Assembly (NCBI RefSeq): GCF_015665295.1
Contig: NZ_JADFAJ010000010.1
Span: forward strand, 1-64,000
Direction: 5' to 3'
From: Maricaulis sp.
Lineage (GTDB): Bacteria > Pseudomonadota > Alphaproteobacteria > Caulobacterales > Maricaulaceae
DNA: 64,000 nt
Of this stretch, positions 1 through 64,000 are shown in pieces (position 1 is the first letter of the stretch; the number at the start of each line of letters is the position of its first letter). Both the position numbers and the translations under genes were made by a program. The notes beneath the pieces were generated by a model that did not search any database, was not told where the DNA came from, and saw nothing but the letters and a program-made list of their open reading frames with translations.

Positions 1-392
1 TCGACGACAATATCGATGTCGCCATCCGCTATATCGCCGCCTGGCTCGGTGGTCGCGGTGCGGTGCCGATCCGCAATCTGATGGAAGATGCAGCGACGGC
101 CGAGATCGCCCGGGCCCAGCTCTGGCAATGGCGGACTTTCGGTTGCTCCACCGCCGAAGGCGTCGCGCTCACCGGCCCGATGCTGGAAAACAAGATCGAG
201 GATATCTGCTCGTCCATCCAGGACGAGGTGCCGGACGAGGCCGAGCTGTGCGATCGCATTCGCGCCGCAGCCGACATCCTCACCGAGCTCGTCCTGTCAA
301 CGGAGTTCGCCGAATTCCTGACCCTGCCGGCCTATGACCGGCTGACCGCCGAACTCAAGGCGCCGATGAAGCTAATGGAGTTCGAGGACTGA
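1..392 (+). CDS. aceB: Malate synthase A, C-terminal part
   Basis: This is the C-terminal ~129 residues of a gene that begins left of the window; frame 3 is open from the edge to a TGA at 390-392. Malate synthase condenses glyoxylate with acetyl-CoA in the glyoxylate shunt. The visible stretch DNIDVAIRYIAAWLGG followed by the NLMEDAATAEIARAQLWQW block is the typical C-terminal core of the AceB-type (isoform A) enzyme, carrying the MEDAATAEI signature. It converges with a lipoprotein-acs unit on the other strand, so enzymes that make and use acetyl-CoA sit side by side. The active-site N-terminal part cannot be inspected here. Confidence 0.9.
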   Translation, partial: DDNIDVAIRYIAAWLGGRGAVPIRNLMEDAATAEIARAQLWQWRTFGCSTAEGVALTGPMLENKIEDICSSIQDEVPDEAELCDRIRAAADILTELVLSTEFAEFLTLPAYDRLTAELKAPMKLMEFED

Positions 393-429
393 TCCAACAA
401 TGGGCTGATGACGGTTGGTCGTCTCAGGC

Positions 430-471
430 GCGGGGTCCGGGCGAGGTCGAAACGACCGGCCCGGGCCCCGC
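430..471. terminator. Hairpin between convergent aceB and lipoprotein genes
   Basis: A long near-perfect hairpin. The outer arms 430-442 and 459-471 pair over 13 positions with one G-T wobble, and an inner GGTCG-AAA-CGACC hairpin lies at 445-457. It sits between two convergent genes with no T-run, so it is a bidirectional transcription-blocking or RNA-end structure rather than a textbook intrinsic terminator. Confidence 0.45.
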
Positions 472-478
472 AATGTGT

Positions 479-996
479 TCAGCCGGTCACGCTCGGCACA
501 CCCGGTATCCGATACCCGCACAGATCAGCCAGCTTCCAGCCGGTCGCGGTCTGCTCGAAGCGGCAGGTCATGTAGTCGCCGCGGTAGGTGCCCCAGGGCA
601 GGGGCGCGTCGAGCCGCGGGGTTTCCATCGGCGGGGCGACCCGGTCATGGGCACGCTGCGGATAGACCAGGATCTGGCGCGAGGCTTCCGTCGCCACGAA
701 ACCGGGATCATCAAAGATGCACAGCGGTGGCTGGCTGAGCATGCCGGTCACGGTGCCACGCGTATTGCCCTCGGCACCCCAGACATGGCTGCGAACCATC
801 GGATCGCGCGAGATGAAGGCGTTCTGCAACAAGCCTGGCGCCATGGCGTCGGCAACCGCAGTCTCGTTATGGCTGATAATGGCCGAGAAGGCCGCCATTT
901 CGTACGTCAGCGGCGCGCGGCACATGGGGACTGTCTCGGTCGCACAGGCCGTCAGACCCAGCACAGCGGTGGTGGAGGCAAGCGCTAGAACACGTT

Positions 997-1000
<4 letters not shown>
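479..1000 (-). CDS. Hypothetical lipoprotein in the acs operon
   Basis: 173 residues. The N-terminus [19 protein letters not shown] is a lipoprotein signal peptide with lipobox LTAC, so the mature protein is predicted to be membrane-anchored. The remainder contains several cysteines (MCRAP, LCIFDD, MTCRFEQ, LCGYRI) that could form periplasmic disulfides; I do not recognise a named domain. The start at 1000 is chosen because it gives the signal peptide and overlaps the acs stop in an ATGA arrangement, implying translational coupling to acs. A longer upstream reading would lie inside acs in another frame and is rejected. Function unknown. Confidence 0.75.
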
Positions 1001-2952
<1,952 letters not shown>

Positions 2953-3038
2953 GGCTCGGGCTCCGCGCAGCGTGTGCAAACTCGTGCGGTGAACGATAGC
3001 GATTCAGCGGCTTCAGGCAATCAGGCCCAACCCGGGCA

Positions 3039-4811
3039 TTACATGTCGGAGTTGCCGCCCTTGTCGATCACGACACCTTCGGCCCGCAGCGTTGTCTGGG
3101 GGTCAAGGGTTCGCATGGCCGCATAGTGCGAGAGGAAGACCTCGCCCGACAATTCGTCAAAGAAGCCGGCCTCGATCAGCTTGTCGGCGACCGGTCCCTT
3201 GACCTCGGACAGGTGCAGGCGGACGCCGCCATCGGACAGGCGCGAATTGATCGCGCGCAGGCTGCCCAGCGCGCTGGCATCGACGAAATTGACGGCCGGG
3301 AACAGCAGGACGAGATCGGTCGGACGGCTCTCGCGGGCCAGGATGTCGCCGGCCAGCGCTTCCAGGAAACGGGCATTGGCAAAATAGAGCGCTTCATCGA
3401 TCCGCAGCGAGACAACGTGTGGCGAGCAGATCACCTCGTGCCGGTTGATATTGCGGAAGTGATGCGTGCGCGGCACCTGTCCGACCTCTGCCCAGTGTGG
3501 CTGCATGGTCCGCTGCAGAACCAGACCGACCGACAGGGTCACGCCCAGGGTCAGGCCAATCTCGACGCCAAGAAACAGTACCCCGGCCAGCGTCAGGAAG
3601 GCTGCGGCGCCATCGGCATGGGAGAATTTCCAGGCATGCCAGGCGTCCTGGAAATTTGCCATCCGCCAGATCGCGGCAAGGATTGTCGCTGCCAGGGCGG
3701 CCTTGGGCAGGTGGTAAAAAAGCGGTGTCAGGAAGACGGCCACGAGCAGGATGATGATGGCGGTAAACACGCCGGCCATCGGCGTTTCGGCACCGGCGCT
3801 CTCATTGACCACCGAACGGGCAAAACCGCCGGTCACCGGATAGCCGCCGGTCAGGGCCGAGGCGGCATTTGCGGCGCCAAGGCCCAGCAGTTCGCGGTTC
3901 GGCTCGATCGTCTCGCGGCGCCGGGCTGCCAGTGACTGGCCGACCGAGACGCTTTCGACAAAACCGACCAGCGAAATCAGGGCTGCAGGTCCGATCAGGG
4001 CGCGCCAGGTTTCCAGTGGCACGAGGGGAAAGGCGAGCGGGGGCAGGCCCGAAGGCAGCTCTCCGACAATCGCCAGGCCTGCACGCTCATTGAGGCCCAG
4101 CGACCAAGCTGCCAGCGCTGTCAGCGCGACCAGCACGGCCGGCGCGGCCCGGGTCACCGAGGTGATGTGTCCCTCCGCCATGCCCAGACGCTTGAGCAGG
4201 CCGGGCAGACCAGAGCGGGCGCCGATCAGGAAGGCGAGGCTGGCTACGCCGACCACGAGCGCAGCCATGTTGATGCCATCGAATTCGCGCGCAAAGGAGA
4301 CGATCAGCTCGGGAATGGTCGCGCCATGCATGGAGACGCCGATGAAGTGCCGAAGCTGGCTGGCGATGATCAGCACCGTGGACGCGGTGATGAAGGCTTC
4401 GACCACGGGGCGGGACAGGAAATTGGCGACGCTGCCAAGGCGGAACACGCCGAAGAGCAGCAGGAAGGCGCTCGACAGGAGGGCCAGCGCACCGGCCGCG
4501 GCCATGATTTCGCCCGGATCGGTGAGGCCGAGCGAGCCGATCGCCGCCGCCGTCATGAGTGAGACCACCGCGACCGGTCCGACTGCCAGGACGCGGCTCG
4601 ACCCGAACAGGGCATAGGCGACCAGCGGTGCGATCGAGGCATAGAGGCCGGCCTGTGGCGGCAGCCCGGCGAGCAGGGCATAGGCCAGGCTCTGCGGGAT
4701 CAGGAGCACGGCGGTGACCAGGCTGGCCAGCCCATCCTGGGTCAGCTGGGCCCGGCCATAGCCGTTCAGCCATTCCAGGCCGGGCAGGATGCGTTGTAGA
4801 AGCTTCAGCAT
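3039..4811 (-). CDS. SulP-family anion transporter with STAS domain
   Basis: 590 residues. An N-terminal multi-spanning SulP transport domain (about residues 15-420; LIPQSLAYALLAGLPPQAGLY is the family's first-helix signature region) is followed by a cytoplasmic STAS domain (about 440-560) with the conserved DASALGSLR loop. SulP proteins move sulfate, bicarbonate or other anions. The start lies 1 nt from the stop of the upstream persulfide-dioxygenase gene, so the two are almost certainly co-transcribed. This suggests movement of a sulfur oxyanion (sulfite or sulfate produced by persulfide oxidation), although the substrate cannot be read from sequence. Confidence 0.88.
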   Translation of the reverse strand: MLKLLQRILPGLEWLNGYGRAQLTQDGLASLVTAVLLIPQSLAYALLAGLPPQAGLYASIAPLVAYALFGSSRVLAVGPVAVVSLMTAAAIGSLGLTDPGEIMAAAGALALLSSAFLLLFGVFRLGSVANFLSRPVVEAFITASTVLIIASQLRHFIGVSMHGATIPELIVSFAREFDGINMAALVVGVASLAFLIGARSGLPGLLKRLGMAEGHITSVTRAAPAVLVALTALAAWSLGLNERAGLAIVGELPSGLPPLAFPLVPLETWRALIGPAALISLVGFVESVSVGQSLAARRRETIEPNRELLGLGAANAASALTGGYPVTGGFARSVVNESAGAETPMAGVFTAIIILLVAVFLTPLFYHLPKAALAATILAAIWRMANFQDAWHAWKFSHADGAAAFLTLAGVLFLGVEIGLTLGVTLSVGLVLQRTMQPHWAEVGQVPRTHHFRNINRHEVICSPHVVSLRIDEALYFANARFLEALAGDILARESRPTDLVLLFPAVNFVDASALGSLRAINSRLSDGGVRLHLSEVKGPVADKLIEAGFFDELSGEVFLSHYAAMRTLDPQTTLRAEGVVIDKGGNSDM

Positions 4812-4812
4812 C

Positions 4813-5682
4813 TCACAGCGCGTCCAGCGGCAGTTTCAGATAGCGGACGCCATTGTCAGCCGCCGGCGGGAAATTGCCGGCTCGCATATTGATCTGGACC
4901 GAGGGCAGGATCAGGCGTGGCATGGCCAGTTCGGCATCCCGCGCGGTGCGCATGGCGACAAATTCATCCTCGGTGATCCCGGTATGGACATGGATATTGC
5001 GGGCCTTCTGCTCGGCGACCGTGGTTTCCCAGGCGAAATAGTCACGGCCCGGCGCCTTGTAGTCATGGCACATGAAGAGGCGGGTTTCATCGGGCAGGGC
5101 GAAAATGCGCTGGATCGAGCTGTAGAGCGCCCTCGCATCACCGCCGGGAAAGTCGCAGCGGGCAGTCCCGAAGTCCGGCATGAAAAGCGTGTCACCGACG
5201 AAGGCCGCATCGCCGACATGATACACCATGCAGGCGGGCGTATGGCCGGGCGTGTAGATGGCTTCCGCCTCGATCGTGCCGATCCTGAAGCGCTCGCCAT
5301 CCTCGAACAAATGTCCGAATTGCGAGCCGTCGCGGGCGAATTCCGGCTCGGCATCGAACAGGTCGCCGAACACGGCCTGTACATGGGTGACATGCGAGCC
5401 GATGCCGATCCGGCCACCGGTCTCGCGCGCCAGATAGGGCGCGGCGGAGAGATGGTCGGCATGGACATGGGTTTCCAGAACCCAGTCAATTGTCAGGCCT
5501 TCGCTGCGGACGTGCTCAAGCAGCAGGTCGGCTGAGCGGGTTGAGGTGCGACCTGAGGCCGGATCGAAATCGAGCACCGAGTCGATGATGGCGGCGTGCC
5601 GGGTCTGCGGGTCGGAGACCACATAGCTGACGGTGAATGTGTCTTCGTCGAAGAAGGCTTTGACGGTCGGAGTCCGGGTCAT
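4813..5682 (-). CDS. blh: Blh/ETHE1-like persulfide dioxygenase (MBL fold)
   Basis: 289 residues of metallo-beta-lactamase fold. The metal motif HVHADH gives H72, H74, D76 and H77; H147 (TPGHTPA), D164 (GDTLF) and H206 (CHDYKAPGRD) complete a set typical of the ETHE1/Blh group, which oxidises glutathione persulfide to sulfite with a single iron. The start ATG at 5682 is preceded by AGGAAAGG. The gene diverges from a rhodanese-DUF2892 gene and a BigR-like repressor lies nearby, the arrangement described for blh loci in Xylella and Agrobacterium. An inverted repeat at 5737-5758 lies just upstream. Confidence 0.85.
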   Translation of the reverse strand: MTRTPTVKAFFDEDTFTVSYVVSDPQTRHAAIIDSVLDFDPASGRTSTRSADLLLEHVRSEGLTIDWVLETHVHADHLSAAPYLARETGGRIGIGSHVTHVQAVFGDLFDAEPEFARDGSQFGHLFEDGERFRIGTIEAEAIYTPGHTPACMVYHVGDAAFVGDTLFMPDFGTARCDFPGGDARALYSSIQRIFALPDETRLFMCHDYKAPGRDYFAWETTVAEQKARNIHVHTGITEDEFVAMRTARDAELAMPRLILPSVQINMRAGNFPPAADNGVRYLKLPLDAL

Positions 5683-5736
5683 GATCGCGGCCTTTCCTGT
5701 TGCCGAACGGGTTCGTGTTGAGGTCTGAATATAAGG

Positions 5737-5758
5737 TATTTGCAAAACTATGCAAGTA
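5737..5758. promoter_or_regulatory. Candidate BigR/SqrR-type operator 1
   Basis: Inverted repeat TTGCA-N6-TGCAA at 5740-5755 with symmetric flanking TA dinucleotides (5737-5738 and 5757-5758), in the divergent region between blh and the rhodanese gene. The same architecture, TA-n-TTGC-N8-GCAA-n-TA, occurs in front of the ArsR-family repressor gene at 6681-6702. Confidence 0.6.
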
Positions 5759-5816
5759 CGATTATATACGTCTCAACAGCCCAGATCCGGGCATCACCAT
5801 GCAATGGAAGACCATT

Positions 5817-6344
5817 ATGACAGACCACAAGGATTTTGAACCAGCCGAGGTGCAGGCCGGACTCGAGTCGGGACGCTACCTTCTGGTTGATGTTCGCGAG
5901 GCCGGCGAGTTCGCCGACGAGCGCATTGAGGGCGCCTTGCTGGCCCCGCTTTCCGGCTTCAAGCCGGAATGCCTGCCACGCGGTGATGATCGCGAGATCA
6001 TCCTGCACTGCAAATCGGGTGGACGTTCGGGGCGGGCGCTTCAGATGTGCCGTGAGGCCAATGTGAAGGTCGCCGGCCATGTAAAGGGCGGGATTCTCGG
6101 CTGGAAAGCCAAAAATCTGCCCACGACACGGGCCGAGAACGCGCCGACCGGCATGACCATCCAGCAGGCGGTCATGGCGATGGCGTCCTTCCTGGTGCTG
6201 GTCTCGATCGGCCTGTCACTCGCCTTTACGCCGTGGTTCCTGGTATTGGGGGCCGGTGTGAGTGCCATGTTGCTGCAGGCCAGCTTCACCGGATTCTGCC
6301 CGGCCAGCTCGGTCTTTGCCAAGCTGGGCTTCCGACCGGCCTGA
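5817..6344 (+). CDS. Rhodanese-DUF2892 membrane sulfurtransferase
   Basis: 175 residues. An N-terminal rhodanese domain (about 5-100) carries the active-site loop HCKSGGRSGR with persulfide-forming Cys65. Residues ~110-170 are a DUF2892-type membrane anchor with two helices, ending in the family's GFCPASSVFAKLGF segment, as in YgaP-like proteins. The catalytic cysteine would face the cytoplasm. An alternative start at 5799 adds six residues. It diverges from blh and faces the BigR-like repressor, so it probably relays sulfane sulfur in the same detoxification pathway. Confidence 0.85.
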   Translation: MTDHKDFEPAEVQAGLESGRYLLVDVREAGEFADERIEGALLAPLSGFKPECLPRGDDREIILHCKSGGRSGRALQMCREANVKVAGHVKGGILGWKAKNLPTTRAENAPTGMTIQQAVMAMASFLVLVSIGLSLAFTPWFLVLGAGVSAMLLQASFTGFCPASSVFAKLGFRPA

Positions 6345-6353
6345 CATTCCGGT

Positions 6354-6668
6354 CTAGGCAGCCGCGTTGTCCTCAGGCGCGCAATAGGTCGCATAGAGGG
6401 CAGACATCACCGCATTGATCCGCGCATCGGCCAGGCCATAATAAATGGTCTGGCCGTCGCGTCTGGTGGAGACGAGGCCCTTGTTGCGGAGGATCGCCAG
6501 TTGCTGCGACATGGCCTGGTCACGCATGCCGAGTGCCTCGGCCAGCTCGCCGACCGAGCGTTCCCGTTCCATCATGGCGCACAAGGCCAACAGGCGACTG
6601 GGGTGAGCCAGCGTCTTCATCAGATCCGCAACGGTCTCGGCCATCGGCTTCATTTCATCATATTGCAT
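6354..6668 (-). CDS. bigR: BigR/SqrR-like ArsR-family persulfide-sensing repressor
   Basis: 104 residues, a winged-helix ArsR fold with recognition-helix segment MRDQAMSQQLAILRNKGLV. Two cysteines, Cys30 (LLALCAMM) and Cys96 (LYATYCAPED), occupy the positions of the BigR/SqrR cysteine pair that forms a tetrasulfide or disulfide on persulfide exposure; the typical ArsR metal motif ELCVCDL is absent. The start is set at 6668, after which an AGGTCAAG-like RBS appears. The operator-like repeat at 6681-6702 is only 12 nt from the start, which suggests autorepression. Its partner genes blh, rhodanese and SulP are adjacent. Confidence 0.85.
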   Translation of the reverse strand: MQYDEMKPMAETVADLMKTLAHPSRLLALCAMMERERSVGELAEALGMRDQAMSQQLAILRNKGLVSTRRDGQTIYYGLADARINAVMSALYATYCAPEDNAAA

Positions 6669-6680
6669 GGCTTGACCTGA

Positions 6681-6702
6681 TAATTGCGTAGCTCTGCAAA
6701 TA
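6681..6702. promoter_or_regulatory. Candidate BigR/SqrR-type operator 2
   Basis: TTGCG-N6-TGCAA at 6684-6699 with outer TA dinucleotides at 6681-6682 and 6701-6702. It matches the repeat upstream of blh in half-site, spacing and flanks, and is followed by an AT-rich TATATA stretch that could hold the promoter of the repressor gene. Confidence 0.58.
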
Positions 6703-6767
6703 TATAGGCAAGGGCCTTTGAAGCGCAATCGCTGTCCGATAACTGCAACGGGCCTGAATTGCCTATT

Positions 6768-6785
6768 GTGTTAGCGCGCTAACAC
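6768..6785. promoter_or_regulatory. Perfect 18-bp palindrome upstream of the yerC-his operon
   Basis: GTGTTAGCGCGCTAACAC is a perfect palindrome, 30 nt ahead of the chosen yerC start. It could lie in the spacer of a promoter TTGTGT (6766-6771) - 16 nt - TATATC (6788-6793). Its size and symmetry resemble TrpR-type operators, and the first gene of the operon encodes a TrpR-superfamily protein, so autoregulation is a reasonable inference. Confidence 0.5.
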
Positions 6786-6815
6786 GGTATATCCGCGGTC
6801 ATGGAGACCGAGCCG

Positions 6816-7133
6816 ATGACCGAAACGCCGCGACAACGCTCCGAAAGGGGCGTCGATCTGACAGCGCTCAGTGAAGCCATCCTTGCGCTGCGGGATACTG
6901 GCGAGGCTGAACGCTTTTTGCGTGATCTTCTGACACCTGGCGAGATGAAGACGCTGACCGAGCGCTGGCGGGTTGCCGGCCTGCTGGCCGAGGGCGGGCA
7001 TTCCTATCGCGAAATTTCCGAATTGACCGGCGCCAGCACGACTACCGTGACCCGCGTCGCCCGCTTCCTCAGCCAGGAACCCTGGCAGGGCTACCGCACC
7101 ATTCTCAACCGTCTCAAGGAGAACCGATCGTGA
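6816..7133 (+). CDS. yerC: YerC/YecD-family TrpR-like regulator
   Basis: 105 residues (110 if ATG 6801 is used; 6816 has a GGAG nine bases upstream and is preferred). The TrpR-superfamily fold is evident: a helical region (LSEAILALRDTGEAERFLRDLLTP) followed by an HTH in SYREISELTGASTTTVTRVARFL. YerC/YecD proteins are uncharacterised TrpR paralogues. In Xanthomonas-type genomes, as I recall, one precedes hisG just as here. The gene overlaps hisG by GTGA, so it is translationally coupled to the histidine operon and is the likely local regulator. Confidence 0.82.
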   Translation: MTETPRQRSERGVDLTALSEAILALRDTGEAERFLRDLLTPGEMKTLTERWRVAGLLAEGGHSYREISELTGASTTTVTRVARFLSQEPWQGYRTILNRLKENRS

Positions 7134-8014
7134 CCTCCCGTCTGCGTATTGCCGTACAGAGCAAGGGGCGCCTGGCCGAAGGGGGTATGGATCTCCTCAA
7201 ACGCTGTGGCCTGCGTTTCGCCTATGGGCGCGACAAGCTGCACCAGCGTGCCGAGAACATGCCGGTCGATCTGATGCTGGTCCGTGATGACGACATTCCC
7301 AATTTCGTTGGCAGCGGCGCCTGTGATTACGGCATTGTCGGAGAGAATGTCCTGGCCGAGGAACAGGCCTCCAGCGCTCGCGCCCGCGAGCTTGAAATTG
7401 CCCTGCGCCTGGGTTTTGCCGGCTGTACCCTGAAACTGGCCGCACCGCAGGACGGCGATATCCGCTCGGTTGAACATCTTGCCGGCAAGGCGATCGCGAC
7501 TTCCTATCCCGGCCTGACGGCCCGGTTCCTGAAAGATCGCGGCATTGAGGCCGAGATCGTCGAGATGCGCGGTTCGGTCGAGGTGGCCCCGCGACTTCGC
7601 ATTGCCGATGCGATCTGCGACCTCGTGTCGTCCGGCGCCACCCTGCAGGCCAATGGGCTCAAGGCCTTTGAGACCGTGCTGCGCAGCGAGGCCGTGCTGA
7701 TCCGGCGCAGATCCGGGCGCGAGAGCGACAGTGATGCCATTGCCAATATCCTGATGCGGCGTGCCGAGGGGGTCATTGCTTCGGCCCAGACCAAATACAT
7801 CATGCTCAATGCGCCGACCGACCGGCTGGATGCCATCCGCGCACTCCTGCCTGGTGCCGATGCGCCGACGATCGCCAAGGTCGCCGGCCGCGAGGATGTC
7901 GTCGCGGTCCATGCCGTGTGCCGCGAGCGGGTGTTCTGGGAGACTCTGGAAGCCCTGGAAAAGGAAGGCGCTCGCGCCATTCTTGTTTTGCCGATCGAAA
8001 AAATGCTCGCCTGA
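7130..8014 (+). CDS. hisG: ATP phosphoribosyltransferase, long form
   Basis: 294 residues, start GTG overlapping the yerC stop. It catalyses the first step of histidine synthesis, ATP + PRPP to PR-ATP. The length and a C-terminal regulatory domain (about residues 225-294) mark the HisZ-independent long form, which binds histidine for feedback inhibition. The PRPP-site segment DLVSSGATLQANGL is present. Most alphaproteobacteria that I recall have the short HisG with HisZ, so the long form here supports acquisition of the operon from a gammaproteobacterium-like donor. Confidence 0.94.
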   Translation: MTSRLRIAVQSKGRLAEGGMDLLKRCGLRFAYGRDKLHQRAENMPVDLMLVRDDDIPNFVGSGACDYGIVGENVLAEEQASSARARELEIALRLGFAGCTLKLAAPQDGDIRSVEHLAGKAIATSYPGLTARFLKDRGIEAEIVEMRGSVEVAPRLRIADAICDLVSSGATLQANGLKAFETVLRSEAVLIRRRSGRESDSDAIANILMRRAEGVIASAQTKYIMLNAPTDRLDAIRALLPGADAPTIAKVAGREDVVAVHAVCRERVFWETLEALEKEGARAILVLPIEKMLA

Positions 8015-8024
8015 GGCCAAGACC

Positions 8025-9923
8025 ATGCTGGACATTCTCAACTGGACCGGAGCCTCGCCCGGGGATCGAACGACAGCGCTTGCCCGACCGGCCAGTGCAG
8101 GCACGGCCGACGCCGCGGCCCGCGATATCGTCGATGCCATCCGCGATCAGGGCGAAGCGGCGGTTCGCGCCTATGCCAGGCAGCTGGACGGTTTTGCGCC
8201 AGCAAGTTTTCGCGTGCCGGCCCAGGCGATTGCCGAGGCCCGCGCAGCGTTGGATCCGGCGGATGCCGAGGCGATCAAGGCCGCCGCCGATGCCGTTCGC
8301 CGCTTTCACATCGAGCAGGGCTTTCGCGGTTATTCGGTCGAGACCTGGCCGGGCGTGACCGCATCGCGCCGGGCCACGCCAATCGACACAGCGGCGCTGT
8401 ATGTCCCCGCCGGATCGGCGCCGCTTGTGTCGTCCCTGATCATGCTGGCCGTACCGGCCCAGCTCGCTGGCGTGCCGCGGATTGTCGTGGTCGCGCCGCC
8501 ACGCGGTTCCGAAGGCGTCAATCCGGCGCTGCTTGCCGCGGCTGATCTGCTCGGTATAGACGAGGTCTATGCCATCGGCGGCGCCCAGGCCGTCGCCGCC
8601 CTGGCAGGCGGCGTGGCCGGCCTGCCGAAGGCCGACAAGATTTTCGGGCCGGGCAATGCCTATGTGGCCGCCGCCAAGGCCTATGTCAGCAGCCTGCCCG
8701 GCGGACCGGCGGTCGACCTGCCGGCGGGGCCCAGCGAAGTCATGGTCATCGCCGACGAGCAGGCCGATCCCGATCTTGTGGCCAGCGACTTGTTGAGCCA
8801 GGCCGAACACGATCCCTCCGCGCAGGTCATGCTGGTTTGTTTTGACGACGCAACGGCCCGCCGTGTCGTGGATTCTGTCGAACGTCTCCTGACCGAGCTG
8901 CCGCGGGTCGAGATTGCCCGTCAGGCCCTGGCCGCGTCGCGCATTCTGGTCTGTGACACCGTCGATGAGGCCGCGGATATCGCCAATGCCTATGCGCCGG
9001 AGCACCTGATCCTGCAGGCCGAGAGTGCCGAGCGTCTGCTCGGACTGGTGCGTCATGCCGGCTCGATTTTTGTCGGCGCCTGGACCCCGGAAGCGGCTGG
9101 CGACTATGCTGCCGGTCCGAACCACACCTTGCCCACAGCCGGCGCCGCCCGTGCCCATGGCGGGGTGTCGGTCGAGAGCTTCCAGAAGACGACAACCATC
9201 CTGCGCGCCAGCCGCGACGGGGCTGCCGCCATCGCGCCCACAGTGGAACGACTGGCTGCGCTTGAGCAGCTGGAGGCGCATGCCCTGGCCATGCGGCTGC
9301 GGCGCGAGAAGGCGGAGCGCGAGACTGCTGCCGCTGCGCCGGCCGGGCCTCGTGCCGGCACCAGGCGCCGCAAGACCAAGGAGACCGACGTAACTGTGAC
9401 GGTCAATCTCGATCGCGATGGTCCGATCCGGATCGCCACCGGGATTGGCTATTTCGATCACATGCTGGACCAGATTGCCCGCCATGGCGGTTTCGCCCTG
9501 GACGTGACGGTCGAAGGCGATCTGGAGATCGACGGTCACCACACGATCGAGGATGTCTGCCTGACTTTCGGGGAGGCCTTGCGCGCGGCCCTCGGTGACA
9601 AGCGTGGCCTTGGTCGGTTCGGCTTTGAACTGCCGATGGATGAGAGCCGGGCCGCGGTTTGGATTGATCTGTCAGGGCGTCCGTTTGCCCGCTTCGACGG
9701 CAAGATTCCGGGGGACAGTGTCGGCGAGTTCCCGGTCGAAATGACGGCGCACTGCTTCCGCTCGATCGCGGAGAGCCTGGGCGCGGCCATCCATGTAAGG
9801 GTCGAGGGCGAGAATGCCCATCACATGGTGGAAAGCTGCTTCAAGGCATTCGGCCGGGCCCTGCGCCAGGCGCTTCGGATCGAGGGCGATGCGCTGCCGT
9901 CAACCAAGGGCATGCTGGCATGA
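8025..9923 (+). CDS. hisDB: HisD-HisB fusion: histidinol dehydrogenase / IGP dehydratase
   Basis: 632 residues in a single frame from ATG 8025, 10 nt after hisG. Residues ~1-430 are histidinol dehydrogenase (last two oxidations, histidinol to histidine): IFGPGNAYVAAAKAYVS, LPAGPSEVMVIAD, QAEHDPSAQ and AGPNHTLPT contain the zinc and substrate residues. After a ~20-residue Ala/Pro/Arg linker, residues ~449-632 are imidazoleglycerol-phosphate dehydratase, with manganese motifs FDHMLDQIARHG, DGHHTIEDV and HHMVESCFKAFGRALRQA. The C-terminus LPSTKGML is very like E. coli HisB. The HAD phosphatase half of bifunctional HisB and the hisC gene that normally lies between hisD and hisB are absent, consistent with one deletion joining the two frames. 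Confidence 0.93.
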   Translation: MLDILNWTGASPGDRTTALARPASAGTADAAARDIVDAIRDQGEAAVRAYARQLDGFAPASFRVPAQAIAEARAALDPADAEAIKAAADAVRRFHIEQGFRGYSVETWPGVTASRRATPIDTAALYVPAGSAPLVSSLIMLAVPAQLAGVPRIVVVAPPRGSEGVNPALLAAADLLGIDEVYAIGGAQAVAALAGGVAGLPKADKIFGPGNAYVAAAKAYVSSLPGGPAVDLPAGPSEVMVIADEQADPDLVASDLLSQAEHDPSAQVMLVCFDDATARRVVDSVERLLTELPRVEIARQALAASRILVCDTVDEAADIANAYAPEHLILQAESAERLLGLVRHAGSIFVGAWTPEAAGDYAAGPNHTLPTAGAARAHGGVSVESFQKTTTILRASRDGAAAIAPTVERLAALEQLEAHALAMRLRREKAERETAAAAPAGPRAGTRRRKTKETDVTVTVNLDRDGPIRIATGIGYFDHMLDQIARHGGFALDVTVEGDLEIDGHHTIEDVCLTFGEALRAALGDKRGLGRFGFELPMDESRAAVWIDLSGRPFARFDGKIPGDSVGEFPVEMTAHCFRSIAESLGAAIHVRVEGENAHHMVESCFKAFGRALRQALRIEGDALPSTKGMLA

Positions 9924-10519
9924 CCATCGGGCTGATCGACACGGGCTGCGCCAACCTCGCGTCGGTCCGGTTTGCGCTCGAGCGGGCGCAGCTGGACTAC
10001 CGCGTGATCGATACGCCGGCCGGCATGGAGGGGTGTCAACGTTTCATCCTGCCCGGTGTCGGTGCGGCCGGACCGGCCATGCAGCGCCTGCGCGCCGCCG
10101 GCTGGGACCGCGCCCTGGCAGCCGATGCGCGCCCGCTCCTTGGGATTTGTCTGGGCATGCAGATGCTGTTCGAGCGCTCGGCCGAGGGACATGTCGATTG
10201 CCTGGGCCTGATCCCCGGCGCCATCGAAAAACTGCCGCCGCCCGTCGAGGGTGTCTGGCCGCACATGGGCTGGAATGCGCTTGAGGCGCTTGATCAGGAC
10301 GAACCTCTGCTCGCCGGTATCGAGGCAGGAGAGCATGTCTATTTCGTGCACGGCTTCTTTGCTCCGCCCGGTCCGGCGACCATGGCGATTTGTGACTATG
10401 GCCGCCCGGTGTCCGCACTGGTTCGTCATGGTCATGTTGCCGGTTGCCAGTTCCACCCGGAACGATCCGGTGCTGCCGGCGCGCGCATTCTGGCGAATTT
10501 TGCAATGAGTCCGAGATGA
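9920..10519 (+). CDS. hisH: Imidazole glycerol phosphate synthase, glutaminase subunit
   Basis: 199 residues, class I glutamine amidotransferase that supplies ammonia to HisF. The nucleophile elbow GICLGMQM holds the catalytic Cys, and QFHPERSGAAGA the catalytic His. The start overlaps the hisDB stop by 4 nt. The N-terminus (DTGCANLASV) and the ERSGAAGA ending resemble the enterobacterial type rather than the usual alphaproteobacterial HisH. Confidence 0.94.
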   Translation: MTIGLIDTGCANLASVRFALERAQLDYRVIDTPAGMEGCQRFILPGVGAAGPAMQRLRAAGWDRALAADARPLLGICLGMQMLFERSAEGHVDCLGLIPGAIEKLPPPVEGVWPHMGWNALEALDQDEPLLAGIEAGEHVYFVHGFFAPPGPATMAICDYGRPVSALVRHGHVAGCQFHPERSGAAGARILANFAMSPR

Positions 10520-11250
10520 TACTTTATCCAGCAATCGACCTTCTGGATGGTCGCGTCGTGCGCCTCCACAAGGGCGCGTTCGACGCTGTCACCGATTATG
10601 GCGATGATCCGCGGTCCGTTGCCGAGCAGTTTGGCGAGGCGGGGGCGGTATGGATCCATGTCGTCGATCTCAGCGGTGCCCGCGATGGCGCCCGCCGCCA
10701 GGGTGAGATTATCCGGACAATCTGCGAAACCGGCCTGCGCGTGCAGACCGGCGGCGGCGTCCGCTCTGCCGAGGATATCGAGGACCTGCTGGCCAGCGGT
10801 GTCGAGCGGGTGATTGTCGGATCACTTGCCGTGACCCAGCCGGAGACGGTCCGCGATTGGCTCGGCCGCTATGGTGGCGACCGCCTGACCCTGGCGCTTG
10901 ATGTGCGACAGATCGCGGGACGATATCGTCCCGCTTTGAAGGGGTGGACCGATACGACTGACACCACGCTGGAAACCGTGATTGCGGCCTATGCGGACAG
11001 TGGTCTGGCCCATGCCCTTGTCACGGATATCGGCCGCGACGGCGATCTGTCCGGTCCCAATATCGGCCTGTATACGCGACTCGCTGCGGATTACCCTGGC
11101 ATCGCGTGGCAGGCATCGGGCGGCGTGTCCTCGCTGGATGATCTGCGCGCCGCGAAAACCTCCGGCGCGGCCGGTGCCATCACCGGCAAGGCGCTCTATG
11201 AGGGACGGTTCACCGTAGCGGAGGCAATCGCATGCTTGCGCGACGGATAA
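10516..11250 (+). CDS. hisA: ProFAR isomerase
   Basis: 244 residues from ATG 10516, overlapping the hisH stop by 4 nt; a longer upstream reading lies inside hisH and is rejected. HisA is a (beta-alpha)8 barrel converting ProFAR to PRFAR. The N-terminal [15 protein letters not shown] supplies the first catalytic aspartate and [13 protein letters not shown] the second, with phosphate-binding GG motifs ([14 protein letters not shown]). It overlaps hisF by 19 nt. Confidence 0.94.
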
Positions 11251-11999
11251 TTCCCTGTCTCGACGTGCGCGATGGGCGCGTGGTCAAGGGCGTGCGTTTT
11301 CGCGATCACGAGGATGTCGGGGATATCGTCGACCTCGCCCGGCGCTATGCCCGCGAGGGAGCTGACGAGCTGGTTTTCTATGATATCGCGGCCAGTGCAC
11401 GCGGTCGCACCGTGGAGCCGGAATGGGTCAGCGCGGTCGCGCGCGAGCTCGATATTCCCTTTTGCGTCGCGGGCGGCATCCGATCGGTCGACGATGCGCG
11501 GGCGCGCCTGTTTGCCGGGGCGGACAAGATCTCCGTGAACACGCCAGCCCTGGAGCACCCTGACATCATTGACCGGCTGGCCGCTGAGTTCGGCAGCCAG
11601 TGCGTGGTCCTGGGCGTCGACAGCCGTATTATCGACGGGCAGTGGCGGGTGCACCAGTATACCGGCGATCCGGACAAGACCGTGATCGGCCATCGCCGTA
11701 CGCTGGACTGGATTGCCGAGGGAATCGACCGCGGTGCCGGCGAGGTCGTGCTCAACTGCATGGACCAGGACGGGGTCCGCGACGGGTATGATATCGAGCA
11801 ATTGCAGGCGGCACGGGCCTTGTGTTCCACACCTTTGATCGCGTCGGGCGGTGCGGGGCAAAAAGAGCACTTCAAATCCGTCTTCGATCTTGCCAAGGTC
11901 GATGGCGCGCTGGCGGCTAGCGTGTTTCACAAGGGGGTCATCGAGATCGGGCAGTTGAAGTCCTGGCTTGGTGGTGAAGGAATCAGGGTTCGACCATGA
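11232..11999 (+). CDS. hisF: Imidazole glycerol phosphate synthase, cyclase subunit
   Basis: 255 residues. HisF cyclises PRFAR with ammonia from HisH to give IGP and [21 protein letters not shown] carries the first catalytic Asp and the second lies in [13 protein letters not shown]; phosphate loops are VAGGIRS and IASGGAG. The wording [27 protein letters not shown] and the C-terminal [11 protein letters not shown] follow the E. coli HisF pattern closely, again unlike the alphaproteobacterial form that I recall. Confidence 0.95.
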
Positions 12000-12622
12000 T
12001 GGATGCAAAAGCGCTCGACTGGAAAAAGGGCGATGGCCTGATCCCGGCGATCGTCCAGGACGTGGCGACCCGCCAGGTCCTCATGCTCGGCTACATGAAT
12101 GCCGACGCGCTCGCGGCAACGCTGGAGACCGGTAAAGTCCATTTCTTCTCGCGCTCCAAGCAGCGGCTGTGGAAGAAGGGCGAGACGTCCGGCAATACGT
12201 TCAAGCTGGTCAGCATTGCGGCCGATTGCGACAGCGACGCGTTGCTGGTCGAGGTCAAGCCCAAGGGCCCCGCCTGCCACACCGGAACAGTCGGCTGTTT
12301 TGGCGATGATCCGGGGCCGGGATTGGGCTTCCTCGCTCACTTGCGCGCCATCATCCGCAAGCGCAGGAAGGACAAGACCAAGGGGTCCTATGTCGGCAGC
12401 CTGATGGCCAAAGCGCCCAAGCGCCCGGCCCAGAAAGTCGGCGAGGAGGGCGTCGAGGTCGCCATGGCGGCCGTATCCGAGAGCAAGGAAGCCCTGGCTG
12501 GTGAAGCCGCGGATCTGCTCTTCCACCTGATGGTGCTGTTGGAATCGCGCGAGCTGGGTCTGGAAGACGTCGTCGACGTTTTGCGCAACCGTCACGCTGT
12601 CCGGGCGTCGAAGCCGGCTTGA
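11996..12622 (+). CDS. hisIE: PR-AMP cyclohydrolase / PR-ATP pyrophosphatase fusion
   Basis: 208 residues, 4-nt overlap with hisF. The N-terminal HisI domain (about 1-115) contains [18 protein letters not shown] and the zinc-binding [12 protein letters not shown]. The C-terminal HisE domain (about 120-205) shows the MazG-like metal motif [13 protein letters not shown] and the LFHLMVLL helix. Together they carry out steps 2 and 3. The fused form is typical of enterobacteria; alphaproteobacteria usually keep hisI and hisE apart. Last gene of the operon. Confidence 0.95.
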
Positions 12623-12630
12623 GGCGGCGA

Positions 12631-12662
12631 CGCCCGGCTGCCGATCGTCAGTCGGCCGGGCG
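12631..12662. terminator. Hairpin after hisIE
   Basis: CGCCCGG at 12631-12637 pairs with CCGGGCG at 12656-12662, with an inner CCGA/TCGG extension. It overlaps the 3' end of the convergent gene and has no T-run. Possible bidirectional terminator. Confidence 0.35.
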
Positions 12663-13133
12663 CACGCAGCGAATCTGGGCTTCGATGCGTCCTTCAATTG
12701 GCGCGATGGACATGTAGATGGCATTGCTGCCGTCGCCATCGATCGGGGCGCCGTCATTGTCATACCTGTTGCCGGCTTCGAGTGCCGTACCGGCCGAGTC
12801 CATTGCTGCATCGAACCGGGTCCAGTCACTGACCGGGCAGGAAACAATGCGGTCCAGCTGGCCGAAGATCTGACGCAATCGCATGATGTTCTGCGCGTCG
12901 GCCGGAGCGTCCATGGTCAGATCTATTTCCCGCTCGCGACAGTAATCCGCGCTGACGGTGATCACGGTGCCATCGGGATAAACGCCACGTTCCGACCGTC
13001 CGCCTGTCTCGTCGCGCAGGATTTCGATGTCGCGGAGACGACGCTCGGAAAGATTGAAGGTGTAGCTGGTATGGTCGATGCAGCTGTCAACAGACAGCGT
13101 GGTCATGGCTGCGAGGGCAATTGCGGGGATCAT
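12648..13133 (-). CDS. Hypothetical secreted protein
   Basis: 161 residues from ATG 13133; a TTG one codon upstream is also possible. A short hydrophobic N-terminus (MIPAIALAAMTTLSVDSC) resembles a signal peptide. Cysteines at DSCIDH, DYCRERE, ISCPVSD and IRCVRPAD suggest a disulfide-stabilised periplasmic domain. I recognise no family. It converges with the his operon and has ~200 nt of non-coding sequence upstream with no clear promoter. Confidence 0.6.
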   Translation of the reverse strand: MIPAIALAAMTTLSVDSCIDHTSYTFNLSERRLRDIEILRDETGGRSERGVYPDGTVITVSADYCREREIDLTMDAPADAQNIMRLRQIFGQLDRIVSCPVSDWTRFDAAMDSAGTALEAGNRYDNDGAPIDGDGSNAIYMSIAPIEGRIEAQIRCVRPAD

Positions 13134-13335
13134 CAAGGCGGTTCCGTATTCATGGCATGCCGGGAATCGGCAGGCGATGAATTTTTATCGGACCGCGAAC
13201 CTGACTGCCATTCATTTGAGTGCCGGCCAGGCGCACCAAACGCAATCAGGCGTGGGCTTGCCGCGGCGCAAGGGGCGGGTTCAGCACCTGGCGGTCCCCC
13301 GGGGCAGTGCACAGACTGGGGTCGGACGTTCTGGT

Positions 13336-14121
13336 TCAGATCAAGCCTCGTGCCCGGACCAACTCCCGGCGTGATCGACTGACCGGCACATCCGTGCCAT
13401 CGCTCAAAACAAGCCGCAGATCACGGCCGTTACGCCGGCAGGTTTCGATGGCTCGATCCGCAACCCACCAGGACCGATGGGGTGTGAAGCCGAAGACTTC
13501 ACTGCCTGCCTTCAAGTCTGCGAGGCGTCCCCGTATGAATCGCCGCCCACCATCGGTGGTGATCTCCAGGTAATGATCCTGCGACCGGACATAAAGTGTT
13601 TCCGGTCCGATCGGTCCGCGTGCCGATGTCGGCTTGTCGGCCGTTTTCTCGGGCGCGGCTCCGCTGTCCAGATGTCGCCGCTCCCACGCGAAGCGCAGGA
13701 AGAGGACGAATCCGGCGACGATTACAACCGGTGCACCGATGAAGGGGATGAATTGGATCCACGGGTCGGCAGCGCGCGGCAATAAGGGCGTCGACTTCAA
13801 CGCGTGTATCTCGATCGCCACGACCGGGATCGCCACGAGGACGGCGCTCAAGGCGGCCAGCCAGGCGCCGACCAAGGTTGCGGGTGTGAAGCGGCTGAAC
13901 ATACGCTCGAGAATGACCGGCTGGAAGACCACTAGGGCGGCTGCGAGCAGCCAGAACGCGACGCGGTGGGGCAGCGAGAACTCGTCTGTGTCATAAGCAC
14001 CGCCGACGACGAAGGTCGATGTCATGAACAGCCAAACCCCGCAAAGCAGTCCGGCGTCGCGATGCCAGAGGACCGATGGCGTTGCGGTCTGCTTGGGACC
14101 ATTCGCGTCAATAAGCGACAT
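13336..14121 (-). CDS. Membrane-anchored LytTR-domain regulator
   Basis: 261 residues. Four hydrophobic segments in residues ~20-155 (for example LLCGVWLFMTSTFVVGG and ALVVFQPVIL) precede a C-terminal LytTR DNA-binding domain (about 170-260), recognised by LYVRSQDHYLEITTDGGRRFIRGRLADL and FGFTPHRSWWVADRAI. Such membrane-LytTR proteins control a few neighbouring genes, usually without a separate kinase. It diverges from an exported NTF2-like gene with a 102-nt gap that holds a repeated CAGGCAT, its most likely target. Start chosen at 14121; an earlier in-frame start would run into the intergenic region. Confidence 0.82.
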   Translation of the reverse strand: MSLIDANGPKQTATPSVLWHRDAGLLCGVWLFMTSTFVVGGAYDTDEFSLPHRVAFWLLAAALVVFQPVILERMFSRFTPATLVGAWLAALSAVLVAIPVVAIEIHALKSTPLLPRAADPWIQFIPFIGAPVVIVAGFVLFLRFAWERRHLDSGAAPEKTADKPTSARGPIGPETLYVRSQDHYLEITTDGGRRFIRGRLADLKAGSEVFGFTPHRSWWVADRAIETCRRNGRDLRLVLSDGTDVPVSRSRRELVRARGLI

Positions 14122-14146
14122 TTCGCGACGATATCCTGGCTGCGGA

Positions 14147-14171
14147 CAGGCATGCCCGGGCAAGCAGGCAT
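14147..14171. promoter_or_regulatory. Direct repeat in the LytTR/NTF2 divergent promoter
   Basis: CAGGCAT occurs at 14147-14153 and again at 14165-14171, in the same orientation with start-to-start spacing of 18 nt. LytTR proteins bind paired direct repeats, but usual spacings are nearer 21-22 nt, so this is only a candidate site. Confidence 0.25.
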
Positions 14172-14223
14172 CAGCTGCCGGGACGGCGGCAAACCTAACC
14201 CACACCATCAAAGGACATCAAAC

Positions 14224-14751
14224 ATGCGAAACACACTCTCCCTGATCGCCCTGGCCATCGCTCTGCCCCTGCTCGCGACCGACGCGCAGGCCCAGGAAAG
14301 ACGCGAAATTCCCGCCTATCGGGAGATCGGTATCGAAGCGGGCTCTGATCAACGCCAGGCCTTGCTGGACTTCCTGCGCTCCTACCGGGACGCGTGGAGC
14401 GAAGAGGACACCGATGCCTTCATCGCACTTCACACCGACGACTCGGAGTGGATCAACGCCTATGCCCGCATGTTCACCGACGCCTCGTCTCTTGCCGAGT
14501 TCCTCGAGACCCGGCTCTTTCCGGCTTTCGGTCCCGGGGTTTCGCGGACAGAAGCAGAAAACATGGCAATGATCTCCATGCGTGCGCTCGGTGAAGATGC
14601 GGCTGTGCTGCATCTCTACACGGACGGCAATCGGGGGCCTTCTGCCGTTGCGAGCCGTGAGCTGCGCCGCACCCATTTTCATCTCGTCCTGGTTCGGCAG
14701 TCCGGCCACTGGAAAGTCGCTCATACGGCCATCATGGATGCCCGCGACTAG
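14224..14751 (+). CDS. Exported NTF2/SnoaL-like protein
   Basis: 175 residues. Residues 1-23 are a signal peptide ending in ATDAQAQ. The mature part has the cone-like NTF2 fold pattern: LLDFLRSYRDAWSEEDTDAFIALHTDDSEWINAYA, then a beta-rich C-terminus (THFHLVLVRQSGHWKVAHTAIMD). This resembles DUF4440/SnoaL-type ligand-binding or ketosteroid-isomerase-like proteins; substrate unknown. An upstream extension in the same frame is rejected because ATG 14224 follows AAAGGA and gives the signal peptide. Probably controlled by the divergent LytTR regulator. Confidence 0.75.
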   Translation: MRNTLSLIALAIALPLLATDAQAQERREIPAYREIGIEAGSDQRQALLDFLRSYRDAWSEEDTDAFIALHTDDSEWINAYARMFTDASSLAEFLETRLFPAFGPGVSRTEAENMAMISMRALGEDAAVLHLYTDGNRGPSAVASRELRRTHFHLVLVRQSGHWKVAHTAIMDARD

Positions 14752-14768
14752 GTCCTGAGCTGAACGCC

Positions 14769-14858
14769 AAGCGCCCCCGCACCTGACGCAGGCGCCGCCG
14801 GCTGACCGGCGGATCAAAGGTGGCAGACGATGTCACGAGGTCAGTGTGGGGGCGCTTT
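14769..14858. terminator. Large branched hairpin between NTF2-like gene and hutC
   Basis: Arms 14769-14787 and 14840-14857 pair over about 18 bp with one bulged base and one G-U wobble, and the right arm runs into TTTT. The ~50-nt interior contains its own perfect 7-bp hairpin (CCGCCGG at 14795-14801, CCGGCGG at 14806-14812). It separates two convergent genes. The size and branching exceed an ordinary terminator. Confidence 0.6.
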
Positions 14859-14884
14859 TGCCGGGCCGTCGGTCGCCGACGTCT

Positions 14885-15619
14885 TTACGGCGCAAACCGC
14901 TCGCTCATCACATGGCGGTCGCCCGGATGGGTGAGCCGGGCGAGGGTGACGACGTCCTCGCCCTGGAAGGTCCGGCGCTCAAGGACCAGGCAGGCGGCGC
15001 CGGGGTCGATGTCGAGGCAGGCAGCGAGCTTTGGGTCGGAATTCATGGCGGAGACCGTGTGTTCGGCTTCTGTCCAGGGGGTCTGTCTCAGCAGCCAGCC
15101 GCCCGGGCCTTCGGCGGAAAAGTCGGTCTGGGCGACATCCGGCAGCAAGGCGAGATTGATCCAGCGCTCCTCCAGTTCGACCGGCTGGCCGTCAGCCGAA
15201 TGCAGGCAGCGGACATGTTGTACGCGCGCGCCGGGCAGGAGGCGCATCTGGCGGGCGATATCATCACTCGCCGGGAGGGTTTCGCTGCTCAGGCACTGGT
15301 ATCCATAGCGCTGGCCGCGCGCGGGAATGGCGCTGGCCATGTCGATGATCTTCAAGAGCGCCGCCGGGGCGTCCGGCTGGGCGACAAAGCTGCCGGCGCG
15401 GCGTTTTCGGATCACCAGCCCGTCCTCGGTAAGCGAGCGCAAGGCCCGGCTGACCGTCATCCGCGCGGTACCGAAATGATCGCACAAGTCAGCCTCGGAT
15501 GGCAGGCGATAGCCCGGCGCCCAGCTGCCGCTACGGATCCGTGCGAGGATGGCCTGGCGGATCTGGTCATAGACCGGACCCTCGCCATCAAGTTTCAGCT
15601 GGTCGCGCCAGTCGGTCAT
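14885..15619 (-). CDS. hutC: Histidine-utilisation repressor, GntR/HutC family
   Basis: 244 residues. The N-terminal winged helix (about 12-75; YDQIRQAILARIRSGSWAPGYRLPSEADL is the GntR signature) is followed by a UTRA ligand-binding domain (about 90-240; LEERWINLALLP). HutC proteins repress hut genes and are released by urocanate. It overlaps hutF by 4 nt on the same strand and a HutC-type palindrome lies in the hutF-hutI divergent region, so the repressor controls both transcription units and itself. Confidence 0.93.
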   Translation of the reverse strand: MTDWRDQLKLDGEGPVYDQIRQAILARIRSGSWAPGYRLPSEADLCDHFGTARMTVSRALRSLTEDGLVIRKRRAGSFVAQPDAPAALLKIIDMASAIPARGQRYGYQCLSSETLPASDDIARQMRLLPGARVQHVRCLHSADGQPVELEERWINLALLPDVAQTDFSAEGPGGWLLRQTPWTEAEHTVSAMNSDPKLAACLDIDPGAACLVLERRTFQGEDVVTLARLTHPGDRHVMSERFAP

Positions 15620-16989
15620 GAAGTCCAGTCCGCCATGATAGTCTGAAGGGTTGCCTCGTATCGCCGGGATACCGCCTCGCGGCAGACCGACCGGCCGTCC
15701 TTGACCCGGGCGATGCCCCCGACATGGACGCTGCGCACCTGCCGCGCGTCGCCGGCGAACAGCCAGCTGTCAATCAGCGCGTCACCGGAACGGCCGGCGA
15801 GGACCGGGTGCCGCTGGTCCAGCTCGACAAGGTCGGCGCGCTGACCGACGGCGATCCGGCCGGTAGCCTGTGCGATGGCCTGCGCGCCGCCCTGGCAGGC
15901 CGCATCAAACAGGTGACGGCCCGTGCTGACACCTGGCGCGGAGAGCACATTGCGCTCGCGTCGCGTCAGGCGCTGGCCGTATTCCAGCAGGCGCAGCTCT
16001 TCCGCCAGGTCGATGCGGATATGGCTGTCCGACCCGATGCCGATGCGCCCGCCAGCGGCGAGATAATCCATGGCGGGAAACAGCCCGTCGCCCAGGCTGG
16101 CCTCGGTCAGCGGACACAGGCCCGCGACCGCACCACTGGCAGCCAGATCGCGGATCTCCCCCGCGTCCATGTGGGTGGCATGGACCAGGCACCAGCTGTC
16201 ATTGACGGGTTGTTGGTCGAGGAAAAGCCGTACGGGCCGGGAGCCTGTGGTGTTGATACAGGCGTCGACCTCGGCGGTTTGCTCGGCGATGTGGATATGG
16301 ACCGGTCCGCCCTCGGCGAGCGGCAGGATCGTGTGAATATCATCCATGGAAGCGGCGCGCAGCGAGTGGGGCGCGATGCCGACGACGGCGTGTGGCAACC
16401 GGCCGGCATGGTGTCGCGCCCGTTCGACCAGCGTGGCGTAGAGATCGGGAGCGGCGATGAAGCGGCGCTGGCCCGGCGTTGCCGCGGCCTGATTGAAGCC
16501 GGCCCAGCGATAAAGGACGGGCAGCAAGGTCAGTGCGATGCCGGTCGTTTCGGCTGCGGCGCAGATCCGCGCCGCCATCTCGCCCGGGTCGTCATGGGGC
16601 GTGCCGTCCGGGGTGTGATGCAGATAGTGGAACTCGCCGATCGCGGTGAAGCCCGCCTCCAGCATCTCCACCTGCACCATGGCGGCGATCGCTTCCACCG
16701 CGTCCGGGTTCAGCCGGTCGAGGAAGCGGTACATGACGTCGCGCCAGGACCAGAAACTGTCCGTGCCGGGGCCGCGCCGTTCCGACAGTCCGGCCATGGC
16801 GCGCTGGAAAGCGTGCGAATGCAGGTTGGCCATGCCGGGCAGGGCTATGCCCAAGCGTGTGTCGTCTGGCTGCGCAGGCTCGCCAATGGTGAGCGTCATG
16901 ATGGTGCCATCGGGACCAACGTTAAGCCGGACATCCCGGGCCCAGCCATCGGGTAGCAGCGCTTGCTGGAGGTGAAAGTCAGTGGACAC
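15616..16989 (-). CDS. hutF: Formimidoylglutamate deiminase
   Basis: 457 residues, GTG start with GGGAG seven bases upstream. An amidohydrolase-fold enzyme that hydrolyses N-formimino-L-glutamate to N-formylglutamate and ammonia. Metal ligands are visible in ANLHSHAFQRAMAG, VHIHIAEQ, VHATHMD and IGIGSDSH. The presence of HutF with HutG shows the five-step route that ends in glutamate plus formate, rather than the formamide route. Confidence 0.95.
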   Translation of the reverse strand: MSTDFHLQQALLPDGWARDVRLNVGPDGTIMTLTIGEPAQPDDTRLGIALPGMANLHSHAFQRAMAGLSERRGPGTDSFWSWRDVMYRFLDRLNPDAVEAIAAMVQVEMLEAGFTAIGEFHYLHHTPDGTPHDDPGEMAARICAAAETTGIALTLLPVLYRWAGFNQAAATPGQRRFIAAPDLYATLVERARHHAGRLPHAVVGIAPHSLRAASMDDIHTILPLAEGGPVHIHIAEQTAEVDACINTTGSRPVRLFLDQQPVNDSWCLVHATHMDAGEIRDLAASGAVAGLCPLTEASLGDGLFPAMDYLAAGGRIGIGSDSHIRIDLAEELRLLEYGQRLTRRERNVLSAPGVSTGRHLFDAACQGGAQAIAQATGRIAVGQRADLVELDQRHPVLAGRSGDALIDSWLFAGDARQVRSVHVGGIARVKDGRSVCREAVSRRYEATLQTIMADWTS

Positions 16990-17027
16990 GGTGTCTCCCG
17001 GCTGGACAGACTCGAAAACCGGGATTT

Positions 17028-17041
17028 ATTGTATAGACAAT
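17028..17041. promoter_or_regulatory. HutC operator between hutF and hutI
   Basis: ATTGTATAGACAAT has perfect ATTGT/ACAAT arms around a 4-nt centre and contains TGTATAGACA, matching the HutC-site pattern that I recall (TGTATA-ACA core). It lies 39 nt upstream of the hutF start and 36 nt upstream of the hutI start, so one site could repress both divergent units. Confidence 0.75.
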
Positions 17042-17076
17042 TAACCGCTTGCAAAGCCCCCGGGGAGCACGTGCCC

Positions 17077-18281
<1,205 letters not shown>

Positions 18282-18285
<4 letters not shown>

Positions 18286-19805
18286 CAGCTGTGACCATCA
18301 AACCGGGCGCCATGGCGCTGGCCGACTGGGCGAAGATCTGGCGCGGGGCGGAGATCCGGATCGATGCCGCCGCGAAGGCCGATGTCGATGCCGCAGCGGC
18401 CACGGTCGATCGCCTGATCGCGTCGGGCCGGGCGGTCTATGGGCTCAATACCGGTTTCGGCAAGCTGGCCCAGACCCGTATCGCCGATGACGAGCTCGCG
18501 AGCTTGCAGGAACGTCTTGTCCTGTCCCACGCAGCCGGGATTGGAGATCCGCTCGATGCGCGCATCGTGCGCCTGATCATGGCGCTCAAGCTGGCCAGCC
18601 TCGGGCGCGGGGCGTCCGGCATTCGCTGGACCACGATCGAGGCCATGCAGGCGATGCTGGATGCCGATGTCCTGCCGGTGATCCCGTCACAGGGTTCGGT
18701 CGGCGCGTCGGGTGATCTGGCGCCGCTGGCCCATATGTCGGCCGCGCTGATCGGGGCCGGGGATGTCACGGTCAGGGGCGAGCGCATGCCGGCCTGCGAG
18801 GGTCTGGCCAGGGCCGGATTAGAACCGGTCCGGCTTGGTCCCAAGGAAGGTCTCGCCCTGCTGAACGGCACCCAGACCTCGACCGCGCTGGCGCTGGCCG
18901 GACTGTTCGAAGTCGAGGCGGGCTTCCAGGCGGCCCTCGTGTCCGGCGCGTTGAGCGTCGATGCCGCCAAGGGCTCGGTTGCCCCCTTTGATCCGCGTAT
19001 CCACACGCTGCGGGGCCATCCCGGGCAGATCGATGTGGCGGCGGCCCTGCGCACACTGCTCGGCGGGTCCGGCATCCTGAAAAGCCATGAAGGCTGCGAG
19101 AAGATCCAGGACCCGTACTGCCTGCGCTGTCAGCCCCAGGTCATGGGCGCGGTGCTCGACCTATTGCGTCAGGCCGGTGCCGTCCTGGAGCGCGAAGCCA
19201 ATGCGGTCACTGACAATCCACTCATCTTCACCGATACCGACGAAGCGGTTTCCGGCGGCAATTTTCACGCCGAGCCGGTTGCCTTCGCCGCTGACCAGAT
19301 CGCCATGGCAGCCTGCGAGATCGGCTCGATCTGCGAGCGTCGCATCGCGCTGCTGACCGATCCGGCGGTCTCCGGCCTGCCGGCTTTCCTGACGCCCAAT
19401 CCGGGCATAAATTCCGGTTTCATGATCGCCCATGTCACCGCGGCAGCGCTGGTTTCGGAGAACAAGCAGAAAGCCTATCCGGCTTCCGTCGACAGCATTC
19501 CGACCTCGGCCAACCAGGAAGACCATGTCTCGATGGCCACCCATGGCGCTTTCCGCCTTCTGAAAATGGCGGAAAACCTCCATGTCGTGGTGGGGGTGGA
19601 GCTGCTGTGCGGTGCCCAAGGCACGGATTTCCATGACGGGCTGGTCTCCTCGCCGCTGCTGGAAGCGGCCAAGGCGCTGTTGCGTGAAACGGTTCCCGCC
19701 TACGGCGATGATCGCTATTTTGCCGACGATATCGTCAGCGCACGCGATCTCGTGACGGGCAGGGGGCTTGTTGCAGCTGCGGGCGCGCTTCCCGGGATTG
19801 CCTGA
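18282..19805 (+). CDS. hutH: Histidine ammonia-lyase
   Basis: 507 residues from GTG 18282, which has AGGAGAG upstream and couples to the hutI stop; an internal ATG at 18312 is a weaker alternative. It deaminates histidine to trans-urocanate. The Ala-Ser-Gly of [13 protein letters not shown] forms the MIO cofactor, and [26 protein letters not shown]-like and [12 protein letters not shown] segments match the family. Confidence 0.96.
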
Positions 19806-20617
19806 TGGATGTTTTCACCCTCACGCGCGGCCGCGCGCCGCTTGTCGTTTCCATGCCGCATTCCGGAACGGCCCTGCCGCCCGGACTGGCCGACCGGCTG
19901 GGTGAGGCGGCGGGAAGCCTGCCGGACACGGATTGGCACATCCCCGAACTCTATGACTTCCTTGACGGGATGGGGGCGACGGTCATCCGCGCCAATTATT
20001 CGCGCTATGTCATTGATCTCAACCGTGACCCGACTGGCTCATCGCTCTATCCCGGCCAGGCAACGACCGGGCTGGTGCCGACAACCCTTTTTGACGGCAC
20101 GCCGATCTACAAGGATGGCGACGCGCCGGACGAGGACGAGATCGAACAGCGCCGGACCGATTATTTCGATCCCTACCACCGCGCCCTGACCGAGACGCTG
20201 ATGGCGACCCGCATGGAGCATGGCCATGCCCTGCTGTGGGACGCCCATTCCATCGCGTCCGAAGTGCCACGCCTGTTCGAAGGCGTCTTGCCCGATCTCA
20301 ATCTCGGCACCAATGGCGGCGAGAGCTGCGACCGCATGATCGAACGCTGGGCGGTCAAGGCGATGATGGATCACGAGGAATATGCCTCCATCGTCAATGG
20401 CCGCTTCAAGGGTGGTTTCATCACCCGTGCCTTTGGCCGTCCGAGCCAGAATATCCACGCCTTGCAAATGGAACTCGCCCAGTCCGCCTATATGAGCGAG
20501 GCGCCGCCCTGGACGCTGGATCCGGCGAAGGCCGACCAGCTCCGCGCCGCCCTCAAGGATGTCATGAAGGCCGCACTGGACGCGGCGAAAAGTCTCTATT
20601 CCGGAGAGGTAAAGTAA
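19805..20617 (+). CDS. hutG: N-formylglutamate deformylase
   Basis: 270 residues, starting inside the hutH stop (TGATG). It hydrolyses N-formylglutamate to glutamate and formate, the last step of the HutF branch. The family pattern is seen in VSMPHSG near the N-terminus, VIDLNRDP, LLWDAHSI and the C-terminal FKGGFITRAFG. This is the COG3741-type HutG, not the arginase-fold formiminoglutamase that is also called HutG. Confidence 0.93.
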   Translation: MDVFTLTRGRAPLVVSMPHSGTALPPGLADRLGEAAGSLPDTDWHIPELYDFLDGMGATVIRANYSRYVIDLNRDPTGSSLYPGQATTGLVPTTLFDGTPIYKDGDAPDEDEIEQRRTDYFDPYHRALTETLMATRMEHGHALLWDAHSIASEVPRLFEGVLPDLNLGTNGGESCDRMIERWAVKAMMDHEEYASIVNGRFKGGFITRAFGRPSQNIHALQMELAQSAYMSEAPPWTLDPAKADQLRAALKDVMKAALDAAKSLYSGEVK

Positions 20618-22285
20618 GTGTCCCAGACCCGCCGCGACAATTCCCGCATCATCCGCGCCAAGCACGGTACAGAGCTCGACGCCACCCATTGGGCCGCCGA
20701 GGCGCCCTTGCGCATGCTGATGAACAATCTCGACCCCGACGTGGCCGAGAAGCCGGAAGAGCTGGTTGTCTATGGCGGGATCGGCCGGGCGGCGCGCGAC
20801 TGGGAAAGCTATGACCGGATCGTCGCGACCCTGAAACGCCTCAAGGAAGACGAGACCCTGCTGGTCCAGTCCGGCAAGCCGGTCGGCGTGTTCCGCACTC
20901 ATCGCGATGCGCCGCGCGTCCTGATCGCCAATTCCAATCTCGTGCCCAACTGGGCCAATTGGGACCATTTCCGCGAGCTCGATAGGAAGGGCCTGATGAT
21001 GTACGGCCAGATGACGGCCGGCTCCTGGATCTATATCGGCTCCCAGGGAATCGTTCAGGGCACCTATGAGACCTTTGTCGAGGCGGGTCGCCAGCATTAC
21101 AATGGCGATCTTTCCGGCAAGTGGATCCTGACCGGGGGTCTGGGTGGCATGGGCGGCGCACAGCCGCTCGCTGCCACCATGGCCGGCGCCTGCATGCTGG
21201 CGGTCGAATGCCAGCCCAGCCGGATCGAGATGCGGCTCAAGACTGGCTATCTCGACAAGAGCGCGGACAATCTCGACGACGCGCTGGCCATGATCAACGA
21301 AGCCTGCGCCCGGGGTGAGGCCGTCTCGGTCGGCCTGCTCGGCAATGCTGCGGAGATTTTCCCCGAACTGGTCCGCCGCGGCGTGAAGCCAGACATGGTC
21401 ACCGACCAGACCTCCGCCCATGACCCGGTCAATGGCTATCTGCCCGCCGGCTGGAGCCTCGCGGAATGGGATGACAAGCGCGAAAGCGATCCCGCTGCCG
21501 TCGAAGCGGCCGCCAAGGCCTCCATGGCGACACAGGTCAAGGCCATGCTGGCCTTCTGGGAGCAGGGCATCCCGACGCTCGATTACGGCAATAATATCCG
21601 CCAGATGGCCCAGGATATGGGCGTCGAGAACGCGTTTGATTTCCCGGGCTTCGTGCCGGCCTATATCCGCCCGCTCTTCTGCCGCGGCATCGGTCCCTTC
21701 CGCTGGGCGGCCCTGTCGGGTGATCCGCAAGACATCTACAAGACCGACGCCAAGGTGAAGGAACTCATCCCGGACAATCCGCATCTTCATCGCTGGCTCG
21801 ACATGGCGCGCGAGCGCATCCATTTCCAGGGCCTGCCGGCGCGCATCTGCTGGGTCGGTCTGGGCGAGCGCCACAAGCTGGGCCTCGCCTTCAATGAAAT
21901 GGTGGCCAAGGGCGAACTCAAGGCGCCAGTCGTGATCGGCCGCGATCACCTCGATTCAGGCTCGGTCGCCAGCCCCAATCGCGAGACCGAAGCCATGATG
22001 GACGGCTCCGACGCCGTCGCCGACTGGCCGCTCCTCAACGCCCTCCTCAACACCGCCTCCGGCGCGACCTGGGTCTCGCTGCACCATGGCGGCGGCGTCG
22101 GCATGGGCTATTCCCTCCATTCCGGCCAGGTCGTCCTCGCCGACGGCACTCCGGAAGCCGCCGAGCGCGTGGGCCGCGTGCTGTGGAACGACCCGGGCAC
22201 GGGCGTGATGCGTCATGCCGACGCCGGGTATGACATCGCCAAGGACTGCGCGCGCGAGCAGGGGCTGGATCTGCCGTCGATTTGA
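20618..22285 (+). CDS. hutU: Urocanate hydratase
   Basis: 555 residues, GTG start directly after the hutG stop. It converts urocanate to imidazolonepropionate using a tightly bound NAD+. Recognised by [26 protein letters not shown], the Rossmann-type [23 protein letters not shown] with YLPAGWS, and [13 protein letters not shown]. Length matches the family. It ends the hut operon; repeated palindromic elements follow. Confidence 0.97.
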
Positions 22286-22395
22286 GGGTTTTCCTCCCGA
22301 TTCCATGGGGAAGTGGGCCGATCCATTTTTCCCGGAAGCGCGTCAGCGCTATCCGGGACCAACGGGAGACTCATCACTTGTAATGGTGTGGGGTG

Positions 22396-22444
22396 GGTCC
22401 CGGCTCTCTAACCGGCTTTTGCCGGTTTTTGGCCGGGAAAAATG
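22396..22444 (+). repeat. Palindromic intergenic repeat, copy 1 (degenerate)
   Basis: Starts with GGTCCCGGCTCT (22396-22407), contains a hairpin AACCGGC-TTTT-GCCGGTT, and ends with GGCCGGGA followed by a decayed ATGA. It has the same termini as copies 2 and 3 in this gap but a shortened right end. Confidence 0.55.
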
Positions 22445-22476
22445 AGTTTTGCCTGGCACGGGGAAGCCCCTCCGTT

Positions 22477-22525
22477 TGTCATCCCGGCCGGATAGCCTGC
22501 GCAGGCAGGCTGGAGAGCCGGGACC
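22477..22525 (-). repeat. Palindromic intergenic repeat, copy 2
   Basis: TGTCATCCCGGCC at 22477-22489 and AGAGCCGGGACC at 22514-22525 bound a 24-nt centre containing the hairpin AGCCTGC-GCAGGCAGGCT. This is the reverse-complement orientation of copies 1 and 3, with identical end sequences. Confidence 0.65.
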
Positions 22526-22599
22526 GATAGGCCCGGTGGGTTTCCAATCAGTCGCCGCGGTGCCGCCGCGCCGACAACTTGCTGGCTGGCTTGTTCATA

Positions 22600-22670
22600 G
22601 GTCCCGGCTCTGCGCCCCGCCTTCGCGGGGCAGAAGCCCGCGCCCGCGAAAGCGGGTGGCCGGGATGACA
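22600..22670 (+). repeat. Palindromic intergenic repeat, copy 3
   Basis: GGTCCCGGCTCT at 22600-22611 and GGCCGGGATGACA at 22658-22670 bound a centre with two hairpins (GCCCCGC-CTTC-GCGGGGC and CCCGC-GAAA-GCGGG types). The ends are exact reverse complements of those of copy 2; the middle is unrelated in length and sequence. The 443-nt gap 22286-22728 between hutU and kbl holds these three copies and no gene that I can support. Confidence 0.68.
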
Positions 22671-22728
22671 AGCGCAGGGCGGGGCAATAGAAGGTTGGCC
22701 AACACTGACTCACCCTTGGGAGCCCTCC

Positions 22729-23931
22729 ATGTCCGACGCCTTCTTCGCCGACCTCAAAGCCGAGCTTGCCCAGATCGAGGCGGATGGTCTCTACAAGCGC
22801 GAGCGGATCATCACGTCGCAGCAGTTTTCCGAGATTGATGTGACGGCGGACGGGACGTCCAGCCATGTGATCAATTTCTGCGCCAATAATTATCTCGGAC
22901 TGGCCAACCGGCCGGAACTGATCGAGGCCGCCAAGTCGACGCTCGACAGTCATGGCTTCGGCGTCGCCTCTGTGCGTTTCATCTGCGGCACGCAGGACCT
23001 GCACAAACAGCTGGAAGCGAAGATCGCCGCGTTTACCGGCTGCGAGGACGCCATCCTCTATGCCGCCGCCTTTGACGCCAATGGCGGCGTGTTCGAGCCG
23101 CTTCTGGGGCCGGAGGATGCGATCATCTCGGACGCGCTCAACCATGCCTCCATCATTGATGGTGTGCGCCTGTGCAAGGCCAAGCGCTATCGCTATGCCA
23201 ATTCCGACATGGCGGACCTCGAGACCCAGCTCAAACAGGCCCGGGCCGATGGCGCGCGCCATATCCTGATCGTCACCGATGGCGTTTTCTCGATGGATGG
23301 CTATATCGCCGACCTCAAATCCATCGTCCGCCTGGCCAAACAGTATGACGCGCTGACCATGGTCGATGACTGCCATGCGCATGGTTTCATGGGCGCGAAG
23401 GGCCGCGGCACGCCGGAACATTGCGGGGTGCTGGGCGAGATCGACATTATTACCGGTACGCTGGGCAAGGCGCTGGGCGGCGCGATGGGCGGTTTCACGG
23501 CGGCGCGCCAGGAAATCATCGACATGCTGCGCCAGCGCTCGCGGCCCTATCTGTTCTCGAACTCGCTGGCACCGGCCATTGTCGGCGCCTCCCTGAAGGC
23601 ACTTGACATGGTCGCCGAGGGCGATGATCTGCGTGCCCGCCTGTTCGACAATGCCAGACGCTTCCGTGCCGGCATGAGCGAGGCCGGCTTCGACCTCCTG
23701 CCGGGCGAGCATCCGATCATTCCGGTCATGCTGGGCGATGCCAAGCTGGCCCAGGACATGGCGTCCCGGCTGATGGGTGAGGGCGTCTATGTGATCGGCT
23801 TCTTCTTCCCCGTCGTGCCCAAGGGCAAGGCGCGCATCCGCACCCAAATGTCCGCGGCCCACACGCCGGAAATGATCGACCGCGCTGTGGCGGCGTTCAC
23901 GAAAGTGGGCAAGGAGCTGGGGGTGATCTGA
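22729..23931 (+). CDS. kbl: 2-amino-3-ketobutyrate CoA ligase (glycine C-acetyltransferase)
   Basis: 400 residues. A PLP alpha-oxoamine synthase that cleaves 2-amino-3-ketobutyrate with CoA into glycine and acetyl-CoA, following threonine dehydrogenase. Family features are [36 protein letters not shown], the aspartate of [11 protein letters not shown] and the PLP lysine in [18 protein letters not shown] precedes the start. Its usual partner tdh is on the same strand but about 5.3 kb downstream, not adjacent. Confidence 0.96.
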
Positions 23932-24050
23932 CCCCGGATTCCACGGCCGCGAATCCCTCCCGGATTCCGGTCCTCCCATTCCCTCTGACAGCCTGGCTGC
24001 CCACTCGATAAGTTGTTTCCATTCAATAGCTTTATCGAAGGAGAGGGGCT

Positions 24051-24437
24051 ATGAGACTTGGCTTGTTTGTGGGGGCAGCGGTCTTCGCTGTCGTATCCAT
24101 CGGTGCCCTGATGTGGGGCCTTCCCCAATATGGCGTCTGGCAGCAGGAGCTGGCCGGACGGGCCGAGCTGGTCCGCGCCGAGCAGAACCGGCGCATCGCC
24201 GTCCTGGAAGCCCAGGCACGGCTTGAGGCTGAAAGCCTCAATGCCCAGGCTGAAGTCGCCCGGGCCCGAGGCGTCGCGGAAGCCAATGCCATTGTGGCTG
24301 AAGGGCTCGGCGGGCCGGAAGGCTATCTGCGCTATCTGTGGATCCAGTCGCTCGGCGAAAATGGCCAGGACGTGATCTACATCCCGACCGAGGCCGGTCT
24401 TCCCATACTGGAAGCCAGCCGACCTGTCGCCCGATAG
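24051..24437 (+). CDS. Small membrane protein resembling an SPFH C-terminal tail
   Basis: 128 residues with GGAGAGG upstream. One N-terminal membrane helix (about 4-26) is followed by a long alanine/glutamate-rich coiled-coil segment (about 35-85; ARLEAESLNAQAEVARARGVAEANAIVAEGL). A short terminal region ends with YLRYLWIQSLGENGQDVIYIPTEAGLPILE. The alternating A-E-R helix and the W...IPTE-like ending are the style of prohibitin/HflK/stomatin C-termini, but the SPFH domain itself is missing. It may be a dedicated membrane-anchored coiled coil or a remnant of a larger SPFH protein. Function unknown. Confidence 0.65.
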   Translation: MRLGLFVGAAVFAVVSIGALMWGLPQYGVWQQELAGRAELVRAEQNRRIAVLEAQARLEAESLNAQAEVARARGVAEANAIVAEGLGGPEGYLRYLWIQSLGENGQDVIYIPTEAGLPILEASRPVAR

Positions 24438-24445
24438 GGCTTGCG

Positions 24446-24471
24446 ACCGGCGCCGTGATCACGGCGCCGGT
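24446..24471. terminator. 26-bp perfect palindrome / terminator
   Basis: Positions 24446-24458 are the exact reverse complement of 24459-24471 (arm ACCGGCGCCGTGA), followed by TTT. It lies 8 nt after the stop of the SPFH-tail-like gene and is a likely intrinsic terminator. Confidence 0.65.
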
Positions 24472-24628
24472 TTGCGCTCGAGACGAGGGGACGCCACCCA
24501 CCCTATTCCCCCTGACGCTTTCCCCGAATACGCGTATTGTCCTCCGGTCAGACTCGCTTTCTTGGCGAAATCTGCATCCGAATGATCGCTTGGGGGCATC
24601 ACACGGGTAACGTGAACAGGGGACTGCC

Positions 24629-25807
24629 ATGACGGATACCAGCGAAGTGCGAGCTAGCAGCGCGCGTCCATCGGACGAGATGTTGCCTTTCCTGAACAAT
24701 TTCCACGACATTTTCACCACGATCGGGGTCTTGATCCTGCTCGGCGGTCTCGGCGTCGGCGCCGGCCAGGTCCTGGCCGGACTCGGCCTCGATGAGGGCG
24801 AGCAGGCCTTCCAGAACGCGCTGATGGCGCTGATTGGGGGAATCGCGATTTTTGCCTGGCTGCTGTCGGCCCTTCTGGTCGGCAAGCAACGCCGCATCCT
24901 GCCGGGCATCGTCCTGTCGGGCGTGTTCGGTGTGGCGACGATGATCGTACTGGTCTGGGGCTATGCCCAATTCCTGATCCACGGGGCGGGCCTCACCGAG
25001 TCGAGCTTCGAACGCGCCGGGGAAGGCGTCGACAACATGGAGTTCGGCCGTGAGGCCGTGATGATGGTTCTGGCGCAATTGCCGGCCTCGATCCGCTTCA
25101 TGCCGATCGTGTTCGGCCTCGCTTTCCTGCTGCCGGTCACGGCCTATTATGTCAGCTACCGTCTGCCGTTCGCCGGAGGGCTGATGGGGGTTGGCGTGGT
25201 GCTGACCGCCGTGATGACCCTGCTGGCGATCGACCCCTATACGGTGATCGTCTGGGCGCCGACCATCAATGTCGCTGCCGGTGGTGCCCTGCTGCTGGCC
25301 GGCATCCTGTTTGACGCCCGTGATCCGGGCCGCGAGACGCGCCTGTCCGGCACCGCCTTCTGGCTCCACTTCTTCGCGGCGCCTGTCCTGCTGGGCGCTG
25401 TGCTGAACCTCACCCAGACCGGCTGGACCTTCCAGGAAAGCGATTTTGCCAATCCTGAAAACCTCAACCTGTTTGCCGCCATGGCGTCGGACAGCGCGGA
25501 ATCTCTGCGGCTGGCCGTCACGGCCCTGACCGTGATTGGTCTTTTTGCCCTGGTCTCACTGCTGATCAACCGCCGCGCCCTGATCGTCTCCGGACTGGTC
25601 ACGGCGGGTGTCTCGATCGGGGTGATTGTCAATTCGTCCGATCTCGGCGCCGGTGCCGTCATCGCCGTGACCCTGCTCGTTCTGGGCGGGGTCGTGGTCC
25701 TGCTGGGTGCCGCCTGGAACCCGGTCCGCCGCGTCCTGCTGATGCCGATCCCCCAGGCAGGACCACTGGGCCGGATCTTCCCGCCGGTCAGCGCGGCAGA
25801 GGGTTGA
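24629..25807 (+). CDS. Polytopic membrane protein of unknown function
   Basis: 392 residues with about ten hydrophobic spans spread along the whole length (for example IFTTIGVLILLGGLGVGAG, VLSGVFGVATMIVLVWGY, VIAVTLLVLGGVVVLLGAAW). A polar region around residues 125-145 (ESSFERAGEGVDNMEFGREAV) and another near 265-295 would be extramembrane loops. I recognise no transporter motif or catalytic residues. The start ATG 24629 follows an AGGGGA. A bidirectional terminator separates it from the convergent sheath-like gene. Confidence 0.7.
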   Translation: MTDTSEVRASSARPSDEMLPFLNNFHDIFTTIGVLILLGGLGVGAGQVLAGLGLDEGEQAFQNALMALIGGIAIFAWLLSALLVGKQRRILPGIVLSGVFGVATMIVLVWGYAQFLIHGAGLTESSFERAGEGVDNMEFGREAVMMVLAQLPASIRFMPIVFGLAFLLPVTAYYVSYRLPFAGGLMGVGVVLTAVMTLLAIDPYTVIVWAPTINVAAGGALLLAGILFDARDPGRETRLSGTAFWLHFFAAPVLLGAVLNLTQTGWTFQESDFANPENLNLFAAMASDSAESLRLAVTALTVIGLFALVSLLINRRALIVSGLVTAGVSIGVIVNSSDLGAGAVIAVTLLVLGGVVVLLGAAWNPVRRVLLMPIPQAGPLGRIFPPVSAAEG

Positions 25808-25825
25808 TCGATAAGGATAGTCACA

Positions 25826-25861
25826 AGGAAACCGCCCGGCCCGCATGCTGGGCGGCTTCCT
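25826..25861. terminator. Bidirectional terminator
   Basis: Arms 25826-25837 and 25850-25861 pair over 12 positions with one A-C mismatch (AGGAAACCGCCC against GGGCGGCTTCCT). An A-rich left flank and a TCTT right flank suit both convergent genes. Confidence 0.65.
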
Positions 25862-25872
25862 CTTGGCCGTTG

Positions 25873-27075
25873 TCAGCCGTCCTCCAGTGACATCTGGTAT
25901 GCGATGATGACAAATTCTGCCGGTCGGACGGGCGCGACGCCGATCTGCACAACGACTTGCCCGGCGTCGATATCGGTCTGGGTCATGGTCGAGCCCAGCC
26001 CGCATTGCACGAAATAGGACTGGTCCGGCGTGGCGCCCATGAACGCGCCATCCCGATAGAGTCCGGTCAGGAAAACCTCGATCTCCGCGATCACAGCCGC
26101 CCAGAGTGCTGGCGCATTGGGCTCTCCGCGGGTCCAGGCCAGCGAGTCTGGCAGGCTCGCCTCGATCCAGCGTTGCAGGCGGCGCACGGGCAGATAGATG
26201 GTATCTGAGGTGTCCGAAAAGGTGCGGGCGCCCCAAAGGACCGTGCCGTATTGCGGGGCCGTCCGGATCGGATTGACATGGGCCCGGTTGAACGTATCCA
26301 GGTCCGACGGGTCGAGCGGTCGGGTCATGTGATACAGGATTTGTGCATCCAGTCCGGCGGGAGCCTTCCAGACCCCGTCGCTGGCGGTCGTCGCCATGAT
26401 GCGCCCCATCACGGCAGGCCCGGGCGGCAGGCGCTCGCCCCGCGCATTGACCAGCCAAGGTGCATAGGCGGCGATGTCGGGATCGGTGATACCCAGCATG
26501 ACCCGCCAGCGTTCATAGTCGTCGGACTCGTCCGGAGCGTCGATGATCAGGGTGGCAAATCCTGCCCGGGCCGAGAGCAGGGCCCGTTGATAGAGTGAGG
26601 TCAGGGCCAGATCGGGCGCATCTGCCGGGCCCGTCGCACCAACCAGGTAGATCAGCGTGAATGCCGTGTCGGTTTGGGCATCCAGCGCGTCGAGGGCCGC
26701 GTCATAGTCGGGCAGGCCGTCCTCATTGTCGCCGGCATGGACCAGCAGCGCTCGCTCGCCGCCTTGCGCGCGAAAGGCGTCCACGACGGGAGCGGCGAGA
26801 TCAAACCCGGGGGGAAGGGGCATGCCCGGGACGGTTTGCGCCAGACTGCCCGTGGGCAGGTCGGATGCCAGTGGCCCGACAAAAACCGCCAGATCGAGAG
26901 CTCTCGGGATGAAGGTCGTCGTTGCGGGATTACTTCCCTGGTCAACATAGACGCCTGGATGGCGCTGCGTAACCGGGAGCCCCGATCTTGGCTGGCGCTG
27001 GGCCATCGCGGATGGCAGCAGAGCGGTTGATGCCGCTGTGGCGGCGGCTGAGATCAGCAGGTGGCGACGATTCAT
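25873..27075 (-). CDS. Exported phage-tail-sheath-like protein (orphan)
   Basis: 400 residues. Residues 1-26 form a signal peptide with a Tat-like twin arginine (NRRHLLISAAATAAS) and an AMA cleavage site. The mature protein resembles phage tail sheath proteins (gpFI/contractile family). PGVYVDQ lies near its start and GVWKAPAG in the middle. The C-terminal sheath domain (281-395) shows WGARTFS, the LPVRRLQRWIEASL helix, LWAAVIAEIEVFLTGLYRDGAF, MGATPDQSYFV and IGVAPVRPAEFVII. No tube, baseplate, spike, ATPase or other tail gene is nearby. The sheath identification is from family patterns; export is inferred from the N-terminus. The start at 27075 is the first that yields the signal peptide. 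Confidence 0.78.
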   Translation of the reverse strand: MNRRHLLISAAATAASTALLPSAMAQRQPRSGLPVTQRHPGVYVDQGSNPATTTFIPRALDLAVFVGPLASDLPTGSLAQTVPGMPLPPGFDLAAPVVDAFRAQGGERALLVHAGDNEDGLPDYDAALDALDAQTDTAFTLIYLVGATGPADAPDLALTSLYQRALLSARAGFATLIIDAPDESDDYERWRVMLGITDPDIAAYAPWLVNARGERLPPGPAVMGRIMATTASDGVWKAPAGLDAQILYHMTRPLDPSDLDTFNRAHVNPIRTAPQYGTVLWGARTFSDTSDTIYLPVRRLQRWIEASLPDSLAWTRGEPNAPALWAAVIAEIEVFLTGLYRDGAFMGATPDQSYFVQCGLGSTMTQTDIDAGQVVVQIGVAPVRPAEFVIIAYQMSLEDG

Positions 27076-27197
27076 GGCATCGGCTCCGCGGCAGTTGTCG
27101 ATGGGTGTTGCAGATAGCAACCTGCCCCATTTACCCGCGCGAGTCGCGGTACAATCATGGGGTGAGTCGAAAATCCGGCCCGGAGGAGTGTGCCGCC

Positions 27198-28307
27198 ATG
27201 GCATTCGAGACAGATGCGATCATCGTCGGAGGCGGGGCTGTCGGGCTGGCGACCGGGCGTGCCTTCGCCCGGCGCGGGCATGAGACCATTGTGCTGGAAG
27301 CCGAAGCGAAGATTGGCCAGGGGATCTCCTCGCGCAATTCCGAAGTCATTCATGGCGGGCTCTACTATCCGACCGGATCGCTGAAGGCGCGGCTCTGCGT
27401 CGCCGGCCGGATGATGCTCTATGCCTTTCTGGAGCATCATCACCTGCCGCACGAGAAATGCGGCAAGCTGGTCGTCGCGACCGAGCCGCACGAGATCGAA
27501 CGGCTTGATGCCATTCTCGACCAGGCCAATACCAACCAGGTTGGCGGCATGCGACGGCTCAGCGGCGCCGAGGCCCGGGCGCTGGAGCCGGAGCTGAGGG
27601 TTGAGGCTGCGCTGCTCTCAGGGGAGAGCGGTGTCATGGATGCCCACGCCTACATGGACGCGCTCGCCGGCGAGATTGCCGGGCATGGCGGAGCCATTGC
27701 GGTCAATACACCCTTCGCCGGCGCGACGCCGCTCAAGGGCGGCGGTTTTGTCGTTCGCACGGGTGGCGAGCACGCTACCGAAGTCACGACACGCTATCTG
27801 GTGATCGCCGCCGGGCTGGGCGCGCAGGCGGCCGCCGGGCAAGTCGAGACATTTCCCGCCGCAGCAATCCCGCCGCTGCACTATGGCAAGGGTGTCTATT
27901 TCACCCTGTCCGGCAAGGCGCCGTTCTCGCGCCTTGTCTATCCGTTGCCGATTCCGGGCGCATTGGGCACGCATTATCGCCGCGATCTGGGCGGGCAGGC
28001 GCGTTTCGGGCCGGACCTCGCCTTTGTCGAGACCGAAGATTACACGGTCGATCCGGAGCGGGCCGAGGCCTTCTATAAGACGGCCCGACGTTTCTGGCCC
28101 GGTCTGCCCGATGGCGCCCTGATGCCGGATTATGCCGGTATCCGCCCCAAGCTGCATGGTCCGGGCGAGCCGCATCCCGATTTCCGCATCGACGGCGCCG
28201 ACAGGCATGGCGTGGCGGGGCTCATAACCCTGTTCGGTATCGAGAGTCCGGGGCTGACGGCCTCGCTGGCGATCGGCGAAACGGTGGCGGAACGATTGAC
28301 CGCTTGA
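27198..28307 (+). CDS. LhgO-like FAD-dependent 2-hydroxyacid oxidase/dehydrogenase
   Basis: 369 residues; GGAGGAG nine bases before ATG 27198. The DAO-fold dinucleotide motif IIVGGGAVGLATGRAFARRG and the RNSEVIHGGLYYP segment identify the L-2-hydroxyglutarate dehydrogenase/oxidase (LhgO/L2HGDH) group, which oxidises L-2-hydroxyglutarate to 2-oxoglutarate using FAD. The C-terminal IRPKLHGPG and LFGIESPGLTASLAIGE agree. Length is typical or slightly short. It diverges from the sheath-like gene with a 122-nt gap. Related family members use other 2-hydroxyacids, so the substrate is tentative. Confidence 0.85.
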   Translation: MAFETDAIIVGGGAVGLATGRAFARRGHETIVLEAEAKIGQGISSRNSEVIHGGLYYPTGSLKARLCVAGRMMLYAFLEHHHLPHEKCGKLVVATEPHEIERLDAILDQANTNQVGGMRRLSGAEARALEPELRVEAALLSGESGVMDAHAYMDALAGEIAGHGGAIAVNTPFAGATPLKGGGFVVRTGGEHATEVTTRYLVIAAGLGAQAAAGQVETFPAAAIPPLHYGKGVYFTLSGKAPFSRLVYPLPIPGALGTHYRRDLGGQARFGPDLAFVETEDYTVDPERAEAFYKTARRFWPGLPDGALMPDYAGIRPKLHGPGEPHPDFRIDGADRHGVAGLITLFGIESPGLTASLAIGETVAERLTA

Positions 28308-28354
28308 TCACGCCCGGCGAGGGGCCACAATGCGGCTTACAAAGGGGGGATGAG

Positions 28355-29194
28355 ATGACACCTGCACGCTGGGCCTTCATGGCCACACTGGTCCTGACCC
28401 TGGCCACGCTGGCTTTCCCGCTGGTCCTGTTCGGTTCACCGCCGGATCTGGGCAGCGCGCCGATGGCGGACGGGTTCAAGACCCCCATTCTGGCCCTGGA
28501 ATTTGCAGAAAACATCGACGATATCGCCTTCCTGCGCGGCGAAGACGCCGCTGAATTGCGCGCCTGGCTGGTCGAGGTTCAGTTCCTCGACTGGTTCTTC
28601 CCGCTCGCCTATGCCGGCATGGCCGCAGTCTTCTTTCTCGGCATGGCCCTGCGGGGACGCTTCCTCGCCCTGGTCGGCCTGGGTCTGGCGCTCGCCACCA
28701 TTCCCGCCGACTGGCAGGAGAACGACACGATCAACGGCATTCTTGCCGAGATCGAGAACCCGGTCTGCGGCCCCGACATTGAACCGCCTGACGGCCGGGA
28801 CAGCGTCGTTCTGCGCGATTGCCTGCCAAGCGGGTATTTCGACGAGGCCAGCGCCGAGGCCGAGCTGGTCTCCTATGCCTTCGACAGCTTTCTGCCGGTG
28901 CGGATCGAAATACTGCGCATCGACACCTGGATCAAATGGGGGCTGATCGCCGCCTATGCGTTCTGGATGGCGGCCATGCTGTGGATGGACCGGCGTCGCA
29001 TCCTGGCCATCCCGGCGGGCCTGGGAGGCCTGGCCGTGCTGGCAACCTGGATCAGCGGATCGAACGGTCATGTCGCCGAGCTGATGTCCATACTGCTCAT
29101 TCCGATGATGCTCACTTTCCCCGCCGCAGCGGTGATGTATCTTCGCGACAAACCCGCCAAGACGGGGACGCCACGAGGTGAGGAAACGGCATGA
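28355..29194 (+). CDS. Membrane protein with a cysteine-containing periplasmic loop
   Basis: 279 residues from ATG 28355 behind AAGGGGGGA. An N-terminal helix ([21 protein letters not shown]) is followed by an extramembrane region, further helices around 90-125 and 195-260, and a ~60-residue loop holding a Cys pair (NPVCGPD and LRDCLPSGY). No family recognised. Its stop overlaps the tdh start by 4 nt (ATGA), so it is co-translated with threonine dehydrogenase. A link with threonine or glycine metabolism is possible but unproved. Confidence 0.72.
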
Positions 29195-30219
29195 AAGCCC
29201 TGGTCAAAGCCAAGCCGGAAGAAGGCATCTGGATGGAAGACGTCCCGGAGCCGCAGATCGGCCCGGATGATGTCCTGATCAAGATCAAGCGGACCGCGAT
29301 CTGCGGCACCGACATCCATATCTACAACTGGGATGACTGGGCCGCCAAGAATGTGCCCACGCCCATGGTCGTCGGCCATGAATATGCCGGCGAGATCGTC
29401 GATACCGGTTCGAACGTGACCCGGGTCAGGGTCGGTCAGCGTGTCTCCGGCGAGGGGCATGTGGTTGGCGTCACCAGCCGTGCCGCGCGCGCCGGGCGAT
29501 TCCATCTCGATCCGGAAACCCGTGGTGTCGGGGTGAATATCCCCGGCGCCTTTGCCGAATACATGAAGCTTCCGGCCTTCAATGTCGTGCCGCTGCCGGA
29601 AGACGTGCCCGACGAGATCGGCGCCATTCTCGATCCGCTCGGCAATGCGGTGCACACGGCGCTCCAGTTTGACCTGGTCGGTGAGGACGTGCTGATCACC
29701 GGGGCCGGTCCGATCGGCATCATGGCCGCCGCGATCGCGCGCCATGTCGGCGCCCGCCATGTCGTGCTGACCGATATCAATACCCACCGCCTGCACCTGG
29801 CCAGCCAGGTCGCGCCGAAGATCCGCACTGTCGATGTCTCGAAGGAGAAGATTGAGGACGTCGCCAAATCACTTGGCATGACCGAGGGCTTCGATGTCGG
29901 GCTTGAAATGTCAGGCGCGCCGCAGGCCTTCGGCTCGATGCTCGACAATATGGTGATGGGCGGCAAGGTCGCCATGCTCGGCCTGCCGTCCAAGCCGATC
30001 GAGGTCGATTTCGGCCAGCTCGTGCTCAAGGCGATCACGCTGAAGGGCATTTATGGCCGCGAGATGTTCGAGACCTGGTACAAGATGATCGCCATGCTCG
30101 AGAGCGGTCTCGATGTCTCGCGCATCATCACCCACCGCTACAAGGCGGACGAATACCAGAAGGGTTTCGACGCCATGCGCGCCGGCAAGTCCGGCAAGGT
30201 GGTGCTGGACTGGGATTGA
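29191..30219 (+). CDS. tdh: L-threonine 3-dehydrogenase lacking the structural zinc site
   Basis: 342 residues, medium-chain dehydrogenase. It oxidises threonine to 2-amino-3-ketobutyrate, the substrate of Kbl. Catalytic zinc ligands Cys38 ([13 protein letters not shown]), His63 and Glu64 (GHEYAGE) and the NAD motif [10 protein letters not shown] are present, and [13 protein letters not shown] matches E. coli Tdh. The four structural-zinc cysteines of E. coli Tdh (93, 96, 99, 107) align without gaps to Gly93, Ser96, Ala99 and Asp107. I recall similar cysteine-free versions in other alphaproteobacteria, so this is probably a clade feature and not damage. Confidence 0.95.
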
Positions 30220-30249
30220 TCACTGTCAGACGGGTCGGGGAGGGTCCTG

Positions 30250-30924
30250 ATGGGTACGGAAAAACGCATTCCGCTTGAGAATTACGTCCAGTATCCCGAA
30301 GCCGAGATGCGCGAGCGGGTCAGCCGGTTCACGCAGAACCTGCTGCGTCGTCGCACGGTGCGGGACTATTCGGACAAGCCGGTCGAACGGGCGGTGATTG
30401 AACAGGCGATCATGGCGGCCGGCTCGGCCCCGTCGGGCGCCAATCACCAGCCCTGGCATTTCGTGGTGCTCAGCGATCCCGCCAAGCGCAAGGCCTTGCG
30501 TGAGGCCGCCGAGGCCGAGGAAAAGGCCTTCTACGATGGCAAGGCGCCGCAGGAATGGCTCGATGCCCTGGCGCCGCTGGGCACGGATGCCAGCAAGCCC
30601 TTCCTCGAGCATGCCCCGGTCCTGATTGCCGTCTTCGCCCAGAAACGCGGCGGGGAACAGGTCGGCCAGGACAAGAAGAATTACTACATCCATGAAAGCG
30701 TCGGCATTGCCTGCGGCTTCCTCTTGGCGGCCCTGCACGAGGCCGGCCTGGTCACCCTGACCCACACGCCCAATCCGATGCGTTTCCTCAATGAGGTCTG
30801 CGAGCGCCCGGTCGAGGAAAAGCCCTACATGCTGATCGTCGGCGGCTATCCGGCCGAGGACGCCACTGTGCCGGAACACGCGCTCGTCAAGAAAAGCCTC
30901 GACGAAATCACGACCTGGCTCTGA
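30250..30924 (+). CDS. Iodotyrosine-deiodinase-like nitroreductase-fold flavoprotein
   Basis: 224 residues. FMN-binding motifs are RRRTVRDYSDKPV and APSGANHQPWHFVV. The active-site lid contains Glu91, Tyr95 and Lys116, in EEKAFYDGKAPQEWLDALAPLGTDASKPFL. That spacing (4 and 21 residues) equals the Glu-Tyr-Lys triad that binds halotyrosine in mammalian iodotyrosine deiodinase and its bacterial homologue. It is therefore more likely a reductive halotyrosine dehalogenase-like enzyme than a generic nitroreductase. Located 30 nt downstream of tdh and possibly in its operon. Confidence 0.8.
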   Translation: MGTEKRIPLENYVQYPEAEMRERVSRFTQNLLRRRTVRDYSDKPVERAVIEQAIMAAGSAPSGANHQPWHFVVLSDPAKRKALREAAEAEEKAFYDGKAPQEWLDALAPLGTDASKPFLEHAPVLIAVFAQKRGGEQVGQDKKNYYIHESVGIACGFLLAALHEAGLVTLTHTPNPMRFLNEVCERPVEEKPYMLIVGGYPAEDATVPEHALVKKSLDEITTWL

Positions 30925-30930
30925 GGTCAG

Positions 30931-30964
30931 AGACGAGCTGGGGACAGAGACGAGCTGGGGACAG
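30931..30964 (+). repeat. Tandem 17-bp direct repeat
   Basis: AGACGAGCTGGGGACAG occurs at 30931-30947 and immediately again at 30948-30964. The second copy runs into the left arm of the large inverted repeat. Confidence 0.85.
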
Positions 30965-31005
30965 GTATGATTAACGCGTTGGCGCGTTAATCATACCTGT
31001 CCCCA
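30956..31005. repeat. Perfect 23-bp inverted repeat with 4-nt loop
   Basis: 30956-30978 is the exact reverse complement of 30983-31005 (arms begin TGGGGACAGGTATG...), with loop TTGG at 30979-30982. It lies between the convergent IYD-like and hydrolase genes. The GGGGACAGGTATGATTAA type of sequence recalls repeats near REP-associated (RAYT/IS200-like) transposases, but no transposase is present. It could also end transcription from both sides. Confidence 0.8.
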
Positions 31006-31017
31006 ATAGCGCTGCAC

Positions 31018-32760
31018 TCAGTCAGCGAAACGCGCCGTGATCCAGTCCGTGATCAGCTCGAGCGCGTGCGGGGCGAAGGTTTCCTCGATCTCGGCGTATT
31101 CGGCGATCGTGCCGGTCTGCGCCGTCTGGAACATGTGGTTGAGACCGTCCAGCTCGCGCACAATTGCATCCGGATTGCCCATCAGCCCGGCTTCCAGCCC
31201 GGCGAGATTGGGGCCCGGCACGATCTGCAGGTCCAGCGAGCCATTCAGGGCCAGGACCGGCTGGTCGAGCCGCGGCAGATAATCAGCCGGATCATGCTGC
31301 AGGAAATTGCGCTGCCAGGGGCGGACATTCTGACCGACCAGCAGCTCGCGCTGGGCCGGTGTTGCGCCGAGCAGGGCGAGGGTCTCATCAGACAGGAGCG
31401 CCGTCAGCGCTGTCCGGGCTTCGGTTTCATTTGCCGCTGCGCTGACCGTGCCGGTGATTTGCGGGATCAGCTGTGCCAGCACGTCCAGGTCCTCCTCGCT
31501 TCGACCACCGGCGCGGGCGGCCGCGAGCGACTGGTCCAGGATGATCTGCTCACCAGTGGTGCCGGGACCGGCCAGCAGCACAAGGAAGGCGACTGCGTCA
31601 TTATCCGCAGCAACGATCGGGGCGATCAGTCCGCCCTCGCTGTGTCCGATAAGGCCGATCGCGCTTGTGGCGATCTCCGGGCGGGTCCTGAGCCAGGCCA
31701 GTGCGGCCTCGGTGTCAGAGGCAGAATCCATGGAGGTCGAGGCTGCGAAATCGCCGGTCGACTCGGCAAAGCCGCGATCATCATAGCGCAGCACGGCGAT
31801 GCCGTTGCGGGTGAGGTGATCGGCCAGCACGGCGAAGGGGCGATGGGTCCACACGGTCTCGTCGCGATCCTGGGGTCCCGAGCCGGAGATCAGGATGGCG
31901 GCCGGGAAGGGGCCGTCGCCAGCCGGGATGGTCAGCGTACCGGCCAGGGTGACGCCCTCGGCCTCGGGATTGTCGAAGCGAATGGGCTCGATGGCATAAG
32001 GGAAGGGGCCCACCGGCTCCTGCGGGCGATGGGGACCGGTGACGATCTCGGCGGTGCGCTCGAAACTGACTTCGGCGTCGGGAAAGCCGGGGCGGATCCA
32101 CTGACCGGTCAGCCTGTTACCCGCGGCGTTCAGCGTGCCGCGATAGGTCACATTGGCGGCGGGAACCCGAAAACCGAAGGCAGCTCCATCACGCATGACG
32201 TCGGTAACCGGAATGCCATAGGCCGCCTGGGTTACGGAATCGAGCGTGACGATCGTACCGTCTTCGCCCGTCTCGATGTTGAGCGTGAAGGCGAGCTCAG
32301 TGTCGCCGCGCACCAGCAGGCCTTCCCAGACGCCATCCATGCCGTCGATCACGGTCACCTCGATAGCCTCGGGGCGGGCGAAGGCGAGGGGAAGGCTCAT
32401 GCCCTGGCTGAATTCGCCTTCATAGCGCTGGGTTTCGTCATTCCAGTTGCCAGTATAGGAGGCGCCCATGGCGGCGATAGCAAAGCGCATCGTGTCGCCA
32501 TCAATGGCGAACTCGCTCATCGGGATTTTCTGTCCGGGAGCCTGGTCGAGGCTTTCCAGCTGACCGCGATAGCTGCCATCGGGCTGTTCGGTCGCGGTGA
32601 CCAGAAGACGCAGCTCGCCACCAGGTGTTGTGAGCACGCCGAGCCAGTCGCCGGATGGCGGAACGTTCGGCCTCTCGTCACCTGATGCCGACCCCATGGC
32701 CACCAATAGCAGGATCATCAGGCCTGTCAGCCAGGGTGAGATGTGTTGGATAATCGGCAT
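31018..32760 (-). CDS. Exported alpha/beta hydrolase
   Basis: 580 residues from ATG 32760, preceded by GGAGGA. Signal peptide about 1-28 (ISPWLTGLMILLLVAMGSASG). Residues ~30-240 hold two beta-rich repeats of the kind found in periplasmic esterases (WLGVLTTPGGELRLLV, then VWEGLLVRGDTELAFTLNI). Residues ~250-580 form an alpha/beta-hydrolase domain with nucleophile elbow GHSEGG, oxyanion-hole region ISGSGPQDRDE and terminal histidine in LNHMFQ. Family members act as acyl-ester hydrolases or peptidases; the substrate is unknown. An AT-rich promoter with palindromes lies at 32871-32923. Confidence 0.85.
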   Translation of the reverse strand: MPIIQHISPWLTGLMILLLVAMGSASGDERPNVPPSGDWLGVLTTPGGELRLLVTATEQPDGSYRGQLESLDQAPGQKIPMSEFAIDGDTMRFAIAAMGASYTGNWNDETQRYEGEFSQGMSLPLAFARPEAIEVTVIDGMDGVWEGLLVRGDTELAFTLNIETGEDGTIVTLDSVTQAAYGIPVTDVMRDGAAFGFRVPAANVTYRGTLNAAGNRLTGQWIRPGFPDAEVSFERTAEIVTGPHRPQEPVGPFPYAIEPIRFDNPEAEGVTLAGTLTIPAGDGPFPAAILISGSGPQDRDETVWTHRPFAVLADHLTRNGIAVLRYDDRGFAESTGDFAASTSMDSASDTEAALAWLRTRPEIATSAIGLIGHSEGGLIAPIVAADNDAVAFLVLLAGPGTTGEQIILDQSLAAARAGGRSEEDLDVLAQLIPQITGTVSAAANETEARTALTALLSDETLALLGATPAQRELLVGQNVRPWQRNFLQHDPADYLPRLDQPVLALNGSLDLQIVPGPNLAGLEAGLMGNPDAIVRELDGLNHMFQTAQTGTIAEYAEIEETFAPHALELITDWITARFAD

Positions 32761-32875
32761 TTTGTCCTCCGGTATCTGGCCAGCCGGAAGCGGTCGCTCG
32801 CTATGGGCGGTGAGCTGGCGGTGATGGACGCTTGGGCCTGCAGTCGGGTGGACGGTGTGGCCCTCGTTCAAATTT

Positions 32876-32923
32876 ATAATTAGCTAATTATCAAAATGAA
32901 AGCAAGCATTATTTTGATGCTTG
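32876..32923 (-). promoter_or_regulatory. AT-rich palindromic promoter region of the hydrolase gene
   Basis: A perfect 16-bp palindrome, ATAATTAGCTAATTAT (32876-32891), is of the kind bound by MarR-family regulators. Next to it is a second inverted repeat, CAAGCAT-N7-ATGCTTG (32903-32923). On the minus strand a possible promoter TTGCTT-N17-TAATTA overlaps the palindrome. The AT-rich tract stands out from the surrounding GC-rich sequence. No regulator gene is adjacent. The 331-nt gap 32761-33091 contains this and a terminator, and no gene. Confidence 0.5.
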
Positions 32924-32948
32924 TCTAAATGAAGTGCTTGGCCCGAAC

Positions 32949-32984
32949 AAAAAGCGCCCGGATCGATGGGGGCGATCCGGGCGC
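32949..32984 (-). terminator. Intrinsic terminator of the small immunity-family gene
   Basis: Perfect 12-bp stem GCGCCCGGATCG / CGATCCGGGCGC (32954-32965 and 32973-32984) with a 7-nt loop; on the minus strand it is followed by TTTTT. It terminates the gene at 33092-33280. Confidence 0.85.
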
Positions 32985-33091
32985 AGCATTGTCCGGTTTG
33001 GGGCCGGTTGGGGTAGGCGCGTTTGCCGAGGCTGACCATTGGGGTGTGAGGCTGGGCGGTCAGCCCGTGAGTCGAGGTCTTGGGGAAACCT

Positions 33092-33280
33092 CTAGGCCCG
33101 CACGCGCCGGCGGATGGCTGTGAACGACCAGATGAAAGCGACAATCCAGCCGATGAAGGTCCAACCCAGGAGCAGGTTGGTCAGGAAGATCGCAAACGTG
33201 TTGTCGTGACCACGCAGAAGGCCGATCAGGGTCGGCAGGAAATAGGCCAGCAGGCCGATCACCGCGACTTCTCCACCCAT
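33092..33280 (-). CDS. Superinfection-immunity-family small membrane protein
   Basis: 62 residues with two membrane helices (VAVIGLLAYFLPTLIGLL and FLTNLLLGWTFIGWIVAFIWSF). The FLTNLLLGWTFIGWIVAF motif is the signature of the T4 Imm-like superinfection immunity family (PF14373-type), widespread on bacterial chromosomes where its role is unclear. ATG 33280 is chosen because GGAGG lies eight bases upstream; a start at 33295 would add five residues without an RBS. It has its own terminator, so it is probably a single-gene unit. Confidence 0.8.
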   Translation of the reverse strand: MGGEVAVIGLLAYFLPTLIGLLRGHDNTFAIFLTNLLLGWTFIGWIVAFIWSFTAIRRRVRA

Positions 33281-33438
33281 GATGTAAACCTCCATTGTCC
33301 TGTCTCCATTTGCCCCTCTGTGTCTTGTTTCGGGGCATATCGAATTTCGATATGAATGTAGGAGGGGTTGCGAAGCCGCACAAGGGAGGAGTAGGGGGGA
33401 TTAAACCGATTTAAGTCCCGCGTCAGATTGCCACCACG

Positions 33439-33467
33439 AAAAAGCCCCGACCGATGGGACGGGGCTT
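33439..33467 (-). terminator. Intrinsic terminator of the acyl-CoA ligase gene
   Basis: Stem AAGCCCCG (33442-33449) / CGGGGCTT (33460-33467); on the minus strand the stem is followed by a T-run. It lies 24 nt past the ligase stop. Confidence 0.8.
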
Positions 33468-33490
33468 GATCATACAGCCCGTCGCCGCGC

Positions 33491-35134
33491 CTACGCGTCG
33501 ACGGTCGGGAATTCGTAATCCTTGTAGATTTCCCGCAGCTTGGTCTTGAGGATCTTGCCGGTCGCGCCGATCGGCATTTCCTCGATGAACTCGACCGCGT
33601 CGGGCAGCCACCATTTCGGCACTTCACCGCGCAGATAGTCGATGATCGAGGCGCCGTCCGGCTCGGCGCCTGGCTTGAGCTGGACGACAAGGAGCGGGCG
33701 TTCCTGCCATTTGGGGTGCGGCATGCCGACGGCGGCGGCCATGGCGACCGAGGGATGACCCATGGCGGCATTCTCGAGGTCGATCGAGGAAATCCACTCG
33801 CCGCCGGTCTTGATGACATCCTTGGAGCGGTCGGTAATGGTCATGAAGCCATTGCCGTCCAGATGCGCGACATCGCCGGTTTCAAACCAGCCATCATCGG
33901 TGAAGCTCTCGGCCCCGGCGCCGCGATAATAGCCCGACGCAATCCACGGTCCGCGAACCTGGACATGGCCCGACGATTTGCCATCCCAGGGCAGTTCCTT
34001 GCCTTCATCATCGACAATGCGCATGCCGACCCCGAAGACGAGGCGGCCCTGTTTCAGCTTGATCTTGATGATCTCCTCGCGATCGAGACCTTCATGCTTG
34101 GGCAGGAGGGCGTTGACCGTGCCCAGCGGGCTCATTTCGGTCATGCCCCAGCCTTGCTGCATGGTCACACCATACTTGTCCTCATAGGCGCGCAGCAGGG
34201 CTTCCGGCAGGGCGGAGCCTCCGATCAGCACGCGTTCGACCGTGTCGATCCGCTTGCCTTCGGCATCCAGGTAATTGAGCAGGCCGAGCCAGACGGTCGG
34301 TACACCGGCGACATAATTGACCTTCTCGCTGGCGATCAGCTCGTGGATGCTGGCCCCGTCCATCTGCGCGCCCGGCATGACCAGCTTGGCGCCGTTCATG
34401 GGCGCGGCATAGGGAATGCCCCAGGCATTGACGTGGAACATCGGTACCACCGGCAGCAGGGTTCCGCGGGCACCGACGCCGATGACGTCGGATGCGGCAC
34501 AGGCCATGGCGTGCAGCACGTTGGAGCGGTGCGAATAGAGCACGCCCTTGGGATCGCCCGTCGTGCCGGACGTGTAGCACAGGCCGGCGGCGGCAAATTC
34601 GTCGAAGACCGGCCAGTCGAAGTCAGTCGAGTGGTCGGCGATCAGCTCTTCATAGCTCTTGCACTTGGTCTGGACGCCGTCGAGATGGGTCTTGTCGGTC
34701 ATCAGGACCCAGTTCTTGACCGATTTGCAGGCCTTGGAGATGGCGTCGATGAGCGGCGCGAACTGCTTGTCGAAGAAGACCGTCTTCGACTGGGCGTGAT
34801 CGAGCATCCAGATCAGCTGTTTCGGATCGAGGCGCGGATTGACCGTGTGGACGACCGCGCCGATGCCGGAAATGGCGTAATAGAGCTCGAAATGCCGGTG
34901 CGAGTTCCAGGCTATCGTGGCGACCCGGTCGCCTTCGCGGATCTTGAGTTTCTTTTGCAGGGCGTTGGCCAGCTGCTTGGTGCGCTCATGGGTCTGAGCA
35001 TAATTCTGGCGATGGATTTGCCCGCTTTCAGGCAGTCGCGTTACGATTTCCTGATCGCCATGGCATTTTGCCGCGTGGACCAGGATGTCCGAGATCATGA
35101 GCGGACAGTCCATCATGTGTGCGCGCAAAGTCAT
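33491..35134 (-). CDS. Medium/long-chain fatty-acyl-CoA ligase
   Basis: 547 residues from ATG 35134, with GGGGAA upstream. The frame stays open far upstream, but that part is antisense to the next gene and is rejected. AMP-binding enzyme: P-loop [73 protein letters not shown] and catalytic lysine in [13 protein letters not shown]. This arrangement is typical of AlkK/FadD-type medium- to long-chain ligases. It diverges from a PLP dehydratase gene. Confidence 0.92.
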
Positions 35135-35163
35135 GTTTTTCCCCTGAATATCAACCGTTGGTT

Positions 35164-35187
35164 CGTTTGTGTTTTGCCAATCAAACG
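35164..35187. promoter_or_regulatory. Inverted repeat upstream of the acyl-CoA ligase gene
   Basis: CGTTTG-N12-CAAACG (35164-35187), 30 nt upstream of the ligase start in the divergent region. The size suits a TetR-type operator (such as fatty-acid-responsive repressors) but the regulator is not in the window. Confidence 0.3.
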
Positions 35188-35296
35188 GTCTATCGCGCCA
35201 CGGCGCAATCCCTTTGCTCAATCGGCTTGAATTGCTTATGCGTTTTTCGCAGATATGGCGTCTTGTGGCGCCGCGTCCAGTCGAGGAGTGCTGCCT

Positions 35297-36286
35297 GTGA
35301 CCCGCCCTGCTGACCTGCCTGCCATGACGGACATTCTCGACGCGGCGGACAGGCTCGCCGGCCATGCGGTGGTCACACCGCTCTTGAGCAATGACAGGCT
35401 CGACGCCGAGACGGGTGCCCGCATCTTTGTGAAAGCCGAATGTCTCCAGCGTACCGGCTCGTTCAAGTTTCGCGGCGCCTTCAACCGGATCTCGCGCCTG
35501 ACGGACGCTGAAAAGCAATGCGGCATCCTCGCCTACTCCTCCGGCAATCATGCCCAGGGCGTTGCAGCGGCAGCGCGGATCAACGGTACGACGGCCAAAA
35601 TCCTGATGCCCGAGGATGCGCCGCGCTCCAAGGTCGAGGGGGTGCTTTTCTGGGGCGGTGAAGTGGTCACCTATGACCGCGCTACCGAGAGCCGTGAGGC
35701 AATGGGACAGGCGATCGCGGACGCGGAAGGGCGTATCCTGGTGCCGCCCTATGAGGACCCTTTCATCATTGCCGGGCAGGGCACGGCGGGCCTTGAGGCG
35801 GCGGAGCAGCTTGAGGTGCTCGGCGCGACACCTGACCTTGTTGTGTGCTGTGCCGGCGGTGGCGGACTGATTGCCGGGGTCGGGCTCGCCATGCGCGACG
35901 CCTTTCCCGGCGTGGAGATCTGGGCTGCAGAGCCGGAAGGCTTTGATGATCATCGTCGATCGCTTGCCAGCGGGCAACGCGAGACGAATGAACGTCTGAC
36001 CGGATCGATCTGCGATGCGATCATCACGCCGACACCGGGCGCATTGACCTGGGCGCTCAATTCGACACAGCTGACGGGCGGAGCGGCGATCAGTGATGAT
36101 GATGCGCTCGACGCCATGGCGGCGGCCTGGCGTCACCTCAAAATCGTGGTCGAGCCGGGCGGTGTTGCCGCGCTGGCCGCGGTCCTGTCCGGCAAGATCG
36201 ACATCGCCGGCAAGACGGTGTGTGTCCTGGCGACCGGAGGCAATGTGGATCGCGCGGTGTTTGAACGGGCCCTGGCGAGGGCCTGA
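35297..36286 (+). CDS. Threonine/serine dehydratase-like PLP enzyme
   Basis: 329 residues from GTG 35297, which has GAGGAG eight bases upstream; ATG 35324 is an alternative. Fold-type II PLP enzyme: CLQRTGSFKFRGAFN holds the PLP lysine, YSSGNHAQGVA the substrate loop, and CAGGGGLIAGVGLA the phosphate-binding glycine loop. There is no C-terminal ACT regulatory domain, so it is the short catabolic or serine-racemase/threo-3-hydroxyaspartate-lyase-like type. The exact substrate (Thr, Ser or hydroxy-Asp) cannot be fixed. Confidence 0.88.
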   Translation: MTRPADLPAMTDILDAADRLAGHAVVTPLLSNDRLDAETGARIFVKAECLQRTGSFKFRGAFNRISRLTDAEKQCGILAYSSGNHAQGVAAAARINGTTAKILMPEDAPRSKVEGVLFWGGEVVTYDRATESREAMGQAIADAEGRILVPPYEDPFIIAGQGTAGLEAAEQLEVLGATPDLVVCCAGGGGLIAGVGLAMRDAFPGVEIWAAEPEGFDDHRRSLASGQRETNERLTGSICDAIITPTPGALTWALNSTQLTGGAAISDDDALDAMAAAWRHLKIVVEPGGVAALAAVLSGKIDIAGKTVCVLATGGNVDRAVFERALARA

Positions 36287-36425
36287 AACCTGCGATTGGC
36301 GGGCTTGTGGCGGGGGCATGGCGTGCGACTGGCGCAGGGTTGACGTGGCCCGGCAGCTGCTCGTCTGGTCTTTGGGGCCGGTCTGGGAGCACAGACGAAC
36401 CCCAACGGCCGAACAGGAGACTTTC

Positions 36426-36884
36426 ATGGCTTTCAAGGCGGACGCAGCAAAGATCAAACGCTGGCGCGAAGAGCGGCGCTGGTCGCAGGAGCACCTCGCC
36501 GAACTCGCGGGCATTGGCCTGCGAACCGTGCAGCGCATCGAGAATGGGGAAGCGGCCTCGCGGGAATCGCTCATGGCGCTGGCCGCCGCATTCAATATCG
36601 ATGTCCTGGCCCTGTGTATCGATCCTGAGCTGGAAGCGACGGATATGGTTCGAGCCAAGAATGAGAAAACCCGGGCTGCGTTGCGATTGTCGCTCTGGAT
36701 CCATCTCGCCAGCTATGTGATGGGCATGGTTGTCTTCGCCGGGATCAACATCGGCATCGGTTCCAGCGCGGTCATGCTGTGGCCGATCATCTGGTGGACC
36801 GTTGGCGCCGTGGCGCATGGCATGACCGTCGTGATTATCGAGGTCATCACCCGCTACGCCGACCGGCAGGTCAGCGCCGGGTAG
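36426..36884 (+). CDS. XRE-type HTH protein with two-helix membrane domain
   Basis: 152 residues. The HTH_3 domain (about 8-62; IKRWREERRWSQEHLAELAGIGLRTVQRIENGE) is followed by a linker and a C-terminal domain with two membrane helices (WIHLASYVMGMVVFAGINIGIG and WPIIWWTVGAVAHGMTVVIIEVI), like the 2TM domain found in small membrane-associated regulators. Start ATG 36426 follows CAGGAG. No obvious partner gene. It could tether transcription control to the membrane. Confidence 0.8.
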   Translation: MAFKADAAKIKRWREERRWSQEHLAELAGIGLRTVQRIENGEAASRESLMALAAAFNIDVLALCIDPELEATDMVRAKNEKTRAALRLSLWIHLASYVMGMVVFAGINIGIGSSAVMLWPIIWWTVGAVAHGMTVVIIEVITRYADRQVSAG

Positions 36885-37239
36885 CCGTCGGGCGCAGCGC
36901 TGTCGTGTGCATCATTGCCGGTGAGCCGTGCTTTCGATCTGCAGGGCTCGTCTTGCATTCACCGGGCCTATCGGTCTGACGCCGGCTGGCGGCGCATTGA
37001 TCGCGGTCGGGATTGCGGTGCCGGGCGAATTCAGGATGGGTGTGAAACCCCTCGTCATCAAGCTCATCACCGGCGGGTGGGCTGCGGCCGCGATCCGGGT
37101 GGCGGCGATCATGGGTGAACTGATGACCCTGCGCCGTGGGTGTATTGGTCTGCCCGGTTCGATCGCGGCCATCCCCGTCATCGCGTCGATCGCCTGACGC
37201 GTGACCGGCAGGGAAGCGGCGTCCTGAGCGCGGGGCGCC
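36885..37239. other. 355-nt gap with no supported gene
   Basis: Open frames exist on both strands (for example plus 36928-37197) but lack a ribosome-binding site, a recognisable domain or convincing codon usage. A decayed membrane-protein gene is possible. No repeat or terminator is evident. Confidence 0.4.
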
Positions 37240-39300
37240 CTAATTCTCCGGATCAACCATGATCCTTACCGGCAAGCCGCCGCGTTGCAAATCATCCTCG
37301 ATGAGCAGTGGGACGGCCGCATCGTCATTGAGACGCGAGCGGTAGACCTGAAGGTTCTCCATGACACGCTGGACGTAGTTTCGCGTTTCCGAGAATGGGA
37401 TGCTTTCCACCCAGTCAACCGGGTCGACATCCGGGTCCCGTGGATCGCCATAATCCTCGATCCAGCGATTGGCACGGTGGGCACCGGCATTGTAGGCGGC
37501 CAGGGCGAGCACGTAGGAACCGTCATAATCATCCACCACATCGGCTAGGTGATGCATGGCGAGGGTGAGGTTGTAGTCGAGATCGTCGGTCAGCCAGCTG
37601 AAGCGATAGCTTTCACCCAGTTCGCGGGCCGTCGCCGCGGCGGTTGCCGGCATCAACTGCATCATGCCGCGGGCACCGGCTCCGGACACGGCATGCTGCC
37701 CGAATTCGGTTTCCTGGCGAATGATCGACATCACCAGCGCGTCTTCGGGGCGTTGGGCGCGCGCATTGGTCTGCGGTGGCAGGGCGATGGTCGGGTAGGC
37801 GCTTTGCGGCAGGATGATACCGCGCAGCCGGGCCGCTTTTGCGGCGCGCACTGATTGGCGCAGATAGAGATAATTGCTGGCCAGCCGTGACAGCAGAACC
37901 GCTTCCTGCGGATCGGCAAGCTGGTCATCGAGCCGGTAGCTGAACAGGCGGAAATAGTATTCCTCGTCCTGCTCGGCCAGCAGACGCATGGCGCGAACCA
38001 GCGGGCGCGCTTCGAAACGCACAATGGTTTCCGGTGTCGGCTCGGGATCCCGCTCCAGGCTCAGCACGCCGCTGCTATCGGTCAGCTGGGTGAGGGCGAT
38101 CTGACCGTAATAGGCGGTCGAATGCTGGCCGGCTTCTGCATAGAGTACGGCAGCCTCGTCCGGGCGGCCCAGCGTGTCGAGCGCGCGCGCCATCCAGTAG
38201 GAGCCACGCGACTGGCTGACCGGGGTCGAGACATTGTCGCGCAGGCGGGTGAAGTGAGCGAGGGCCTCGTCGGGCCGATCAAGATGGACCAGGGCCAGCC
38301 AGCCGGCGAGGAATTCGGCATCGGCAAAATCGGCACCGGCATTCATGCCGTGGGCGCGGGCCAGCTGGTAGGCCGTCTCGTATTCCTGGTCGCGGATCAG
38401 CGTCAGGATCATCAGCTTGCGCTCGGTCCACATCAGCTCGAGTGCGGTCACATCGGTGTGACTGTCAGGCAGTTGCAGCAGCAGCGGCAGGGTGCTGTCG
38501 CGCATGCCCGAACGGCGACGCCAGCGGGCACGCTCGAAGACCAGGCCGGGATCGTTCGAGAGGCTGGCCGGAATCCTGTCAACCGCGCGGTCAACGCCGC
38601 TCTGGCGACCGGAGAGGCGCAAGCGGGCATCGGCCAGATCGCGATTATTGCCGGACAGCAGCGGCAGGACGCGGCGCGCAAGCGTGCGCTGATTGGACCA
38701 GATCAGATAATCGATCCGGGCCATGTGATCTTCCTCGGTGAAGAGATCGCTGTGGCGCTGGTAGGTCTCACTCTGGATCGTGCTGGCGAGACGTCCCGAG
38801 CGCCAGGTTTCGCGCAGCAGGTTTTCGCCTTCGGTGATGCGACCGACCCGGATCAGCGCCTCGGCGAAGCTGACACTGCCGCGACCGGTGGTCGGCGGTG
38901 TCGCTTCGAACCAGGACACAATGAAGGGCGCTGAAAGTCCGGAGCTGTCGATCTTCGACTCCGCTTCGGAGCGTATGAAGCTGTCGCGCGGCCAGTTATC
39001 AAGTTCGCTGAGGGCGAGATCGAGTTCCAGGAAACTGGCGCGGGCATCACCAAGCGCGATCCGCCACAACAGGGTGTCGCGGGCGGCCGTGTCGGTCAGC
39101 TCCAGCCGGAGCTCGCGAACGCGTTCCCAGTCGTCATCGTCTGCCGCGTCCAGACCTTCGCGGAAACGGGTGAAATCGGCGTCCGACAGGTATTGGGAAA
39201 AATTCACGGGTTCCGGACGCATGCGGGGCGTCGGGACTTGCGCTGCGGCGGGGACCGAGACGGCAAGCATCACAAGCGCGGCTAGGCAACGTGCGATCAT
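37240..39300 (-). CDS. slt: Soluble lytic murein transglycosylase
   Basis: 686 residues. Signal peptide 1-21 (CLAALVMLAVSVPAAAQ). A long alpha-helical superhelix (about 40-510) of TPR-like pairs precedes the catalytic SLT domain (about 520-660), where RQETEFGQHAVSGAGARGMMQLMPATA carries the catalytic Glu and the GMMQLMP motif, and LALAAYNAGAHRANRW and TRNYVQRV complete the fold. It cleaves the MurNAc-GlcNAc bond of peptidoglycan to leave anhydroMurNAc ends. The frame remains open upstream over the dapA 5' region; the start at 39300 is set by the signal peptide. It diverges from dapA with a 145-nt gap. Confidence 0.93.
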   Translation of the reverse strand: MIARCLAALVMLAVSVPAAAQVPTPRMRPEPVNFSQYLSDADFTRFREGLDAADDDDWERVRELRLELTDTAARDTLLWRIALGDARASFLELDLALSELDNWPRDSFIRSEAESKIDSSGLSAPFIVSWFEATPPTTGRGSVSFAEALIRVGRITEGENLLRETWRSGRLASTIQSETYQRHSDLFTEEDHMARIDYLIWSNQRTLARRVLPLLSGNNRDLADARLRLSGRQSGVDRAVDRIPASLSNDPGLVFERARWRRRSGMRDSTLPLLLQLPDSHTDVTALELMWTERKLMILTLIRDQEYETAYQLARAHGMNAGADFADAEFLAGWLALVHLDRPDEALAHFTRLRDNVSTPVSQSRGSYWMARALDTLGRPDEAAVLYAEAGQHSTAYYGQIALTQLTDSSGVLSLERDPEPTPETIVRFEARPLVRAMRLLAEQDEEYYFRLFSYRLDDQLADPQEAVLLSRLASNYLYLRQSVRAAKAARLRGIILPQSAYPTIALPPQTNARAQRPEDALVMSIIRQETEFGQHAVSGAGARGMMQLMPATAAATARELGESYRFSWLTDDLDYNLTLAMHHLADVVDDYDGSYVLALAAYNAGAHRANRWIEDYGDPRDPDVDPVDWVESIPFSETRNYVQRVMENLQVYRSRLNDDAAVPLLIEDDLQRGGLPVRIMVDPEN

Positions 39301-39445
39301 GGCAAACGGGACACTCTCTGACCGACTGGTACACTTATCATCACAGCAATTCCGGGTCCCTGTCCAGACTTGACAAGAACACTTGGCCGTGTGCCGCGCG
39401 GTCGATATGGTCGCGCGCTGATTTGCACGTATCCGGGAATGAAAC

Positions 39446-40327
39446 ATGTTCAAAGGGTCCATCACTGCGCTCGTCACCCCATTCAAGAACGGGGCCGTTG
39501 ACGAAGCTGCCGTTGCGGCGCTCACGGAGCGCCAGATTGCGGCCGGCACGCATGGCTTGGTACCCTGTGGCACGACCGGCGAAAGCGCGACCCTGACCTT
39601 TGAGGAACACATGCGTGTGGTCGAGATCGTCGTCGAGGCGGCGGCCGGGCGGGTGCCCGTGATCGCCGGCACGGGATCAAACAATACGGCAGTGGCGATC
39701 GAGAACCAGCAGCGCGCAAAAGCGATCGGCGCCGATGCCGGGCTTGTGGTTGCGCCGTATTACAACAAGCCGAATGCGGAAGGCCTGTTCCGGCATTTCA
39801 AGGCCATCCATGACGCGGTCGAGCTGCCGATCATTCTCTACAATGTCCCGGGTCGCACCGTGATCGACGTTCAGGCCGAGACCGTCGCCCGGATTGCCGG
39901 GCTGGAGCGTGTCGTCGGGATCAAGGACGCGACCGGCGATATGGCGCGCGTTTCGGCGCACCGTCGCCTGATCGGGGACGGGTTTGTCCAGCTCTCCGGG
40001 GATGATCCGACCGCTTTGGGATTCAATGCCACCGGCGGTGTCGGTGCGATCTCGGTGACGTCGAATGTGGCGCCGGCCTTGTGTGCGCAGTTCCAGGACG
40101 CCACATTGGCCGGAGACTGGGAGACAGCGCGGGCGCTCAATGATCGCCTGATGCCCCTGCACCACGCCCTGTTCACCTCGTCCAGCCCCGGACCGACCAA
40201 ATATGCCATGTCGGTCCTGGGTGTGATGAATACCGAAGTGCGCCTGCCGCTGACCGAGCCGAATGAGGCGTCCAACGCGGCAGTCCGGGCCGCACTCGTC
40301 CATGCCGGCCTGCTTGAACAGGCCTGA
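39446..40327 (+). CDS. dapA: 4-hydroxy-tetrahydrodipicolinate synthase
   Basis: 293 residues. It condenses pyruvate and aspartate semialdehyde at the entry to lysine/diaminopimelate synthesis. [32 protein letters not shown] (catalytic Tyr) and GIKDATGDM (Schiff-base Lys) are present. A TTGACA lies at 39370-39375 but without a well-spaced -10. Smooth 11-nt gap to smpB suggests one operon. The slt/dapA pairing puts peptidoglycan turnover and precursor supply next to each other. Confidence 0.97.
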
Positions 40328-40338
40328 TAGAAAGCGCC

Positions 40339-40809
40339 ATGAGCAAACCCAAAAGCGAAACCGGGCCCGTCGCCGTTAACCGGCGCGCCCGTTTTGACTA
40401 TGAAATCGAAGAGACATTTGAGGCCGGCCTCATGCTGATGGGCTCAGAGGTCAAATCCCTGCGCGAGGGGCGTGCCAATATCGCCGAGAGCTATGTCAGC
40501 CCCGAGCGCGAGGGCCTGTGGCTGATCAATGCCGACATTCCGCCCTACGGTCCGGCCAATCGCTTCAATCACGAGCCGCGCCGGCACCGCAAACTCCTGC
40601 TCAAGCAGAAGGAGATCGCGAGACTGGCCGGGGCGGCGACGCAGCAGGGCCGGACCATCGTTCCGCTGCGGCTGTATTTCAATGATCGCGGCCTGGCCAA
40701 GCTCCAGATCGGCCTCGCGACCGGCAAGAAGACGATCGACAAGCGGCAGACGATCAAGGATCGCGAGTGGAACAAGCAGAAATCGCGCCTGATGAAGAAT
40801 TACGGCTAG
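40339..40809 (+). CDS. smpB: SsrA-binding protein
   Basis: 156 residues. It binds tmRNA and brings it to stalled ribosomes for trans-translation. Typical features are [35 protein letters not shown], the [10 protein letters not shown] segment and the basic C-terminal tail [22 protein letters not shown] region. The ssrA RNA gene itself is not seen in the window. Common alphaproteobacterial dapA-smpB order. Confidence 0.97.
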
Positions 40810-40813
40810 GCCT

Positions 40814-41821
40814 TCACACGCCCGTCGTCACATCCACCGCAAAGCGTTCGCGATAGGCCTGCGGAGTGACACCGAGAAGTCGCGCGAAGGAGCGCCGCAT
40901 GCGCTCGTCATTGCCGAACCCGGTCTGGTTGGCGACGGTCTTGATCGAGACATTGGGGTTTTCCAGCATCGCCCGGGCGGCATCGACCCGGAACTGCTCG
41001 ACCGCACGCGCCGGGGTCATGCCGGTGTCCTCGGTGTAGAGGCGGGCGAAGTTGCGCGGGCTCATGCCCGACCGTTCGGCCAGGGCCTCGACCTTGAGGT
41101 CCGCAGTGAGGTTGTCCTTCATCCAGAAATGCAGCGCGTCGAAGCGACCGGTGGCCGAACGCTTTTGCTGTTTCAGGGCCTCGGAAAACTGTGACTGGCC
41201 GCCGGGGCGTTTGACATAGACCAGCAGCGAGCGCGCCAGTTCGAGCGCCAGGTCGCGGCCATGATCGCGCTCGACCATGGCGAGGGCGAGATCGATGCCG
41301 GCCGTGACCCCGGCCGACGTCCAGACCCGGCCGTCCTCGATGAAGATCGGGTCGGGATCAACATCACAGTCCGGACAGTCTTCCGCGAGCTGGTCGCAAT
41401 GGCGCCAATGGGTGACGGCACGCTTGCCGTCGAGCAGGCCGGCCGCACCGAGCAGGAAGGCGCCGGTACAGGTCGAGGACACGCGGCCTGCCTTCTCGGC
41501 AGATCGCTGGACGGCTTGGACCAGGCGGGCATCGCGGCAGGCGGCATGCACGCCGGCGCCACCGGCAATCATCAATGTGTCGGATTCATCCAGCCCGACG
41601 CCCGCCAGGCGGCGCGTATTGAGCAGCACACCGGCATCGGTCTCGATCGGTCCGCCATAATAGGATGCAATGGGTGTGGCATAGGCGATGCGGTCGAGAA
41701 GCTTGTTGGCATCCTCGAAGACCTGCAGTGGGCCGGTCACATCCAGCAATTTCACACCGGGATAGGTGAGAAAGGCGATGCAGCTTTCAACTTGTTGCGG
41801 TTTGGCAGAAAAGGGGAGCAT
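40814..41821 (-). CDS. GlxA-family transcriptional regulator (DJ-1/PfpI + AraC HTH)
   Basis: 335 residues. The N-terminal DJ-1/PfpI-like sensor domain (about 12-180) has the elbow STCTGAFLLGAAGLLDG with a cysteine at the family position and AVTHWRHCDQL. The C-terminal AraC-type double HTH (about 230-325) shows LAERSGMSPRNFARLYTEDTGMTPA and VANQTGFGNDERMRRSFARLLGVTP. GlxA-type regulators often control amine or betaine catabolism, but no such gene adjoins. ATG 41821 is chosen; the frame continues upstream without coding features. Confidence 0.88.
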   Translation of the reverse strand: MLPFSAKPQQVESCIAFLTYPGVKLLDVTGPLQVFEDANKLLDRIAYATPIASYYGGPIETDAGVLLNTRRLAGVGLDESDTLMIAGGAGVHAACRDARLVQAVQRSAEKAGRVSSTCTGAFLLGAAGLLDGKRAVTHWRHCDQLAEDCPDCDVDPDPIFIEDGRVWTSAGVTAGIDLALAMVERDHGRDLALELARSLLVYVKRPGGQSQFSEALKQQKRSATGRFDALHFWMKDNLTADLKVEALAERSGMSPRNFARLYTEDTGMTPARAVEQFRVDAARAMLENPNVSIKTVANQTGFGNDERMRRSFARLLGVTPQAYRERFAVDVTTGV

Positions 41822-41827
41822 GTGGTA

Positions 41828-41865
41828 GTTTGTGCCATTGTCGGGTCGGTTTATCCAGCACAAAC
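41828..41865. promoter_or_regulatory. Inverted repeat upstream of the GlxA-type regulator
   Basis: GTTTGTGC (41828-41835) and GCACAAAC (41858-41865) form an exact 8-bp inverted repeat with a 22-nt spacer, immediately ahead of the regulator start at 41821. It may be an autoregulatory site or a leader hairpin. The rest of the 347-nt gap 41822-42168 shows no gene. Confidence 0.35.
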
Positions 41866-42168
41866 AGCTGGAAACGCGATTAAAGGTTAATGCCGCGACG
41901 CTAGCGCCGGAACATGTCATCAATGCGACATGCCCGGGGTCGGGGCAACCGGTTGCCGCCGACGCTCTCGCGACCTGTCGCGACGAAGTCGCTGGATCAT
42001 GCAATCCCGGCAGCCGCGACAGGTTCGAGCCCGCCATCATCCCGTTCAGGACATGCCGGGCTTGCAGCCCTGAACTTTCTGCCAAGCCAGAGACGAGCTG
42101 AGCGGGATATGGCCCGGCAGCACCAGGCCTGGCATGCCGTCCGTTAACTATGAACAGACGGCAGAAAA

Positions 42169-42828
42169 TCAGGGCTGGGTGTCGAGCCAGGCCCGGATGT
42201 CGGCGAAGACCGCATCGAACATGGCCTCGGTCAGCCGCCCGGTATTCGTGTTGTAGCGCGAGCAATGATAGCTGTCGAAGAGTCGGACGGGTCCGTTCGG
42301 GCCGGCCAGTTCGGCGGTGGCCGCGTGGCCGAAGGTAGCCGTCTTGAGCGGCAGGCCGAGCGCGCGCAGCGTGTTGTCGTGAGAGATCTTGCCGAGGCAG
42401 AGAATGGCCTTGAGCCGCGGCATGGCCGCGATCCGGCTCGTCAGGAAGGGGCGGCAGGCGCTGGCCTCGGCTCCGACCGGCTTGTTTTCCGGCGGCACGC
42501 AGCGCACCGCATTGGTGATCATCGTATCAACCAGCTCGACACCGTCTTCGGCGTGGCTGGCATAGGTGCCGCGCGACAAACCGAAACGGGCGAGCGTGGC
42601 GTAGAGCAGGTCGCCCGCCCAGTCACCGGTGAAAGGGCGACCGGTCCGGTTGGCACCGCGCAGGCCGGGCGCCAGGCCGATGATCAGGAGCCGGGCCTGA
42701 TCCGGGCCGAAGGATTTGACGGGCGCATTATGCCATTCCGGATGCTCGCGCGCGCTCGCCTCCCGAAAGGCAACCAGGCGCGGGCAGAGCGGGCAGTCGA
42801 GCGGGGCTTCGGGTGGCGTTTCCGGCAT
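42169..42828 (-). CDS. Uracil-DNA glycosylase, family 5 (UDGb) type
   Basis: 219 residues from ATG 42828; a TTG at 42846 would add six residues and overlap the upstream stop. An iron-sulfur UDG that removes uracil and related lesions. GLAPGLRGANRTGRPFTGDWAG is the motif A of the UDGb group. Cysteines of CPLCPRL near the N-terminus, AVRCVPPENKP and SACRPFL can ligate the 4Fe-4S cluster. DSYHCSRYNTNTGRLT resembles the C-terminal leucine/asparagine-loop motif. It follows the NYN gene closely on the same strand. Confidence 0.85.
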   Translation of the reverse strand: MPETPPEAPLDCPLCPRLVAFREASAREHPEWHNAPVKSFGPDQARLLIIGLAPGLRGANRTGRPFTGDWAGDLLYATLARFGLSRGTYASHAEDGVELVDTMITNAVRCVPPENKPVGAEASACRPFLTSRIAAMPRLKAILCLGKISHDNTLRALGLPLKTATFGHAATAELAGPNGPVRLFDSYHCSRYNTNTGRLTEAMFDAVFADIRAWLDTQP

Positions 42829-42842
42829 TGCAGCGGCAGCAC

Positions 42843-43382
42843 TCAAGAATTGCCGCCGGCGCGACCGATCATCGCGCGCAGGTCGTCGAGTTCGATGAAG
42901 GCATCGGCTTCACGCCTCAGATCGTCGGAGATCATCGACGGGCTGGTCTTCAGCGAGGACACCACCGAAATGCGCGCGCCCTTGGCGCGGGCCGCGGCGA
43001 GGGCATAGCGGAAATCGCCATCCCCGGAGAACAGGATGATGTGATCGAGATAGGTGGCGGCTTCGAGCATGTCGACCGCAAGCTCGATGTCCATGTCGCC
43101 CTTGATCCGGCGGCGGCCGTTTTCGTCGGTATATTCCTTGGCCGGCTTCGTGATCACCGAGAAGCCGTTATAGTCGAGCCAGTCGACCAGCGGGCGCAGG
43201 GGATTATAATCCTCCTGCTCCAGAAGGGCGGTGTAGTAATTGGCCCGGATCAGCTTGCCACGCTTGCGGAACTCATCGAGAAGGCGTTTGAAATCGATGT
43301 CGAAATCAAGCGCCTTGGTAGTCGAGAACAGGTTCGCGCCATCAATGAAAAGACCGATGCGCTCGTCAGGGTAAAAGGCCAT
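42843..43382 (-). CDS. NYN-domain (LabA/DUF88) putative nuclease
   Basis: 179 residues from ATG 43382 with AAGGA upstream. PIN-like NYN fold with the acidic residues expected of the metal site: IGLFIDGANLFSTTK (Asp-x-x-Asn), KGDMDIELAVDMLEAA and LFSGDGDFRYALAAARAKG. LabA/YP_-type NYN proteins are thought to be RNases. Its start is only 21 nt from the folK start on the other strand. Confidence 0.88.
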   Translation of the reverse strand: MAFYPDERIGLFIDGANLFSTTKALDFDIDFKRLLDEFRKRGKLIRANYYTALLEQEDYNPLRPLVDWLDYNGFSVITKPAKEYTDENGRRRIKGDMDIELAVDMLEAATYLDHIILFSGDGDFRYALAAARAKGARISVVSSLKTSPSMISDDLRREADAFIELDDLRAMIGRAGGNS

Positions 43383-43403
43383 GGGAATATCCTTGGAACC
43401 GCA

Positions 43404-43979
43404 ATGGTGAATAAGGTGATGCAATCTGAAGCGATTTATATCGCGCTTGGCGCCAACCTGCCACTGGGCGCGTGTAGCCCGCGCGAGACGCTGGCCCGCG
43501 CCCGGGCGGCGCTGGATGCGGCCGGGCTGCCGGTTTTTGCCGCGTCCTCGGACTGGCACAGCCCGGCCTGGCCGGATCCGTCCGACCCGCCTTACGTCAA
43601 TGCGGTGGTTGCTGTCCGCTCCGGGCGCAGCGCCCGCGACATCCTCGATACGCTGCATCGGATCGAGGCGGATTTCGGTCGCGAACGCGGTGTGCGCAAT
43701 GCGCCCCGACCGCTCGATCTTGACCTGATCGATTGCCGGGGCGAGCAATTCGGCGCTGAAGACGGGCTCGTCATTCCGCATCCCCGGGCGAGCCAGCGGG
43801 CCTTTGTGCTGCTGCCGCTGGCCGAAATTGCGCCGAATTGGTGCGACCCGGTCAGCAAGCGCAGCATAGACGCCCTGATCGAGGCCCTGCCGCAGGCGGA
43901 TCGCAGCGCAACATACAAGCTGCAAGAGGCCGGAAAACTCTCACCCGACAGCCTTGCTTTTGCAGGGCAGGGGGATTAG
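43404..43979 (+). CDS. folK: 2-amino-4-hydroxy-6-hydroxymethyldihydropteridine pyrophosphokinase
   Basis: 191 residues (ATG 43419 would give 186). It transfers pyrophosphate from ATP to the pterin in folate synthesis. Visible motifs are YIALGANL, RERGVRNAPRPLDLDLIDC (HPPK signature) and IPHPRASQRAFVLLPLAEIAP. Divergent from the NYN gene with minimal spacing, so its promoter must lie within or overlap that gene. Followed after 48 nt by rpoZ. Confidence 0.93.
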   Translation: MVNKVMQSEAIYIALGANLPLGACSPRETLARARAALDAAGLPVFAASSDWHSPAWPDPSDPPYVNAVVAVRSGRSARDILDTLHRIEADFGRERGVRNAPRPLDLDLIDCRGEQFGAEDGLVIPHPRASQRAFVLLPLAEIAPNWCDPVSKRSIDALIEALPQADRSATYKLQEAGKLSPDSLAFAGQGD

Positions 43980-44027
43980 GTAACGCGGTTCCAAAACCTC
44001 TAGCGCTGGTTCAAGGAGTTCGCGCGC

Positions 44028-44399
44028 ATGGCTCGCGTTACCGTCGAAGACTGCATTGACAAAATTCCCAATCGTTTCCGCCTGGTTCTGATGGCGGCGC
44101 ACCGTGCCCGCAACATCTCGGCCGGTTCCGAGCTGACGATTGACCGCGACAATGACAAGAATCCGGTCGTTGCCCTGCGCGAGATTGCCGACGAAACGCT
44201 CGACATGGATGCGCTGAAGGACAGCCTCATCAATGGTCTGCAGCGCGTGCTGCCGAGTGAGGACGAGGAAGAGTCCGCCCGCGAAGAGCGCGGCCAGCAG
44301 CTCGAAGCCCTGCCGGCTCCGCCGGTCGAGCTCGATGAAGCCGAGATGCTCAAGGCGTTGCAAAACGACCGGGACGGCGCGCCTGACGGCCGCCTCTAA
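44028..44399 (+). CDS. rpoZ: RNA polymerase omega subunit
   Basis: 123 residues, AAGGAG upstream. [30 protein letters not shown] is the conserved omega N-terminus. The C-terminal half is a low-complexity acidic extension ([14 protein letters not shown]) that is usual in alphaproteobacteria. Immediately precedes rsh, the classical rpoZ-spoT linkage, relevant because omega forms part of the ppGpp-binding site of RNA polymerase. Confidence 0.96.
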
Positions 44400-44405
44400 C
44401 CCGTC

Positions 44406-46634
44406 TTGACTTCCGGCGCGACGTCACCCGATCTGGCATCGTCGCCGCCCGCCATACCCAGTGCGGACGAGCTGATCGCGCGCATCCGCCGGTACTTCCC
44501 CAAAGTCGATGCCGACTTCGTTCGGCGGGCCTATGACTTTGCCGAGGAAGCCCACCGGCCACAGCGCCGCCAGTCGGGCGAACCCTATTTTGCCCATGTC
44601 GCCCAGGTCGCGATGATCCTCGCCGACCTGCGCATGGATGTGGCCACGGTGTGCACCGGCCTGCTCCACGACACGGTCGAGGACACGCCGGCGACCCTGG
44701 AAGACCTGACCGATGCCTTCTCTGACGAAGTTGCCGGCCTGGTTGATGGCGTCACCAAGCTGGGCCAGATGGAGCTTCGGTCCAAGCGCACCAAACAGGC
44801 GGAGAATCTCCAGAAGCTTGTCGTCGCGATCTCGGCCGATGTCCGCGTCCTGATCGTCAAACTGTGTGATCGTCTGCACAATATGCGCACGCTGGACGCG
44901 ATCTCGCGGCCGGACAAGCGCGAGCGGATTGCGTTGGAGACGCTGGAGATCTACGCCCCGCTGGCGCGCCGGATCGGGATCAACCGGGTCTGTGTCGAAC
45001 TCGAGGACCTGGCCTTCGAACACGTCAATCCGGCCGGCCATGAATCGATCAATACTCGGCTGAAGCGCTTGCGGGAGGCCCATGCCCAGGAGGTGTCGGC
45101 CGTCTCTGCTGCGATGACCGACAGTCTCGCCCAGGCCGGCATTGACGGCCGGATATTCGGGCGCGAGAAGCGGCCTTATTCGATCTGGCGCAAGCTGGAG
45201 CGCAAGGGGCTGACCTTCGAGGAAATCGCCGACATCTATGCCTTCCGCCTGATCGTCAACACGACCGATGACTGCTATCGCGCGCTCGGCGTCATCCATC
45301 AGGCCTGGCGCTGCGTGCCCGAGCGTTTCCGTGATTTCATTTCGCTGCCCAAGCCCAATAACTACCGCTCGCTTCACACCACGGTGATGGGGCCGAAGAA
45401 TGTTCGCGTCGAGCTGCAGATCCGTACCGAAGAGATGGAATCGGTGGCCGAAAGCGGCGTTGCCGCGCACTGGCGCTACAAGAATTCGACTTACAACTAT
45501 GATGCTGACGCGGCCCAGGCCGCCGGTGGCGACCCGCTGGAACGCTTGCGCCCTTTCCTGGAAATTCTCAACCAGGGTGGCGATCCGGAAGAATTCCTCG
45601 AGCATGCCAAGCTCGAGATGTTTGCAGACCAGGTCTATTGCTTCACGCCCAAGGGCGACCTGATTTCGCTGCCGGTTGGCGCGACGCCGCTTGATTTTGC
45701 CTATGCGGTCCACACCGAACTGGGACACACCACGGTCGCTGCCAAGGTCAATGGCCGCGAGCGCCCGCTGCGGACCCAGTTGCGCAATGGCGATGTCGTC
45801 TCGATCGTGAAGGGTGGCGTGCGCCAGCCGCCGGCCGGCTGGGAAAATCTCGCCGTCACCGGTCGGGCGCGGGCGGCCATCCGCCGCCTCATCCGCGAAA
45901 GCGAGCGCGACGAATTCCACCGTATCGGCAAGATCATGGCCGAGCACGCCTTCCGCCGCGAAGGCAGGACCCTGATTGAAGGCGATCTCAAGGACGCGAT
46001 GGCGCGGCTTGAGGTCAAGGACATCAACGAGATGTATGAGCGGCTGGGCCGCGGCCGCATCTCGTCCGGCGATTTGCTGAACGCGGCCTTCCCGGGCCGG
46101 CTCGATGAGCGGCCCGACACGGTCGGTCGTGATCTCATCCAGGATTCCAAGGCACGCCTTTATGTCCGCGGCCGCGGTCTGACCCAGGGCGTGACCCTGC
46201 ATTTTGCGGAATGCTGCTCGCCGTTGCCGGGCGACCGGATTGTCGGCCTTTTGCGCAAGGACAAGGGCATCGAGATTCACACCATCGACTGCGAACGCCT
46301 CGCCCAGTTCGAGGAAAATGCGATGGATGACTGGCTCGACCTTGGCTGGACCGCAGAGGCTGAAGGCAATGCGGTCTCGATCGCCCGCATCCAGGCGGTC
46401 ATGCACAATGAACCGGGCGCCCTGGCCGAGATCGCCAAGACGGTGTCGGAAAACCGTGGCAATATCGCCAGCGTCACCACACGTAACCGGGCCGCCGACT
46501 TCTTCGACATGGTGTTCGATGTTGAAGTCTTCGATACCCGCCACCTGGCCAATATCCTGGCCGCGATCCGCATGTGCGAGACGGTCGTCTCGGCCGAGCG
46601 GGCGCGGGCGGAAGTCGAGGAGATAAAAGACTGA
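44406..46634 (+). CDS. rsh: Bifunctional (p)ppGpp synthetase/hydrolase
   Basis: 742 residues, TTG start at 44406, six bases after rpoZ; no ATG or in-frame GTG precedes the conserved region. Hydrolase HD domain with H88-D89 (LLHDTVEDT) and a second HD in [12 protein letters not shown]. Synthetase domain with [18 protein letters not shown] and [17 protein letters not shown] (about 255-370). TGS domain [27 protein letters not shown], and a C-terminal ACT domain (about 660-735). Both catalytic sites look intact, so it should make and degrade (p)ppGpp. Confidence 0.97.
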
Positions 46635-47218
46635 TGACCCGTGACGAAGTCCTGGCCGAATTCCGCGCCGCCGGTGCCCTCCTGGAGGGCCATTTCATTC
46701 TCTCCTCTGGCCTGCGCAGCGCGGTCTTCCTGCAAAAGGCGCGGGTCTTCTCCGAACCGGAGCGGACCGAGCGCCTGTGCAAGGCCCTGGCCGCGAAGGT
46801 GCGCGAGGAGCTGGGTGATGCGCCGACGGTGATTGTGTCACCGGCAACCGGCGGCATCGTACCCGGCTATGAAATGGCGCGTCAGCTGGGCCTCAAGGGG
46901 CTTTATGTCGAGCGTGAAAATGGCGAGTTTACCCTGCGTCGCGGCTTCGAATTGACCAAGGATGACAAGGTGCTCGTGGTCGAGGACATTGTCTCGACGG
47001 GCCTGTCCTCGCGTGAATGCATCGAGGCGATCAACAAGACCGGCGCCACGGTGATTGCAGAGGCCTGCCTCGTCGACCGCTCCGGCGGTGAGGCCGATGT
47101 CGGCGTGCCGCTGATCGCCCTGACCGAATACAAGGTGCCGGCCTATCCCGCCGACCAGCTACCGCCGGAGCTGGAAGCCATCCCGGCCATCAAGCCGGGG
47201 AGCCGCGGCCTGGCATGA
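46634..47218 (+). CDS. pyrE: Orotate phosphoribosyltransferase
   Basis: 194 residues; ATG lies within the rsh stop (TGATG). Transfers phosphoribose from PRPP to orotate in pyrimidine synthesis. The PRPP motif [14 protein letters not shown] and the orotate-site [17 protein letters not shown] fit. The overlap with rsh and pdxJ shows tight operon structure. Confidence 0.95.
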
Positions 47219-47964
47219 GCATTCGTCTCGGCGTCAATATCGACCATGTGGCCACGATCCGGAATGCGCGCGGTGGCGAGCATCCCGATCCGGTGCGCGC
47301 CGCGCGCCAGGCCTCCGAGGCCGGTGCCGACGGGATTACCGCGCATCTGCGCGAGGATCGTCGCCATATCACCGATACCGATATCGACCGGCTGATGGCC
47401 GAGATCGACCTGCCGCTCAATCTGGAGATGGCGGCGACGCCGGAAATGCTCGACATCGCCCTGCGCCACAAGCCGCACGCGGTCTGCCTTGTCCCGGAAA
47501 AGCGCGAGGAGCGCACCACCGAGGGCGGGCTGGATGTCGCCGCCGGCCACAACGTAATCGCGCCCTATGTCCGCCAGCTCGGCGAGGCCGGCTGCCGCGT
47601 CTCGCTCTTCATCGAGCCGGACCCGGTCCAGATCGCGGTCGCCGAAGCCATGGGGGCTGCGGTCGTGGAACTCCATACCGGCGCCTATTGCGAGGCTTTC
47701 CTCGCGGGCGACACGGCCAAGGTCGAGCATCATCTCAAACGCCTGCAGGCGGCCTCCACGATCGCCCATGAACGCGGTCTGGAAGTCCATGCCGGTCACG
47801 GCCTGACCTATGACACCGTCAAGCCGATTGCCGCCATCCCGGAAGTGATCGAGCTCAATATTGGCCATTTCCTGATCGGCGAGGCCATCTTCCGCGGCCT
47901 GCGCGAAGCGGTCGGGACGATGCGCGGGCTGATTGAAGAGGCGCGGGCGGGGCAGGACTCGTGA
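47215..47964 (+). CDS. pdxJ: Pyridoxine 5'-phosphate synthase
   Basis: 249 residues, ATGA overlap with pyrE. It condenses 3-amino-2-oxopropyl phosphate with deoxyxylulose phosphate to form PNP (vitamin B6). [46 protein letters not shown] and [11 protein letters not shown] are the expected active-site segments. Confidence 0.97.
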
Positions 47965-48326
47965 GCAATTGGCGTGACATATTCCCTTCCCGCGAAACCG
48001 TGGCAAGGTTCAGCACTTTTGGAGGTGTCGCGGCGATCCTGATCGCGATTGTGTACGCTTTGGGTCTGGCGGTTCTGCGATATGGGGCCGAGCAGCTCGC
48101 CTGGGCTGGCTTTGCGATCGTTTTGATGGCCTGTTTGTATCTGGTCTGGCGGGCCCACTCCTTGGGCTTTTCGGTGACTGGCGCTGTCCTGCTGGTTGGA
48201 GTCGCGATGCATTTAGCGTTCGGTACTAATTTTGGCGGCATTTTCGTCCAAGTGATTGCTGCCATCTACGTATTGCAGGCGGCTTGGTACGCGCGCTTCC
48301 TGCCACAGCGAAAAATGCGACTATGA
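47961..48326 (+). CDS. Small integral membrane protein between pdxJ and acpS
   Basis: 121 residues, GTG start overlapping the pdxJ stop and ATGA overlap with acpS. Four hydrophobic helices (about 20-40, 45-63, 68-88, 92-112). Codon usage is visibly less GC-biased than in the flanking genes. No family recognised. Its position in a strictly overlapping essential-gene operon, where many alphaproteobacteria have nothing, makes it a lineage-specific addition. Confidence 0.75.
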
Positions 48327-48751
48327 TCATCGGCCTCGGTTCAGACCTGATGGATATTCGGCGTATCGAGAACTCGATCGAGCGCTTTGGTGACCGCTTT
48401 ATCCAGCGTGTCTTCACCGAGATCGAGCAGGCCAAGTCGGACAGGCGCCGCATGCGGGCGGCCAGCTATGCCAAGCGCTTTGCCGCCAAGGAGGCCGGTG
48501 CCAAGGCGCTGGGTACCGGAATTGCGCGCGGGGTTTCCTGGAAGGAGATCGGCGTGGTCAACCTGCCCGGCGGCAAGCCGACGCTGGAATTCAAGGGGCG
48601 GGCGCTGGAGCGGCTTCAGGCGCTGACCCCGACCGGTTATCAGGCCTTCACACACATCACCATTACGGACGACCATCCCTGGGCGCAGGCCTTTGTGGTC
48701 ATCGAGGTCCACCCGCTGGGTCATCATCTCGACGGGATGGCCCATGGTTGA
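48323..48751 (+). CDS. acpS: Holo-acyl-carrier-protein synthase
   Basis: 142 residues. It moves 4'-phosphopantetheine from CoA to acyl carrier protein. [16 protein letters not shown] and [16 protein letters not shown] carry the metal-binding Asp and Glu. It overlaps rnc by 8 nt. The lepB signal peptidase gene usually found between acpS and rnc in alphaproteobacteria is not here. Confidence 0.95.
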
Positions 48752-49430
48752 TCCGATTGCCCAGCTGGAGACACGCATCGGCCATGTCTTCACCGACAAG
48801 AGCCTGATCGAGCGCGCCCTGACGCATGGCAGTTTTGCCGAAGGCCGCAAGACCATTCCGACCTATGAGCGCCTGGAATTTCTCGGCGACCGCGTGCTCG
48901 GCCTGATGACGGCGGAAGCCCTGTTCAAACTGTTCGACAAGGCCGACGAGGGCGCCCTGGCACCGCGGCTCAATTCCATGGTGCGCAAGGAAACCTGTGC
49001 GGATGTGGCGCGCGAGGTTGATCTCGGTGCGGCCTTGCGGATCGGACGCTCCGAAGAGAAGGGCGGCGGCCGCAACAAGAACTCCATTCTCGGCGATGCC
49101 TGTGAGTCGCTGATGGCGGCGATCTATCTCGATGGCGGTCGGCCTGCCGTCCAGGCCTTCTTTGATCGCCATTGGGGTCCGCGCATCGAGGCGCTCAAGG
49201 CCAAGCCGTCCGACGGCAAATCAGCGCTGCAGGAATGGGCCGCCAAGGCTGGGCTTGGCGTGCCGCGCTACCAGCTTACCGAACGCTCGGGCCCGGATCA
49301 CCGGCCCGTCTTCACCGTGGAAGTCACGGTCACCCCCCTGGCGCCCGCGACGGGCGAGGGCGGTTCCAAGCAGGCGGCCGAACGGGCTGCCGCCGAGGAG
49401 CTGCTGAAACGCGAAGGACAGCATGTCTGA
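48744..49430 (+). CDS. rnc: Ribonuclease III
   Basis: 228 residues. RNase III domain with [14 protein letters not shown] signature and the acidic metal ligands including [16 protein letters not shown]-terminal dsRNA-binding domain (about 155-225) with [18 protein letters not shown] and [16 protein letters not shown]. Processes rRNA and other double-stranded RNAs. It overlaps era by 8 nt. Confidence 0.96.
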
Positions 49431-50367
49431 TACTCCCAAACGCTGCGGCTTTGCCGCGGTCATCGGTTCGCCCAATGCCGGCAAGTCGACGCTTGTGAAC
49501 GCGCTGGTTGGCGAGAAGGTCACCATCGTTACCCACAAGGTCCAGACGACCCGTTTCGCCGTGCGCGGCGTGGCGCTGGCCGGCGAGACCCAGATCGTCC
49601 TGGTCGACACGCCCGGCGTGTTCGTGCCCAAGACACGGCTCGACAAGTCGATGGTGGCGGCCGCCTGGAGCGGGGCCGGTGACGCCGATGCCATCCTGCA
49701 TGTTGTCGATGCCGGGGCCCGCGCCCGCGTCACTCATGGCGGATCCAAGAGCGGTGACAGCCGCATGGTCGAGGATGATGACCGGGTCACCGAAGGCCTG
49801 CGCAAGAATGAGCAGAAGGCGATCCTGGTTCTCAACAAGGTCGATCTGATGCCGCGCGACCAGCTGCTCGCCATGTCGCAGGACCTCTATGAGACCGGCG
49901 TCTATTCCGAGGTCTTCATGATCTCCGCCAAGACCGGCTCCGGCGTGCCGCAATTGCGGGAGTTCATCTCGGGCCTCATGCCCGAAGGTGTCTGGCACTA
50001 TCCCGCCGACCAGGTCGCCGACCTGCCGGCCCGCATCCTCGCCGCCGAGATCACGCGCGAGAAAGTCTATCTGCGCCTGCACGAAGAGCTGCCCTACGTC
50101 TCCATGGTCGAGACCGAGGTGTGGAAGAAGCTGCGCGATGGCTCCTTGCGCATCGAGCAATCCATCATCGTCGAGCGCGAAACCCAGAAACCCATCGTGC
50201 TGGGCAAGGGCGGCAGTGCCGTCAAGGCGATCGGCGAAGCCTCCCGCAAGGAGCTGGAAGAGGTCTTGGGCTGCAAGGTCCACCTCTTCCTCAATGTGAA
50301 GGTCGACGCCAAATGGATGGCGCGGCGCTCGCACTACAAGGATGTGGGGCTGGATTTCGACGTTTAG
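49423..50367 (+). CDS. era: GTPase Era
   Basis: 314 residues. G1 GSPNAGKST, G3 DTPG, G4 NKVD and G5 SAKTG, then a C-terminal KH domain (about 220-300) with VLGKGGSAVKAIGEASRKELE. It assists 30S assembly by binding the 3' end of 16S rRNA. Between G3 and G4 there is a charged stretch (about residues 105-125; GSKSGDSRMVEDDDRV) longer than in E. coli Era; as I recall, related alphaproteobacteria have a similar insert. Confidence 0.96.
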   Translation: MSDTPKRCGFAAVIGSPNAGKSTLVNALVGEKVTIVTHKVQTTRFAVRGVALAGETQIVLVDTPGVFVPKTRLDKSMVAAAWSGAGDADAILHVVDAGARARVTHGGSKSGDSRMVEDDDRVTEGLRKNEQKAILVLNKVDLMPRDQLLAMSQDLYETGVYSEVFMISAKTGSGVPQLREFISGLMPEGVWHYPADQVADLPARILAAEITREKVYLRLHEELPYVSMVETEVWKKLRDGSLRIEQSIIVERETQKPIVLGKGGSAVKAIGEASRKELEEVLGCKVHLFLNVKVDAKWMARRSHYKDVGLDFDV

Positions 50368-50517
50368 GGCTGGCCCTTGCGCAATGACTGTTTCGGTTGG
50401 CCTGTCGTCGCCAACACGATCTCCGTTTCATCGTTAAAGGAAGCGGAGATCCCAGCGAGGCGGCAAAACAAGGTCAGGTGTTTCGGCATCGTGGAAACGC
50501 CGCAAACTCTACCCGGC

Positions 50518-52092
50518 TCAGGGTATAGCGCGGACTTCAATTCTCTCGATTGTCAGGTCTGCTCCGCTTTCAACAAAGGGTTCAATCTTCATCCGGCCAC
50601 TGGAATATGCCGACGGCAAAATGAGGCTGAACTCGACCAGTTCCGATCCGGTTTCGGCTAGGGGAAGGACATGGAAGCGATTGTGCCGATTGAAGTCATC
50701 ATTGCCGCGCGGAAGCGAAATCCGCGTTTCGGCAGCATTTCGGGTTGTCATGCGAACCGACACGCAAATCCGTTCTGTGGTCGGCGCGCTTAGCGGCTCG
50801 ATGGTGATGGTGGGATAGGTGTTTTGTTGATAACGCCCATCGCCGAGTTCACGCAGACCTGTCGTTTCCACCTCGATCGGCAATAGCTCGCCGGACCCGG
50901 GCTGACACGCCTGTTCGCCCAGGCGCAGGTTGGCCTGCACAAAGTGATATCCGACCGTGCGGGAAAGTGAGAGGTCCGCCACTGACATCTGGCCAAGCAG
51001 GGCGCGTTCTACCAGATTTATCAGGATACGATCCGCCGCCTCCAGAGTCGTAAACAAGTCCCGAGAAGCGGTTGATGCGAGATATCTTGTGGCTGAGAGC
51101 CTGGACAGGTCTACAGCCTCGGCATCTTCGAAAAATTCCGGCCATCGGCGGGACATTCCGCCATAGAAGGAGTCGTGAAAAATGATGGTGCGGCCTTCAA
51201 TCGGTCCGGCTTCGGCGGCAATCCTGGACCAGTCTTCCGTTGAAACCTCCAGGGTTGGCTCGCCATGGTCCCAACCGAGATTGGAGGCCAGGTCTGTTCT
51301 GGCTGGGTCGCCGGCTTCGATATGTGCGGTTGAGAAGACTGGCGCGCCTCCCGGCCTGGCATGGCTGTATAGGTCAGTCATTACGGCGAGCTGGATGTGG
51401 TGTTGCCAATGTGTGTCGGTCCGGAAATAGCCTTCTCCGGTTTCCCGAATGAGGGCCTCGATAGACGGTTGGTGGTTGATGAATTGGCCATAATCGCGAC
51501 GCTCCATTTCTTGAGCGGCGAAGCGGGACAAGCGCCCATAACATTGCGCGTAGACCCCAACACGGCCGCGCAGCGCATCTGGTGTCACGCTGGCCTTGTT
51601 GGGAGACATGGTCACCAGAAGGTCTTCACCGGAATTGGCTGCGATCGCCATGTAAAGCTCGAAGCTCGCGAGGCGATTGACAATCTCTTCCTCCGTATCG
51701 CAATCAAAGGGTTCAAGGCTGCGCTTCAGATAGAAGAAACCATCTGTCCCGGATACGAGTTGCGGTGTGTCGACAACACCGAAGAGGCGGAAGCTCAACC
51801 AGTTTTTCAAACCGATTGACAGTTTTCGAAGCAGAAGGCGATCCTCGAAGGCGCCAGCAAACTGCTCCCGTGCCTCGCTGTCATTGTCCAGCAATTGCCC
51901 GCTGCGAGGATAGGCGTCGAAATTCCGGCCTTCATAAGGGCGGGGTGCGCCGACGACCATGTAAGTCAGGAAGGGGGCCAGCAATTGTGCGCCAAAGCAG
52001 ACAAGGGTCAGGCAGGCCAGAACAAGTGTGAGCTTGGAGCGGTTGGGGGTGTCGCTGTCAGCTCGGGGGCCTGTGTGGGTGTCGTCACTCAT
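50518..52092 (-). CDS. AlgX/AlgJ-like SGNH-type acetyltransferase partner
   Basis: 524 residues. An N-terminal membrane anchor (about 20-45; LVLACLTLVCFGAQLLAPFLTYMVV) is followed by a periplasmic domain with DGFFYLKRSLE, SPNKASVTP, the TDTHWQHH motif and HDSFYGGM. The last three correspond to the Asp-His and Ser blocks of AlgX/AlgJ-type SGNH-like proteins that O-acetylate exopolysaccharides. The C-terminal ~150 residues are beta-rich. It lies 9 nt after the MBOAT gene, a usual partnership. Base composition is less GC-rich than its neighbours. Confidence 0.82.
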   Translation of the reverse strand: MSDDTHTGPRADSDTPNRSKLTLVLACLTLVCFGAQLLAPFLTYMVVGAPRPYEGRNFDAYPRSGQLLDNDSEAREQFAGAFEDRLLLRKLSIGLKNWLSFRLFGVVDTPQLVSGTDGFFYLKRSLEPFDCDTEEEIVNRLASFELYMAIAANSGEDLLVTMSPNKASVTPDALRGRVGVYAQCYGRLSRFAAQEMERRDYGQFINHQPSIEALIRETGEGYFRTDTHWQHHIQLAVMTDLYSHARPGGAPVFSTAHIEAGDPARTDLASNLGWDHGEPTLEVSTEDWSRIAAEAGPIEGRTIIFHDSFYGGMSRRWPEFFEDAEAVDLSRLSATRYLASTASRDLFTTLEAADRILINLVERALLGQMSVADLSLSRTVGYHFVQANLRLGEQACQPGSGELLPIEVETTGLRELGDGRYQQNTYPTITIEPLSAPTTERICVSVRMTTRNAAETRISLPRGNDDFNRHNRFHVLPLAETGSELVEFSLILPSAYSSGRMKIEPFVESGADLTIERIEVRAIP

Positions 52093-52101
52093 GTCCGCTT
52101 C

Positions 52102-53508
52102 CTAAAACCTGAAGTAAAGAAAGGGGCTGAAGTCCGCCGACAGGATCCAGACATTGGCGACGGCGAGCCCCGCAGTGCCGAGGGCGAGCCGCGTCGCCAT
52201 GATGGGTAGCGTGGCTGTCGGAGCTGTGAGGCGCGATCCGAAGGACACGCCGGTCGGTGTGACTAGCGCGAGCAATCCGAAAGCCAGTATGCCCAGAGTC
52301 ATGGGGTCGAGGACCGCGATTATGTCGCGGGGCATCACGCCCCATTCCCAGAACTGAACCATATTGCTGACCATGCTGGACGCGAGGCTCAGGCTTTCCG
52401 CCCGGAATAGCACCCAGCCGACGATTACTACCGGCATCGCATAAAGAGCCCGCAGCCACGGGCTGCTCATCTGGCCGGCGCTGCCTTTGAGAATGATGCG
52501 TTCGCCGATCAGGAACGCGCCGTGGAAGAGGCCCCACAATACGAACGTCCAAGCCGCACCGTGCCAGAGGCCGGTCGCTAGAAACACCAGCAGCAGGTTT
52601 CGATAGGTCAAGATCATTCCGCCACGATTCCCGCCCAGCGGAATATAGAGATAATCGCGGAACCAAGTTGACAGGGAGATATGCCAGCGGCGCCAGAACT
52701 CCGTAATCGTGGATGCATAGTAGGGGCGTGCGAAATTTTCGTTGAACTTGATCCCGAACATGAGGCCAAGCCCGATTGCCATGTCGGAGTAGGCCGAGAA
52801 GTCAAAATAGATTTGGAGCGTGTAAGCGAGGGCACCGATCCAGGCCGTCATGAAGGTCTGGTCGCTGCCGGACAAGGCAAAACAGGCGTCTGCAACCCGT
52901 CCTGCCGTATCTGCCACGACGACTTTTTTCAGGAGGCCGAGAACGAAACGGCTGGCGCCGGCAGCGGCACCGTCAATCGAGCGTTCCGGCCTGCGATAAT
53001 ATTTGATCGCATCTTTGAAGCGGACGATCGGTCCGGCGATCAATTGCGGAAAAAAGGTCAGGTACGCGCCGAAAATAATGGGGTTGCGCTCCGGTGCGAC
53101 GTCATTGCGATAAACATCGACAAGGTAGGAAATCGCTTGGAATGTGAAGAAGGAAATGCCGACGGGGAGTAGAACATTCCGGAAGGTCCAGGACATTTCA
53201 GTCCCGAAAAGGCCATCGACCTGAGCGCTGAAAAATATCGCATATTTGAAGTAGAACAGCGCGGCCAGATTCAAGGATATGAATATCCACAAATTCGTCC
53301 TGTTTTTATTCCTCACAAAAAAGGCCGCTCCCCAGTTGAAGAGCACGGATGCGAGAAGCAGTCCCGCGATAAACCCCGATGACCAATAATAAAAAGACAG
53401 GCTGAAGGTAAGTATCAACGCGGAATGCACGATGCCGCGTGACAGACTGATCGCAAGGATGGCAATTGGAAAAAATAAATAAAGGAATATGGGTTCTGAA
53501 AACACCAT
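52102..53508 (-). CDS. MBOAT-family O-acyltransferase (AlgI/PatA-like)
   Basis: 468 residues with many membrane helices. Conserved blocks are FPQLIAGPIVRF, LQIYFDFSAYSDMAIGLGLMFG, FWRRWHISLSTWFRDYLYIPLGGNRGG and the active-site histidine of ATGLWHGAAWTFVLWGLFHG. It would carry acetyl groups across the membrane to the neighbouring AlgX/AlgJ-like protein, for modification of a surface polysaccharide. ATG 53508 is chosen because the preceding reading has no membrane-protein character. Noticeably AT-richer codons support transfer. Confidence 0.9.
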   Translation of the reverse strand: MVFSEPIFLYLFFPIAILAISLSRGIVHSALILTFSLSFYYWSSGFIAGLLLASVLFNWGAAFFVRNKNRTNLWIFISLNLAALFYFKYAIFFSAQVDGLFGTEMSWTFRNVLLPVGISFFTFQAISYLVDVYRNDVAPERNPIIFGAYLTFFPQLIAGPIVRFKDAIKYYRRPERSIDGAAAGASRFVLGLLKKVVVADTAGRVADACFALSGSDQTFMTAWIGALAYTLQIYFDFSAYSDMAIGLGLMFGIKFNENFARPYYASTITEFWRRWHISLSTWFRDYLYIPLGGNRGGMILTYRNLLLVFLATGLWHGAAWTFVLWGLFHGAFLIGERIILKGSAGQMSSPWLRALYAMPVVIVGWVLFRAESLSLASSMVSNMVQFWEWGVMPRDIIAVLDPMTLGILAFGLLALVTPTGVSFGSRLTAPTATLPIMATRLALGTAGLAVANVWILSADFSPFLYFRF

Positions 53509-53791
53509 GATGCGTCGCCCCCCAAAAGCCAGGAAGGAATCCCCCATCGACAATGAGGGCGCCGCTCCTTTGAGGCCTGCACTCAACCCCATGATCGCTT
53601 CATACAGCGTGCAACAATCACGGGCAAGCCGGTTTTCGGCCTGGCCTGATATCCGCGGACGGGCGTCCCGGGTTAGATAGAGGCCCTCATAATTAGGGAG
53701 TTACGCGGAGGGGCGGATTCAGATGCGGCCTCATTTGTGTCGTTCAGGCTGGCAGATAGGCGTCCCTGCAAGACTCACCTACAACCTCCCC

Positions 53792-54520
53792 ATGGAATGG
53801 CGTGATCAGGGCATAGTTCTGGCGGTTCGGCCGCATGGCGAGACCTCGGCGATTGTCGAGGTTTTGACCGCGGAGCAGGGGCGTCATGCCGGGCTGGTGC
53901 GGGGCGGGCGGTCGCGCTCGATGCGGCCCATCCTGCAGCCGGGCAACCAGATCAATGTCAATTGGCGCGCCCGCCTGTCCGAACATCTCGGCATGTTCCA
54001 GATCGAGGCGGATGATCTCACCGCCGGCATGGTGATGGAGGACCGCACCGCGCTGGCCGGTCTCAATGCCGCCTGCGCCATCGCCGTCATGGCCCTGCCG
54101 GAACGCGAGCCGCATCCGCGCGTCCACCAGGGCTTTCAGCTCTTGCTGGGCGCCTTCGACAATCCCGATATCTGGCCGGCGCTCTATGTCCGCTGGGAGG
54201 CGGGCCTTCTATCCGATCTCGGCTATGGGCTCGACATGTCGGCCTGCGCCGTCACCGGCGTGACCGAGGACCTCACCCATATCTCCCCGCGCACCGGCCG
54301 TGCCGTCTGCCGCGAGGAAGCCGCGCCCTACGCCCCCAAACTCCTCGAACTCCCGCCCTTCATGGCAGGATCCGGCCGGATCGAGGATGGCGATATCGCC
54401 CGCGGCTTGGCGCTGACAGGCTATTTCCTCGAGCGCCGCGTCCTCTGGCCGATCGACAAGCAATTGCCGGAAGCGCGGGCGCGGCTGATGGCGGAGTTGG
54501 AGCGGGTGGGGCGGTTGTGA
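53792..54520 (+). CDS. recO: DNA repair protein RecO
   Basis: 242 residues from ATG 53792 (MEWRDQGIVLAVRPHGETSAIVEVLT is the conserved RecO start; a longer reading from 53723 is not needed). The N-terminal OB fold is followed by a helical domain with zinc-finger-like cysteines reduced to CAVTG and VCREEAAP. Works with RecR/RecF in RecA loading. The 283-nt region upstream, shared with the divergent MBOAT gene, has no other gene and must hold its promoter, because recO is cut off from era. Confidence 0.92.
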   Translation: MEWRDQGIVLAVRPHGETSAIVEVLTAEQGRHAGLVRGGRSRSMRPILQPGNQINVNWRARLSEHLGMFQIEADDLTAGMVMEDRTALAGLNAACAIAVMALPEREPHPRVHQGFQLLLGAFDNPDIWPALYVRWEAGLLSDLGYGLDMSACAVTGVTEDLTHISPRTGRAVCREEAAPYAPKLLELPPFMAGSGRIEDGDIARGLALTGYFLERRVLWPIDKQLPEARARLMAELERVGRL

Positions 54521-54849
54521 GCGAAAAAGACTGGGCAAAGGTCCCGTATTCCGACGATTTTATCCTGCACGAGAAATCGATAGGCGCGGTATCGATCTCG
54601 CCTGCGGCAATCGCGGAGCGCCTGCAGCTGGAATGCGATCAGGGCTGCGATGATCTGGATCAGTTCGACATTTTGATCCTGCAGCGGGATCACGAGCGCG
54701 TTGGCTTTTTGCGTCACCGAGGTTCACCTGCAGCGTTTAGCGGGGTCTGTAGCTGGTCTAATGATGTGGCAGTCCGGATGCCCGATGTCTTGTCGAGCAT
54801 CCTCCCGCGCCTCGGAGACGAGTTCGTCGCCTATGGTGAGCCCTGGTAG
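54517..54849 (+). CDS. Hypothetical protein downstream of recO
   Basis: 110 residues, GTG start overlapping the recO stop. A small acidic soluble protein (GCDDLDQFDILILQRDHERVGFLRHRG; DVLSSILPRLGDEFVAYGEPW). No signal peptide, membrane helix or known domain. The tight coupling to recO argues it is a real gene. Confidence 0.55.
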   Translation: MSEKDWAKVPYSDDFILHEKSIGAVSISPAAIAERLQLECDQGCDDLDQFDILILQRDHERVGFLRHRGSPAAFSGVCSWSNDVAVRMPDVLSSILPRLGDEFVAYGEPW

Positions 54850-54887
54850 CGGCGCGCCGCCCCATCGACCTCGCTGACGCGCATCCA

Positions 54888-54907
54888 CTTCCCCACAAAT
54901 GGGGAAG
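54888..54907. terminator. Hairpin upstream of parC
   Basis: CTTCCCCA (54888-54895) / TGGGGAAG (54900-54907) perfect 8-bp stem with CAAA loop, followed by AAAG on the plus strand. Probably ends the recO unit or is an intergenic repeat. Confidence 0.4.
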
Positions 54908-55010
54908 AAAGACCAAACCCATTCCCCACAGCTAATCCTGCGTCCCGCCCCTGCGCTCCCCGCCAGCCCTGCCTATACTGGATCAAACACGAATCAGTCA
55001 GGTGGGCTTC

Positions 55011-57287
55011 ATGGGCGATCATTTTGATCCCGACGGCGGGCATATCATCGAGGAGACGTTCAACGAGGCGCTGTCACGGCGATATCTCGCCTATGCGCTC
55101 TCGACGATCACCCAGCGGGCGCTGCCCGATGCCCGCGACGGCCTGAAACCGGTCCACCGCCGTCTGCTCTATGCGATGCGTGAGCTGAAGCTGAACCCGG
55201 ACCAGGCGTTCAAGAAGTCAGCCCGTGTCGTCGGCGACGTCATCGGCAAATACCACCCGCATGGCGACCAGTCGGTCTATGAGGCGCTGGTGCGTCTCGC
55301 CCAGGACTTTGCCTCGCGCTATCCGCTGGTCGAGGGGCAGGGCAATTTCGGCAATATTGACGGTGATGGCGCGGCCGCCATGCGTTACACCGAGGCCCGT
55401 CTGACCAAGGCGGCGGAACTGCTGCTGCAGGATATCGACCAGGGCACGGTCGATTTCGAGGAGACCTATGACGGCTCCGAGCGCGAGCCGCTGGTCCTGC
55501 CTGGCGCCTTTCCCAATCTCCTGGCCAATGGGTCGACCGGTATCGCCGTCGGCATGGCGACCTCGGTGCCGCCGCACAATGTCGCGGAGATCTGCGCCGC
55601 AGCGATGGCGCTGATCGACAATCCGGAAACCGGGACCGAGGCCCTGCTCAAGCACATCAAGGGGCCGGACCTGCCGACCGGCGGCACGATTGTCGAGCCG
55701 CCCGAAGCGATCCGTTCCGCCTATGAGACCGGGCGTGGTGGTTTCCGGGTGCGGGCCAAGTGGGAGAAGGAAAACATCGAGCGCGGCATGTGGCGCATCG
55801 TGGTCACCGAGATCCCCTACCTGGTGCAAAAATCCAAACTGGTCGAACGCATCGCCCAGCTGATGGACGCCAAGCGCCTGCCGCTGCTTGACGATGTGCT
55901 CGACGAGAGCACCGAGGATATCCGCCTGGTGCTGGAGCCGAAGTCCAAGCTGGTCGATCCGGACATGCTGATGGAGAGCCTGTTCAAGCTGACCGATCTG
56001 GAAACCCGGGTCTCGCTGAACCTCAACGTGCTCGACCCCAATGGCGTGCCGCGGGTGATGAGCCTGCGCGAAGTGCTGCAGATCTGGCTCGAGCATCGTC
56101 GCGACGTGGCCGTGCGCCGCGCCACCACGCGCCTGGCCAAGGTCGAGGACCGGCTCGAAGTGCTGGCCGGTTATCTCATCGTCTATGCCGATCTGGACGA
56201 GGTGATCCGGATCATCCGCTTCGAGGATGAGCCCAAGGCCAGGCTGATGGCCCATTTCGAGCTCACCGAGCGCCAGGCCGAAGCCATCCTCAACATGCGC
56301 CTGCGCGCCTTGCGCAAGCTGGAAGAGCTGGAAATCCGCAAGGAGGACAAAAGCCTCCGCGATGAGCGCAATAGCCTGAAAGAACTGATCGGTTCGACCG
56401 CGCTGCAGTGGGACAAGGTGCGCGGCGAGGTCGCCCATGTCGGCGAGCTCTATGCCGAGACCACGCCGCTGGGCAAGCGCCGCACCGTGTTCGGCGACGC
56501 GCCCGACATTGCCGGCGATGCGCCGATCGAGGCCTTTGTCGTGCGCGAGCCGATCACGGCTGTCCTGTCGGAACGTGGCTGGGTGCGGGCGCTGAAGGGC
56601 CATATCAACGACGTCACCGAGCTGAAGTTCAAGGAAGGCGACAAGTCCGCCTTCGCTGTGAAATGCGAGACCACCGACAAGCTCCTCATGTTCGCGACCG
56701 ACGGGAAATTCTACACGCTGGAAGCCTCCAAACTGCCTGGCGGTCGAGGCCATGGCGAACCGGTCCGCCTGCATGTCGACCTGCCCGACGACGCCGCCCC
56801 GATCGGCCTGTTCAAGTTTGATCCGGAACGCACGCTGCTTGTGGCCTCTGATGGCAATTCCGGTTTCCGTATCCAGGAGAAGGATTGCGTCGCCATGAAA
56901 AAGGGCGGCAAGCAGATCCTGAACCTGGCCGAGGGTGACGAGGCCTTCCTGTGCATTCCCGCGACCGGTGATCGTTGCGCCCTGATCGGGGAGAACAAGA
57001 AGATGCTGGTCTTCGAGCTCGAGGAAATCCCGATGATGAGCCGCGGCAAGGGCGTCCGACTGCTCGGCGGCAAGGGCGCAAAGCTGGCCGATGCGACCGT
57101 GTTCAACGCAGAAGACGGGCTGACCTGGCTGGACGGGGCGGGACGCCGCTTCAACCTGGATGACTGGCATTTGTGGACCGCCAAGCGGGCCCAGGCCGGC
57201 AAGATGGTGCCGCGCGGTTTCCCGCGATCGCTGCGCTTCTCGCCGCGGGGCTCGGAATTCCTCGCTTCACAGGCGAAAGCGGAATAG
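55011..57287 (+). CDS. parC: DNA topoisomerase IV subunit A
   Basis: 758 residues from ATG 55011 (AGGTGG seven bases upstream; a GTG at 55002 would add three residues). Catalytic Tyr lies in [11 protein letters not shown]; the N-terminal winged-helix domain has [12 protein letters not shown] and [15 protein letters not shown]-terminal beta-pinwheel repeats from about 500 onward lack the GyrA box, supporting ParC rather than GyrA. At the quinolone-determining region the residue aligned with E. coli Ser80 is Gln (HPHGDQS), while Glu84 is kept. This appears normal for alphaproteobacterial ParC. Confidence 0.94.
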
Positions 57288-57362
57288 GTAGTGATTTAAA
57301 CTTGTATCGCTCCGGGAGGGCGATGCAAAATCTTCATTTTGCCCGCTCAAGGAGAGACAGGC

Positions 57363-57914
57363 ATGGATACCGGCGTCATTCTCTTGCTCGTGATCATCGC
57401 CCTCGGCGTATTTCTGGTCATGGTCTACAACCGTCTTGTTGCGTTGCGGCAGACCTGTAACCAGGCCTGGGGTGATATCGATGTCCAGCTGAAGCAGCGC
57501 CATGATCTCGTGCCCAATCTGGTCGAGACCGTGAAGGGCTATGCCAGTCACGAGAAAGAGACGCTGGAAAACGTCATCAAGGCGCGCCAGACCGCGATCG
57601 ATGCGACTTCGGTGAAGGATCTCGCCGGCGCGGAAAACATGCTGTCCGGGGCCCTGCGCCAGCTTTTTGCCCTGTCGGAAGCCTATCCCGATCTCAAGGC
57701 CAACCAGAACTTCATGCAGCTCCAGGCCGAGCTCGCCGATCTTGAAAACAAGATCGCCGCCGCCCGCCGCTTCTTCAATAATGCAGTCAATGAGTACAAC
57801 ACCTCGACCGAGCAGTTCCCGGCGGTCGTCATCGCCAATTCGATGGGCTTCAAGCCGCGGGAATATTTTGAAGTCGGCGAAGCCGAGCGCGGTGCCCCGA
57901 AGGTGCAGTTCTAA
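57363..57914 (+). CDS. lemA: LemA family protein
   Basis: 183 residues, AAGGAG upstream. An N-terminal membrane helix (VILLLVIIALGVFLVMVY) is followed by the LemA coiled-coil domain: YNRLVALRQTCNQAWGDIDVQLKQRHDLVPNLVETVKGYA and ARRFFNNAVNEYNT, EQFPAVVIANSMGF. Exact function is unknown; it is commonly paired with an M48 protease, as here, 3 nt downstream. The 75-nt leader after parC has a weak hairpin. Confidence 0.93.
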   Translation: MDTGVILLLVIIALGVFLVMVYNRLVALRQTCNQAWGDIDVQLKQRHDLVPNLVETVKGYASHEKETLENVIKARQTAIDATSVKDLAGAENMLSGALRQLFALSEAYPDLKANQNFMQLQAELADLENKIAAARRFFNNAVNEYNTSTEQFPAVVIANSMGFKPREYFEVGEAERGAPKVQF

Positions 57915-57917
57915 GCC

Positions 57918-58937
57918 ATGGTCTGGGGCACGGCCGGGCTCCGCACGCATATCTGGAACAATAATCTGCGGTCGCTCTTCCTGCTGGCCGCCTTTCCGGT
58001 TCTGCTCGTGGCAATCGGCTATGCCTTGACCATCTTGATGACCGGCTTTGTCGATCCGGGTGCCGGCGCTCCGGGCAAGGACGGGGCGGGTTTCGAGCTC
58101 ATCGGGTCAGAGCTCGACCGCCTGCCGGGCATCGCCGCCTGGTCGCTGGCGATTGCGGCTATCTGGTTCGTGATTGCCTGGTTTGGCCATCAGGCCATGA
58201 TCAATGCCGCGACCGGCGCACATCCGGTCACCCGCAAGGACGAGCCTGCTCTCTATAACCTGCTGGAAAACCTTTGTATCTCACGCGGTCTCAACATGCC
58301 GAAGCTGGCCGTGATCGAAACCGGCGCGCTCAATGCCTACGCTTCCGGCCTGCATGAGGGGCAATATACCGTCACGGTGACACGCGGCCTGATGCAACGG
58401 CTCAACAAGGCCGAGCTGGAAGCGGTCCTGGCACACGAGCTCTCCCATATCCGCCACAGCGATGTCCGCCTTCTGGTCATATCCATCATCTTCGTCGGCA
58501 TTATTTCCTTTGCCGCCGAGATGGTTTTCCGGCGCATCTTCTGGCTCGGTCTGCGGGCGGGCGGCGACCGGCGCTCCGGTGGACGCGGCGGCGGATTGGT
58601 CATCGTGATCGGACTGGCGATCATTGCGGTCGCCTATCTCCTGGCCATCCTGATCCGCTTCTCGCTTTCACGCCGTCGGGAATACATGGCCGATGCGGGG
58701 GCCGTCGAGCTGACCCGCAATCCCGACGCCATGATTTCGGCGCTGGAGAAGATCGCCGGCAATGCCGATGTCGCGGAGTCCCCGGAAGAGGTCCGCGAGA
58801 TGTTCATCGAGAACCCCCGGACCGGTTTCATGGGCGTTTTTGCCACCCACCCGCCGATCGAGAAACGTATCGACATGCTCGTCGAGCATGCCGGCGGCAG
58901 GCGGCGCGTGCCAACGAGCACTGTGCCGGAAATCTAG
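57918..58937 (+). CDS. M48-family membrane metalloprotease (HtpX-like)
   Basis: 339 residues. Two N-terminal membrane helices (about 18-42 and 72-92), then the peptidase domain with zinc motif HELSH (His173, Glu174, His177) and a third ligand in SRRREYMADAGAVELTRNP, interrupted by two further helices (about 187-245). Active site faces the cytoplasm by analogy with HtpX. Immediately after lemA, so probably a membrane-protein quality-control pair. Confidence 0.92.
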   Translation: MVWGTAGLRTHIWNNNLRSLFLLAAFPVLLVAIGYALTILMTGFVDPGAGAPGKDGAGFELIGSELDRLPGIAAWSLAIAAIWFVIAWFGHQAMINAATGAHPVTRKDEPALYNLLENLCISRGLNMPKLAVIETGALNAYASGLHEGQYTVTVTRGLMQRLNKAELEAVLAHELSHIRHSDVRLLVISIIFVGIISFAAEMVFRRIFWLGLRAGGDRRSGGRGGGLVIVIGLAIIAVAYLLAILIRFSLSRRREYMADAGAVELTRNPDAMISALEKIAGNADVAESPEEVREMFIENPRTGFMGVFATHPPIEKRIDMLVEHAGGRRRVPTSTVPEI

Positions 58938-58996
58938 GGTGAAGGCCGAGCGGGACGGCGACACCCCGGCCAGGTGGCGCCGTAACCCGGTACGGC

Positions 58997-59356
58997 TTAC
59001 TGGGTGAACAGGCAGAGCTTGTTCTCGTCGAGATCCCTCACATAACAGGAGTAAAAGGGGCCGCGCTGCCCTGGCTCACCGTCACAACGCCCGCCCAGCT
59101 CGATCGCCAGCTTGTGGAGCCTTCGGACCTCGTCCTCGGAGCCCGTATCAAGGCCAAGCATGGTGCCATTGCCATGGCTGGCGGGTTGTTCGTTGAAGGG
59201 ACGGGCGATGGCGAAGGCGAACGTCTTTCCGACCCAATAGGTCATGCGTTCGGTCGGCATTGCCGACGCGATACCGGACTGTGCGAACAAGGCATCATAG
59301 AATTTCGTCGCTGCCGTCATATCGTTCGTGCCCAGAACGAAGTAACTCATTTTCAT
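58997..59356 (-). CDS. Glyoxalase/bleomycin-resistance-fold protein
   Basis: 119 residues, ATG 59356 behind AGGAGA; an upstream reading in the same frame has no coding character. VOC fold: MKMSYFVLGTNDMTAATKFYDALF at the start and FYSCYVRDLDENKLCLFTQ at the end, where the Asp-Glu-Asn-Lys block replaces the usual DPDGN of VOC enzymes. Could be a small dioxygenase-fold binding protein; substrate unknown. Divergent from a WYL-type regulator that most likely controls it. Confidence 0.8.
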   Translation of the reverse strand: MKMSYFVLGTNDMTAATKFYDALFAQSGIASAMPTERMTYWVGKTFAFAIARPFNEQPASHGNGTMLGLDTGSEDEVRRLHKLAIELGGRCDGEPGQRGPFYSCYVRDLDENKLCLFTQ

Positions 59357-59413
59357 GTATAATTCTCCTGATTGCCCGGACGGTTTTGCCTGGGAATGAA
59401 TGCAGCGTATCGA

Positions 59414-59440
59414 CAAATATGACAAATCGTGTCGTATTTG
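59414..59440. promoter_or_regulatory. Operator candidate between glyoxalase-fold and WYL-regulator genes
   Basis: CAAATATGAC (59414-59423) and GTCGTATTTG (59431-59440) form a 10-bp inverted repeat with a single mismatch around a 7-nt centre, ending 4 nt before the regulator start at 59445. Position and symmetry fit autoregulation and control of the divergent gene. Confidence 0.55.
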
Positions 59441-59444
59441 TTTG

Positions 59445-60179
59445 ATGGTTCGCACCAGATCGATCGACAGGTTCAGGCGTCTTGAATTGCTGGCAGCGCA
59501 GCTGAAGCAGGACGAGATATGCACCATGAAAGGCCTCGCGTCCGACCTCGGTGTGAGTGAGCGCACAATCGCTCGCGATCTCCTTTTGATGCGCGAACAG
59601 GGCCTGCCGATTGACGCCGATCGCGGTCGGGGCGGGGGGGTCCGGCTGGACCGGAATTGGGGGGTCGGGAGATTGAATCTCGCCTATCCGGACGCCATTG
59701 ATCTGCTGATCAGTATCGATGTCGCGGAAAAGATGGGGTCACCGCTTTTCCTCGCCAATCTCGCCTCTGTCAGGCGGCAATTGGTGGCCTCCTTTTCGCC
59801 GGAGAAGCGCAAGCATGTGAACCGGCTGAAGTCGCGAATCCTGATCGGAAACACGGCATCCACCTATGTGCAGGCCGGTGTCGCCTCGCCTCCCAAACGG
59901 CTTGTCCAGACTTTGCACCAGGCGTTCATCGGCCAGGAAGTGCTTTCGATCCATTATCGGAGGGAGGATGGCGTCGTCTCTGAGCGCCAGATCGAGCCCC
60001 ATTACCTGCTGCTCAAATATCCTGTCTGGTACGTCCTGGCATTCGATCGCCTGCGCGCGGCAAGCCGGACGTTTCGATGCGACCGGATCCTGCGGGCACG
60101 ATCAAGTGCGGAGCGCTTCCGCCTATTGTCAAAGAACGTCTTCGCGCTATCGCTTGAGCGTGATGACCTGTCGCCATGA
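59445..60179 (+). CDS. HTH-WYL (YafY-type) transcriptional regulator
   Basis: 244 residues. N-terminal HTH_11/DeoR-like domain (RFRRLELLAAQLKQDEICTMKGLASDLGVSERTIARDLLLMREQGLPI) and a C-terminal WYL-type domain (about 140-240; LSIHYRREDGVVSERQIEPHYLLLKYPVWYVLAFD). WYL domains sense nucleic-acid or nucleotide ligands in some systems. ATG 59445 is selected over an earlier in-frame codon because the operator-like repeat lies between them. Confidence 0.85.
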   Translation: MVRTRSIDRFRRLELLAAQLKQDEICTMKGLASDLGVSERTIARDLLLMREQGLPIDADRGRGGGVRLDRNWGVGRLNLAYPDAIDLLISIDVAEKMGSPLFLANLASVRRQLVASFSPEKRKHVNRLKSRILIGNTASTYVQAGVASPPKRLVQTLHQAFIGQEVLSIHYRREDGVVSERQIEPHYLLLKYPVWYVLAFDRLRAASRTFRCDRILRARSSAERFRLLSKNVFALSLERDDLSP

Positions 60180-60302
60180 TCCGGTCGCTCGCGCCGTGTA
60201 CGGATCGGAATGAATTCCGGTATGGCGATGAAGGCTTTGGAAGAGCGGCCAATCCCTCTAGGGTGATCGATCAGGGTCGACACCGCCCGGGGGGGACGCA
60301 AT

Positions 60303-61121
60303 ATGACTTACCTGTTTCGGATGGCCGCACTGGCCTCGCTGACCGCACTCGCCGCCTGTTCCACGCCGGGTTATCGCAGCCTCAATCCCAACTGCCTGGA
60401 AGCTCATGTGCAACCAAAATACCAGCGCGACGGGCATCAGGACACGACCTATATGGTCGCGCGGCTGGCGGGGCACTCGTCTGAGGATGCCGCGCTCCTT
60501 GCCTTCTTCAATCAGGCCGCTGACGATCTTGCTATGCGTTATGCGGCGCCTCAGGTCAGCGTCTGGGGGACATTTGGGGCCTGGGGTTATCGCCACCGGA
60601 TCAATGCCGTCCTGCATTCCCTGCACGGCGGCGACCAAGCCGTGGTGGCGCAGCGCCGGCTGGACCTGGCCAACATGATTGAAGCGCGTAACCGGTCGGA
60701 GGGGCAGGCGTCCTGGCAGACCGGCTTTTTGATCCACGCGCTGGGCGACAGCTATGCCCATACGGATCCGGTCGGTCACGCCTATGGCGAGACCTATGGC
60801 CATTTGTTCGATGGCCATGCGCCCGATCTCGTCGGCAATCGGCCCGGGCTCTATCTCGACTATGTCGACGCCCTGTTCGACGCGCTGGAGCTGGATACGG
60901 CCAGCGACCGCGAGGCCTTCTCCCGATTCAAGACCCTCATCCGGAATGCTCCCGAAGGCGATATTGCAGCCCATCGCGCGGCCATCACGGAGATGAGGGA
61001 CTATTATCCAGACACCGCGCGGCTGGAGTGCGACGCCTTGGCGGCCTCGCTCAGCATGCGCGAGGTCAGCCGCTTTTTGCGGGATGTGGAAGCCGGCTTC
61101 GGGCGGTCGGGCGAGAGCTGA
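60303..61121 (+). CDS. Lipoprotein with a histidine/aspartate-rich, phospholipase C-like core
   Basis: 272 residues. Lipoprotein signal peptide with LAAC lipobox (MTYLFRMAALASLTALAAC). The central segment FLIHALGDSYAHTDPVGHAYGETYGHLFDGHAPD has H-x3-D-x3-H spacing reminiscent of the zinc-dependent phospholipase C/S1-P1 nuclease and DUF6765-type superfamily, where such residues bind zinc. The YMVARLAGHSSEDA segment upstream fits too. Outer-membrane or periplasmic hydrolase is a reasonable but unproved guess. Confidence 0.7.
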   Translation: MTYLFRMAALASLTALAACSTPGYRSLNPNCLEAHVQPKYQRDGHQDTTYMVARLAGHSSEDAALLAFFNQAADDLAMRYAAPQVSVWGTFGAWGYRHRINAVLHSLHGGDQAVVAQRRLDLANMIEARNRSEGQASWQTGFLIHALGDSYAHTDPVGHAYGETYGHLFDGHAPDLVGNRPGLYLDYVDALFDALELDTASDREAFSRFKTLIRNAPEGDIAAHRAAITEMRDYYPDTARLECDALAASLSMREVSRFLRDVEAGFGRSGES

Positions 61122-61125
61122 CCGG

Positions 61126-62256
61126 TCAGTCCGTCCCGGATCCGGCTGAGGCATCCGGCGCGGAACCATCGTCCGGCGGCTCGGCCTCATCCTCCTCCAG
61201 CAATCCGGCGAAGCTTTCCCGGAAAATGAACCAGACCGAGGTGAAGAGCGCGGCGATGACCGGGCCGATGATGATGCCGACGGCGCCGAACAGGGTCAGC
61301 CCGCCCAGGGTCGATATCAGCACCATGAGATCGGACATTTTGGCGTCCTTGCCGACAAGGATCGGGCGCAGGATATTGTCCGAGGTCGAGATCACGATGG
61401 CGCCCCAGCCTGTCAGGGCGAAGGCGGCGACGGGCTGGCCGGTGGCGGCGAGCCAGATGGCGGCGGGTAACCAGATCAGCGGCGGTCCAATCATCGGGAT
61501 GATCGAGAGCAGGGCGGCGACCGCGGCCCAGAAGACCGATCCCGGCACGCCGGCGGCGAACAGGCCGATCCCCGTCAGCCCGCCCTGCACCAGGGCGATC
61601 AGGAAGGACCCCTTCACCGTTGCGCGAATGGTCGAGAGCGCGCGCCCCGCCAGCAATTCACGTGCCTCCACCGTCATCGGCAACAAGGTCACGGCGGAGC
61701 GCGCAGCGCGGCGGCCCGTCATCAGGAAGAAGAAGAGCGCATAGACAAGGATGAAGAAGTTCAGCGTCGCGACCAGGAAGCCACCCGTGCCGGCGCGCAG
61801 GGAATTGACCAGAACGCGTCCGACAGTTCCGGCGAGATTGCCGATCTGGGCCGTGATCGAGGCCTGGTATTCAATGATCTCGTCGCGGAAGGGCAGCCAG
61901 TCGGGCAGGCCGTCAAGGCCGTTTTCGCGAATATGGCTGACCTGGTCCTGCACCCAGGGCGTGACCATGCCGGTCACGTCGATCGCCTGTTCCGCGACAA
62001 TGCCCATCAGGATGGCGGCCGGAATGACAAAGGCCAGCACGGCGCCGGTGACAAGCAGCCCGGCGGCAAGTCCGCGGCGATCGCCCAGCTTGCCGGACAG
62101 CCAGTCGTGCGGTTTCGCGAGAAAGAGGGCGAGCACACCGGCCAGGAAGAGCGCTGCGAGATAGTCGCGTATCATCCACAGGAAGACCCATGAGATGACA
62201 AGGGCCAGCGCCGCGATGAAGGCGCGCTGCAGTTCCAGCTTGCGGTGCGGCGACAT
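61126..62256 (-). CDS. AI-2E family (PerM-like) membrane protein
   Basis: 376 residues from ATG 62256. About eight membrane helices in the PF01594 pattern: ISWVFLWMIRDYLAALFLAGVLALFLAKP at the N-terminus, a soluble middle region (about 110-165), then ALVQGGLTGIGLFAAGVPGSVFWAAVAALLSIIPMIGPPLIWLPAAIWL and GKDAKMSDLMVLISTLGGLTLFGAVGIIIGPV. The acidic C-terminal tail is cytosolic. Family members are transporters of uncertain substrates (AI-2 export or Na+/H+ exchange reported for some). It converges with the lipoprotein gene. Confidence 0.88.
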   Translation of the reverse strand: MSPHRKLELQRAFIAALALVISWVFLWMIRDYLAALFLAGVLALFLAKPHDWLSGKLGDRRGLAAGLLVTGAVLAFVIPAAILMGIVAEQAIDVTGMVTPWVQDQVSHIRENGLDGLPDWLPFRDEIIEYQASITAQIGNLAGTVGRVLVNSLRAGTGGFLVATLNFFILVYALFFFLMTGRRAARSAVTLLPMTVEARELLAGRALSTIRATVKGSFLIALVQGGLTGIGLFAAGVPGSVFWAAVAALLSIIPMIGPPLIWLPAAIWLAATGQPVAAFALTGWGAIVISTSDNILRPILVGKDAKMSDLMVLISTLGGLTLFGAVGIIIGPVIAALFTSVWFIFRESFAGLLEEDEAEPPDDGSAPDASAGSGTD

Positions 62257-62269
62257 GCTCGGGCTCCTT

Positions 62270-63862
62270 CTAGCCGTACAGCCACTCCGGCAGGCCGGTG
62301 GCCAGCCACGGGAAGACGGCGACGGCGATGATGGCAAGGATCTGGATGATCACGAACGGTATGGCGCCGCGATAGATGTCCGTCGTCCTGACCGATTTGG
62401 GCGCCACCCCTCGCAGGTAGAACAGGGCGAAGCCGAAGGGTGGGGTTAAAAAGCTGGTCTGCAGGTTCATCGCCATCAAGACGCCGAGCCAGACCGGATC
62501 GACCCCCATCATCAGCAGGATTGGCGCGACGATCGGCACCACCACGAAGGTGATCTCGATGAAGTCGAGGAAGAAGCCGAGGATGAACATCACCAGCATG
62601 ACCACCGCGACGGCACCAAAAACACCGCCCGGCACCGCTTCGAGGGCAGCCGCAACGGTGTCATCCCCGCCCAGCTCGCGGAAGATGAGGGAAAAGAGCG
62701 AGGCGCCGATCAGGATCACGAAGACCATGGCCGAGATCATCGCGGTCGAGCTCATCACCTCGTCCAGCACGCCGGAGCGCTTGAGCCGGACCAGGCTCCA
62801 GCCGGCACCCAGCACGGTCATCGCGACCAGTATGCCGGTGACCAGCCCGCCGAAATTTCCAAGATCCGTGACATAAAGCCGACGCTCGGAACCGACATTG
62901 GCAAGCACGACCAGGGCGATCAGGCCGAGCAGGGCGGCGAGGCCGAGATAGCTCACGATCTGCCCCGGTTTCGGATTGCTGTCACGTCCGGCATTGCGGG
63001 CACCCGCGATGAAAGTCGCCCCGACCGCGCCAACGCCGGCGGCCTCGGTCGGGGTGGCCAGCCCGGTCAGGATCGAGCCGAGTACACCGATGATCAGGGC
63101 CAGGGGCGGGACCAGGGCGTGCATCAGCCCGCCGAATGTGACCACGCCTTCCGCCGGGGCCGCGGGCGCGCTGTCGGGTTTCATGATCGCCATCACGACC
63201 TGGTAGCCGATATAGAGCGTCACCAGCAGAATGCCGGGGATGAGCGCGCCGGCGAACAGATCGCCGACCGAGACGATGTCCGGCGAAAAAATGCCCTGGG
63301 CGCGTTGCGCTTCCTGGTAGGCATTGGAAATCTGGTCACCCAGCAGGACCAGGACGATGGAGGGCGGGATGATCTGGCCCAGCGTGCCGGAGGCGGCGAT
63401 TGTGCCGGTTGCCAGCGCCGGGTCATAGCCGCGCTTGAGCATGGTGGGCAGCGACAGAAGGCCCATCGTCACAACCGTTGCGCCGACAATGCCGGTCGAC
63501 GCCGCCAGCAGGCCGCCGACGATGACGACCGAGATGCCGAGCCCGCCGCGCATGGTGCCGAAGAGGGCGCCCATCGCCTCGAGGAGTTCCTCGGCAATCT
63601 TCGACTTTTCCAGCATCACGCCCATGAAGACGAAGAGCGGTACGGCGACGAGGATGGATCGGTCCATCTCCATCAGATTGCCGTAGATGCGCTGCGGGAA
63701 TGCGCGGAAGTGGATCGGGTCGAACTCGCCGATCGCCATGCCGATGATGGCGAAGGCGAGGGCGACACCCGCCAGCGTAAAGGCGACCGGATAGCCGCGC
63801 AATAGGGCCGCGAAAGCGGCCAGGAACATCAGGAAGGGCAGAAGTTCGATGAAGAGAGACAT
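62270..63862 (-). CDS. TRAP transporter large permease (DctM/FcbT3-like)
   Basis: 530 residues, longer than the ~430 of ordinary DctM because of an extra hydrophobic stretch near residues 300-390. This suggests the COG4664/FcbT3-like group. Family features are PVAFTLAGVALAFAI, GGLGISVVIVGGLLAASTGIVGATVVTMGLLSLPTML, LGQIIPPSIVLVLLGDQ, LATPTEAAGVGAVGA and FLTPPFGFALFYLRGVAP. Together with DctQ and a periplasmic binding protein (outside the window) it would take up an organic acid or similar solute using the sodium gradient. Confidence 0.93.
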   Translation of the reverse strand: MSLFIELLPFLMFLAAFAALLRGYPVAFTLAGVALAFAIIGMAIGEFDPIHFRAFPQRIYGNLMEMDRSILVAVPLFVFMGVMLEKSKIAEELLEAMGALFGTMRGGLGISVVIVGGLLAASTGIVGATVVTMGLLSLPTMLKRGYDPALATGTIAASGTLGQIIPPSIVLVLLGDQISNAYQEAQRAQGIFSPDIVSVGDLFAGALIPGILLVTLYIGYQVVMAIMKPDSAPAAPAEGVVTFGGLMHALVPPLALIIGVLGSILTGLATPTEAAGVGAVGATFIAGARNAGRDSNPKPGQIVSYLGLAALLGLIALVVLANVGSERRLYVTDLGNFGGLVTGILVAMTVLGAGWSLVRLKRSGVLDEVMSSTAMISAMVFVILIGASLFSLIFRELGGDDTVAAALEAVPGGVFGAVAVVMLVMFILGFFLDFIEITFVVVPIVAPILLMMGVDPVWLGVLMAMNLQTSFLTPPFGFALFYLRGVAPKSVRTTDIYRGAIPFVIIQILAIIAVAVFPWLATGLPEWLYG

Positions 63863-63865
63863 GCC

Positions 63866-64000
63866 TCAGACCTCCTGCTCGGTTGCCGCGGGCAGGGCGG
63901 GTGAGGCTTGTCCGGCCAGTGTCATGGCGGCGCGGGCGGCCATTGAAAAACCTTGCAGGATCATCAGGACAGCGAATAGCGGTATGGCGGTTTTCAGCAG
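63866..64000 (-). CDS. TRAP transporter small permease (DctQ), C-terminal part
   Basis: The last 44 residues of a minus-strand gene that continues past the right edge: LLKTAIPLFAVLMILQGFSM is the last membrane helix of DctQ-type proteins, followed by the tail. It ends 3 nt before dctM, the normal dctQ-dctM order. Confidence 0.75.
   Translation of the reverse strand: MLKTAIPLFAVLMILQGFSMAARAAMTLAGQASPALPAATEQEV

Follow-up and report, generated by a model that had tools for sequence, protein, structure and literature searches.

The sheath gene and its N-terminal signal

The analyzed DNA (the window, 64,000 nucleotides of a Maricaulis sp. contig) contains a gene for a tail-sheath protein within the interval 25808-27197, between a membrane protein gene and a gene for a FAD-dependent oxidoreductase (Table 1). 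The open reading frame extends from an ATG at position 27075 to the last stop base at 25873, exactly as placed in a preliminary description of this DNA. Its product begins with MNRRHLLISAAATAASTALLPSAMAQ, in which NRRHLL is followed by an uncharged hydrophobic stretch and then by SAMA, with QR as the presumptive first residues of the mature chain. This twin-arginine-like signal with an AxA-type site had been proposed earlier, and our ad hoc scan of N-termini recovered it from the sequence. The sheath's own PGVY arm follows the signal. Hereafter, G numbers denote sampled genomes (G000 is that of the window) and L numbers denote loci.

Translation probably starts at ATG 27075, because a GGAG element lies 8 nt upstream and because a homologue occupies the same site in another genome of the genus, G010. 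The G010 protein starts with MNRRQLLLSASAA, and there too a small-residue site precedes the mature part. A wrong start codon was considered and rejected on the basis of the ribosome-binding site and of the signal that G010 has in common at this site.

Table 1. Features of the sheath locus in the window and signal-bearing tube-family genes of related genomes.
Feature	Location	Strand	Basis
Membrane protein gene without a Pfam family, bordering on the left the site empty in six congeners	24629..25807	+	Pfam, comparison
Solitary tail-sheath protein gene, 400 aa, twin-arginine signal	25873..27075	-	Pfam, PHROG, PDB, Foldseek
C-terminal arm, residues 384-400, RPAEFVIIAYQMSLEDG	25876..25926	-	Sequence comparison
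Predicted sheath fold, residues 60-396	25888..26898	-	AlphaFold model, Foldseek
Phage_sheath_1C domain (PF17482), residues 290-394	25894..26208	-	Pfam
PGVYV, residues 40-44, start of sheath N-terminal arm	26944..26958	-	Sequence comparison
Tat-type signal peptide (residues 1-25) with RR at 3-4; cleavage predicted to follow SAMA	27001..27075	-	Cleavage site inferred
Shine-Dalgarno-like GGAG, 8 nt 5' of sheath ATG	27084..27087	-	Sequence
Flanking FAD-dependent oxidoreductase gene (PF01266); right border of site empty in six congeners	27198..28307	+	Pfam, comparison
Tube-family protein, G200, Sec-like signal	L140:8906-9565		By eye
Tube-family protein, G213, Sec-like signal	L141:5392-6003		By eye
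Second tube-family protein, G213, adjacent; signal-like stretch after internal Met	L141:4806-5441		By eye
Tube-family protein, G134, Tat-like signal	L142:9224-9793		By eye

Sheath homology and predicted fold

The window protein matched PF17482 with 33.9 bits (cut-off 26.9) at residues 290-394, and two PHROG tail-sheath families with E-values of 4.7e-41 and 7.6e-27; a search of NCBIfam gave no match. For the subtilisin-like sheath domain PF04984 it scored 18.4 bits, under the cut-off of 31.4, which a signal-bearing relative from G200 exceeds (32.8) and one from G134 narrowly misses (30.4). A sequence search of the PDB at E <= 1 returned 16 distinct matches, named sheath, Afp2-4, Pvc2-4 or All3325, led by sheaths of contractile injection systems (CIS) with a best E-value of 1.1e-36. 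By these sequence criteria the window protein is a true member of the tail-sheath family.

The AlphaFold model, built from an input alignment of 35 sequences comprising the window and related loci only, has a mean pLDDT of 80.5 and a pTM of 0.80, with low confidence at residues 1-51, the N-terminal arm included. Foldseek comparison of the model with the PDB gave 9qgp_2A as the best match (E 1.8e-21, 377 columns), and the 50 matches listed include chains from CIS, phage, tailocin and isolated sheath-protein entries. A second signal-bearing sheath, L039, which is 35% identical to that of the window, gave a model with a pLDDT of 78.4 and a best Foldseek E-value of 7.9e-25, again to CIS sheaths. 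The sheath fold is predicted over the mature chain, and another fold was rejected on the PF17482 and Foldseek matches. This structural comparison bears out the earlier proposal of a sheath-like protein. The same proposal had located most of the recognizable pattern in the C-terminal ~115 residues; PF17482 does lie there, but the homology is not limited to them, since Foldseek aligns about 375 columns.

The sheaths Afp2, Pvc2 and PlPVC1 are encoded together with tube and baseplate genes in clusters, and their assembly takes place in the cytoplasm. The window protein resembles them in sequence (6rao, 6j0b and 9qgl/9qgp; E 1.1e-36 to 1.2e-35), in size (354-355 aa for the three) and in its predicted fold, and it has a C-terminal RPAEF in common with Afp2 and the PlPVC1 sheath. 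It differs from all three in being solitary and in carrying a Tat-type signal.

Signal-bearing sheaths among relatives

We surveyed 398 sampled genomes of the order with a three-row sheath alignment (A1) at E <= 1e-10 and found a sheath match in 26 of them (34 matches listed, four of which had no readable locus). Ten of these 26 genomes encode a sheath with a twin-arginine signal, predicted to be exported. Seven of the proteins are short, with 395-419 residues (G000, G010, G094, G154, G176, G200 and G213), and three are long, with 529-563 residues (G134, G363 and G335). All ten contain RRxxL, and four have the strict form RRxFL; within the first 40 residues, RRx[FL]L occurs in six of the ten versus none of 87 other sheaths. 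The ad hoc signal scan likewise scored the ten sheaths, which had been chosen by eye for their signal, as positive, and none of the 87. This comparison set comprises complete gene calls of at least 100 bits at loci from L037 upward together with two frames read by hand, and it excludes loci L003-L036 as well as shorter, cut or lower-scoring sheaths. The scan was positive for two of the 62 called genes in the window, the sheath gene being one of them, and for 18 of 267 called genes at L117-L131, where most of the other signal-bearing sheaths are located. A chance origin of the signal was rejected, as the signal is common to ten sheaths and absent from the 87 others. TatC is encoded in all ten genomes, and the window sheath is predicted from its sequence to be an exported Tat substrate.

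In broader samples, sheath matches were found in 24 of 385 genomes sampled from the class (E <= 1e-15) and in 26 of 398 sampled from the phylum (E <= 1e-30), with at most four candidates scored per genome. Among the 55 loci taken from these two samples (L165-L219), a signal-like start precedes the sheath only at the window's own locus; the other scan positive, L182, has its start inside a phage-type sheath. Among the matches listed for the best 80 of 544 A1 relatives, a few of which are incomplete at contig ends, the only exported sheath recognized was L039, from a member of the Parvularculaceae and identical in sequence to the G213 sheath. A contig search with the single window protein as query gave no match. 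Searches of a plasmid and a phage collection gave matches in 121 and 41 records, respectively, and none of the matches listed covers 80% of the sheath query.

The preliminary description had held that homologues lacking the signal would mark the chosen start as wrong. The nearest homologue (G010), the other full-length match (G094) and the rest of the ten sheaths do carry it, but other solitary sheaths of Alphaproteobacteria do not, and the signal is therefore a trait of a subset rather than of all solitary sheaths. Such signal-less sheaths, for which the surrounding DNA that was read contains no tube gene, occur at L131:8441-9553 (19.9 kb read) and, within about 3.5-4 kb, at L166-L168, L170, L178, L180 and L204-L205. 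Those at L131, L166-L168, L178 and L180 resemble the window gene in having no tube gene nearby and differ from it in having no twin-arginine signal. Alphaproteobacteria may thus often encode cytosolic sheaths that stand alone.

Genomic context and accessory status

No CIS gene was recognized among the gene calls of the window, the window genome contains a single PF17482 match, and neither PF06841 nor the A4 or A7 profile detects a tube gene in it. These results agree with the earlier observation that the gene stands alone. The surroundings of its relatives are similar: the stretches of 11-20 kb around the other nine signal-bearing sheaths yielded no further recognizable CIS gene and no CIS or prophage cluster, and Baseplate_J gave no match in any of the ten genomes in a search that scored the CIS-bearing G352 and three of 14 control genomes. 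The tube search, performed with PF06841 and a 15-row profile at E <= 1, detected no tube gene in seven of the ten genomes, including that of the window and the single-contig genomes G010 and G094. Because the 15-row profile was built with the tubes of G200, G213, G134 and G352, these match it by construction. The window protein belongs to the sheath family but, with no tube or Baseplate_J match in its genome, not to a CIS; a hidden CIS or prophage in the window genome was rejected as far as the PF17482, tube and Baseplate_J searches reach.

Among ten neighboring proteins tested, Pfam named a FAD oxidoreductase (window), QRPTase (G154), RecR (G094) and RibD (G134). As judged by eye, G154, G176 and G200 have one site in common and the window and G010 another, and the remaining signal-bearing sheaths lie at different sites.

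Within the genus, the exported sheath is present in two of 19 sampled genomes, counting the window, and absent from 17; a third genome with a sheath, G012, has one of another kind. We compared the site in the 15 genus genomes that have the left flanking gene. The flanking genes are 1390-1391 bp apart in the two carriers, compared with 126-149 bp at an empty site in six genomes; five others have the flanks arranged differently, and the search for the right flank gave nothing in the remaining two. The left flanking protein is 90-93% identical to that of the window in three of the six empty-site genomes, as against 81% in the carrier G010. Empty sites in closer congeners, together with the two carriers among 19, indicate from the sequence comparison that the window sheath gene is accessory and has been lost or laterally exchanged at a single site.

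Evolution and conservation of the signal-bearing sheaths

Two trees were inferred. A quick LG+G4 tree of 87 rows, obtained from 112 by thinning out 25 rows that all have a tube gene in the locus, splits the seven short exported sheaths and carries a long-branch warning. A quick mixture-model tree of 41 rows, which were picked after the first tree had been viewed, places the seven together (SH-aLRT 89, three long branches flagged) and the three long exported sheaths elsewhere, in a group that also contains CIS and solitary sheaths. On the 41 rows, a single clade of all ten is rejected (p-AU 4.5e-5). This rejection, with the splitting of the seven under the simpler model, makes two or more origins of exported sheaths likely; the unity of the seven is not settled, since their grouping differs between the trees and long branches are involved.

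Conservation was scored at 114 positions that are fixed to at least 85% in 68 CIS sheaths. The window protein keeps 72 of them, with changes in both arms, the ten exported sheaths keep 67-88, and eight signal-less solitary sheaths keep 64-95. With totals this similar, the exported proteins do not stand out by these counts. All seven short exported sheaths retain 45 of the positions, among them PGVY of the N-terminal arm and PAEF of the C-terminal arm, and PGVY is present in all ten exported sheaths.

The dN/dS ratio was 0.32 for the window and G010 and 0.46 for G154 and G200 (YN00 gave no value for either pair), and 0.22 (NG86) or 0.11 (YN00) for G154 and G176, the dS of 1.2-1.4 in the wider pairs being a caveat on these ratios. 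At the sequence level, these values show purifying selection on the exported sheaths. The sheaths of the window and G010 are 52% identical, compared with 80-98% for six nearby proteins.

Tail-tube proteins with signals in relatives

Three of the genomes with an exported sheath, G200, G213 and G134, encode PF06841 tube-family proteins on contigs other than that of the sheath, with signals recognized by eye (Table 1). Behind the G134 gene lies a weaker, signal-less tube-like ORF, and of the five proteins in total, four score above the Pfam cut-off. The G200 protein shares 44% identity with the CIS tube of G362 and 45% with the G213 protein, and it matched 39 records of the plasmid collection, one at a coverage of at least 80%. 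These proteins resemble the window sheath as unlinked CIS parts that bear a signal peptide; they differ in belonging to the tube family and, for G200 and G213, in the Sec-like rather than Tat-like type of the signal.

Other arrangements were also observed. G233, which gave no sheath match in the order survey, encodes at L157:1405-2280 a protein of 291 residues that combines a signal-like start with a partial tube-like domain (30.4 bits). In G336, a single-contig genome without a sheath match in the order survey, a cytosolic tube gene (L148:1489-2052) lies between guaB-like and GST-like genes (about 3.5 kb, by eye). At L198 (G1050) and L201 (G1070), a sheath and a tube gene form a two-gene pair, with no other CIS gene recognized in about 4 kb.

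Proposed function and alternatives

Sheaths are known as parts of large machines built in the cytosol, and Tat exports folded proteins. The reading that we favor, tentatively and at slightly less than an even chance, is that of a domesticated sheath which is exported in the folded state by Tat and probably assembles within the envelope into rings or tubes resembling polysheaths. The preliminary description had already suggested an exported sheath-like polymer, such as a periplasmic or surface tube, and our results support that idea in part. A CIS-type tail sheath would have parted from its machine and then been domesticated. It would fold in the cytoplasm and pass out through Tat, and removal of the signal between SAMA and QR, a cleavage site that we infer, would free the N-terminal arm. 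In the periplasm or further out, the N- and C-terminal arms would probably drive self-assembly into rings or tubes that need neither tube nor baseplate. Cleavage, polymerization and any structural function within the envelope are presumptive. Polymerization is plausible by analogy, because published sheaths self-assemble without a tube and because the terminal-arm motifs are kept. According to published work, recombinant gp053 of phage FV3 builds tubes without other phage proteins (PMC6357053), the N- and C-terminal strands join sheath subunits in a mesh (PMC6088184), and long polytubes arise from a siphovirus tube protein by itself (PMC6466441). The stability of diffocin sheath monomers by themselves, also described in PMC6088184, counts against a polymer. 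The gp053 polysheaths, formed by a sheath without tube or baseplate, are a likely model for such an assembly, but they come from recombinant expression and not from a natural exported protein (PMC6357053).

The exported protein might instead be no polymer at all, with the sheath fold serving as a monomeric or small-oligomer periplasmic protein for binding or adhesion. The rapid divergence of the window and G010 sheaths relative to their neighbors and the retention of 67-88 of the 114 CIS-conserved positions fit this reading; both terminal-arm motifs are nevertheless kept, which a monomer would not need, and we regard it as unlikely, though the most probable of the alternatives. An accessory, fast-evolving and patchily distributed gene is also what would be expected of a conflict gene, and sheath-tube binding is established, so that periplasmic sheath subunits might act as a decoy, coating the bare tube once an attacking phage, tailocin or CIS has pushed it through the outer membrane, and stalling it. 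Against this, PADLOC gave no match for the five proteins tested, by which a known defense gene was rejected, no defense genes were recognized by eye beside the ten exported sheaths, and exported tubes in three genomes fit poorly with a simple decoy; we consider this explanation improbable.

The same three genomes, each with at least one signal-bearing, unlinked tube-family protein besides the exported sheath, suggest a further arrangement in which sheath and tube, encoded apart, are exported and join outside the cytoplasm as a tail-like sheath-tube. The absence of a detectable tube from seven of the ten genomes, including that of the window, and of a Baseplate_J match from all ten leaves little probability for it. 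We give similarly little credence to a leftover of a CIS or prophage that stays in the cytosol or is decaying and whose signal-like N-terminus arose by chance or is unused. Signal-less solitary sheaths do occur in Alphaproteobacteria, and the exported sheath is missing from 17 of the 19 genus genomes, but the signal recurs in ten sheaths at several sites and in none of the 87 others, dN/dS is well below 1 in three pairs with intact frames, and a ribosome-binding site is present.

Implications

We found no report of a Tat-exported sheath in the literature searched, with subscription papers and preprints mostly outside it. The word "sheath" is absent from a paper on Caulobacter Tat (PMC12911857), as is the word "signal" from a paper on sheath evolution (PMC9230969), and a table in a paper on the Tat exoproteome of P. 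aeruginosa gives the location of the R-pyocin sheath and tube as unknown or outer-membrane vesicles (PMC4899797).

Members of the order may have recruited tail sheaths more than once as Tat-exported, machine-free building blocks of envelope or surface polymers, with some relatives also exporting tube-family proteins; we consider this possible but doubtful as a whole. If true, it would represent a natural extracytoplasmic use of contractile-tail parts, raising the questions of whether a folded sheath passes through Tat, whether it assembles outside and what purpose it serves. A sheath that is solitary, exported and subject to purifying selection would amount to a phage-tail polymer turned envelope component, and the signal-bearing tube proteins of related genomes widen the case beyond a single gene.
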